Of a stretch of 64,000 nucleotides of DNA, positions 1 through 64,000 are shown piece by piece. Location of the stretch: assembly GCA_963924555.1 (NCBI GenBank), contig OZ004584.1:2727001-2791000 (forward strand). Direction: 5' to 3'. Origin of the DNA: Crambe crambe (lineage: Eukaryota > Porifera > Demospongiae > Poecilosclerida > Crambeidae). Made by a program: the position numbers and the translations under genes. The notes beneath the pieces are model-generated. The model made no database searches, was not told the origin of the DNA, and saw only the letters and a program-made list of their open reading frames with translations. Every line of letters starts with the position of its first letter. The stretch's first letter is position 1.

Positions 1-26
1 TAGCTAGTAGCTAATGTCGTACATAC

Positions 27-1410
27 CTCAGAGTTAGTAACTGCCAAGACATAGTCCAGTCCTTTATGCCACTGCAGCATATCCACTTGGACAGAAATTA
101 TTTGCACATCGAATGCATTATTAATGTTGAGAGTTTCACTGGCATTGGAAATGATGAACTAAAAGGGAATTTAACTTATTGTAGTAACAAGTCACCTGGA
201 AAAATAACTCACCTTTCCAGTTAAATTTCCCAGACTAGGACTATCAGAAGCATAGGCCACCACCATCAAAGAGAAGCCATCCACTTTAAGAGGCACTGAA
301 GCTGTTATTATCAGTCCGATATTAACTATAACTGATGCATCGACTTGTGGAATAGCATCTGAAGCACCACTATTATCAAGTGCTATGTCAAAAGTCGAGT
401 TAAAGTTACAGAATCCTACAGCCTGCAAATTTAAGAAAATGATAGCTAATATAAATTATTGAATCTTCATACCTGAAAGTTCCTGTCACACCCACGCCTG
501 TCCCTACTCCATGCTGGTTGAATAGCTCCGTTGCCAGCTCGGCATTTGTTATATCTCCTCTCCATAGTGCTGTCTATATCAGCCACTCTAATAGCACAAA
601 CCTGATTACTTAATCTGCTGTTCCTACGACACTTTGACAATATGATGCTTGCTCCCGAATAACCAGCAAAGTCTTCTACAGTGACAAACCACATATCTTA
701 TCGTCATCATCACCAGATATCAGACCCCCACAGACAAAGTTTTCCTCGTAGAGCACATCAAAAGAACACAATCCGGTGCAACTGGTCACATGACACACCC
801 TCATGACTCTGAGGGCACTAGGACTGGAATGATCAAGTACAACGAAATACGAATACTCTCCACTTGTAAATCCATCAAAAACTAATCGCTCAAATTCAGC
901 TTCAGTCGTTTGATATTCTCGAGAACGCAAGGAGTCATTCCTTTCAGAGCCATATTGCCTTAACAAGATTTCACCAAGATTGTTACTACTTGAGACAGGG
1001 GGAGTTACATTACACACATAATAAGTGTCTCCAGCAGTGAAGACAGCCACATGATCTCTGACACCAAGTTCAATGTCTATTGTAGCTATGACACTATTCA
1101 AGTCACTGGTGTTATAAACTGTACAGGAGATGTGAGTGCACATCACCAACCAGTCCCCACTGGAACTGAGGGAGATATCAACAGCAGGACTGGATAAATT
1201 GACAGTTTGTTGAAGGACTAGATCTCTGTTTAGCCTATAGAGTTGGTTGCCTGCAGCAACAAAAGTACTTCCCTGACTGTCCACTTGCAAGCCTGGTGTT
1301 TCTGATAAAGGTCCCCCAGGCAGGGGAAACTGCAGGGTAATGCAGTGAGATGGCAGCACTAGAACTACAACAATTACCAATGAAAGAAACAAAAAGTATA
1401 TTTTCTCCAT
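27..1410 (-). CDS. Plexin/semaphorin-like sema-domain protein, 5' four exons (partial)
   Basis: Exons, in transcription order: 1410-714, 675-473, 422-213, 158-27; the next donor is at 26 and the gene leaves the window on the left. All junctions are GT/AG and join in frame, giving 414 residues so far. Residues 1-23 are a signal peptide (hydrophobic run, then PSHC). The remainder looks like a sema beta-propeller: an early 'FVAAGNQLYRLNRDL' blade, 'GDWLVMC', 'FTSGEYSYFVV', 'RVMRVCH', and a late 'VCAIRVADIDSTMERRYNKC' segment typical of plexin/semaphorin propellers with regularly spaced cysteines. Intron 1 is only 38 nt (713-676). Known role of the family: cell-surface guidance ligand or receptor. 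I cannot say plexin or semaphorin because the PSI/IPT/GAP part is outside the window. The sema call is by motif recognition only. Confidence 0.78.
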
Positions 1411-1430
1411 TTTCTGAAAAGTACTGTCTT

Positions 1431-1590
1431 CGTTTACACACTATATATAAACTGCAGCCTTATGAATGCTAAATAGATCACTGTGACTATTGCATGGAAG
1501 CTTATTATACAAGTCATCTGGGTTGACTAACCACCATCTAAAGAATGTGTGGGCTCATTATCTAATTAAAAGAATGTGTGGGCTCACACA
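1431..1590. repeat. Upstream flank of the sema gene, duplicated at 3 kb
   Basis: The block just 5' of the sema start codon (TTTACACACTATATATA..., then ...GACTATTGCATGG) recurs at 2990-3066. The following block (GACTAACCACCAT...AAAGAATGTGTGGGCTC) recurs at 3797-3853. So an approximately 160-bp flank was copied and the second copy was split by later insertions. It contains TATATATA, which could serve as the sema gene's TATA-like element. Confidence 0.6.
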
Positions 1591-1785
1591 GAAGTGAAAC
1601 ACCAAATGACATTTTGAACAGGGATGGGGGTTTGGATATTCATGGATGCTGGGTAGAAACCATAAAAACACTAAAACAAAGACAAGAGACAGAATCTGCA
1701 CAGGCTATTTACACAAACAGCCTCTAGCCATGCAAAATTTGAATTTAAATCTTTTTTGTTTATTTAATTTTTGTAATCATAAAAA

Positions 1786-1822
1786 CCCTGAAGAAGGCTA
1801 GAGACCTAGCCGAAACGTAGGT
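1786..1822 (+). other. Hammerhead-ribozyme-like core motif
   Basis: CTGAAGA (1788-1794), a perfect 6-bp hairpin GGCTAG/AGAC/CTAGCC (1796-1811), then GAAAC (1812-1816). This is the layout of a hammerhead core (CUGAUGA, stem II, GAAA) with one change (U to A) in the first box. Such motifs occur in retroelements, especially Penelope-like ones (family knowledge). Activity is unlikely with the altered core; it probably marks an old retroelement. Confidence 0.4.
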
Positions 1823-1873
1823 TTCAAAAAGGAATTTATTAAGCTGAATATAAAAGAGAAAAATAAAAGAAAT

Positions 1874-2735
1874 ATGAGTGATGTTGTGTTAATGACATAT
1901 GACATTGTGGTTAGTGGTCAGTGCTGTTACAGTCATTACTACATACAGAAAGCAGTGAAATCAGCCACATTAATGGACACTGTGCTGGTTGGTGAGGACA
2001 CAGATCTACTCATTTTGCTGTGTTATCATGCCAGCTTGAATTCTCATAACATATTTTTTTGACCAGAGCCCAAGAAAAATACAAAGAAGCCCAAAGTGTG
2101 GAACATCAAGGCTGTCAAGGAGCAACTTGGTCCTGAAATATGCAGTACGTAACATCCTCTTTCTGCATGCAGTCCTTGGATGTGATACTACCTCACACCT
2201 CTATGGCATTGGAAAGGGCACTTCTCTCAAGAAGTTCAAATCAAGTCAACATTTTCAAGAACAAACCAAGGTGTTGCTACAGAGTCAGCTACCCCCAAGG
2301 AAATCTCTGCTGCAGGAGAACAAACACTGGTGATTTTGTATAATGGGACACCCGGGGAATCACTAGATTCTCTGCGCTATAAACCCTGCCACCAACTTCA
2401 GCTGCTGCAAAATACCACAGCCTCCGAGTTTATTTGGAGTGGAAAAGCATAGCAGTGACAAAATTAGGCCTCTAGAATGGGGATGGAAGAAGAGTGATGG
2501 AAAACTTATGCCAGTACTCACTGACTTGCCACCAGCTTCTGATGAACTCCTAAAAATGATCAGGTGTAACTGCCACACTGACTGCAGCAGTATGAGGTGC
2601 ACATGCAAGAAACACTGTGTGAAATGTTCTCCTACTTGTGGCAACTGCAGAGGGTCAGGTTGCACTAACTCAAATAATCCCATACATGAGGATGAAGACG
2701 ATAATTATAGATACTTAAATATCACTGCCATATGA
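1874..2735 (+). pseudogene. Decayed repetitive-element gene: PIN-like middle and TSO1-like CXC C-terminus
   Basis: Three readable stretches in shifting frames: 'LVGEDTDLLILLCYH' (about 1987-2030), 'FLHAVLGCDTTSHLYGIGKG' (about 2160-2219), and a cysteine-rich tail 'CNCHTDCSSMRCTCKKHC' then 'CGNCRGSGCTNS' (about 2568-2670). This order (nuclease-like EDTDxL motif, GCDTTSxxxGKGK motif, CXC zinc-binding tail) matches a high-copy protein family I recognise from invertebrate genomes, of unnamed function. At least two frameshifts separate the parts (one near 2325, another near 2390-2410), so it is not translatable as a whole. Its last codons overlap the left arm of the inverted repeat at 2716. Confidence 0.6.
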
Positions 2736-3792
2736 TTTCATTATTAAAAGTATAATTATTTTGACCAAAATTATCATCTGAATCTTATTTTGTACTAAGC
2801 TAGGGTCCATGTATTAATTATAAAAAATATGTATTCGGTTGAGGTCAATTTTCCCCATGGGATTCCTTGAGACTTTTAGTATGTTATAGAGCACATTTTT
2901 CTGTACCAGACACAAATGAGAGCAATTGTGTTGCAATTTGTTTAAGGTTGACCACTAATTTTGGTTATAATGACTGGACTAATGGGGCTTCGTTTACACA
3001 CTATATATAGTAATACTAAACTGCAGCCTTATGAATGCTAAATAGATCACTGTGACTATTGCATGGGTATACAATAGTCCAGTCATTATAACCAAAATTA
3101 GTGGTCAACCTTAAACAAATTGCAACACAATTGCTCTCATTTGTGTCTGGTACAGAAAAATGTCACTCTATATAATAGTTAGACAACGAGACCAAGGTAT
3201 CTACGGTCTATTTAGAAACCTGAGAGCCCTGGGGTGTAGCGTCCCGAGCGCAGCGAGGGCGCTACTAAGGGCCCGAAGGTTTCTAAACAGACCGTAGATC
3301 CCGTTGGTCGAGGTGTCTAACTTATTTAGACTATAGCCAATCACTGGAGTTGTTTAACTTACCTCAACACGCACTTGGAAACAATAACCATGGTTTTTAA
3401 ATGCAACAAACATGAATCAGAGCGTACCTAGAAACAATAACCGTGGCCACCGCGATGCGTTGCTAGAATTGGACCAATTGGAATGACCATCTTTACCGGA
3501 TTTACCTAGGGCAAGTGAATTCTAAGTGCTGTGAGGCGTGATTCTAAGTGCCATAAGGCGTGATTCTAAGTGAATAGAATTCACCAAATGGACCAATGAG
3601 ATTCCTTGATTGTGACTAGCTATAGTCTAAAACATACTAAAAGTCTCAAGGAATCCCATGGGGGGAAGCATAGAAAATTGACTTCAACCGAATACATATT
3701 TTTTTATAATTAATACATGGACCCTAGCTTAGTACAAAATAAGATTCAGATGATCATTTTGGTCAAAATAATTATATGACAGTGATATTCAA
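2716..3792. repeat. Inverted-repeat element with about 160-bp arms, holding nested insertions
   Basis: Left arm about 2716-2886 and right arm about 3633-3792 are reverse complements (ATCACTGYCATAT ends; shared inner block around the phrase GGGTCCATGTATTAATTA). Inside lie a second inverted repeat (2896-2985 against 3075-3164) whose loop is a copy of the sema-gene flank, and the small element at 3177-3322. The short tandem motif GTGATTCTAAGTGCC sits at about 3540-3575. Confidence 0.65.
3177..3322. mobile_element. 146-bp MITE, family 'AGTTAGACAACGAGACC', copy 1
   Basis: Terminal inverted repeats of about 55 bp (AGTTAGACAACGAGACC at the left, its complement at the right) around a GC-rich centre with GCGCTCGG-type sequence. 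A second copy at 31464-31603 shares ends and centre, which defines the family. No coding capacity. Confidence 0.8.
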
Positions 3793-5030
3793 CATTGACT
3801 AACCACCATTTAAAGAATGTGTGGGCTCGTTATCTAATTAAAAGAATGTGTGGGGAATGTGCATCTCAGATACCTTATATGTACTCACAAGGAATAATCC
3901 TCCACAACGATTCTTGGAAAGTTGTATATGCAAATCATCTGGGTCATCTGGGCTCATTATCTAAAGAATGTGCGTCTCAGATAGCTTAGTCTCAGATAGC
4001 TTATACTGTACTCATGAGCCATAACGATTCCTGGAAAGTTGAATCAACACTAGACCAGAAAAGGCATGGAGGGCCAGATAAAACCAATCAACTACAGGCA
4101 TTAGCTATACACACTCTCCTGAGGATTTCGTGGTGAGCACTTAGCATGCACATGACAAACAGTACAGTGATCCCTGGATTTTAAGCCCTGCCTTATTAGA
4201 CCACTTTCTAATGTATTGATCCTTTTATGATAGAGACCACCTGCAATATATAAGACCACTTTCCACTTTCTGCCATTCCAGGGGGTGGTCTTATAATCCA
4301 GGAACCACTTTACTAGCTAGTCTGGCCTTCCTTCCCTTCCCCCACCCACCAATAAAAGGAAGGTAAAGGGTCGGCGATGCCAGACTAGCATCAAAGGGAA
4401 AGCAATAGCTACAACAATTGTAGGCTCAAGGTCATTATAATGCCTGACCGGTTATAAAAGCGGTGTACTGATTTACTGTATCACCACTTTCTCGGCCTAT
4501 AACTTCCCTCTACCTCCAAGTAAGGGGGGGGGGGGGGGGGGGGGGGAGTTAGCTAGTGGATTGTGAAGAAGTGGTCATTATCTACTCATAATCTCTCATA
4601 TCAAAAAATGCAAAACATCAGTGGGCTTGGTTTAGGGTGCGGTTAGGCAAAGTGGGCATGGCCATAAAAATTTTTTCCACACACAAGTGCAGATATCCTT
4701 CAGCCACCCCTTTTCTAAAATCCTGGCTACAGCCATGTGACATGTTCAGTTGCTTCTATTAGAAAACCCTGAATTATTACTTAACACTTGCTAATAATCA
4801 TGCATTTTGATACTACCTATAAAAAAATTTTTAATCATGAATAAGCTTGTAGCTAGCTAGCTAGCTAAGTTTAAAATCTTATTACTTCATGGCCAGTACT
4901 AAGCTGCACAAATTTCATTATATGGCTACTGCTATAATAGCTGTAGGCAAAGTTATGAACAACCTCTCTGGCATTTATTGTAAGCTAGCACTCCTACTAT
5001 AATTATTAGTTACTAGGTAAGATCAAGTTA
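3793..5030. other. Intergenic stretch with repeat debris
   Basis: Holds partial copies of the 1.5-kb flank (to about 3990), an inverted-repeat relic at about 4158-4312 (CAGTGATCCCTGGATT against AATCCAGGAACCACTT), and a run of 23 G at 4524-4546. The remainder is the 3' flank of the first P450. No gene seen. Confidence 0.6.
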
Positions 5031-8000
5031 CTAAGAAGTCAACACAGGAAGCAGAGTACAGGGGAGGTCTTTGGGCTGAAGTGTTGTCCTCTGCACTGCT
5101 ACGAGTTGGAAATCCTCAGCAAAGGAAATCTTGTAAGTTTGAATGAGTCTCGTCAATAAGATCTTTGCTTCAGTCTATAGGGGTGTGGAAAAAGCATTGC
5201 TAATTAGCTATAAAAGCCAGTAACTATTACAGTCAGCTAGCATGGATAAGTGAAATTTTATAATTTTAGCTAACAAAATTATAGTCACAGGACTTCATTA
5301 TGTAGTTATGCATGCATGGATTAGCTATACGTATGAATAACTAATTGTAGCCCAACCCACAATGATATTATAATTGAAACTACATCCTATAGCTACTACA
5401 GTATAACCCAATCAAATCATTTCCTGACAAGCCTATGGCTATATAATTATGTATACACACTAATTTTTTAAGCCCAAAGGAAATGTCAAAGTCCACTTAA
5501 TATGCAGCACATGCACTGGATCCAGGTACGGCCACATTCACTGATGTTCCCAAATTGTGAGCATTAGTGGGTGTGGTTCTATAATTATTTGGCTGCTACA
5601 TTTGAGAAAACGTCCTAACTTGTTATTATTTATTATTTTTACCATTGCAAAAATTTGTCCAATGCAAGATCGGTGACCAACTCCAAACGGATAGAACACG
5701 AATGAACTCGGTCTACATGAGCATAGTAGCATGATGTAGTTAACACATGATAATTATACTAGCCTCATATTCAGGCCAGCTTTTTTCACGGAACTTATAA
5801 AAGTAGGCCTGGGTATAATAACTACGATTACTTTTTATTTCCAGGACCAAACCGGCTGGGATTGAAAGTGTCAGGATCTTCAAAGTACTGTGACATCCGA
5901 CACATGGTAGCCGTTGACATCTAGTCATAGTTTTGATTCGTAAGGAGAATAGATAATTAAGTGTGCCTACCATAATCTGTGAGTTGGCAGGGATTGAGTA
6001 GCCCCCTAGATTTGATTTTGAGTGCAAAGTTCTAAAGAGTCCAAAAACAGGTGGGTAGAGACGAAGAGCTTCATTTAGAACCTGCAAGTATCAATGCAGT
6101 TATTCCTACGTATAATAGGGGTGAGCACCCTACATGTGTGGTTTATTTTTATGATGACTTTGGGTAGACTGCTTGCCCGGGTGCATACCACACAATACTT
6201 AGTAGTATACAGCTACTTATAGCTAATGAAAGTTATAGGAACAGTGTACCTGTTCTGTGTATTGCAACTTCTCCAGGTCCTCGGCTGTTACATAAGTTCT
6301 ATCTCCAAGTACATCATTCACTTCTGTAACTAATCTTTAACACAAGTGATATTAGGAACCAAGATCATCAATCATTCAGCTTTAGATACCTTTGCAAGGA
6401 ACCAGGGTGCTCATAGAGGAGATAAGTGGCAAAAGATAAAAGGGAAGAAGTCGTTTCTGTTCCTATTGATCATAAAAAAAAACAAGGTACGTAGATAGGG
6501 AGTCTGTCCTCTCTTTACAAGTGATCATGACACATCACAATAAGAGGTGTATGAGGTATCTAAACCGACTGATAACTACGTCACGCTAATGAGTGTTAAG
6601 CTCTTCAGCATGATGGAAGGCTTAGCTACGTAGAAGAGTAGAATAGCTATCTGTGGGTATTTTACCTGCAACATAATAGGTACAAAAATCATCAATCAGA
6701 ATCTCAACACTGACAGTCTCAGTATTTGAAGCTGTGTGAGGGGAAGAAGAAAAAACAAACAGAAACATAAACAGTAAGTCCATAACAACATCAAGACTAT
6801 GATATTACCAGCCACTCTTAGGATGTGTGTTAGTATATCGTTAGGAGCCTGTTCCCCATTCTCAATGATCTTGATCCTCTTCATGATGCAGTCCCTCCCT
6901 ATCTTCCTCATAGCCCTCACTGCTTCTTGGTAACCTCTAGCCTCAAATGGATGCAGGTACTATGCATAACACAAGCATGCAATTATATTACATGATGGAT
7001 GTTTTGTGTTTGACTTGCCCAGTAAATAGTACAGGTATACTGTGCGTATAATACAGTGGAACTCTGAAGGACAAGTACCATCATATAACTCTAAATACAT
7101 TCAAAAGAGAATGACCTCTTTGCAAAAGACATGCAGGGTCCCAAAATGTGGCCATTGTTCAGAGGTTCTATGTATTATATTTTCCCTACATGCACATGAT
7201 TGCATTGGACCACGTACACCCTAATACGTAGGCAATGGTTTATAGCTAGCTATACAAACATACTTGATTAAAAGGTGGATAGACAGCGTCAAGTGAAAAC
7301 TGAATACCCATCAGAGCCTTTTTCGTAATATAGACCAGAATGTTCTCACTTCCATCAACTGGTGAGGCTATATCTAATGACTTGGCATCCCACATCTTGG
7401 AGAAGTCAGTGCCAAATCCAGCCTGAGAAGAAGGAGAGAAGTGATGTCAATGTTGTGAGTCTGCATGCATGGGATCATTCTACCCCACAGTGTTGTGCAT
7501 TATACTGCAAGGAATCAAGGAACATGTTTGCATGATAATTATGTACAGGGGGAAAATGAAAATCTTTATTGGACAGCTTATAATAATAACTATCAAATTC
7601 ACATTATAAATTTAATGCAAGGTAGCCATGATTAGCTAGCTAATTGAATGGTCTAGCCAAACCCTTAGCATCAACCACATGATAAAGTCATGATAATGTT
7701 GCTCAGTGTAACTGCATACAGTTTTCCAGGGGCAGATCCAGGGTAGGGGTCTAGGGGGTCCAGACCCCCCTTTTTTATTTTGAAGTTGCATTTGTTGACA
7801 ATTGTTAATAGGTTTATAATGCAGCACAAAAGACAATTATTCCACTTTTTTTTGATTATTGCGTTTTGTTCTCTAAAGGGATTCTAATTTAACTAATTTT
7901 TTGCTTCCACAGGCGGGGCATGTTGGACCCCTCCCTTTCAAAATTGCTGGATCTGCCCCTATTTTCAGTGACTAGGTATAGCCTGCTCCTAACTAAAGTC

Positions 8001-11000
8001 TATTCGCGTTCACCTTGCCATTCTTATATCCGCGATAACTTGCTCAATTCTTGACCAATTTCAAAATTCTCGAGTAAGTTAGCTAGCTTATGCGAGTAAC
8101 TGCTGGTTAAAACTAAGAAATAGAATAGTTCAGCTAACTAGAAAACTGAATCACAGAATCTTTTAGCTAATAGAATCAATGAGAAGTCACATTTTCAGGT
8201 TTAACTCATGCACTTGAATCACTGCTAAACTTCCCGACAGTTTAACTCATACAGAACATACAGAATAATCATTGCTAAACCCTCCAGGAGTTGCTGGGAT
8301 CAGGGAAGGAAGGAGCAGGCTTGAGATGTCAGCTGAACCACCCTACCTCTCTGGGGCTTGTCCAGTAGAATAGGGCAGAAGTCCAGGGCGAGTCATGGCA
8401 GGCATGAGAGAAAGTCACACAAAAAATAATGACGAGAAAAGAATTAGATTTAAACTGACAACACGTGGCTTGGCTCCAATTACCCGTGCATACCTCTAGC
8501 CATAACTATGTGGCTAATTGGATTAATATGCGTGCTTACTATACCACAGCTACTTCTGGGGGCAAGGTGAACGCGAATAGACTTTACCCTGATCAGTTAT
8601 ATAGATATTATACTCGACTGATAACATCCAAAGTGAAGTCCATGATGTGGTTGTTGAGGGGAACGACAGTCTTTCCATCTGCAAGAGGCTCCATCTTTTT
8701 AAGGAAGTCGTCAGCACTCACATTAAAGGAGGACACCAAAGTCTTCAAGTAACTTTCATAAAGAAAAATTAAAGTCAGAGATGAAAAATAACATGCAATT
8801 CTTAGTGTTTTCTATGTGATTATGCTTATATTTCTAATTATCTCTGATCATTTATTAGTTTCAAAAAATATATACTCAAGCCAAAATTATAGATTCAGTT
8901 GAAACCATTGTATGTTAGTAGCTAAAGGATAACCTTCTGCCGGAGTTTGTGGTGAAAAGTCATACTGGTACGATAACTCCACTCACCTCTTTTTAAAGGC
9001 AGGGTCATAGATTTTTCTCCTCGGCTTCCACAAATTATGGTCTATTTCGGTAACCAATCCATCACCTAAAAATCTAAACGATAATCATACATAATAGCTA
9101 TAAGATATCTTAATTCAAATGAATTGTAGCTATCTATGTATTGTACCTCTCTCCAAATACTGTATGGATGAAATTAGCAACATCACGAGGTTTGCTATTC
9201 TTGGTGTTCATTATAATTGTCTGTAATGAGTTAAAATTTTGTTTATGCTTGTTTGAATATGCCCTGGCTTTTGTCCACATCTGTGGATTATTATTACAGT
9301 GGAACCTCTCTTAGTGAACTGTCTATGTATAGCAAAAAATAAAAATAAAAAACCCTTCATATTAGGGACATTTTTTCAAGGAATCAAAGCATCTACTGCT
9401 AATATAAATTGAACCTCTGTGTAGATTGGAACTCTCTCTATATATTAGGGAAGTCCCAAAGTGTTCACTAGGTTCCACTGTAGTCTGAGTAGTTCAGCCC
9501 TCATTCCATAAGTGGGTATGGCTGATTTGTAGACCCATGCCATGGTGAAATTAATAGGAATCAGAGAGTGCGGTAGCACTCTCTATGTAGGCTTGACACG
9601 CAAAACACCCACGCTCATTAATAATAATAATAATATAATAATAATCTTCTTCTTGACAGCCATAACTCCCAACTGCTTCATCCTATATCTACGATCTTGG
9701 TACCATATTGAAGCTCTACACCTCAGATAAGGAATGGTATTGTTCAAATTGAAGTAAAGCTCAAGTCCTAACTGTCAATTGCCATTCGAGTGCCTTCATG
9801 GACGACTCAAATTCTCAAATGCTTCACGGAATTCGTAGACAGCACAGTTAGTTTATACACTTCATAGATGCTATGTAGACGTTTCGTAGACAACATTAGA
9901 ATGTTAGAACGCTTCGTAGACACAGGAGAAAAAAACTGTCCTGGTAAAATAATTTGGTAAAGGGTCATTCTTGAATCCTTAACCACGCCCCTTGAAAAAA
10001 GTGTGCAAACAAGTGAGAGTAAAAATATTTCTTCTAAATGAAAGAGTGATGTAGGCTGGAGTACATGACTGTACAGAAAATAAGGTGCTGGCTATGCTCT
10101 GCTAACTGTCACAGAATTGACAAACCCATTTGTCACTGTGCTCTGCTAACTGTCATAAAATTGACATAAACCCTACATCGCTGCAAGGTGTAGCCAAAAA
10201 GGATAATATGGCAGCAGCGATGTAGGGTTTATGTCAATTTTATGATAGTTAGCAGAGCACAGTGACAAATGCAGTTCATGAAGCGATGTAGGGTTTGTCA
10301 ATTCTGTGACAGTTAGCAGAGCATAGCCAGCACCTTATTTCCGTACTTTTTATAGTCATATACTCCAGCCTACATCACTCTTTCATTTAGAAGACGTGTT
10401 TTTACTCTCACTTGTATTTTATAGGGATGATCTATCTTATACATGATAATGGTAATGTACAAGCTTGTCACAACAGGAACACACCTTGATAACCTCTGGG
10501 TCCAAGGTAACAATTCGAGAAACATGGAAGAAAAAAACTACAAATGTAGTTGTTTTCAAATCTTCAGCCCTAAAAAATTAATGATAATCCAAACTTCAAT
10601 ATGCGTAAACATGATTATTATAATGATAAAATTTCTGTCCCAAGATTACATTCATACATGCTGACATGTATACAAAAGGCTATAGTTGGTTGTTTCAAAT
10701 TCTTCATACAAAGTCCACTTACCAGTAATTTATCAATGTAGCAAGAGAAGGTTCTGGATTTCCAGTCACTTTTTTCAGATGTGTATAGTCTGCCATATGG
10801 CCAGAGTAAAAGCTGAAATCATCAAGAGAAAAATTAATATCTACATCAGGAAGAAACTCAGCTAGCTACATATGTAGCTATAGCTAATTCATTGAATACC
10901 AGACAAGATGGTTTCCCTTGTGTTATTCTACAGAATAACATCCTCCTACTTCAAAGGTGGTCTCTGTACCTTGGCCTATTTTTATTATGGCCTGAAAACG

Positions 11001-11266
11001 AGGTGGTAGCTATCATCACACAAATAGATTCCAGCTAATTAGCTAATGATATTCATTGCCTATGAATTATTATTATACAAGGGCTGGGAAGAGTTAGTCA
11101 CACAATTCACCATCACTGAATACCTTGATCGCTTTGGAGAAGGGATGTGGGAGTACTTGTAATGGATGTAGCTTAGATAGACAGTGTACATAACGAAGAT
11201 GGAAACTGCTAGAATAACCAGTCCTCCTCCAAAAAAGCCAGCCAATAGTAACACAGACATCAACAT
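5031..11266 (-). CDS. CYP46A1-like: Cytochrome P450, CYP46A-like, copy 1 (complete, 15 exons, 521 aa)
   Basis: Exons: 11266-11124, 10812-10723, 10569-10485, 9220-9147, 9073-8987, 8752-8614, 7422-7264, 6959-6809, 6731-6666, 6462-6390, 6334-6250, 6081-5971, 5920-5832, 5712-5643, 5174-5031. Every intron is GT-AG and phases are kept, summing to 1566 nt. Features: N-terminal membrane anchor (residues about 5-30) then YSHIPSPKRS and 'FYSGHM'; 'VFGERFLGDGLV'; I-helix AGTETTS (331-337); ExxR E388-R391 in 'NEALRLYPP'; 'FEDPDTFNPSRFGPG'; heme loop 'FGVGHRSCIG' with Cys467. The start, the FGER and FNPxRFGPG segments and the 15-exon layout fit CYP46A (cholesterol 24-hydroxylase, ER membrane); the substrate in this organism is unknown. 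Closest relative is the copy at 21.6-28.5 kb, including intron sequence. Introns carry several MITEs. Confidence 0.95.
7045..7175. mobile_element. Relic of the 'ACAGTGGAACCTCT' MITE family in P450 copy 1 intron 7
   Basis: Starts TACAGTGGAACTCTGAAGGAC and ends near GTTCAGAGGTTCT, the usual ends of this family, with internal AAAAGAGAATGACCTC and GGGTCCCAAAATGTGG phrases seen in other copies. It is degraded and non-coding. Confidence 0.55.
7727..7961. mobile_element. 235-bp MITE with CAGGGGCAGATCCAG ends
   Basis: CAGGGGCAGATCCAG at the left and CTGGATCTGCCCCTA at the right form inverted ends, followed inward by GGGGTCCAGACCCCCC and matching GTTGGACCCCTCCC. hAT-like by its CAGGGG...CCCCT ends (inference). 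Lies in intron 6 of P450 copy 1. Confidence 0.7.
9295..9482. mobile_element. 188-bp MITE, 'TACAGTGGAACCTCTC' family, well-preserved copy
   Basis: TACAGTGGAACCTCTCTTAG at the left and CTAGGTTCCACTGTA at the right are inverted ends. Related pieces occur at 7045, 24279, 25840/26950, 27328, 31860, 39600, 42760, 48025, 60193, 61265 and 63085, so this is the commonest element here. Flanking intron sequence matches P450 copy 2, where the same insertion has been split by about 1 kb of extra DNA. Confidence 0.75.
9563..9584. repeat. 22-bp palindrome AGAGAGTGCGGTAGCACTCTCT
   Basis: Near-perfect dyad followed by ATGTAGG. The same palindrome, with small changes, recurs at 17964-17985, 36149-36170 and 44913-44934, with partial copies near 44968 and 61257. 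All are next to CATCCCTAC/GTAGGGATG words, so it is probably the tip of a mobile element. Confidence 0.6.
10009..10415. mobile_element. Foldback element, 407 bp, ACAAGTGAGAGTAAAAA ends
   Basis: Almost the whole element is an inverted repeat: ACAAGTGAGAGTAAAAA... at the left against ...TTTTTACTCTCACTTGT at the right, with arms of nearly 190 bp containing internal sub-repeats of GCTCTGCTAACTGTCA. Non-coding. Same end sequence as the elements at 16958-17266 and 44006-44328. Sits in intron 3 of P450 copy 1. Confidence 0.8.
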
Positions 11267-11641
11267 TGTAACCTTTGTATTATAATAATTGGGAAGGATT
11301 ATGAGTTAGCTCCTCAGGTTATAGATAGCTTGGTTGTAAGAAGGTTTGGGGAATAGCATGGTTTATACACGACTACATGATCAACTGTTGTTTCTCATCA
11401 GCTCAATTTCAGTGGGGGAGGGAGGAAGAACATTACTAGGGTGTGGCTCCAATTTTTTTCAAAAAATGGGCTTCTACTTAATGGTGAGCTAGCTTGCTAT
11501 AACTACTCTACTGCTAGCTACTTTGTGCATACGATACCTTTATCGTTGGTTTGGGCAGGTAAAACGGCCTTACAAAATCATTACAGTCAGCATTTTTTTT
11601 TTTTTTTTTTACAGATTGCTACACCCACACCATAGATTGTA

Positions 11642-12450
11642 TAGACTATTACGTAACCGGGATTGGAAACGCCCCATAGCAACAATACAACATGCGCGGT
11701 ACAATCCGTATTGCGGTGCGTGGAACAGCTGAAAAAGTCTAACATGGCCTAACGTGGAGGAATCGACCTCTCGAAGTTCAGAAGTAAGTCCATAGTATAG
11801 GTAGTAACTTCACCACCCTACTGGTGCAAAAAGCGAATTTTTTGCTGCTAGGACACCCATACCAGCCTGTTTTAGCCTGTTTTGGCTTTGTGTACCTGTG
11901 TCCTCTTACATGAAAGAGTAAATATTCAACTTACAGTATCAGAGTTTAGTATACACTCTACTTCATGCCCTCATACCTAAAATGTAGTGAATTTTGCATG
12001 TATTCAAGAGTTTCAGCCAATAGTTCATATTTGCTGGGTGTGTCTTTGCGTACCTTTTTTTGAAAAAGTGAAGTTGTTTCTAGCGACCCCAATTTATATT
12101 CATAGCAAGTAGTTATTCCTTCATGTCCTCCACCTATGCTTTCCAAATGTATGCATTCCCCTGCCGAGAAAAAGCTTAATGATTAGAGTACATTAATTCT
12201 TAATATTATATTCCTCAGGGATGATCAATAGATAGGGAGGCTTCAAAATCTTCACTCATAGTTCAGGCAGAGAACAAGAAGGTTCAGAGGTGAAGAAGAA
12301 CCTGAAAGAAATCACCAGGATCAATGGCTGCACACTTAATACCCAAATTTGATTATTATTCTTATTGTATTAATTAATGCGGGCATGCGCAATGAGGAGT
12401 GGCCGGGCATGCAGTTTATATTGCGTTTCCAATCCCGGTTATGCAGTCTA
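11642..12450. mobile_element. 809-bp DNA element with TAGACT...GGGATTGGAAACGC ends
   Basis: About 30-bp terminal inverted repeats: left TAGACT then ACCGGGATTGGAAACGC; right GCGTTTCCAATCCCGGT then AGTCTA. Flanks suggest a TA target site. The core GGATTGGAAAC is shared with the element at 28646-29506. No convincing transposase; a 62-codon open stretch on the - strand (12146-11958) is unrecognised. Confidence 0.7.
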
Positions 12451-13724
12451 ATCGCCAGCGTGCATCCGGTTGTATTTACGCAATACAATTTCATTTACAT
12501 GCTCATCACGCGGAATATACGGACACTAGGATACTAGGAAATTTTTATGACTTTGTATCTCTGGATTCTGTTAACCTAAATCAACAAGACTTGGGCGGCA
12601 GTTTTAGGCCGGCACAGATGACCTTTAGTGTGAATTTGGTACACGTAGCTATTACCACTAGAGAGTTATCAAGCCATGTCTCAATTTCAAGTGTATTGTT
12701 GGATTATAGGGCCATTTCCTGTAAACAAGTTATTTCATTTTGATACCCGGTACATTCTATAGAGGAATACTTACTGCATGTATAAATCCAACAATCATTT
12801 CTGTTCAAACATAATAACACAGTATAAATGACACCACATCTTTGTCACAAATAAATCACAATACACACTATAATGACTACAGTCTTGACAGCTTTGTTTC
12901 TTGAATTTCTACTTCAGTGCCTGCAGTGATCAATGACAAGTAAAGTACATCAGAGTAAACGTGGCCCCTGCTACATTTATGTCATAAGGAGAGCGTGCAG
13001 TATACACATCCAGAGAATATGGAACAAATGTTAATTTTGGACCCAATGTCAAGCTTGCTATAACCGAGTAGCAGGAAATGTAAATTTTCACCCAGGACCG
13101 AAGGCCTAAACCAGTAACTACTGGTATATTAAACTGCAATGCAAAATAGGGTCTACAGGCATACTAACATAACCACACCTTCTAACAGGGAAATAACTGG
13201 TGGCGTTCACTGTGAATAACACAGTAAACACACTTTCAAGGAACACCACATTCAGGTTTACAGTACCGTGCAACTTGCAAGCTCATAGGGAGTGAATGTG
13301 TATCAGATCCAACACAGAGAACAGTACTCTAAATATTGCCCAACATCCAACATATCAACCCTTATTTGAGCCAGATCAGTAATGAACAGTCTACCCTATC
13401 AAAGTAGACATGAAAATTATTTGAGACAGATGAAAAATTCTAACTTGAGAATGATTCTAACACTGCTATGATTATATTAAACATACACTTATATATACAA
13501 ACATGGGCCATTTGCTGTAAAATGTAAGTATCAACCTAAAGTATGGACATACATGTTAGAATACATACTGACTATATGTTTGTAGTAAGATAACTTCTGT
13601 TCATCTCTCTGAAGGGCCCTTAAAAGCCATCTAAACTTCCATGACTCTCAACCACCATGGCTATTCTATGCTAAAAAGAGTTACTGTTTACTTACATAGC
13701 GGATGGTAAGGTAGAATAAGCCTA
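12451..13724. other. Non-coding stretch, nothing recognised
   Basis: No exon with credible splice sites and no recognisable protein in either strand; short open stretches have no family features. Confidence 0.5.
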
Positions 13725-13869
13725 TCACCATCTGTTGAGAACAAACCTACCACCTATAAGGTATCTAGTCTGATGAAAAACCGAGCTCAAGAGATGTACC
13801 TCAGCGGCCATTTTCTCAAAAATTATGACGTCATCATGTAATACAAAAAGTATTGTAAATGTACGCTGG

Positions 13870-15180
13870 CGTGTAGACTGTACGTACTCCGGTTTGCAGG
13901 AATCTTGCAAAAGCCAGTCGTCAGGCGTCAACCGTAAACTTTTTTTTATATATATAGCCCTCCAGAGGGCCACAGATAGTCTCTGAAAAAGATGACGAGT
14001 AGTTTCTCCCGGTGGTGAACCAGTTCTCTGCCCCAGGAGGCGGCCAATTCTTGAAATGGTAAGGGCAGCCTCCTCACTCCAGCCTCCCAGCGACTCCACC
14101 ACAAGGGGGACAAATGACATCCCCACCGTCTGGCATGCTTCTTGGTGTGCTGCTATCTTTCTCCCCTCACCAACCCTTAAGGCATAGCCTTGATCCTTGG
14201 CAGCACCAGACAGAGTGGAGGTTTGCAGAGTGGAGATAACTGTCACATCCAGGGCAGCTGGAAGGCCCCTGCACCAGTTTGGGAGGAAGATATCAGCTGG
14301 GCGGCTGTTAGTGTCTGGGATGAGGGAAGTGACCTCCTTCCTTGGTGCGAGAGCAGCAGACTGAGCAGCAGAAAAGAGGACATCACATAGGGCATTATGG
14401 CGATATATCCTGTCTCCATTTCCTCCACACCCAACTTGGTGGTCCCCGAAGGGATCCATAATGCCCTCTTTGGAACATGCTGGGCATCTTGAGTTTCCGC
14501 CGAAAACTTCAAGACCAAGCCAGTAGTCCAAACAACAGTGAAACTCCCTGTCATGAAGATGGAGACCAAGTGCAGGAGCTGGGATAACATTCAACCAATC
14601 ACCAGCATGAGGGATGGTAGTTGATAAAGTGAGTGCCCGAGACCGGGTATCAGGAGCTAAGTGCAGCAGAGAATTATATGACGCCTCATCAATCATACGT
14701 GAAAGTGGTCATTGTCGAAGTGGGACATCAATCTCCTCCACTGAGGACCAGTCAGGTTTTTCTGCAGCTAGGGCCAGGTCAGAGACAGCTCTAGCAAGAT
14801 GGGAGGAAAAGGAGGGTTGGTTACGGATTCTGGTTATCAGAGCGCGAGACTGGTCCAGTGAGCTGACATAAGCAGCTGGAGCATGAAGGTTAGCAGATCT
14901 GATATTAAGTCCCCCCAGGGAGCTAGGTAGCGAGGCCTTTTGCCATGCCCATTTGGACAGGGGACCACCAGCTAATTCAAAAAGGCACTCTCTCATCACA
15001 TTATCAAAGGCCATGGTGGCTTGATGAATATACGCTGGAGGGCATGACCTTAAAAGGAAATTGAGCTTTGGGAGGGCTAGGCACGAACGGAGAAGGGTAG
15101 ACTGTATCTGAGAGTCTTCAAGATCCCGTAGTTTGGTCACAGCAGACCTTATCTCTTCAACCCGTTTTGCGTAAACCGAC
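13870..15180 (-). pseudogene. Truncated non-LTR retroelement ORF: RT 3' region plus REL-type endonuclease domain
   Basis: Reads on the - strand from about 15180. One in-frame TGA (about 14709) splits it into a 5' part with 'LPKLNFLLRSCPP' and 'GGLNIRSANLHAPAAYVSSL' and a 3' part with 'CPACSKEGIMDPFGDHQVGC', 'YRHNALCDVLFSAAQSAAL', 'RPADIFLPNW' and 'AALDVTVIS'. The C-x2-C...H-x4-C knuckle followed by RPADI...LDVTV resembles the restriction-like endonuclease domain of early-branching non-LTR retrotransposons (R2-like layout); that assignment is inference. The segment is a high-copy invertebrate repeat. The 5' reverse-transcriptase core is missing. Reading stays open past 13870 to 13725 but loses family resemblance. 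Confidence 0.7.
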
Positions 15181-15400
15181 TACTACGCATGCGTACTGTT
15201 TGAACTTTTGAAATTGCGCTCGAATTTGGAGAGAAGTAACTTCAAATAAGCCTTGAAGAGCTGGCTGGTGACTGTTCTAGTATACTTCTAACCTTTGGTG
15301 TTTCTCCAGTGAGATTTTTCGAGGCTCAACGACGAGCATGCGCGAGAATGCACACTCAGCATTTTGCAAGATTCCCGCAAACCGGAGTAGTCTATACAAT
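13870..15400. repeat. Inverted flanks around the retroelement remnant
   Basis: CTCCGGTTTGCAGGAATCTT (13890-13909) on the + strand reappears reversed as AAGATTCCCGCAAACCGGAG (15368-15387), with weaker similarity continuing outward on both sides. The remnant therefore sits between short inverted repeats, possibly inside a larger DNA element or a local inversion. Confidence 0.5.
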
Positions 15401-15604
15401 CTATGGCGTTACGTCGCTCTATACACATGATGCGCATGATGATTTTTTTTTTTTTAATTTGAAATGAATGATGAAGGTACATTGAGTGAACATACATGTT
15501 TTTTTGTTTTTTTTTTTGTTTTTTTTTTGCTGTATCTTTATTTATTAAATATGGTTATTTTATCAAGGGCCAACCTCATAGCTAGCAAGTAGCTAATAAA
15601 ATAA

Positions 15605-15880
15605 TTATAATAAGCACCTTGTAGGAGTGATTATTGCTCCAAAGACATAGATCTGTAAGTTTTAGTTTAATTTCATGCTTTAGGTAAATGTGAAGATAAC
15701 TTATGTCTACAGAAGTAGCTAGTTACTTTTTGTCAGAGTACAGGGGAGGTCTTTGGGCTGAAGTGTTGTTGTTCTCTGCACTGTGAGCGTGAGCTGGAAA
15801 TCCTCAGCAAAGGAAATCTTGCATTAAAGTTTGAATGAATCTCATCAATAATTTAGTTGTAGCCCAACCCACAATGAGAT
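15605..15880 (-). pseudogene. Decayed last exon and 3' flank of a lost CYP46A-like P450
   Basis: On the - strand, about 15850-15727 closely matches the last exon of the two neighbouring P450s (AAGATTTCCTTTGCTGAGG, then AACACTTCAGCCCAAAGACC), but small insertions ('TAATG' region, 'CGCTCA' region) break the frame. The 3' flank 15605-15727 (CTTGTAGGAGTGATTATTGC...) matches 21507-21620 downstream of P450 copy 2. The upstream side jumps straight to the AGCCCAACCCACAAT word found in the corresponding introns, so the remaining exons were deleted. Confidence 0.8.
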
Positions 15881-15917
15881 TAGCTAGTTACTAGCTACAG
15901 TAGTAGCTATGAAGGAA

Positions 15918-16080
15918 CTATATAAAAAAGAAAAGTATAGGGATGGTCGGTGCAGTTCAAAAAAGTTCAGCAGCAACTTCAGCCACGTATTACCCATCAC
16001 CAATATTACCAAACTATGAGCTAACTATAATATTCCTACTTCACTCCCATGACAGGCAAGATGAGATATAAAGGGTCATG
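15918..16080. repeat. Half of a foldback element (ACAAGTAAAGG family relic)
   Basis: AAAAAGTTCAGCAGCAACTTC...CCCATCACCAATATTACC...CCTACTTCACTCCCATGA matches one arm of the element at 44006-44328; the opposite arm is missing. Confidence 0.6.
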
Positions 16081-16957
16081 ACCTGAGAGTCAGCTCACTC
16101 ACTCCACTCGCTTGCAGCAATTACCTAAGTGTTTTGAAACCTTGGTAATGGTTGGTAATGATGAAATCGTTGTTTTAATGTAGCAGCTGTTACTGATAGT
16201 CCTGAACATTAGCCCTGAGCTAATTATTCATATATAGATGCCCATTATTCAAGTATTTTATATTTTGCTCCCCATTATTCAAGAGACAGCCCCCTATTAT
16301 TCCAAACAGAGTGATGATAACACTCTGACTGACTGACCAATGTGGTTAGAGACAAGAAGGAAGGATCTTCATTATTAAGGATGTACATTGACAGGATTGA
16401 CAGTCATAACTATTACATAGTTCATTAACTCATCGATTATTGTACTGAAGCATCAAAGATGTCTCAGTTAGAGCCTATTATTCAATTTCTGCCTATTATT
16501 CAAAAAATTATTCCTAACTCAGGCCTACTGAACATTACGTATGTATTACCACTGACTGGGCTCGCTCAGAATATTATAATGGAGAAGTATTCATAAGAGC
16601 ATTGGGAGAACATTACACTGAACCCAAGGGGTCACCCAACTATGTTATCTATTGAGTAGTTGTTTATGCACTGCACACACCCTGTACCATAAATAAAACA
16701 TTACAGCAGTTTACATCAATCCTGTTTGTGAGTAGTAATTGCCTTTGGAAATTGTTCTGATGTGAGACAATCCATTGGGGTAGGAGAGTTACAGCCATGT
16801 GAACTGCACATGTAGCTAACATGGTAAGTATAGTGTAGTCATACATCATAGGCAGGTGACCAGTAGAATTTGCGCATGTGCAAGATAAATTCAAGCGAGC
16901 AAAATATACTGTCATATATACTAATGCAATGGTCTTAGCACTGTCAACCAATCTATA
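16081..16957. other. Intergenic, repeated CCTATTATTCAA words
   Basis: The phrase (C)CCATTATTCAA or CCTATTATTCAA occurs at least five times between 16240 and 16510. Nothing coding was recognised. Confidence 0.45.
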
Positions 16958-17266
16958 ACAAGTAAGGGAAAAAGCATTTCTTGAAATGAAAAAAGATGTA
17001 GGGATGACCACTGCTCAAAAAAGTAAGGAAACAAGAAGGATGAAATGGGATCAATCTTTGTTCTGTACATCCAGCCAACAATCCCTACATATACGTATAT
17101 TACTACATTATAATCTGAAGCTACCCGACGTATATGTAGGGAATGTTGGCTGGATGTACAGAACAAAGATTGATCCCATTTCATCCTTCTTGTTTCCTTA
17201 CTTTTTTGAGCAGTGGTCATCCCTACATCTTTTTTCATTTCAAGAAATGCTTTTTCCCTTACTTGT
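16958..17266. mobile_element. Foldback element, 309 bp, ACAAGTAAGGGAAAAAGC ends
   Basis: Arms of about 130 bp are nearly identical inverted copies (ACAAGTAAGGGAAAAAGCAT... against ...ATGCTTTTTCCCTTACTTGT) around a short centre. Open reading in both directions is a by-product of the symmetry. Same ends as 10009-10415 and 44006-44328. High arm identity implies recent formation. Confidence 0.85.
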
Positions 17267-18190
17267 TCCCGGTCTTTTTTTGGTTTTAGCTATGTATAGA
17301 GTTCGTTCTTCTATGTGTATGCAGGGACAGATGAAAGTTCTCCAATAGTATACCAGCCCAATCATTATCCAGTCAAGGTGTTGTGTTTTATTGAGCCATA
17401 CTTGGAGGTCGAAGATGCTGAAATAGAATCTACCGTGGTGAATCTAAATCCCCGAATCGATACAGTAGTCTATCATCATTATCCAGAGCTAGAGCTAGCT
17501 AGAGACAGCTGAGTAATAATTATGATTTCTAATAATTGGATATTCAAATACATGCGCATGCGTATTATAGAAAAGATGGCTTCCTAATTGAATTGGTCGA
17601 GTGCTGTGCTCCGTAGTGTCTCCTTTTTCATCGAGGATCAACGAGTAGAAAAGATCGTAGTTGGTAGAATTTGGAGTGGATTTGTCCAGAAATTATGGCT
17701 GTAGCTTGAGTGGTTCGAGAGATATGGTTGTCTAAGAAGAAGAACAATAATAATAATAATAGAGAAGAAGAAGAATATAGCGATTTACCTGCTTGCCGTA
17801 TTTCTGAAACGGTAAGCTCCCTGATCCTGAAACTTGGTCTGCACATTGTAGTAGGCTCTAGTAGGCTGGATAATCATTCACAGTAGGTCTAAGTGGGGGA
17901 ACTAGAATTTCACTTTAGTATTAGTCTATGCGGCGCGCGCGGCCGTCCGAGTCATCCCTACATAGAGAGTGCTACCGCACTCTCTGATAACAGTAAACCA
18001 CAGTTGTAGTTTTGATAATACAAGCCATAGCTATGGCCTTATCGTGGTTTGAGAACTACACAACATACAGAGTGGTTACAAACCTGTGACTTACTAAACA
18101 CGACACACATTAATTTTTATTTCACTTGCACTTATATTGAACAGTAACTAAAATATATTCTATTATTGTAGTTATAGCTAGCTATAATAA
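17267..18190. other. Intergenic stretch
   Basis: A 65-codon open stretch at 17315-17512 (+) has no recognisable features. 17964-17985 holds the AGAGAGTGC palindrome beside CATCCCTACAT. The rest is unassigned flank of the SH2 gene's 3' end. Confidence 0.4.
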
Positions 18191-20199
18191 TTACATTAGA
18201 GTGCATTTACTTTTCTTCTCAAGTTTTTGTTCAAAATCTTTTTGCTGCTGTTCTAATTTCTTCTCGAACTCTTGACGCTGTTCTTTGAGCTGTTGCTGAA
18301 AATCTTTCTGCTGTTTCTCCATCATTTCATGTTGTTTATCATACATATTTTTTTGCTGTTCAAAATACTTTTCCTGAATATTCTCATTCTGTTTTATAAG
18401 AGTTTGAACGATCTCGTCCTTTTTTTCTTCTTTGGATTTGAGCTGGTGCTGGTGCTGTTCATGTTGCTCCATTGTTTGTCTTCGTCCATCTCTAGAACAT
18501 GGTCTCCCAATGCTTGATATACTTATAGTATTATTGTGGATTGGATTTTTTTCATAGTGGGAAAGCATGTCATGAATATTTCCAAATGGATTTCCTGTGC
18601 CCTCTATCTCAAAATTGTCGGCACCAATTTTCATTGCAATATGACTGAAGTCAAATGTTCCCTTTTCATTCTTGGTCATTATTGAGAGTACATGCTGTTG
18701 ATAGTTAACGCTAAACCTTGTAAGGTAGCAAGGCTCTCCTTCTCTCTTCAGCTTCATTTCAGCTTCATTTCCAGTTATCATTCCTTGGTAGGATATGTGG
18801 TCAATTTCTTCTGTTATACATGGAGTTACTTTCAGCAACTTTGTCATCTACAGCATGGATTTGATCAATTTACATAATAGCTATAGGTTATCATACATTT
18901 CTTCCAGGTTGCGAAAAAATTGTTGCACCATAATCTTCATCTCTTTCTACGGCGAAGGCATAATGATAACACACTATAGACAGCTAATTGCATGCTCCTA
19001 CCTTGATCTGGTGATCCAAATGGTATAAAGTCATTATGATGACCTTATATGGAATGAATAGATATCATAATAAATTGCTTCCTATAAATGACTCTCCATT
19101 GTGTACTCCCACATTGTATACTACTCTATTATTATAGCCAATTCCATTGCTAAATATACATACCTAGAATTGGTGCTGTTTGAATGTCATTGGTCTCTCT
19201 CACTGGAAATGCTTCATATTACAGATAAGAATTACCACATCGTTTAACAAACTTACTCTGACATCCGTCCTGTCCAAAGTTTGTGGTTCCTAATTAGTGA
19301 TATGTTATGGATTAGTGAGTTCCTATATTCTTAGAGTGCTATCATAAACATACCTGTATTGACACAGTTATAGTCATTGTACATTGAGGTATGACTCATA
19401 GTGTGTGCTTTAGCTTGATGACTGGGTCTTGTTTGCATATTTTGACGACAGTCATCATATTGTTCACCTATGAAGGTGTTCATTTTCAGAGTAATGAGAT
19501 GGATTGGTTGCATGGCTACCAGCATACCACATTCGTATATACATGCATGGAATGCCAAGTATAGTGGTATCAGGTAATCCCAAGACCCCCCAGAGCAATA
19601 ATTTTGGGGACTTTACTTGGGTATAGGGAAACCAAGGGTCATATTGGTGGTACAATTGAAGTAATTAATCTCACATACCCTGATATGATTTTGACTGAGA
19701 CCCTGCATGAGAACTTCCACTTCCTGAGAATATGTATCATCAGAGTTAAGTCCACACTTTGTGCAATACTACTTTGCGTGCATGTATAGCTATGCACACA
19801 GCAATTAAGTCCTCAGTTTAATAATAATAATAGCTAAGAGTCAGTTAATCCAGCTCTTTCACTCCTGTCATTGTGTGTATGCATATAGTATAAAATCTTT
19901 GGCTCTTACCAGTAAAACCAGCTCTTGGTGGCATGCGATGTGAAAAAGTGATAGATTGTCTGCTGTCATGTTGATTGCTAGCATCAGACCGATACTGATA
20001 TCCACCTGTTTATAAAGTACTAATAAACATGATGACATTGTTTATTTATAGCTTATGTGGCTGCAATAATTATTTTATCATTTGATAGCTGTGGCTGCTA
20101 TAGAAAGATTACTAAGGAATTGATCCTAGATATTTATTTACACAGTTAAATACTCACCTATTGAGGGATCAGGTGCACTTCCCACAACGAGCTGCTTTA
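18191..20199 (-). CDS. SH2-domain/coiled-coil protein with C-terminal CaaX box (5' end unresolved)
   Basis: Exons found: 20199-20158, 20005-19910, 19723-19679, 19467-19354, 19289-19257, 19202-19164, 19043-19002, 18946-18897, 18847-18191. The first seven are all phase 1 at both ends; the last two join in phase 0. The 657-nt last exon encodes an SH2 domain ('SYQGMITGNEAEMKLKREGE', 'CYLTRFS' with the expected phosphotyrosine-binding Arg, 'HVLSIM', 'FSHIAMKI', 'IHDMLSHYEKN'), then about 90 residues of Gln/Lys/Glu coiled coil, ending KKSKCTLM-stop, a CaaX prenylation motif with adjacent lysines. The upstream exons encode polar, Tyr-containing segments ('GYQYRSD', 'EQYDDC', 'DEDYGATIF'). Likely a prenylated, membrane-tethered phosphotyrosine adaptor (inference). 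The first coding exon and one possible exon near 19630 are not resolved; exon 19467-19354 could start further 5'. Confidence 0.75.
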
Positions 20200-21409
20200 C
20201 TATAGGCTACTAAGCATGCATATATCTTGCGTTTCGTTTGTTAATGTCATTCTAAACATGCACGCAGCTGACCAGAAACAGGAAAACATGTTGTAGTGGC
20301 CTAAAATGAAATTATCATACCCAGATCACATGATTTTCACCTTTGGTTTCAAGTTCATTCCAGCTTTCAATTGCCATATCGAGCCATAACATCAGGCTTG
20401 CCCCACAATGCACTGGCTAGCTATTACATGCAGCTCCAGCTAGGTGTATCAACTACATAGTCATATGGGTCAACCATGCATGTCTGTATCACTGTCCTAT
20501 AACATTAGGCACTGCCTCACACCTATAAGTACATGACTTACCACCACTTGCCATTATTTACTAAATTAGCTCTGGGCAACCAACAGACTGCATGGTAAGT
20601 TATCCGTCTCACATGTTTGGACTAGTTTCCTAGTTTATTACAGCTAGTATTTGTAGAGATTACGATTCCCGGAAGGGCCTAGGGCCTAGGGGCGTAGCTT
20701 ACTTTACCCCCAGCACGGCTGCTTGCAGAGACTTACAACTCTTGTATGTCATGTCATTTTGTACTGTCACAATCTAGCCTCGTCCCCAGGCCCTCCTAAA
20801 TAATAATTATGATTATTTAAAGGCAGTCAGACCCTACGCGCGAAAAAACGGAAGGGTCTACGTATGAGTGGTGGTGGGCCCCAGGCATGCAGGAGAGTGC
20901 TTTGCGCGCGCATGTTAATGATATTCTTTGTGGGCGTGTAATTAAATTCCTCGCTCTAGCTCTACAGCCTCACGACTTTACCAATAGTGTTATCATTTTA
21001 ATACAGCATGTTCATTGAATTGGAGCAAGTGATGAATGATGAAATGCTGCTGCAAAAGGAGAGGATCTCTGATTAGCCTAACACAAACATTCAAACACCA
21101 TTTTGCAGATCAAAAAGCATTGGACTACAATAGTGCCATGTAGAAGTTGACTTTTTGCAGGTATCGAGCTTGCTACTACAGCTAAAGCTTAACACCAAGC
21201 ATGAACTTTATCTTAGCTCTACCTTTTTGGCATGTTTTTAATCCATTTATCATACCTTGTGTGACTAACAGGACCACTTGCAACAAGCAGAAAGTTAAGG
21301 GCAGGTCAAAACGAAAGCAGTTTCATCTAATTGTGACTAGTCTCGTCCCTGGCCCTCAAGTTTTAATTAGCAGTTTTGTTGCGAATTATAAGAAATTTAT
21401 CAAGTGAGG

Positions 21410-21466
<57 letters not shown>

Positions 21467-21619
21467 TATATCATCATCATCATCATCATCAAGGGCCTAA
21501 TAATAAACACTTTGTAGGAGTGATTATTGCTCCAAAGGCATAGAACTACAAGTAATTTCGTGCTCTAGGTAAAATTAATGTGAAGGTAACTTATGTCTAG
21601 AGAAGTATTATAGTAATTA
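20200..21619. other. Intergenic; AT/TTA microsatellite and repeat fragments
   Basis: Should include the unresolved 5' end of the SH2 gene. 21413-21492 is a TTA/TCA triplet array. Phrases such as CTCGTCCCCAGGCCCTC (20771) and CTCGTCCCTGGCCCTC (21342) are a dispersed pair. No gene recognised. Confidence 0.45.
21413..21492. repeat. TTA/TCA trinucleotide microsatellite
   Basis: Run of (TTA)n passing into (TCA)n. Confidence 0.9.
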
Positions 21620-28462
<6,843 letters not shown>

Positions 28463-28645
28463 TACATTAGAGCCCTTTAAGGATACATATTCAAAGAATG
28501 CAATTATAGCACATTCTTGAGTGTCTTGTCTTGTGTACTAGCATACACTTTTATACACTCAGTTTTGGACAGACCCGGTCATTTACATATTCCATGAGCA
28601 GTAACAATGCTGAGGTTAGAGGTGTATTAGCTAAAGCATAGATAG

Positions 28646-29506
28646 TAGACACGGAACAGGATTGGAAACTTAATACTACCATGCGCGTGCTATCCGTGTT
28701 TGCCGGGAAATTTTGGCGCGAGATATGAATGCATAGTTACCACATAATAGTTAAGAATGAGTTCTGCAAAAGATATCAGAGCGGATATTAGTCTAGTAGC
28801 TTAATATTAGCTGGACTAGAGTGTTTCCATGTTGTGCTTTTATAAAAATAATAAAATTTGATATGAGACTAGATCTAGCTAGATAGTACATATCTATGAG
28901 AGATTCGTATCTCAAGTTTTGAAAGATGAAGAGTTTAGTCTTCTTCTCCAGCCATCTATAGATGCCCGTTCTTGTGCAGAGAGCTTCGTGGAGTGGATAA
29001 TAAAACATGATAATGCAAATAAATAATAGAAATGTAATAATAATAACTATTTAACCTGTAGTTTAACACTGCATTAAAAGAAAACTAACAGCTATGAATC
29101 AATATAACATATATCATCCGATAGACAAACTATTATACTACTAAAAGATACCAAACACTTGACTTCTAAATTTATGTGAGTCCTGTTCTAGTCCCACAAA
29201 TTGGTAGGCCTATAAAATCTTTAGCAACATATCCTACACCAAAAACAGTTATTACACTCTTAATTTCAGTCTATTCCAGTAAGAAACTTTACCTTCCGAA
29301 CTTCTATAGGATAAAATTGCTAGAAAAGCACTTGCACTCGTAGCTCTAGTCCCACAAAGTCTGTACCTCTCTTCCTCAGAAAATGTATTGCGACAATAGG
29401 GCTAAATTTTCTATGGTTACAACGCGGATAGCATGTGCGAAATGTATTAGCTTAATGGGCGTGACGTCACATGACGTAGGCAGTTTCCAATCCTGTTCCG
29501 TGTCTA
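28646..29506. mobile_element. 861-bp DNA element with TAGACACGGAACAGGATTGG ends
   Basis: Terminal inverted repeats of about 26 bp: TAGACACGGAACAGGATTGG + AAACT at the left, complement at the right, with TA at both borders. Shares the GGATTGGAAAC core with 11642-12450. No transposase recognised; a non-autonomous member is likely. Lies between P450 copy 2 and PSME3. Confidence 0.72.
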
Positions 29507-29891
29507 ATATCTATGGCTAAAGGCATTGCTAGTTGGCACACCTGGCACACCGATCCTGTTTGTTTTCATACTAAAAAAGTTCATTCTAGCTAAGTACGTA
29601 CTTACTATATTGCTAGTTAGCAAGCGAGGTTATATAGTTCTGAGGTGGTGAACGAAGTGATGAGGAACAAGAAAACCACTTACGATGAGTTTACCAAGAA
29701 ACTCTTTATTTAATATTACGGGATCCCCTACATATGCGCGCGCGCAACTTAATAAAGATTATTACGTAATTACCTGCACTTAATTACTCATTGAAAGTAA
29801 AGTGGGCTAGATAAAAATTAAATAAATATCGATGCAACATAATCAAGGGTGAATAGCTACATTGTCATGAAGAGCCATGAGTGAGGAGTGT

Positions 29892-32800
29892 TCAGTAGAG
29901 CGAGCTAGTGTTGGAATTACGTGGGCGGACAAGCTTCTCAAAATTCTTAATGATGACATCATACAGTACAACCTGAGAAAGAAAATATATTATTAGAACA
30001 AGAATAGAGATTGATGGATTGATGGTTAAACAATTTAAGATTGGGGGTAAAGGATTTAGTAATTATAAGTTTACCTAGTTTACCAACTCACATAGATATT
30101 TCTGATTTCCCGTAAGATGAGTTTGAAACTGAGGTAGATTTTTTCATCATACTCATTGATAGCCCTCCTGTAGTCATCCTGTGAGAAAATAAAATAACCA
30201 TAAGGACACCCAAGAGCTAGGAATAAGAGTTGATTGGTAAATATACCCTGCAATTTGGTTGACCAGGTTTGTGGATTTCATAACTTTGAAATTGATACAC
30301 AAAAATATTATGGCCACAAAGATTTTACGCCACAAACATTTTTTCACCCTTTTCCAGCTCTGCACCTGTGATCTTATTCTTACCAATTCAGGATACTTTG
30401 TGACTTTGGAAACGAGTTTTGCACGAGAGCTGTAATATCTGGACATTCATACCAAACATGACAGAGAAACAGATAGGGTTTAAGATTTGTACACACACCT
30501 TGAGGTCTGCTCCAGATACGATCCAGCGTCTGACTCCGCCTTGCTCACCTCCCCCAAAACATCTTCCTACATGCCAAAATGAAACCGCCCACTGAGCATT
30601 TGATCCGTAGCACTCTAGTTTTCAATGCGGGGTGGGGGAGCATTGCCCTTAAAAACTTCTAAATGCAACCCTGGCTTTGTTCTATGGTGATACCTCTCAA
30701 TATTAGCATTGCCTTTCTCCTATCTAGCTAGATGCTGTTTTGATCTCTAGACCTGAAAATAGGAAGAGATCCAAACAGCCATAGCTAATATCAGTGCACA
30801 CATAACAAGCAATCATATCCAATGGCCAGAGAACGAGGTTAGCATAAGTACATACTATGTACCTGAATGCCAACTCCAAAGTTATTTCCATCTTCAATTT
30901 TGGGGATCAACAGTTGGACCCAGATTTTAAGCTGATTGGAATGAAATAACAAACATCTGACACACATTCATAAAACTGAATGCAAATAACAACACAGCTT
31001 TGTACATTCACAATACAAAAGCAGATCTTCTAAACCTCATAACACATCACAGGGATACTAAGTGCCTAACAGTAAACCTACTGTTAGGCACTTAGTAAAC
31101 CTGTGGTGGGCAGCAATTAGAAATATTGTTATGAATCCATAGTAACCAACCAACCCCGCCTGGTGGACATGTGTTAGAAGACTTGTCAAAAAAAACAACA
31201 TTATTATGGTGAAAGCTAGTTTCTCGCCTCCTGACGCTAGTAATTACCAACTAAAGCCTAGAAAAGAGTAACAAGGTACCGAAGGTAGCGTGGAAAGCTT
31301 CATATTTTCAAGCGTATAAGCTAGAAAGCCTACCTTCTGGTGATTTTCAGCTGCTGGATTTTCCTTGCACAAAGCTTTCATGGCTGACTAGCTAACTTTA
31401 GCGATTCATTAAGCCTTTCTACTTTAGTCTAAGTTCCAAAACTATGTTGCTATGTTCTAAATAAGTTAGGCAACTTGACCATAGGGATCTAAGTTATTTA
31501 GAGACCCTTGGGCTTAGTAGCGCCCTTGCTGCGCTCGGGTCGCTACAGCCCAGGGCCCTTGGGTCTCTAAATAACTTAGATCCCTAGGTCTCGTTGTCTA
31601 ACTATTATTTAATAACTACAGGAACAAACAACAGGCACTTCTTATTATAGCCCTGTATGTACATGTATGCACTGAAGGGTGCAGTGGCACTGCTATACTG
31701 CACTGAAAGGCATGTGATATACACATGTATGCACTGAAGGGCATGTGACATAGGCACTGAAGGGTGATATACACACTATGCATTGAAGGGCATGTGACAT
31801 ACACATGTATGTATTGAAGGGCATGTGACATACACATGTATGCACTGAAGAGTGCCATAATACAGTGGAACTCTATACTCTTCAAGGAACCAATTAAATC
31901 CTACTACTACAGTGTAATACAAATTGAACCACTGAGGAGTAGAAACCTCTCTATCAAGGAAAACAAGGAAGATGAAAATGACTGGTCCCAAAGTGTCCAC
32001 TATAGAGGTTCCACTCATAGAGAAAGGCAAATCAGTACATGGGAAAGTGATAATTGAAATGCTCACTGCAAGGAGAACCAGTGTGTGTGTGTGTGTGTGT
32101 GTGCTTTTTTCAGTCTCAATTCCTACCTTGTTGCACCTATCGACTATCTCGATTATCTGTGGTTTCACGACACTTATTACTTCTACCAAGTGCTGCAACA
32201 GAAAAGTACTGCATAGATACATAGTACACTCAGTATGCCATAGCTATACTCACTGGATTGCTCGCAATGGATTCCGTAAGACGATTCTTCATATCTGTGA
32301 ATATATGTTCAATAAAGATACGCAACTCAACTAGCTACTTGGTAATATTTAAAAAGTCCTTTATGACAAGGTCGTATAATATAAAACCTCTAATATTACC
32401 TGCTGTAATTGCAGAACCATCCATTCTTCTTTTCTTCTTTAGCTGCGGCTACATACATGACATAAAATTAATAACAATACTTCACAGATAGAAATCATCT
32501 TTGGCCACTTCTCCATACTTCTGCTCTCCATAGTGACTCCATAAATACCATGCAGTAGACTAGTTTTCAGGGCTGAAATTTGGTGTAGAGATTGATAGTA
32601 CCACGTACCATTATAGATAGTACTAATGCATTACAGAGTTGGGGACTAACATTAAAATTAAATCATCTTTGCTAACACAATACTCTCCTTGATCAGTAGG
32701 GTAGGGGCAAATTAAAATTTCCACAATTTGAGATTTGAGGGGGGAGGCTATGCAAGTGCTGGCTAGTTCGGGGGGGATTGCCCTAACTTTAAAAACTCTT

Positions 32801-33078
32801 GGTACATACGATACATACATACATCTGGAAATACATAACAGGTGGCCTCCCTCAAGGAAATGCAAAGATCAAGTGCCATGACTCATTGCGAAAATTTCTA
32901 ATCCTTAGGGGTTCACTTCATTCATCCCAGTTATACCTCATCTCCAATCTGACCATTCCATCTGTCTGGAGGAAGCTCAAGCTTTGCATGTAACTTGCTC
33001 AGATCAGTCATAGTGAACATGTCAGTCTGTTATGACACATATACACAGAAGAAAGGTTGGGAGGGAGGGAGAGGGAGG

Positions 33079-33166
<88 letters not shown>

Positions 33167-33721
33167 AGGGGGAGGGTTTAAAGAGGGAGGGGAGAGGGAA
33201 GGGGGAGGCTAACATAAAGTCACTGATATACAGAATTCCGCAAGGTGAATATGGTTAAGAAAATTAATAACCACAAACTGAATCATACCAGAACAGCCTT
33301 ACCTCAAGTATGTTGTTTAGCTCTATTATCTTCTTTGGAAACAGCGCAAGGACTAACTCTTCTGCCTAGAGATATTAAGAACCACAATGGAGGATCCATG
33401 AGGTAATGAAAAAATAAATATTTGCAATACCAAGAGGATATTGCCATGATGCACCAATAGTAGAATAGTCTATATTCACAAAATCTAGCTAGTGTCATAG
33501 CTACTTGAACACAAATTTTGGTTCCTCTTTGCAAATCACTGTAATCTTTTATAGTACACCCCCTTATTACTAATACTAGTTATACAGCTAGCTATTAATA
33601 CCTGTTTTGTAATTTCATCTTTCAAAGAGGTAATCTGAGGGGGGGGGGGGAGGACAAAAATTTACACTTTAACAGAGCAATTAACAAGATTCACCTCCGG
33701 ATTCTCCTTTACGTCTTCCAT
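29892..33721 (-). CDS. PSME3: Proteasome activator PA28-gamma / REG-gamma (complete, 12 exons, 240 aa)
   Basis: Exons: 33721-33695, 33634-33602, 33365-33303, 33026-32937, 32442-32400, 32294-32254, 32192-32127, 30931-30863, 30566-30499, 30438-30384, 30178-30092, 29972-29892; 723 nt, GT-AG throughout, phases kept. Ring-forming cap that opens the 20S proteasome core, nuclear in animals (family knowledge). Visible family segments: '[14 protein letters not shown]', '[15 protein letters not shown]', a basic KKKRRM stretch in the linker where PA28-gamma has its nuclear signal, '[19 protein letters not shown]', the activation-loop segment '[20 protein letters not shown]', '[19 protein letters not shown]', '[20 protein letters not shown]' and the C-terminal '[11 protein letters not shown]' whose end contacts the 20S core. 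Slightly shorter than vertebrate PSME3 (about 254 aa). Starts 252 bp from, and divergent to, the PTTG1IP gene. Confidence 0.95.
31060..31093. repeat. Short hairpin in PSME3 intron 8/7 region
   Basis: AGTGCCTAACAGTA followed after AACC by TACTGTTAGGCACT: 14-bp perfect arms. Confidence 0.7.
31464..31603. mobile_element. 140-bp MITE, 'AGTTAGACAACGAGACC' family, copy 2
   Basis: AGTTAGGCAACTTGACC and TGTCTAACT ends with GATCTAAGTTATTTAGAGAC inner arms and a GCGCTCGGG centre; same family as 3177-3322. In the large PSME3 intron. Confidence 0.8.
31658..31855. repeat. Tandem repeat, unit about 31-34 bp (GTATGCACTGAAGGGCATGTG)
   Basis: Six imperfect copies of ATGTATGCACTGAAGGGCAT plus GTGACATACACATG in the PSME3 intron. 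Confidence 0.8.
31860..32015. mobile_element. MITE, 'TACAGTGGAACTCT' family copy
   Basis: TACAGTGGAACTCTATACTC start; AAGTGTCCACTATAGAGGTT + CCACT end. Intron of PSME3. Confidence 0.6.
33081..33161. repeat. (GA)n microsatellite
   Basis: Pure GA run within a purine-rich tract 33058-33210, in PSME3 intron 3. Confidence 0.95.
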
Positions 33722-33973
33722 GGAAAGTGCTGAACTGGTGCAGTGGTATTTTCAAACTGGTACTGTGATTCGTTTTAATGCGCACCATAACCGACGCCTC
33801 AAGATCGCGCGTGCGATCAAGAGGGTGTGCATGTGACCACCACAATGACGTAATACGTAATGAGAAAGCGCTTCGCGGTCGCTAGCTGAGCTGAGTGAGG
33901 AGACCAAGTAGCTACCTGTACGTCTTGAAAGTGAAGTGTAAAAACTAACTACCCTAAAATAACTAACGTCAAG
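33722..33973. promoter_or_regulatory. Shared divergent promoter region PSME3 / PTTG1IP-like 1
   Basis: Only 252 bp separate the two start codons. It holds a CRE-like TGACGTAA (33846-33853), a palindrome GATCGCGCGTGCGATC (33803-33818) and CpG-containing words that are rare elsewhere, and no obvious TATA box. A bidirectional promoter is inference. Confidence 0.5.
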
Positions 33974-36900
33974 ATGTACTCCAGACTACTATTCTTCGTT
34001 TCATCTGTTCTACTTGCCATAGTAATCATCACCAGCGCCCAGCAGGCAACAAGTTAGTACCTAACCCTTTTTACGAGTAGCTAGCTGAGGGTGTAAGCCA
34101 ATCTTACAACACCTGCATGGGTATTTTATAGCTGGCTTATTTATTTTGATTAAGGTGAGATGTGATACACTTTATATTACATTTAATAACATTTGTGTGT
34201 TACATGTAGCTACTTATTTCTCTGCCTATAACACCCCTCTGAAGTTAGGATGAACCACAAGTTCAATCCTTTCAGTGTCAGAAAATCATGTGAATGTTTT
34301 TACACTCATCAAAGCTTCTGTAGCCACAGCTTGGTGCACTCGCTGACCTTTATCCTTTGGCCCATGCTACTGCTGTTGTCAGAAGGTTTGGGGATAAATA
34401 GTTTCTCTGGTTGCATGGAATCTTGGCCATTGCTGATTTCTGTGGTTGCAACCATGGTAATTGTATTGCCACACCTTGTGCATTTGACTCCAAGCGTAAT
34501 AGTGTACCAAACCGTCTTGTGCATACCATGTTGGTGCATCCTACCACTGAATTAGATCAGTCTTATATAGGCGATAGATTTTTGAAGGAAGCAAGATTTG
34601 TAGCTACTACACTGTGTGTATGCCACTACTATGGTTGAACTCCAAATCAGCTTTGAACTCATGGGTTTCTTGGTAACATGGCAACTACAAATTGAGTATG
34701 TTGGAGGGTGAAGCACTTCATGGGATTTTTCAATTACTTAAAATATGTGTACATGACACTCCCAGGGAGAAATATCCCATCATTTTTGGTAGGAAGTGAC
34801 ACAACAGATAAAGCAATTTGACTGGAAAATGATTTATGACAGAGTGATATTGCAAGTCCCCATAAAATTTTAATTTGGTGACTGACACTCTTACTGTGAG
34901 AAATCTCGACTCATGTAATGAAATTCATTTTCAAACATTATGTGCACGTGCATATGAGCTCTATCACATAACTATTACATGATAGAGCATTCCCATGGAG
35001 TCACAATTCGTTATTCCGATTCGTTCATGTACAAAATTACCATCACAGCTGACCAACCATGCATGCTCTGCAGTTAAAATTTTATCTTTAGCAAACCCGT
35101 GTCGATAGAGCATTGTGATTATTCATATTTAAGTACATAATATTTGAAATGAATACATTTACACACCCATATTCGGTGTATAACATGTGCTTGTCAGGGT
35201 TATTCGGGATTATCAGCATCTATGCCCAGACAGTATTACTGTTTTACTTTGACCTGCTGGACTCCTGTGATGCTTGGATGATGTAGCTATGCATTACCAT
35301 ACTATGATCATTTTGTGTTAGTTGAGTAATGTTGGCCCGATGCCACTGGTCAATGTAGCAAGTTCCATTTAGAACTAGTCCTCTAAGGCTCCAGTTTGTA
35401 CTAAAGCCAAATAACTTCTTTCAGTGAAGACTATGCCTTCAGTATGTGTGTGTGTGTGTGTGTGATTTAGCAAGTGGAATACTTATGTCCACAGAATAAA
35501 CAGTGTGTGTTTCACTATGGTTGATGCTATTACATAAAGATTTAGGAAACTGTCATACCACCCAGACACTGTGGAAGCTAACGGATGCCTAGAGTTGTAG
35601 ATATTCATTCTTAACAAGAAGTAAAAGTGCACCTTGGTAAGATTAGATTGTACAGTCTGCCAGAAGTTCTGGGATCAGAGCTTTAATGAGTTCAAATAAG
35701 GCATGGGCTTGTTCACTGATTTTGTAGTCTATGACTACTCCGCATCATGATGCAAGTCAAGGTGTTACTGTGGTCTGTTATGGTCTAGCAAACCAAGAAA
35801 TTTGATCTTGAACAAGAGGTATTTTGTATAATATCAGCAGAAGTGGGTTCTGTGTTCCACAGTTGTGTCTGTGATGCTGGGAAAGAGAGGGTGATGCGTA
35901 AGAATTACCGTTGAAGTCTTCTTGATTACTCATTCCAAGAGTTTTGATTTTGTTAACAACAGAGAAATGTAATGTTTTCATTTGAGAGGTATAAACTATG
36001 GTACACTTTTAAGTGCTAGAGATAGATATAGGCATGTGTACCAATCTCCACAACTTGCATTTTGTTCTCCAAATGCTGGTTTGTGACCATCAATGAATTA
36101 TTCTGGTGAAGTAATTTCACCTCGAGTGTCCACGCTAACATATGTATCAGAGAGTGCTACCATACTCTCTATGTAGGGTTAGTCCGGAGTGGGCGTGGCT
36201 TATCTCAGTAGCAGTTTCTCTGAACAAACATCAAAACTATGCTGCCTTCAATAATAATCCCTACATCACTGCCTAAACCAATTAAAGCAGCAGTGATGTA
36301 GGGATTGAAGGCTTAATGTTTGTTCCCACTTCCTGAAAATTGGCAGGAAGTTACAAAGGACCGAAGATACTAAGGAGGCAAAAAAAAGAAGTGGATTTAA
36401 ATTATACTTATGGCTAGCTTTAGACGCGCATATCAATCTGAGCACATAGATCATAGTTCGCAAGAGTATTTGTTATGACTTAACCATCGCAATTACTCCA
36501 TATGGAAACAGTTGGTATTCTCTTGTGTAGTGATTCCTACACCCACAGTCTGATGTTGACCTTGGGGCAGTGTAGGGTGTATGGTATCAGGTTACACTTT
36601 GATCGGCCACTTGTGTGATCTCATGGGAAAGGAAGTCACTGCAAACTTATCACATTGTGCAGTAGCATTATGTATTGGTAAATTGCAAAGGTGGCTTGTT
36701 CCTTGGGATACTATTAAATATTGTTAGGCACACATTGCTATTCTCACATATAATACACATCAAGTAAAGTTAGTTTGGGTGTGTATTATTTTAAGAGTCT
36801 CTCTCTCTCTCTCTCTCCAGCTTCACCTCCTCTTACCCCAGAGCAACAGTGCAATCAGTACAATGGATCAAACTCCAACTGCTCATTTTGTACCAATGAA

Positions 36901-38900
36901 GGCGTAAGTTCTGAATAATGCTACCCCTGCTTTTTCTGTTATGCTATTTCCCACTGATATACATACCTACATAGTCATGTTATATTATATTATGCTTCTA
37001 GCCAAAAAAAAATGCTCAAGACTTGAGATGCTACTGGTGTGGTGCAACCAAGGCATGCAAAGCTTTCGGCTTCACAGTAGCTATTCCTATCAATGGCATC
37101 GACTGTCCACAGCTCAAATATCATGTAGGAACTTGTGCCTGTAAGTTTGCTAGACTAGAATAGCTAATCAAATGGCCTGAATCATCAGATTTAGGGGTGG
37201 GGGGCGTGCACAGTGTAGAGTGTGTTCCCAGAGGACATGAGTGTTCCCAGTACACTAAATGCAAGGTGGGCCACCCTGTTTGGATAAAGAAACTTCAAAG
37301 AAAGTGGGCTGAGTTTATATTATCATGAATATACTTAAGCACCCTATTTGAAAGTAGTACAGCTAGGGAAGACCCTGTTATACCCTCCTTGATTAATAGG
37401 TATTAAGGTAGAGTAAAGCCTCACAATGTAGTTGTACCCAAGCATTGCAACCTGCAACCTTATGTAGTGATCAGTTAGTATTCCTTTAGCTTCTGTTACA
37501 TATTCCTATATTTTGACTAATTCCTTTCTCCCATATTCTTTAGTGGATGTGTTGTCCATCATTATTATTATTGCTGTGGCCTGCGTTGTGCTGCTGGTAC
37601 TCATTATCTGTGTCTGTTGCTGCTGTTGCATCATGTGTGCCAATAGGAGAAGGAAGTGAGTGAGACGAGTTTATTTCCAAGTCCCTGTCCCTCCTATCTC
37701 TATGAACTCAAGTAGTTCTGAGCTAGAAAACTTGAAAGTGATTATGCTTCCCCACTATAACATGAAATTTTATTGTGGAGTAGAAATGCAGTGTTCTTTT
37801 TCTTATTAATGCCCACCTATTATGTATGACAAAATAGTTCCCTTCTAGTATGATATTGGTATTGCTTTACTATAGACTGAAAATGAAAGAAGAGACTCGT
37901 TACCTTGAAGAGAAGGATGGCATTCGGCAAAAGAGTGCAGATAGGTCAGTGTTTAGTATTATCCAGTAATCTGATGAAGTCAATACAAACAAGTTCCTGC
38001 TCTGTAACTAGTGTGGGGGTAGTATTATACATATGTGACAGTCCCAGGTAGAAATTGAATATTATCCTGTTTTTAAGTACCTTAAATTGAATGGGAACCA
38101 TATTTTGATGAAATTGTCCCAAACTTCTGTCATGTATTTATAATGATTGAACTATCTCTATAGCAAATTTCAAGATCTAGGCCACTAGTAGTCACGAGTT
38201 ATGGACAGCTAAAGTATGGAAAAGGGGCCAAGAATCAATGTGTCATTTGTCACATAATTATTCTTTAATTGATGATTTATATTTTAGACGTGCTGAGAGG
38301 AAAGCAAAGCACGATGAGATTCGTCGTAAATATGGTAAGTGGGTTTCTTTAGTATTACTGAGTTTAAGTGTTAAAAGTAGTTTGATGAATACGCCAAGGT
38401 ACTTATTGAATGAGTATGACATACACTTGGAGGGTTCATGTCCCATGTTAATTGCTCAGTGCATTGTTTGGATTTGAAAGTCTTTCATAAAAAGGGCCCA
38501 AGCTTGTTTTTTGTTTTGTTTTTGTATCCTGTGTTACTTGCTCGGTGCATTGTTTTCTCTCCCCCATTGCACTATGGACTTGAGGTCTTAATGCCGATGA
38601 TGCTACTGATGGAAATTATAAGCGTTTCAACTAAGTACTCCAGTGTGGAATTTCACAATTGTCTACTATAGCAACTACTCAAACATAATATGTAATTAGT
38701 GAGCATGTTTACTTTTTGTTCATTTTTTATCATCTTTTTTTTTGATGTAGTAGTTTTGTGCTTTTTTTGATGTCATTGTAAATATGATTTCATAATAAGA
38801 TAATACATGAAAGGTTTAAAAATGCATAATAGGCTCACTATTTCTGTATAATCCAGTCACCAAGGGTTCAGGACTTGTAACCAACTTGACGTCTGTATAA
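33974..38900 (+). CDS. PTTG1IP: PTTG1IP-like PSI-domain membrane protein 1 (7 exons, about 190 aa)
   Basis: Exons: 33974-34052, 36821-36903, 37002-37140, 37544-37655, 37876-37944, 38288-38334, and a probable last exon 38857-38900. Order of parts: signal peptide (MYSRLLFF..., to about residue 22); a PSI-type cysteine domain ('CNQYNGSNSNCSFC', 'RCYWCGATKACKAF', 'CPQLKYHVGTC'); a transmembrane helix (IIIIIAVACVVLLVLII) followed by a CVCCCCC cluster; and a charged cytoplasmic helix ending 'RRAERKAKHDEIRRKY'. That order and the RHDEIRKKYG-type motif are the signature of PTTG1IP (PBF), whose vertebrate member is about 180 aa. The usual NPYARFE tail is not seen; the proposed last exon gives VTKGSGLVTNLTSV instead, so the 3' end is the weakest part. 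Confidence 0.85.
34053..36820. other. Large intron 1 of PTTG1IP-like 1
   Basis: 2.77 kb. Contains a TG run (35446-35464), the AGAGAGTGC palindrome (36149-36170), and a foldback relic at about 36236-36316 (CAATAATAATCCCTACATCAC against GTGATGTAGGGATTGAAGG). Open stretches at 34.25-34.6 kb lack any family feature. Confidence 0.55.
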
Positions 38901-39204
38901 TAGAAAAAGCATAATATTTACAGTAAGGCTGGTAGCTACATAGTTTTTGGACAAACTTAGTACACCTTTGGGCAGAGCTATCATGCACGACATTGTCAAA
39001 GCATAGAGTACCACTTGGAGAGAGCTGTTGTTTCAGTTTGAGCTAGTGAAGCTCAATTCAGGATGCACTATTCACGAGCCGTAAATTACTACTCAAAATG
39101 GCTAGAACTGAAGGGGTGATTTTGGACAGTTGAAGAAACCACCACAGCCAAGACTATTGCCTGATTCAACCCATTGCGCTGGAGTAAAAAAGCATGTGAC
39201 TTAC

Positions 39205-41723
39205 GCAAGTGCATATCTCTTGACAGGGTCATTTTCTTCCATTTCAATTTTCTTCTCTTTTGCAGTCAACCTTCTGCAGAGTTTAAAACATCGATGTGTG
39301 AGCTACTCGACACATTCGTCCAGAACTAATTTTGTGTGTGAGGGATTTTTAGGAGTGATTTTCTTCCGCTATGCTAGCTAAAATTACACACACAAAAAAT
39401 GATCTGAGACAGTTGGTCCGATTTCACCTTTCACTTGTGATCGACTGTCTCAATTGAACTGATTATTTTAAAGCAAAGAGGAAAGCAAAGGACCAAGTCT
39501 ACATGTATGGCACACAGGACTGACACCACTTAGGCCAACATGGCAGGTGTGGACCTGAAGATCTGGATTCATGTCGTACTTATGATTTTTGACTGGTCAT
39601 ACAGTAGAACCTTAGAATACCTAATGGCATAATATCCTTTGTAGAGAGGTCTTTCTTTGGAGGTTATATTTTGTATCAAATGTGTACATATACTATATTA
39701 TATAGATTGTCCTCTTTCAGTGTCCTTTATTGGAGGTTCCATTGTATCAATATTGGGTTGGGAACAACAGCCCCCCCCCCCCCCCCCCCCCCCCTTGGGT
39801 AACTTAGTTAGCCATTGCATGTAGACACATAATCACATTCTCTAGTTTTCATAAGCCCTTATAAAAGTTATAACAAAACTATCCTTGTATACTTTTCCTT
39901 TTCAAAAAAAATCATTACTACAATGCATGTGGTAAGTGGGCATCACAACTCTTCAAAGCAAGGTATGTACATACGTAGTACACACATTCAGTTAGGTAAT
40001 GAGAATTATTTTATGCTAGCCTGATGTCTTGAAGCAGCAAATTAGTAGTCTCAAAAATATAGCTCTGTCTCTCTGTTTAATAAAAAAAGATTTCCTGTGT
40101 GCAAAAATTCACTTACTTGTCTCTTATTTTTCCACAGCAACAACCACAGAATATGATGCAACCGATACAGACCACAATGGCCACAACAATCACGACAGCA
40201 ATGATGACGATGAGTCCAAGGGCATTCGCTACAGGAATATGTACATACATAATATTATGGTTGGTAGGTACAGTATAAGATCATAGCTTTGTAGTCAGAG
40301 CTACATACGTAGCTACTAGGGAAAAGAATTTCTAGATCATCATCCAATCACAACACATTGTAGAACCATAATTTAACATAAACGTAGTCTTCATAGTCAC
40401 ACAACGAATATATGCTATCATAGACACTTACCTGTACATATTCGGAAGTTAAATTTAAGCATGGGGCATTTAAGACCACTCGCAGGTATTATAGCATCGA
40501 TCTTATTCAAATCAAACATCAACAGTGTTCCACAATATCCAGTTTCTTGGCACCAGTAGCACTCAATCATACCAGTTTTGTTACCCTGTGGAAAGGATGA
40601 GTTATAATTCAAGGTTTAAGACTCCCAAGGAGACAATTATTTTTTGTTTGAAGTGATACCCATGGTTATGAGGAAGGCAATCATAAATTTTGTAACCTCT
40701 AGCTACTGCATGACAACCTTGAAAGGATTTAAGCAGCACATGCACATGGGATAAGCAAAAGTAAACAAACAAACAAATAAACAATTAGAGCTCTAAAAGC
40801 AAACAAACAAACAAACAATGAGAGCTCTTACTCTTTGAGTGACGCATACATTGCAGTCTGTATTGTTGAATTTCCCACAAAACTCACTAGAAACTGGATC
40901 AAATGCAAATACAGTGAACATCCAATAAAGAGACCCTTCGAGAAAAGAACACAATAGGAATAGCTGTCTCTAATCTTCAAGGTCCCAAGTCCTCGCTTTG
41001 AGGATCTCACAATGGACAAAATGGCTGTCCCCAGTGTGTCCTTTATTCAGTAAAACACGTCAGTTGAGTAGTCTGGCGTAGCCAGCCCTAGGCACTTCCG
41101 GAACTCCAGCGCAAGGGTCTGGTAACACACAATACTTCGACTTGTTCCCGTTTAGCAGAAATCCTGCTAAAACGATTAACTGACGCGTTATGACATTTAA
41201 TGACATGTGGTAGCTATAACAACCATAATTATTACGGGATCGGGAGGCCATTTTCTTCACGCGAGATGTGTTGCTATGACAATTAAACAAGACAACGTCA
41301 TTTTACGACATTAAAACGTCATATTTCGTAACTAAAAAATTTAGGCCGGGAATAAGTCGAAGTATTGCGTGTTACCAGACCCTTACACTGGAGTTCCGGA
41401 AGTGCTTGGGGCTGGCTGCGCCAGACTATCAGTAGAGATCATTGGCTTATATTTTTAGCCAGCCTATGAGCCATAAAACACAATGAATTATTGTCACTGC
41501 ATGAATGTGACCAATAGGGAGCCAATCCATCATTCCAGCTAATCATACCTTCAGCAGACTGTAAATTAATTGTTGGAACCATAGTTACATGAGGTGTAGA
41601 AGAAGATGGAGTCAAAATCTGGGTCTGGGAAGGAGTCACATTCTGGGAAGAAGTCACATTCTGGGAAGCAAATAGTGAAGGATTGCAGAAGAAGGACAAT
41701 ACTAAGAGGAAGAAATCATGCAT
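39205..41723 (-). CDS. PTTG1IP-like PSI-domain membrane protein 2 (5 exons found, 3' end unresolved)
   Basis: Exons: 41723-41549, 40893-40832, 40585-40432, 40228-40117, 39273-39205. Signal peptide (MHDFFLLVLSFF), then an extra Ser/Thr/Asn-rich stretch with NVT/NVTPS glycosylation-type sites absent from copy 1, then the PSI domain ('FCGKFNNTDCNVC', 'ECYWCQETGYCG', 'CPMLKFNFRICT'), a transmembrane helix (LIVIIAVVIVVAIVVCIG), a cysteine-rich juxtamembrane patch, and a charged helix 'LTAKEKKIEMEEN'. The last two exons have exactly the lengths (112 and 69 nt) and phases of the matching exons of copy 1, so they are paralogues. They converge tail to tail with copy 1. The terminal HDEIRKKYG-type exon was not found below 39205. 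Confidence 0.78.
39600..39750. mobile_element. MITE, 'TACAGTAGAACCTTAG' copy
   Basis: TACAGTAGAACCTTAGAAT start, TTGGAGGTTCCATTGTATC end, between the two PTTG1IP genes (inside intron 4 of copy 2). Confidence 0.6.
39771..39794. repeat. Poly-C run (24 nt)
   Basis: 24 consecutive C; length may be uncertain in the assembly. Confidence 0.9.
41070..41427. mobile_element. 358-bp MITE with about 80-bp inverted ends (AGTCTGGCG...)
   Basis: AGTCTGGCGTAGCCAGCCCT... at the left, ...GGCTGGCTGCGCCAGACT at the right. Arms also share TTCCGGAACTCCAG and GGGTCTGGTAACAC. In intron 1 of PTTG1IP-like 2. Non-coding. Confidence 0.8.
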
Positions 41724-42597
41724 GCATAAAAAGATCCTGTAACTTTCCAGGTTTCATAGCTGCACCCACCAAATAATATAATCTGAAAGAGATCAAATGT
41801 ATTATCATACACGAGAGACCTTGCTATTAATATAAAAACTCACCTTCATGTTTAGCCTCAGTCACTGCATCAATTTGAGATACAAGTAAATGCACACGAG
41901 ATCATTATACTAGTAGCTAACTTAGCTATTTTTGTCCAGGCATCTATCGTGACGACAAATAAATAGTGCCAGTTAACAGACTATATCTTACCTGGCCATT
42001 AATCTATCCTGTCTGCTGGCACTCAGTTTCTATGGTTTCGAATTTCACAGTAGCAGCTGCACTGTGCTGTACTGGCATGCTAGGCGCGCGCGCGTTAACC
42101 AAACACGCATGCGCAATAATCTACTTGGCTGCTGCTGCATCGCAAGCCTCTTCGTTAATGGCCCAAGCTTGAGAATTGGTGACAATTCTTCCCTCCTTGT
42201 TGTTCTACAAGCAAGGCTACTATGCAGAAAGTACAGAGGAACCTATATACGTATCTAGCTATAATCATTTCAGAATGAAGTTTGTCCTTTATAAAAGGGT
42301 GTCCCTATATCTCAGGGCTTATTAAAGATTAATTGTTCTTTCCATTAAAATTTTAGTAGTACTAATGACATAGCTAATGATAATGATATACAGCCCTCCC
42401 ACATTTTGAGCCAACAATAGGCCACTAATAGGGGCCTAAAAGAGAAATGCATCCTATAAATATATTGCCTGACGCCTTACTTTTGTTTTAAATTGTAGCT
42501 TCCACAGTCAGGCACTATATGTAGCTAGGTAGTGATTAATAGACGTATACGTAGCTAGTTAGAGCAGTATTTGAAATGACTAGCTAGGTACTTCATA
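41724..42597. other. Intergenic between PTTG1IP-like 2 and P450 copy 3 (divergent)
   Basis: 875 bp with a CpG-rich spot (GGCGCGCGCGCG, about 42083) and CATGCGC. The last about 110 bp before the P450 ATG (CTTCCACAGTCAGGCACTA..., GCAGTATTTGAAATGACTAG) matches the region before copy 4 at 59.92-60.03 kb and probably contains the 5' UTR and promoter. Confidence 0.5.
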
Positions 42598-50268
<7,671 letters not shown>

Positions 50269-51843
50269 CTAGAAAAAATTCTATGACATTGACAACCCAT
50301 GTTGCTCTCAGGCTATTAGTATAGGTAATCACATGCTTTTTCATGCGTATGTATTAATTTTGGGTATCTAATTGCATTCGAAACTGGCTAGGTACTGTAA
50401 TTGCACGAGGTGAAGCACATTGTACATAGAGTAAATGCAGACATGAAACACACTTGATAACAGACCTCTAGAAATTAGACATGCATGATAGCTACGTATA
50501 CACAATAAACATGCAATCAAGTTAGCGAGTCATCTGACCTCTTACATGGTCACAACAATTATGGGCAAGACTGTGATAAAACATTCCCCCAGTCATGTCG
50601 TGAGATTTGAATCTGTGAGGGATTTGTACGGAGATCCATGCCTCTACTGTCTACATGGGAGAGATGTTTCTAATTGTTGTATATGTGGATGCGATGCTGA
50701 TGAGTTGGAAAAGACAACGAAAGGTTGACTGTCATAAAGGAAGCTCTTTCAATTGAGTGAAAGACATGTGAGTAAGGTTGTTCTGAAAGACATGTAAGTA
50801 AGGTTGTTCAAGATCACAAGACTCCATGGAAGGTTTGTGTTTGGATAAGAGTCATACACTGAGGACATCTTGAGATTCGGTTTGTGGGAAGTCCGCTATA
50901 TACCTATCCATTGACCAGCACATAATTATATGTAATGAGTTGTTGTTGTTTTTAATTTCTATATTATTTCTACATGTGTAGTATATATGTTGTGTTTTCA
51001 TGCTATTGGTCTTGTTAGTGTTGCATTACTGTGTGTGTCTGGCCGCTGGGGTAACCATAATAGCTTGATAGCTAGCTAGTTGGTTCACCTTCATGTTATT
51101 TTTGCCAGCATTAAACTTAAACTGAGTAGCTACAAAGAAAAAAAAAGTTTTCTGAGAAAAGCAGCATTATACACTATAGCTATAGCTATAGCTGTGCTGT
51201 ATCTTCCACTATCTCTCAATTACTGTGTGGGCTTTTCAGATGCTGATTGAGGAGGTGACCTGGATGATTGCAAATTTATGTTTTCAAGTTTGTGGAACAG
51301 CGACATAGCTAAATTGGAAAAGCAAGAAGTAGGCTTGTGTGGCTGTATCAACTGACACTCTTGCTAACACTAGCTGCTCAAGAGTCAATATGATCTTGCT
51401 TAACTACAGAAAGAACCAGCAAAGCCAATGGTCATCTTTGAAGACAATCAGTATGGCTAAAGAACCAGTCATTCTAGCTAAGCATATTGCTATAAGTTCC
51501 ATTTCCAGTGAGTGAACATCCTGAAACAATACGTGAGAAGGAAAACCACTTGTCCAGAATGCATTGTATAGCTAGTACTGTCCAGTGATTCCTAGAATGT
51601 TCTAGATGTGTATGCATGTTGATCCTAATTTTAACTCAATTGTTAATTAACACGCAGTTGTTGCTCAATTTGTTGTTACTCAGTAGCTAGTCTCTGTAGT
51701 CAAGTCGCTGTCCTTAGAACTCTCTCTAATAGAATGACACGCTTTTCACTCCTGGTCACTTCGCCCTAGGGTAGAATGACTACAGTTCACTCGATCGGGA
51801 AATTACGTGTGGCGACGCGTATACGCATGCGTAGTTTGTTTCC
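50269..51843. other. Intergenic between P450 copy 3 and the fibrinogen-like gene
   Basis: A 60-codon Cys-rich open stretch (50546-50728, 'CLYCLHGRDVSNCCICGC') is unrecognised and unsupported. CpG-containing sequence near 51810-51840 (GGCGACGCGTATACGCATGC) just before the next start codon may be its promoter. Confidence 0.4.
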
Positions 51844-53286
51844 ATGGTCATAATCATGCATTGTCGCCCGCAATCATCGCGAGTTCGAGTGTTCAGTTAT
51901 ACTGATTACCGATATGAAGTAAGGGATGACATTTCATTGCATTTTATTAGTCGTTGGAGTTTGTGGATAAAGAAGTATAAAGGTTTGTATCTAGTGGGAA
52001 ACATTACTGCATTGCTATGTATTCTAGCATGTACCTTGATACTTTCAGTATGGAATGTAACACAATTAATACAGTTAATGATGCAGCTAAAGGATAATAT
52101 TTCAAATCAGACAGATATTTCAAGTTGGACAGGTATTTCAAATCAGACAAATCGGACAGATATTTCAGGTATTTCAAATCAGACAAATCGGACAGATATT
52201 TCAGGTATTTCAAATCAGACAAGTCAGAGAGGTAATCAGATGAGTCAGATAAATGAGACAGCTTGTTTATCCCAGATCCAAAACATGGTTCAAGAATTGG
52301 AAGTCAGAATACAAAATTATACAGATTTACTAGCTTCTGTATTGGAAGAGAAAATAGACCAACAAGATTATGAGAGAATGATACTACTAGATCCAATTGA
52401 TTACCAGATACACCAGGCTATTGCTATAGTGAACAGTTCAAGAACGAAACTAGGTAGTATCTTGGCTCATGTGAATGGACAAGCTTCAGATAATCCTGCC
52501 GTTTCATGCTCCCACATTTTAGTTATTAATTCCTTGTCTGCATCAGGTTATTACTGGATTAGGTCTCCCAGAAATGGGAGCAGTATACGTGTGTACTGCG
52601 ATTTCGATAGGAAGTGTGGATGTGATGGATCTAATGGATGGACTCGTGTGGGGTTCTTCAACATGTCAGACCCCACCCATACATGCCCACCGAACCTGAA
52701 TACACTCTCTTCACCAGTGAAAACATGCGGGAGGGGGCTATCTGCTGCCAATTTGAGTTGCACTCATATATCTTATGATACCTTGGGAATCAACTATAAC
52801 CGTGTATGTGGACGTATAATAGCTTACCAGCATGGTTCTCTGGAAGGTTTGAAACATCTTGTATCACAAAATGCCACCATTGAAGTCTCGTATTTAAATG
52901 GTATTTCCCTCACTCATGGACCTGATGGATCTCGTAAGCATATTTGGTCATTTGTTGGTGCATTGGGAGAAAATGATAGTTTTCAAGCCAGTCATGTATG
53001 TGAATGCAGCAATAATGATAACTGGCCATTTTCAACACGCTATGTTGGAAGTGACTACTTTTGTGACACTGGTAATCATGGGAATAATATCAGTCACACT
53101 TTTTATCGCGATCCTCTTTGGGATGGCCAAGGATGTGGCATCTCCAGCACCTGCTGCCAGTTCAACAACCCTCCATGGTTTTGTAAGAATATTAGTCAGA
53201 TCACCACTGATAGCTTGGAACTCAGGATTTGCACTGATAATGGTGAAGATACACCAATTCAATTATTAGAGCTCTATGTACAATAG
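51844..53286 (+). CDS. Intronless type II membrane glycoprotein with fibrinogen-like 'DPLWDG' domain (480 aa)
   Basis: Uninterrupted 480 codons. Residues 1-47 are basic and cytoplasmic; 48-70 a transmembrane anchor (LYLVGNITALLCILACTLIL); 85-130 an Asn-rich stretch with a 36-bp coding repeat (ISNQTNRTDISG); 137-215 a probable coiled coil; about 219-480 a cysteine-rich C-terminal domain with 'SGYYWIRSPRNGSSIRVYCD', 'NGWTRVGFFNMSDP', 'NRVCGRIIAYQHGS', 'LTHGPDGSRKHIW', 'VGSDYFCDTGNHG', 'DPLWDGQGCG' and 'CCQFNNPPWF'. The opening resembles the start of fibrinogen-related domains; the rest matches a domain I know as abundant in sponges and cnidarians but cannot name. About ten N-x-S/T sites suggest an extracellular glycoprotein. 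Likely a lectin-like or recognition receptor (inference). A second in-frame ATG is at 51856. The lack of introns contrasts with its neighbours. Confidence 0.85.
   Translation: MVIIMHCRPQSSRVRVFSYTDYRYEVRDDISLHFISRWSLWIKKYKGLYLVGNITALLCILACTLILSVWNVTQLIQLMMQLKDNISNQTDISSWTGISNQTNRTDISGISNQTNRTDISGISNQTSQRGNQMSQINETACLSQIQNMVQELEVRIQNYTDLLASVLEEKIDQQDYERMILLDPIDYQIHQAIAIVNSSRTKLGSILAHVNGQASDNPAVSCSHILVINSLSASGYYWIRSPRNGSSIRVYCDFDRKCGCDGSNGWTRVGFFNMSDPTHTCPPNLNTLSSPVKTCGRGLSAANLSCTHISYDTLGINYNRVCGRIIAYQHGSLEGLKHLVSQNATIEVSYLNGISLTHGPDGSRKHIWSFVGALGENDSFQASHVCECSNNDNWPFSTRYVGSDYFCDTGNHGNNISHTFYRDPLWDGQGCGISSTCCQFNNPPWFCKNISQITTDSLELRICTDNGEDTPIQLLELYVQ
52132..52222 (+). repeat. 36-bp in-frame coding repeat
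   Basis: Two full copies (52132-52167, 52168-52203) and a partial third of a unit starting GGTATTTCAAATCAGACAAA, encoding GISNQTNRTDIS. Each unit adds two N-glycosylation sequons (NQT, NRT), so length change would alter stalk glycosylation. Confidence 0.9.
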
Positions 53287-55115
53287 ACATCTACATTTAG
53301 CTACCTGTACGTAACATGAAGAAATTCTTCAAACCACAGATGCTTTATAGGTTTCTAGCTGAATCATCTAGCTAGCTAGTGTTCAATTTTATCTTGTTTA
53401 GGTCACATTGCAAAATTTCAACCAATGGAATTACTTGACATAACTATGTATGTACCTGCTAAGCTAATTAAGCAACACATCATGTCTGCATCAGTGCTAT
53501 AATTATCATACCATTATTCTCTCCCAGGTATCGGCTTAGCAGTAAAAATGAATTGGCTAGTTCTTGTTCCTTTCATTTGAGAGAAAACTTTGTAAGCCTC
53601 CATAAAATTTCACTCAGCTGAATGCTCACATTTTTTTTATATTGAACTTAGCTCTCTCTGCATGGTGTTCGTGGGTCCCTGTTCATAGCCATCAAAAGAA
53701 TGCAGTTTTCCCATGTCAATCCTTCATTTTATTCTGTGTAGCTAGTAGGCTTCACCAACACTATGGGGGGGGGGGGAATGAACCTCTTTCTGAAGTGAAT
53801 AAAATGGTGATCAAAAACTAGAGCATAAATGTATGGTTGAATGGACTTGGCAAGGATGAAAAAAAAAAGAAAAAGAAAAAATGCATGTGATAATGATAAC
53901 AATAGCTATAGCTAACAATGAATAAGGTGCCAAAAATTAAGGAAGGAGCAAGCAAAACTAGAGCAATAGACAGGAGAGCTAGGAAGTATGAGTTGATGGG
54001 GGTTCCACTCCTTGCAATAAAAATCATTCATGAGGCTGCAATGGCTATTTTCGGATTCCAGCTGCGTAAAAATAAGTGGTCAATGAGGAATAGTGGCCTA
54101 GAGCTACTGCCAGGAATGGAGAATAGCCCTTTCCAGATCACTTGTTTGTTTAAAGTTGATGGGCTTCATTGATCAACTCTGTTGAGTTGAATAGTTTTAT
54201 TTTTTATGAAGATATCTGGGCAGTCTAATGTTGTTAAGATCTCAGGTGGAATAGTGGAGAGGGGATTATTCATTGCCCTAAGGCCATCAACATCAAAGCA
54301 TAAAGTGTGCCCGCATTAATCTGGAAGTTGGCAATTTTTTGAACACATTGTCATGGCACCAGGTGTAGTGGCCTTGTGAAAGTGCAAATGTGGATGAGCA
54401 AGTTGTAGGAGAGCTGGAGAGAGGTCATCTCTCCTTCAAACAGGTAATGTGCATCATGGAAGGACTTTCTGTATTCCTTATTTCCCCATAATTAGCTAGC
54501 TAATTGGTATCTTATCTTTGACTTTGTTGTGCCATGAATTCAGTTCAGGAGTTAGCAGTAGGATCTTCTTTACCTTGTGCTATTGATGATTGTGCTTACC
54601 CTTTACTCGATCATGAACATATATATGTGGTGAGTAAGGGTCGACACGCAATAGCTACTACAGGGTAGTGGTAGGGTCATGGTTAAGGTGCAACGTAGGG
54701 TCATGGTTAAGGGTCATGGTTAAGGTGCAAGTAGGGTCATGCTTAAGGTGCTTCTTTAATAGCAGCTTTTGCCTGCTCTACAACCCCCCCTCCCCCCCCC
54801 TCCCATAATGAGGCCACCCCTGTATTCAGGACACTTTTAAAAGTCCCTATTATACTTCATATAGCCACCCCTCTAATCAGAACATTTCTGCTGGCCCCAA
54901 AGGTGGCCAGATTAGAGGGAGTCCACTGTACGTATATGGGTAGCTATGAGACAAGACCACAGACTTGTAGCAGACCTACGTAGCACTGCTTCTATGGCCT
55001 CAATTGCAGAGTACCAAAAGTATTCTGACTCATAATTTTGAAACCATACCCTCCTAGTGAAAATCCATCATTCAAATGAACCATACCCATATACATATGG
55101 GGGGTGTACAGTCAT
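53287..55115. other. Intergenic, no recognised gene
   Basis: An 84-codon stretch (53918-54172) is unrecognised. 54651-54760 holds three copies of a TAGGGTCATGGTTAAGGTGC tandem unit. Long C-rich runs at 54781-54804. Confidence 0.45.
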
Positions 55116-55272
55116 CAGCCCTGTTTACGCAGGGGTTCTAACCCAAATTCACTTTGCATGTGAACGGTGCCAACCCAGATTCCAATCTGGGTAGCCCAAC
55201 CCAAATCAATTAGGTGGGTTGGAATCCAGATCGAATCTCAACCCGGGTTGGGTGCGTGTGTAAACACGGCTG
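55116..55272. mobile_element. 157-bp hAT-like MITE (CAGCCCTGTTTACGC ends)
   Basis: CAGCCCTGTTTAC at the left and GTAAACACGGCTG at the right; internal AACCCRRATT/AATCYGGGTT repeats form a further fold. Non-coding. Confidence 0.72.
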
Positions 55273-55361
55273 ATGTCAAAGATTATGTGAACCAAAAAAT
55301 GATTACGTAACTCGACTGTTAAATGATCATAATACAATATGATAGTTAGTTCAATAATATA

Positions 55362-55416
55362 ATGATAATATCCAACAGGGATGCTTTATTAAAGCATCCC
55401 TGTTGGACATTATCAT
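55362..55416. repeat. Loop-free palindrome
   Basis: TCCAACAGGGATGCTTTA meets its own complement TTAAAGCATCCCTGTTGGA with almost no spacer; the outer ATGATAAT/ATTATCAT also pairs. Confidence 0.85.
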
Positions 55417-55680
55417 ACCGCTGCAGCCACTTGTCTTGCTGTGGCAACTACAGCTATCAACGTCCTGGGTGTAATGGCTGATGACAGCAATCAAATCACA
55501 CTGACCCTCCAGTTCTAAATTGGGCTATAGTCTATACTTAGCAGCCCAAGTTGGTCAATATTATTGAACTTGATGTGATGTTATAATTATTGTGCAGGTA
55601 ACTGTTGCATATATGTACATATGGTTTACAGGTAGCTATGTGGTTGAGCTCTGTTATTATAAAGCTATAGTTTAGAGTGG

Positions 55681-56433
55681 TTTACACTGTAAAAAATGGG
55701 AGCATGTGTGAAAATGACACCACACACTGTAGCACACTTTCTGTGTTACTGTGACACCTGGGTTTGGTAAGGTAGGCGGGGGTATCTCCGGACATGGGGT
55801 AACTTCGGACTTTCGACTCTTTTTCAGAAACTACAAAGATTGAGAGGCAGTCTTTATACCTGCAGTAACTATAACTGCTACTTGTTTAAATGCATGATTA
55901 GCTAAACTCTTCTTCCACCGTTCTGGACTGCATCGTGCCCTGAAATCTATAATCGTCGAACTGAAACTTTACGTCACGATCTCGTGCATTTCAAGCAGGC
56001 CTAGTTGAACATCAAGAGAGCGCAGGAAAAAAGTGCATGTGTATCAGATAAACCAAGGTCACCTCTCTTTAAAATTTTCATGTTGGGTTGCTAGCTCTAT
56101 CAGAGATTTCTACCAGTAGTGTCCGGAGTTACCCCAAACCGCGATTTTATACTAGCTATGAATTTTTCCCGATAACTTCACAAGAGTATGTGCTAAAATA
56201 ATAACTTTTGGGGGCCTTAATAGATGGAGAGTTCAGCTTCTTTTTGAACTTTGCTGCTCGATCATAGCTAGCTGCTTTTATTCCAAAGTTATCCTTCCCA
56301 ATTGAAAGTTCGTCCGGAGTTACCCCTGCCTACCTTACTGTGGGTACACTTTTTACTGGTGGGGTGTCATTTTCACACAGTTTTGAACCCATTTTTGGTG
56401 TAGCAATGACACCCCATTTTTTAAAACAGTGTA
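55681..56433. mobile_element. MITE (TTTACACTGTAAAAAATGGG ends) interrupted by a second element
   Basis: Left TTTACACTGTAAAAAATGGG and GTGTGAAAATGACACC; right GGTGTCATTTTCACAC and CCATTTTTTAAAACAGTGTA. The element at 55768-56337 lies inside it. Confidence 0.7.
55768..56337. mobile_element. 570-bp DNA element, TAAGGTAGGCGGGGGTATCT ends
   Basis: Terminal repeats of about 28 bp (TAAGGTAGGC, GGGGTAWCTCCGGAC) inverted at both ends with TA borders; inner copies of GGGGTAACTTCGGA-type words. No protein. Nested in 55681-56433. Confidence 0.75.
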
Positions 56434-56984
56434 TGGGAAATACACAAGAGGCTGTTCATTTAGACCACGAGGTGAAGCTGAGTGGTCTAAATGGACTGGA
56501 GTCGATGTATTTACACCATAAGGCCAGATTTTAACAACACTACAACTACCATTGCTATAGATACAATATCAGGCTATGGTTTTAGCAGTACATAAACTAC
56601 AGGCTGTGCCTTTGATGTATGGCTTCACTATGCTTCCCCCAAAGCTATAGCTGTTGTGATATTAGGAGAGTACATAGCTAATCAGCTAATATTTTGTTCC
56701 CCTTTGTAGTGTTTTTTTTTTGTTTCAGGGGGACACATGACTATAATAGCTATGTATGCTACTATAGCTATAAGTACATAGAATGTACTTGGTGCTCACT
56801 CTGGGGTATTGAAAAAGGACAATCTTAACAACCTAAAATGTGCTACTAATAGATTTTCATCTCTCTGAAAAGAGGACAGCCTCTAATATTCCACTATTAG
56901 GAGGTGTCAATATTATAGTCAGATGCAGGTATTATGGTAGATAGTCAATTAGCTACGTACAATAATTCCATTCATAGGCTTGAT

Positions 56985-57095
56985 GTAGGGATGATAATAA
57001 ATCAAACCTTTTCTTTTCATAATTTCTTCCCTTGTTCCTTAATTTTTTTGTAACCTGTTTTTAGTCATCCCAACATCACCTTTCATTAAGAAAAA
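56985..57095. repeat. Foldback-family relic (GATGTAGGGATGATAATAAA)
   Basis: GATGTAGGGATGA start, GTCATCCCAACATC end with TTTTTTCTTAAT-type tail; degraded inverted repeat akin to 16958-17266. Confidence 0.5.
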
Positions 57096-57127
57096 ACTGT
57101 TATAGTAATTACCTAGCTACATGTATG

Positions 57128-57208
57128 CACTGACTATGGAAGCTACTAACACAGTCCATTCAAGACAATAGTTTGAATAGACTGTGTTAGTTGCTTCCAC
57201 AGTCAGTG
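57128..57208. repeat. Hairpin, CACTGACTATGGAAGC arms
   Basis: CACTGACTATGGAAGCTACT pairs with AGTTGCTTCCACAGTCAGTG. Related pieces at 59770-59845, 59925-59940 and 42498-42510, i.e. also in front of the P450 copies 3 and 4. Confidence 0.65.
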
Positions 57209-57540
57209 TCTACTAAAACTTAATAATTCATATAGAGTATAGTGGTAGCTAGCATTAATAATTCTTTAATAGCTAGCCACAAAAGGTAGTTGCATACATG
57301 CTATAAAATATTGACCGACAGTTACCAGGCCAGCATCACTAAAATAGTTATGTGTAGCTAGCTATTACTTATTTTGATTTGATAATACTGAATACACCAC
57401 TGAAGACACTGATCATGCAGAGAGAAGTATTAGCTATAATAGTGGGGATATTACTATTGCTGTGGCAATTGACATGATTGATCACATGATTGCATACATT
57501 GTAATGTAAAAGTAGGGTCAACTTAATAAGTACTTTGTAA

Positions 57541-57690
57541 AGTAGTAGTATCATACTTTATAAAGTAGCATCATATACTTTATAAAGTAGCATCATATAC
57601 TTTATAAAGTGGCATCATATACTTTATAAAGTGGCATCATATACTTTATAAAGTAGCATCATATACTTTATAAAGTAGCATCATATTATT
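57541..57690. repeat. Satellite array 1, unit ACTTTATAAAGTAGCATCATAT
   Basis: Seven 20-22-bp units with a self-complementary core ACTTTATAAAGT, preceded by a 63-bp leader (57477-57540) that is repeated before array 2. Confidence 0.9.
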
Positions 57691-57699
57691 TAGTTCACT

Positions 57700-58545
57700 C
57701 TTTTCTAGCTCTAAGTGTTTTAATGCACCATGCATTAGAATACATGGAGCTAGAAAAGAGTTCGAGTGATCTAAACATTTTAGTGCTGATCACATGACTT
57801 GTGACCAATCAAATTCCAGTTGGTCCTTACAGAACCCTAGCCCTAGCCTAGAGCCTAGCCCTAGTACCTAGCAAGCTCTGACACACTTTGGTTCAGTAAG
57901 AATAATAATATTCAAAAAAATAAATGAGGTAAATTCCTGAGGTTTTCCTGTTTGAAACCCAACGTAACAAGTAAAGTCTATAAAAGAAGATATTGAGACA
58001 TTGATTTACTGTAAGCACTATAGGGACTGAGGCTGGAAGGTCATAGTCCTAGTGGATCTTCCACTAGGCTCCTGTGTACCTTCAGCACAGTTCCTCAAGT
58101 GTGCACTAAATATTTAAAGTGTGCTTTATGGCACACTTTTCAGAGGATCTGATTGGTCACAAGTCATGTGACCAGCACTAAATGAGGTTAATGGCCCAGG
58201 AAGTGACTGGCCACACCCCTAGCCATGGGCATGTGCATGGGCATTAGTCAGAGAGAACCTGCTTCAGCCAGAACAAGCCAGCTTTTATTGCAGACAGCAA
58301 TCATTGTTTCTCCTGCAATTTTCTCCTCTCTTTGGGCTACTCTTGGCCATGGCATCTGGCAGACAGCGATCATTGCTTCCCCCTCTCTCTGACTTTGTGG
58401 GCTGCTCAGTTTATCTGCCGAATATCATTATGCCAAGGTCCCGTCGTCGCTCTACTCATGCTTCTACTACAGGCCGTTCAACTCGCGCTCAACGAGGCCG
58501 AGGAGGCACAGGGCAGTCCACTCACCTGGCTACTACCAACGCAGC
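57700..58545. other. Spacer between the two satellite arrays
   Basis: Starts with an inverted repeat (CACTCTTTTCTAGCTC / GAGCTAGAAAAGAGTT, 57707-57762) and the phrase GTGCTGATCACATGACTTGT that recurs, reversed, at 21820-21845. A basic open stretch at 58430-58555 (MPRSRRRSTHASTTGRSTR...) is unrecognised and may be a transposon fragment. Confidence 0.5.
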
Positions 58546-58550
58546 TGATG

Positions 58551-59030
58551 ATTGATCACATGATTGCATACATTGTAATGTAAAAGTAGGGTCAACTTAA
58601 TAAGTACTTTGTAAAGCATCAAAGTAGCATCATAGTAACGTCATATACTTTATAAAGTAACATCATACTTTATAAAGTAGCATCATACTTTATAAAGTAA
58701 CATCATACTTTATAAAGTAGCATCATACTTTATAAAGTAACATCATACTTTATAAAGTAGCATCATACTTTATAAAGTAACATCATACTTTATAAAGTAG
58801 CATCATACTTTATAAAGTAACATCATACTTTATAAAGTAGCATCATACTTTATAAAGTAACATCATACTTTATAAAGTAGCATCATACTTTATAAAGTAA
58901 CATCATACTTTATAAAGTAGCATCATATACTTTATAAAGTAGCATCATATACTTAGCATCATATACTTTATAAAGTAGCTTATAAAGTAGCATCATAGTA
59001 GCATCATATACTTTATAAAGTAGCATCAAC
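58551..59030. repeat. Satellite array 2, unit ACTTTATAAAGTARCATCAT
   Basis: About twenty units, alternating GTAACATCAT and GTAGCATCAT forms so the higher-order unit is about 40 bp; 58551-58615 repeats the leader of array 1 (GATTGATCACATGATTGCAT...). Single units also occur near 59205. Confidence 0.9.
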
Positions 59031-60027
59031 TCTAACCATGAGAATTTGTATATACCATGACCACAAGCCATATTTGGATAGCTATTGGTTGTTTGATAAA
59101 CATCAAGTTTGGAAATGGAAAAGGTCAATACTTATTGTTGCCATTTATATCAAAACTACGTATTTTGTAAGCGTTCTTCATTTACTTTACATAAAAGTGT
59201 GATGCTACTTTATAAAGTATATACGTGGATGCTCTGGAAAACTACATTTCCAAACTTGGTGGTGCCTGTCAAATATGACATTTTCCATTTCCACACTTAG
59301 TGTCTTTCAAACATGACATTTTCCACCAAGCCCTAGCATGCCCATTAGCCAGCTTCCCCACCAGCATCCTCAAATGTATGGGTCATCCACCAAGCAGGCA
59401 GCATACGTAAATAAGAATGTGTGTATGTAGTATAGGAGAAGCATGAGTGGACTGCTGCCAGAAAAGTCATAATTGGGCTTCGACTAAAGTGATGTAGAAA
59501 TCTGCTGCCTCTTCAATGTTCCTTGGCATCTGCAATGACTCAGTGAATGAGAAAATGAATGATTTTATACAACCTTGATGTTGCAGCATGCTTGTATATC
59601 AGAAATGTATTTGATAGGATCCATGCACTGTACTCGATCTAACCATAATAATTTGTACACCATGACCACAAGCCATGCCCTTTCATCATTATTGAAGAAG
59701 ATGGGACAGGGTATTGGTTATTTGATAAACATCAAGTTTGAATGCTAAAAACCTCTCAGTCACCATAACTTATTAACTGTGGAAGCTGCTAACACAGTCA
59801 ATTCAAGACAATAAGTAATTTTCTTGTTTCCATAGTCAGTTCATACATGGGTATAGTGATTAGTCTTAATTGGTATCTCTACATATAATTATACATGTAC
59901 AGTCTATTGTCTGTGCTATAGCTTCCACACAGTCAGTGCAGTGATTAATATATAAATAGCATTTTAAGACTATAGCTACATGATATGTAGCTAGCAGTAT
60001 TTGAAATTACTAGCTAGCTACTTCATA
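59031..60027. other. Repeat-rich flank upstream of P450 copy 4
   Basis: The block TATATACCATGACCACAAGC...GATAAACATCAAGTTTG (59050-59112) recurs at 59656-59742. 59105-59125 is inverted at 59276-59298 (GTTTGGAAATGGAAAA / TTTTCCATTTCCA). The last about 100 bp match the P450 copy 3 upstream region. No gene. Confidence 0.5.
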
Positions 60028-63000
60028 ATGTTGCTGTTATTTGCTGCGTGTTTGGCAGGAGGGCTTTTCTGCCTTCTAACAACTCTATTTCTACTCTACA
60101 CAGTCTATATCTGCTACGTCCATTCAAAATACTCTCACATCCCCTCTCCTAAACTATCCAGGTATATATATAGTCCATTGTAACACAATCTACAGTGGGA
60201 CCTTTCTTTAATAGCTATATAGCTAGTTAGCTAATTCAGGATGTCATACAAAAAACTTCCCATTTTTTCAAGGAACAAAACCATACTGAATCTCTGAAGA
60301 GTGGAAACCTCCCTTTTAAGTCCCAAAGTGCATGTCCATATATATATACGTATATAGCTACAAGTAAAGGAATTTAATGAGAAAGAGAAGTAGGGATGGC
60401 TAATGTACATACGGTTCCAAACAATTCAGCAAGTGAGTCAATAGCCTCGAACCCAGCCTGGGGAAAAAGAGAGCCTGGTATCCACCGTTTGCGCATGCGC
60501 CAAATTTTGAATTATATAATTAATAAACGCCATGCGATGACAAGTATTGATGTCCAGAAGTTCTAGCAATCTCATGCATGATCATCAAGTACTATTCCGA
60601 GTAGCGAGAATGCTTAGATCCTCCAGGGCATCAGGGCTTCAGGGGCACAGAAGAGAAGGCTATCTGATCTAAGACTGGCAGATGTAGCGAGGTAGTACTG
60701 GCCAAAACATCGTTGGTCGATCATCAGAGCATATATCTACATCTATGATCAGAGCAACTAGTGGAGGTACTGCACTACGCTTTCACCAGCATCATTGTGA
60801 AGGGGAGAGTCTGGTAGAACTGATCTTTCTTAACCAGTTTGGTAGACAAACAGAAACATCCTTCCCATCGTAGACTGCCTTGACAGCAGTGTGTTGTTCC
60901 TTCTTCGGGCAAGGAGAAACGAAGAGCAGCAGGAGCATGAGTAAAACTATGCAGCATTGTAGTGATATCCTGATTCCCAAATTTCTGGGAAAAACTGGCG
61001 CATGCGCAAACAGTGGATACCAGGCTCTCTTTTTCCCCCACCCCCAAGAAAAGGGCTGGATTCGAGGCTAGTGAGTCAAGTAACCCCCATCACCAAGTTC
61101 AAAATCACACCAATATCACCAAACTACAAGCTAACTAGCTATTCCTATTTCACTCCTAATTACACCCATATCACCCAACTAAAGTTGGGAGTTGCTGACT
61201 GTAGGAGAGAAGCTGAAAGAAAATAGTCCAATGGGGCAATCTGTGCCATCCCTACTTAGAGAGTACTAGAGGTTCCACTGTACCTTCAGCTGTTAATATA
61301 TAAGTTGAGATGAGACACTCACTAGCTGGCTGTAACATCATAATAACTATTATAATTATAGTTACAGGATTTACTGTACTATTGTATCTTTTTCAAGCTT
61401 TTATTTGGGTCATTTGATGGACTTCGAACATGTGGCGAAAGTAAAAGATAATCCAGAAATCACTATATATGAAGTGGTAAAATACTGGTCAGTACTTTAT
61501 TATAGCAAAAATAGCCTAATTTGAATGACCAAATGAGGATTTTTCAGCTAGCTATAATTATAATATATTTGCCAGGATTTTGTCAAAAGTGTTAGCAGCA
61601 CAATGCCTCTGAGCCACATATAGCAATGTATAATAACTGTCATTGTAGGATGGAGAAAGCGAAGAGTACCACATTTGTTATCTTTTACACTCACTTGGCT
61701 TGGGTCGTTACAGTTGATCGTGATGCTATTAAGGTACGCTTAGCAGCTAGCTATATCATTAATGATGCTGCCATACCTCTTCATTAGCTATAGACGGCTA
61801 TCAGTACGTAGCTACGTACCTTTGAGCAATACATGATTGTAGCCTGATCATGATTTAGTATTGCAGCCGAGTCATCTAAACTCCATGCATGCATGACAGT
61901 GATTGGCAAACTACGCAAGATGTCAATTACCGGTATAACTCAGGAATAATGGTGTATAAAAACTGAAACCAATTAATTATTATTGCCCCACAAGATCGCT
62001 TTTCTATCACATAATAGAAAGTGATGATGGATATCAAGAACAGCAAATGTCCATACACTGTCAATTATCATTTTAAATCAGGAGGAGCAAGGTAATTAAA
62101 CTAATAATTATGAATTGAAGTTTATGGTTTGACCTTAGGTTCTTCGGTGATGGATTATTTACGGTGCTGGATTATGATTCCTGGAAGCTAAGAAGGAGAC
62201 TCCATAATCCAGCTTTTAATAAAATGTATGGTTTATCGCTTCAACCACATAAGTACTGAAATCAACCACATAGCTACAGTACTGAAATTAAGCTAGTCAA
62301 ATGCTCTGATGAAAATAATTTTATGCCAGTTGTTTGAAGAATCTGGTGACTACAACATTCAATGTTTGTACGGATGATTTCCTCAAGCAGTTAGCACCCT
62401 TGGCTAATGGGAAAACTAGTATTCCCTTAAATGACTACATCACAGACTTGAACACTGATGTCATCAGCAAGGTATTTGAGAGCATGTAGCAGCCATTTCT
62501 CTTTCCTTTTCTTTCTTTCTTTCTCTCCCTCCTTCTTGCTTATGATTTCTTGATTCTATCTCTCCTTTAGGCTGGATTTGGAACTGATTTCACTAAGATC
62601 TGGGATGCCAAGTCCTTGGGTATAGCCTCACTAATTGACGAGGGAAAAAACATTGTCACTCACTTATTAAATGAAATTCTCACTACTGATTATTATTCTT
62701 TCTTCATTTACCCACCTATTGCTCATGTATGTGAACCAGTCTAGCTGTAGTTGCTCCTGACAGAAAGAAAAATTTTCTGTCTGAGTAAATAGGCATTGCA
62801 AGTGTTTCCAATGCACATGTTTGGTGCTAAGCCCTTGATAACATTAAATGTGACATACGTAGTACAGTACAAATATCATTTGCTAACTATAATTCTATTC
62901 CCTACGTACGTAGTACTTCTTTCCATTTAAAGCAAGACGCTATCAAAAACTTGTTAATGCCATGAGGAAGATAGGAAAAGAGTGTATCATGAACAGGATC

Positions 63001-63939
63001 AAAACTATCCAGAATGGAGAGAGGCCTCCTGATGACATCTTAACTCACATGCTGAAGCTAGCATGTAAGCACAACACAACTTCTAATCTATACACTCGAT
63101 ACAAAATAACAATCAAAAGAGAACATCTCTGTACGAAGGACAAAAGGATGGGTCCCAAATGTGTCCATTATTAGGAGGTTCCACTGTACTACTTAAGCAA
63201 TTATGTCAGAATACTAAATAGCTAAGTTACCAACGTAGATGAGTAGTTCGATCTGGCTAAAATTCAGTATAGAGATGTAACCTATAGCTATATAGTAAAT
63301 TATCATTTTCTGTGCAGTTTCAGAAGACACAGCTGATATGGAACTTCTCATAGATGACTTCTGTACATACTTTGCTGGTGGTAAGAGGATAGTGATGCAC
63401 CTTGTGTGTGCGTGCATGCGTGCTCGCGTATGTGTGTGGATCAATAAGAGAAATGAAAGGGTAGCTAGCTCTGTAATTTTTCTACTTGGTATGTAACTTA
63501 GTATGTAATGTAATAAATATGTAATAATTATGTAGTTTTTTTAAACCAGGATCGTTAATGGCCCCTACACTATGCTCTGCCGTTGCTCTTATTCAGCAAA
63601 ATCCTGATGTCTTGGAAAAGTACCCATTCATTCATAGAGGTGGAGATACTTACCATGATTTATGATTCATTAGGTTGATGAATGAGATTAGAGAAGTATT
63701 AGGTGATGAAACTTTTGTAACGGCTGAGGACTTGGATAAACTACAATATACTGAGCAGGTACAACAATTGAATTAATAATTATGTACTGTAGCCTAATCT
63801 CTTGTTCTCCTACACACGCAAAATACAGATCTTGAACGAGACTCTTCGGCTCTATCCACCCGATTATAGAATCTATAAATATTTGCATTCAGACACAATA
63901 CTAGATGGTTATGTTGTCCCTGCTAATAGCTCAATCCAG
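60028..63939 (+). CDS. CYP46A1-like: Cytochrome P450, CYP46A-like, copy 4 (12 of 15 exons, right end cut by window)
   Basis: Exons: 60028-60161, 61398-61487, 61649-61733, 62018-62091, 62139-62225, 62330-62471, 62571-62726, 62914-63064, 63318-63380, 63550-63619, 63674-63758, 63829-63939; 416 codons, frame kept, no stops. The three last exons (including the heme loop) lie beyond 64000. N-terminus 'LFAACLAGGLFCLLTTLFLL' is nearly identical to copy 3; ExxR E383-R386 ('NETLRLYPP') is intact. Exon 10 is one codon shorter than in copy 3 and its I-helix reads GGSLMAPT instead of the usual A/G-G-x-D/E-T-T/S, so the acidic/Thr pair is lost. Start taken at 60028 because it aligns with copy 3. Intron 1 carries the nested elements at 60359-61260. 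Confidence 0.92.
60359..61260. mobile_element. Foldback-family element interrupted by a second element
   Basis: 60359-60440 (ACAAGTAAAGGAATTTAATG..., GTAGGGATGGCTAATG) and 61070-61260 (GAGTCAAGTAACCCCCATCA ... GCCATCCCTACTT) are the two parts of one ACAAGTAAAGG-type element, split by 60441-61069. Confidence 0.65.
60441..61069. mobile_element. 629-bp DNA element with 9-bp target duplication
   Basis: AGTGAGTCA at 60432-60440 and again at 61070-61078 is an exact 9-bp target duplication. Inverted ends of about 55 bp: AGCCTCGAACCCAGCC and AGAGAGCCTGGTATCCAC + GTTTGCGCATGCGC, mirrored at the right. 9-bp duplication with long ends suggests a Mutator-like MITE (inference). A central open stretch is unrecognised. 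Confidence 0.8.
63075..63188. mobile_element. MITE relic in P450 copy 4 intron 8
   Basis: Ends GTCCATTATTAGGAGGTTCC + ACTGTA; same position and phrases as 48025-48203 in copy 3. Confidence 0.55.
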
Positions 63940-64000
63940 GTACATATGTATTAACTACCTCAATAGCTAGCTTGTTAGCTAATTAGTATTGTCCTTAATA

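What the first reader, a model, noticed from the sequence alone, without database searches (positions are those of the whole stretch)
18191..20199. SH2 domain, long coiled coil and CaaX box in one protein
The last exon gives a recognisable SH2 domain with the FLVRES-like 'CYLTRFS', about 90 residues of Q/K/E coiled coil, then KKSKCTLM at the exact C-terminus, a good prenylation signal with lysines. I know of no standard animal SH2 family with this order. It predicts a lipid-anchored, oligomeric phosphotyrosine reader.
Basis: partly seen in the sequence, partly recalled or inferred. Interest (0 to 1): 0.78.

Follow-up and report, generated by a model that had tools for sequence, protein, structure and literature searches.

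The report
Membrane-tethered SH2 protein family (SH2–stalk–CaaX)
This gene appears to encode a reader of phosphorylated tyrosines that carries its own lipid-anchor signal at the end of a long helical stalk, and it belongs to a large family built the same way that I could not find described.

Summary
Window 18191-18847(-) is the last exon of an intron-containing gene (10-exon model, 376 aa, nine GT-AG introns). It encodes an SH2 domain (AF2 pLDDT 90.7; Foldseek's best solved match SHP2 C-SH2), one 92-residue helix, then KKSKCTLM-stop. The CaaX end is not chance: 36 of 45 proteins found with a paralogue profile end in C-x-[VILM]-x, and 117 of 141 after a second search, in 42 tetrapeptides. The second profile was itself built from CaaX-ending rows. 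Of 19 SH2 exons of other families, 0 have Cys at -4. A paralogue with a much longer stalk ends CALM.

The 'coiled coil' has 11/3 (hendecad-like), not heptad, periodicity; oligomerisation is unproven. The linker varies from 9 to 217 residues across the family.

In a tandem array of the same genome, SH2 exons preceded by a Death-domain exon mostly lack CaaX (1 of 20 has it); those without one mostly have it (6 of 8).

Best reading: a prenylated, membrane-tethered phosphotyrosine adaptor family, a new variant of known SH2 adaptors. Expression, prenylation and ligand are untested.

The parts
20542..20554 (-). putative exon 1, start codon (MASG|)
   Evidence: GT donor; ATG, coding bases and donor identical at the C9 copy, match starting at C9:1498686
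20158..20199 (-). putative exon 2
   Evidence: open, AG/GT, phase fits; no convincing counterpart at the C9 copy, so tentative
19910..20005 (-). putative exon 3
   Evidence: open, AG/GT, phase fits; only weak similar peptides at C9 and C8 (E 25-37); not found at the C9 copy; tentative
19679..19723 (-). putative exon 4
   Evidence: open, AG/GT; partial counterpart at C9 copy
19354..19467 (-). putative exon 5
   Evidence: open, AG/GT, phase fits; no convincing counterpart at C9 copy, so tentative
19257..19289 (-). exon 6
   Evidence: conserved with its flanks at the C9 copy, in-frame 9-nt difference
19164..19202 (-). exon 7
   Evidence: conserved at C9 copy, peptide RETNDIQTAP
19002..19043 (-). 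exon 8
   Evidence: conserved at C9 copy, peptide NDFIPFGSPDQ
18897..18946 (-). exon 9
   Evidence: conserved with acceptor and donor at C9 copy
18191..18847 (-). last exon 10: SH2 domain, helical stalk, CaaX box, stop
   Evidence: AG acceptor directly before; the C8 copy has Val where this exon has Met, so the first Met is probably internal
18491..18811 (-). SH2 domain (exon residues 13-119)
18710..18730 (-). CYLTRFS, phosphotyrosine-binding strand with the betaB5-type Arg
   Evidence: Y41, L42, T43 and R44 invariant in the 29 rows of A2; one of 25 rows of A1 has His at the Arg position
18212..18487 (-). stalk: one predicted helix of 92 residues, 11/3 hydrophobic periodicity
18194..18205 (-). 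CaaX box CTLM, preceded by KKSK
   Evidence: CaaX ends in paralogues and relatives

Best explanation
The gene encodes an SH2 adaptor that is prenylated at its C-terminal cysteine and so held at the inner face of a membrane, with a long alpha-helical stalk spacing the SH2 head from the lipid. At the membrane the SH2 head docks on tyrosine-phosphorylated proteins, acting as a tether, scaffold or competitor for those sites. Shown by computation: the SH2 fold with its binding Arg, the single helix, and strong conservation of a CaaX box at the exact C-terminus in much of the family. Inferred: prenylation (farnesyl for CTLM; geranylgeranyl for the many relatives ending in L, by the textbook X-residue rule, recalled), membrane location, phosphotyrosine binding, and an adaptor rather than enzymatic role. 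I recognised no catalytic domain in the 376-aa model, but only the last exon was run against Pfam.
Against: No transcript, protein or localisation data. Pfam scores of the exon itself are just under the cut-offs. The second search is biased: all 18 rows of its profile A3 end in CaaX, and 120 of 151 hits were listed. 24 of 141 relatives lack the motif; whether their ends are real was not checked. In the own-genome C9 array only 7 of 28 SH2 exons end in CaaX. The binding Arg is not universal: H in C9:1494863, and 16 of 161 motif matches in the 141 proteins are H, Y or C. The control exons may be internal, so their stops need not be true C-termini. The stalk dN/dS rests on 4 synonymous changes, and the window-C8 SH2 dN/dS is 0.67, so purifying selection on that pair is modest. 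The N-terminal Tyr of exon 9 is His in the C9 copy, so N-terminal phosphosites are not supported.
Confidence: 0.7

Rival explanations
1. One reading: the helix is a true coiled coil, so the protein works as a lipid-anchored oligomer with clustered SH2 heads and avidity-driven binding.
For: 92-residue amphipathic helix; hydrophobic residues in a regular 4-7 spacing, 0 of 2000 shuffles as periodic. Hendecad coiled coils exist (recalled).
Against: Best period 3.64, power 2.78 at 3.5 against 12.13 at 3.667. Half of 116 parsed members have a linker of 17 residues or fewer. Relatives P0029 and P0037 have E/R-rich helices with 34+34 and 23+24 i,i+4 charge pairs, a single-alpha-helix signature (recalled). 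Some relatives instead carry 2-5 SH2 domains in one frame.
Confidence: 0.3
2. An ordinary soluble SH2 adaptor; CTLM is present but not prenylated.
For: No biochemical proof of prenylation; not every C-x-x-x end is modified (recalled).
Against: 42 different tetrapeptides that keep Cys at -4 and an aliphatic at -2; box kept in the C8 paralogue while the stalk changed length.
Confidence: 0.1
3. The window copy is a decaying, unexpressed duplicate of the C9 gene.
For: Tandem-duplicate family with broken-looking copies elsewhere (C9:1532593, C9:1534168, C8:7269580, C8:7274240); exons 2, 3 and 5 not found at the C9 copy.
Against: No stop or frameshift in the 10 exons of the model, all introns GT-AG; dN/dS 0.41 to the C9 copy.
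Confidence: 0.13
4. The tail is an address tag that switches within the family between lipid anchor and PDZ ligand, and the window gene is one state of it.
For: Death-SH2 members of the C9 array end in -TTV, -TTL, -TTI, -ITV, -VTL, -ITL; 10 of 20 fit [IVT]T[VIL] and 8 of 20 [ST]x[VILF] (overlapping sets).
Against: Background frames fit the loose PDZ pattern 25 of 289 times, a count that includes family exons; paralogues are not independent; five of the ten have I or V at -2 rather than S/T, so are not class I; several Death-SH2 ends fit neither; no PDZ partner known.
Confidence: 0.25

Closest known systems
SHP2 (PTPN11) C-terminal SH2 domain
   Same: Best sequence and Foldseek match; the Arg, the Ser two on and the His are aligned
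   Different: SHP2 carries a phosphatase domain and no CaaX (recalled); here the stop follows the stalk
SAP/EAT-2 (SH2D1A/B) short SH2 adaptors
   Different: Recalled: cytosolic, no lipid signal, no stalk
Src-family kinases (recalled)
   Same: Lipid-anchored phosphotyrosine readers
   Different: N-myristoyl anchor, SH3 and kinase domains; here C-terminal CaaX and no kinase seen
CaaX-anchored small GTPases such as Ras/Rho
   Same: Basic residues then CaaX at the exact end; Rho CaaX boxes are described for early animals (passages read in PMC7600811)
   Different: No GTPase domain; the anchored head is SH2
Amphimedon TRADD-N/NCOA6 expansion (PMC8195603, passages read)
   Same: Large lineage-specific expansion of adaptor proteins in a sponge, some with SH2 or PDZ among the alternative C-terminal domains
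   Different: No SH2-CaaX architecture in the passages seen; the array here pairs a Pfam Death domain with SH2

Membership tests
SH2 domain | Profile match over curated cut-off | tested here: inconclusive
   Window exon 0.4-2.7 bits below the two cut-offs; C9 copy over PF00017's; C8 copy, L013:1586-2338, P0003, P0013, P0029, P0042 over it too
SH2 domain | SH2 fold | tested here: met
   AF2 and Foldseek/VIA
SH2 domain | Phosphate-binding betaB5 Arg | tested here: met
   R44 in the window protein; 29 of 29 rows of A2, 24 of 25 rows of A1; over motif matches in the 141 relatives 145 R, 7 H, 7 Y, 2 C
SH2 domain | Binds phosphotyrosine | not testable with these tools
   needs binding assay
CaaX prenylation substrate | Cys at -4, aliphatic at a2, exact C-terminus | tested here: met
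   CTLM then TAA; in 117 of 141 relatives. That the exon is the last one rests on sequence, not transcripts
CaaX prenylation substrate | Enzymes present in the organism | tested here: met
   Family matches: PPTA at 2 places, Prenyltrans at 3 places, ICMT; RCE1 not searched, individual enzymes not told apart
CaaX prenylation substrate | Prenyl group on the protein | not testable with these tools
   needs labelling or mass spectrometry
Heptad (left-handed) coiled coil | 3.5-residue hydrophobic periodicity | tested here: not met
   Power 2.78 at 3.5 against 12.13 at 3.667
Hendecad helix | 11/3 periodicity | tested here: met
   Best period 3.64, F/L in 4-7 spacing at residues 183-209
SHP2-type phosphatase | PTP domain C-terminal to SH2 | tested here: not met
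   Stop directly after the stalk; no PTP match for the last exon in Pfam

The most novel reading that the evidence does not exclude
An animal lineage built a large phosphotyrosine-reading system of tandem genes that split the labour by C-terminus: prenylated SH2 tethers without a Death domain, and Death-SH2 proteins with other, partly PDZ-like ends. Both would compete for the same phosphotyrosine sites, so that lipid-anchored SH2s gate recruitment of death- or immunity-type assemblies to the membrane, with stalk length setting the reach.
Probability: 0.25. Interest if true: 0.86.

Novelty: new variant of a known kind. Interest (0 to 1): 0.72.

Why it matters
SH2 adaptors normally reach membranes by binding phosphorylated receptors (general knowledge); an SH2 that carries its own CaaX signal would already be there. 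A family with this plan, with stalks from almost nothing to about 200 residues and up to five SH2 domains in one frame, would be a natural counterpart of engineered membrane-targeted SH2 constructs and would widen the known design space of phosphotyrosine signalling in animals. The tandem pairing with Death-SH2 genes makes a link between tyrosine phosphorylation and death-domain signalling testable.

Tried and rejected
Chance CaaX: rejected by family and control counts. Among 289 frames of 80 aa or more in the window and the C9 stretch, 12 are CaaX-like: 8 are SH2 members of this family, 2 the neighbouring coiled-coil genes and 2 others. Heptad coiled coil: rejected by periodicity. Bacterial or viral origin: patterns from a 9-row alignment matched 26 stretches in the GTDB genome contigs and patterns from an 18-row alignment 2 in IMG/VR, none confirmed as a relative; a eukaryotic family is likelier. 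A Death domain upstream of the window gene: one Death exon from C9 found no match in the window or in L024-L026 at E 1. N-terminal phosphotyrosine motifs: the one in exon 9 is not conserved in the C9 copy. Naming the domain of the neighbouring coiled-coil-CaaX genes: no Pfam match over a cut-off; I had guessed a CARD and dropped it. The fragment at C9:1532593-1532736 that keeps KKSKCTLM was dropped as evidence, since a recent wreck would keep it anyway.

Literature: ten searches for SH2 with CaaX/prenylation, sponge, Amphimedon, choanoflagellate or death domain listed no paper whose title or shown abstract start describes this architecture. Passages only were read of PMC8195603, PMC8662651, PMC7600811 and PMC7542358; in the passages seen, the last treats SH2 and CaaX in separate Legionella proteins. 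The library is open-licence PMC only, and the SH2 survey of Liu et al. 2011 was not held.

Not done: transcript evidence, naming the organisms of the metagenomic relatives, RCE1 search, prenylation predictors, Pfam scan of exons 1-9, a check of the 24 relatives without the motif.

Full report
What is there. The minus-strand frame 18191-18847 encodes 218 residues with an SH2 signature, a Q/K/E-rich stretch and KKSKCTLM at the stop. It directly follows an AG acceptor and joins in phase to nine short upstream exons through nine GT-AG introns, giving a 376-residue model that starts at 20554. At the closest paralogue (C9:1500202, 86% identity) exons 1, 6, 7, 8 and 9 and their splice signals are recognisable and exon 4 partly; exons 2, 3 and 5 are not, so those three are tentative. 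The first Met of the last exon is probably not the start, since the C8 paralogue has Val there. The N-terminal exons were not scanned against Pfam.

CaaX. The own genome gives 38 matches to the exon at E <= 0.001, a lower bound. A profile of 25 own-genome frames, 9 of them ending in CaaX, finds 45 proteins among 2335 candidates in a set of 5.8 billion; 36 of the 45 have Cys exactly at -4, and all 36 have V, I, L or M at -2. A second profile of 18 of these, all 18 ending in CaaX, gives 151 at E <= 1e-10 among 1066 candidates, 120 of them listed; this search leans towards CaaX ends. In the union of 141 proteins, which includes the window's own P0001, 120 have Cys at -4 and 117 of those also V, I, L or M at -2, in 42 different tetrapeptides; the last residue is L in 83, Q in 14, M, S or A in 5 each, others 5. 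Cys is rare at the neighbouring positions, apart from 12 at -5 and 6 at -6. Among 20 SH2 exons of other families that I picked from the 145 PF00017 matches of the genome, 19 had an in-frame stop and 0 of 19 had Cys at -4; some of these may be internal exons, which weakens the control. Of the 24 proteins that do not fit, three have Cys at -4 without an aliphatic at -2; the ends of the 24 were not checked.

Evolution of the tail. The C8 paralogue has a stalk of 222 residues by the cut used (window helix: 92) and ends CALM, coded TGT GCT TTA ATG against TGC ACT CTA ATG in the window. Across the family the SH2-to-CaaX linker runs from 9 to 217 residues, median 17, in 116 parsed proteins, 36 of them over 40 (a simple text rule that may misplace the SH2 end in some). 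Window against C9 copy: dN/dS 0.41 overall, 0.30 in the SH2 part, 0.77 in the stalk, and no amino-acid change in KKSKCTLM with one silent change (small numbers: 17 synonymous and 35 nonsynonymous differences in all). Window against C8 gives 0.67 for the SH2 part, so the signal of purifying selection is not strong in every pair.

The helix. Hydrophobic residues near its end sit in a 4-7 pattern (183, 187, 194, 198, 205, 209). Periodic power peaks at 3.64 and is low at 3.5; 0 of 2000 shuffles reach the peak. This is hendecad-like, not a heptad coiled coil. Relatives have E/R-rich helices of single-alpha-helix character (P0029, P0037), Q/E-rich ones (P0031), or almost none. A spacer between lipid and head is the simplest common role; a hendecad oligomer in this particular member is possible.

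Surroundings in the genome. C9:1.477-1.614 Mb is a tandem array on one strand. I count 28 SH2 exons and 22 matches to one Death-domain exon; 20 of the 22 are followed by an SH2 exon within about 1.6 kb, start to start. The Death assignment is over Pfam's cut-off for the two exons tested (25.7 and 29.4 bits vs 22.6). CaaX ends occur in 1 of 20 SH2 exons with a Death exon and 6 of 8 without (Fisher p 0.0005, which ignores relatedness). So within this array only 7 of 28 SH2 exons end in CaaX. One of the two misses without Death (C9:1534168) has CTIS in a neighbouring frame. Death-SH2 ends often fit [IVT]T[VIL] (10 of 20). In the same array, genes with an unassigned domain and a coiled coil also end in CaaX (CILS, CIIL, CKLM). 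A tree of 66 SH2 domains on 115 columns clusters the ends more than shuffled labels do (CaaX 7 changes vs 19.7 on average), but few forks are firm: 11 of 63 inner branches are starred.

How it would work. With prenyltransferase alpha and beta and ICMT family matches in the genome, the cysteine would be prenylated (M at X suggests farnesyl, recalled rule), the protein held at an inner membrane face, and the SH2 head would bind tyrosine-phosphorylated neighbours. The last exon matches no enzyme family over a cut-off, so an adaptor, tether or competitor role is inferred. None of the biochemical steps is shown here.

Known or new. Ten literature searches in open-licence PMC listed no paper that I could recognise as describing SH2 with CaaX; the SH2 survey of Liu et al. 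2011 was not held. Lipid-anchored SH2 proteins exist (Src family, recalled) but with N-terminal myristate and kinase domains. I rate it a new variant of a known kind.

Noticed in passing
G000:C9:1476879-1614463 (L009-L023): Tandem array of Death-SH2 genes (20 of 22 Death exons followed by an SH2 exon) with partly PDZ-like C-termini, mixed with SH2-CaaX genes.
   Followed up: partly
G000:C9:1547668-1553474 (L016, L017): Neighbouring genes with an unassigned domain and a coiled coil also end in CaaX (CILS, CIIL, CKLM), so the locus collects prenylation-signal proteins of two kinds.
   Followed up: partly
P0003, P0004, P0006, P0007: Relatives with several SH2 domains in one uninterrupted frame and a terminal CaaX.
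   Followed up: partly
G000:C9:1481654-1485310 (L010): Minus-strand retroelement-like frames (by eye, integrase- and reverse-transcriptase-like peptides) inside the SH2 array.
   Followed up: no
window 16957-17267: Nearly perfect inverted repeat, arms 140 nt, 99% complementary, 31-nt loop, about 0.9 kb downstream of the SH2 gene; looks like a small mobile element.
   Followed up: no
window 13725-15179 (-): Two adjacent long frames (327 and 156 aa) in a GC-richer stretch, no Pfam match; possibly mobile-element derived.
   Followed up: no
window 51835-53286 (+): 483-aa frame with a transmembrane-like N-terminal stretch by eye and a sub-threshold match to the fibrillar collagen C-terminal domain (PF01410, 22.9 bits vs 26.2).
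   Followed up: no
G000:C5:1417826-1522148: Second dense cluster of SH2 exons of a different type, starting W-Y-H in those read, often in close pairs.
   Followed up: no
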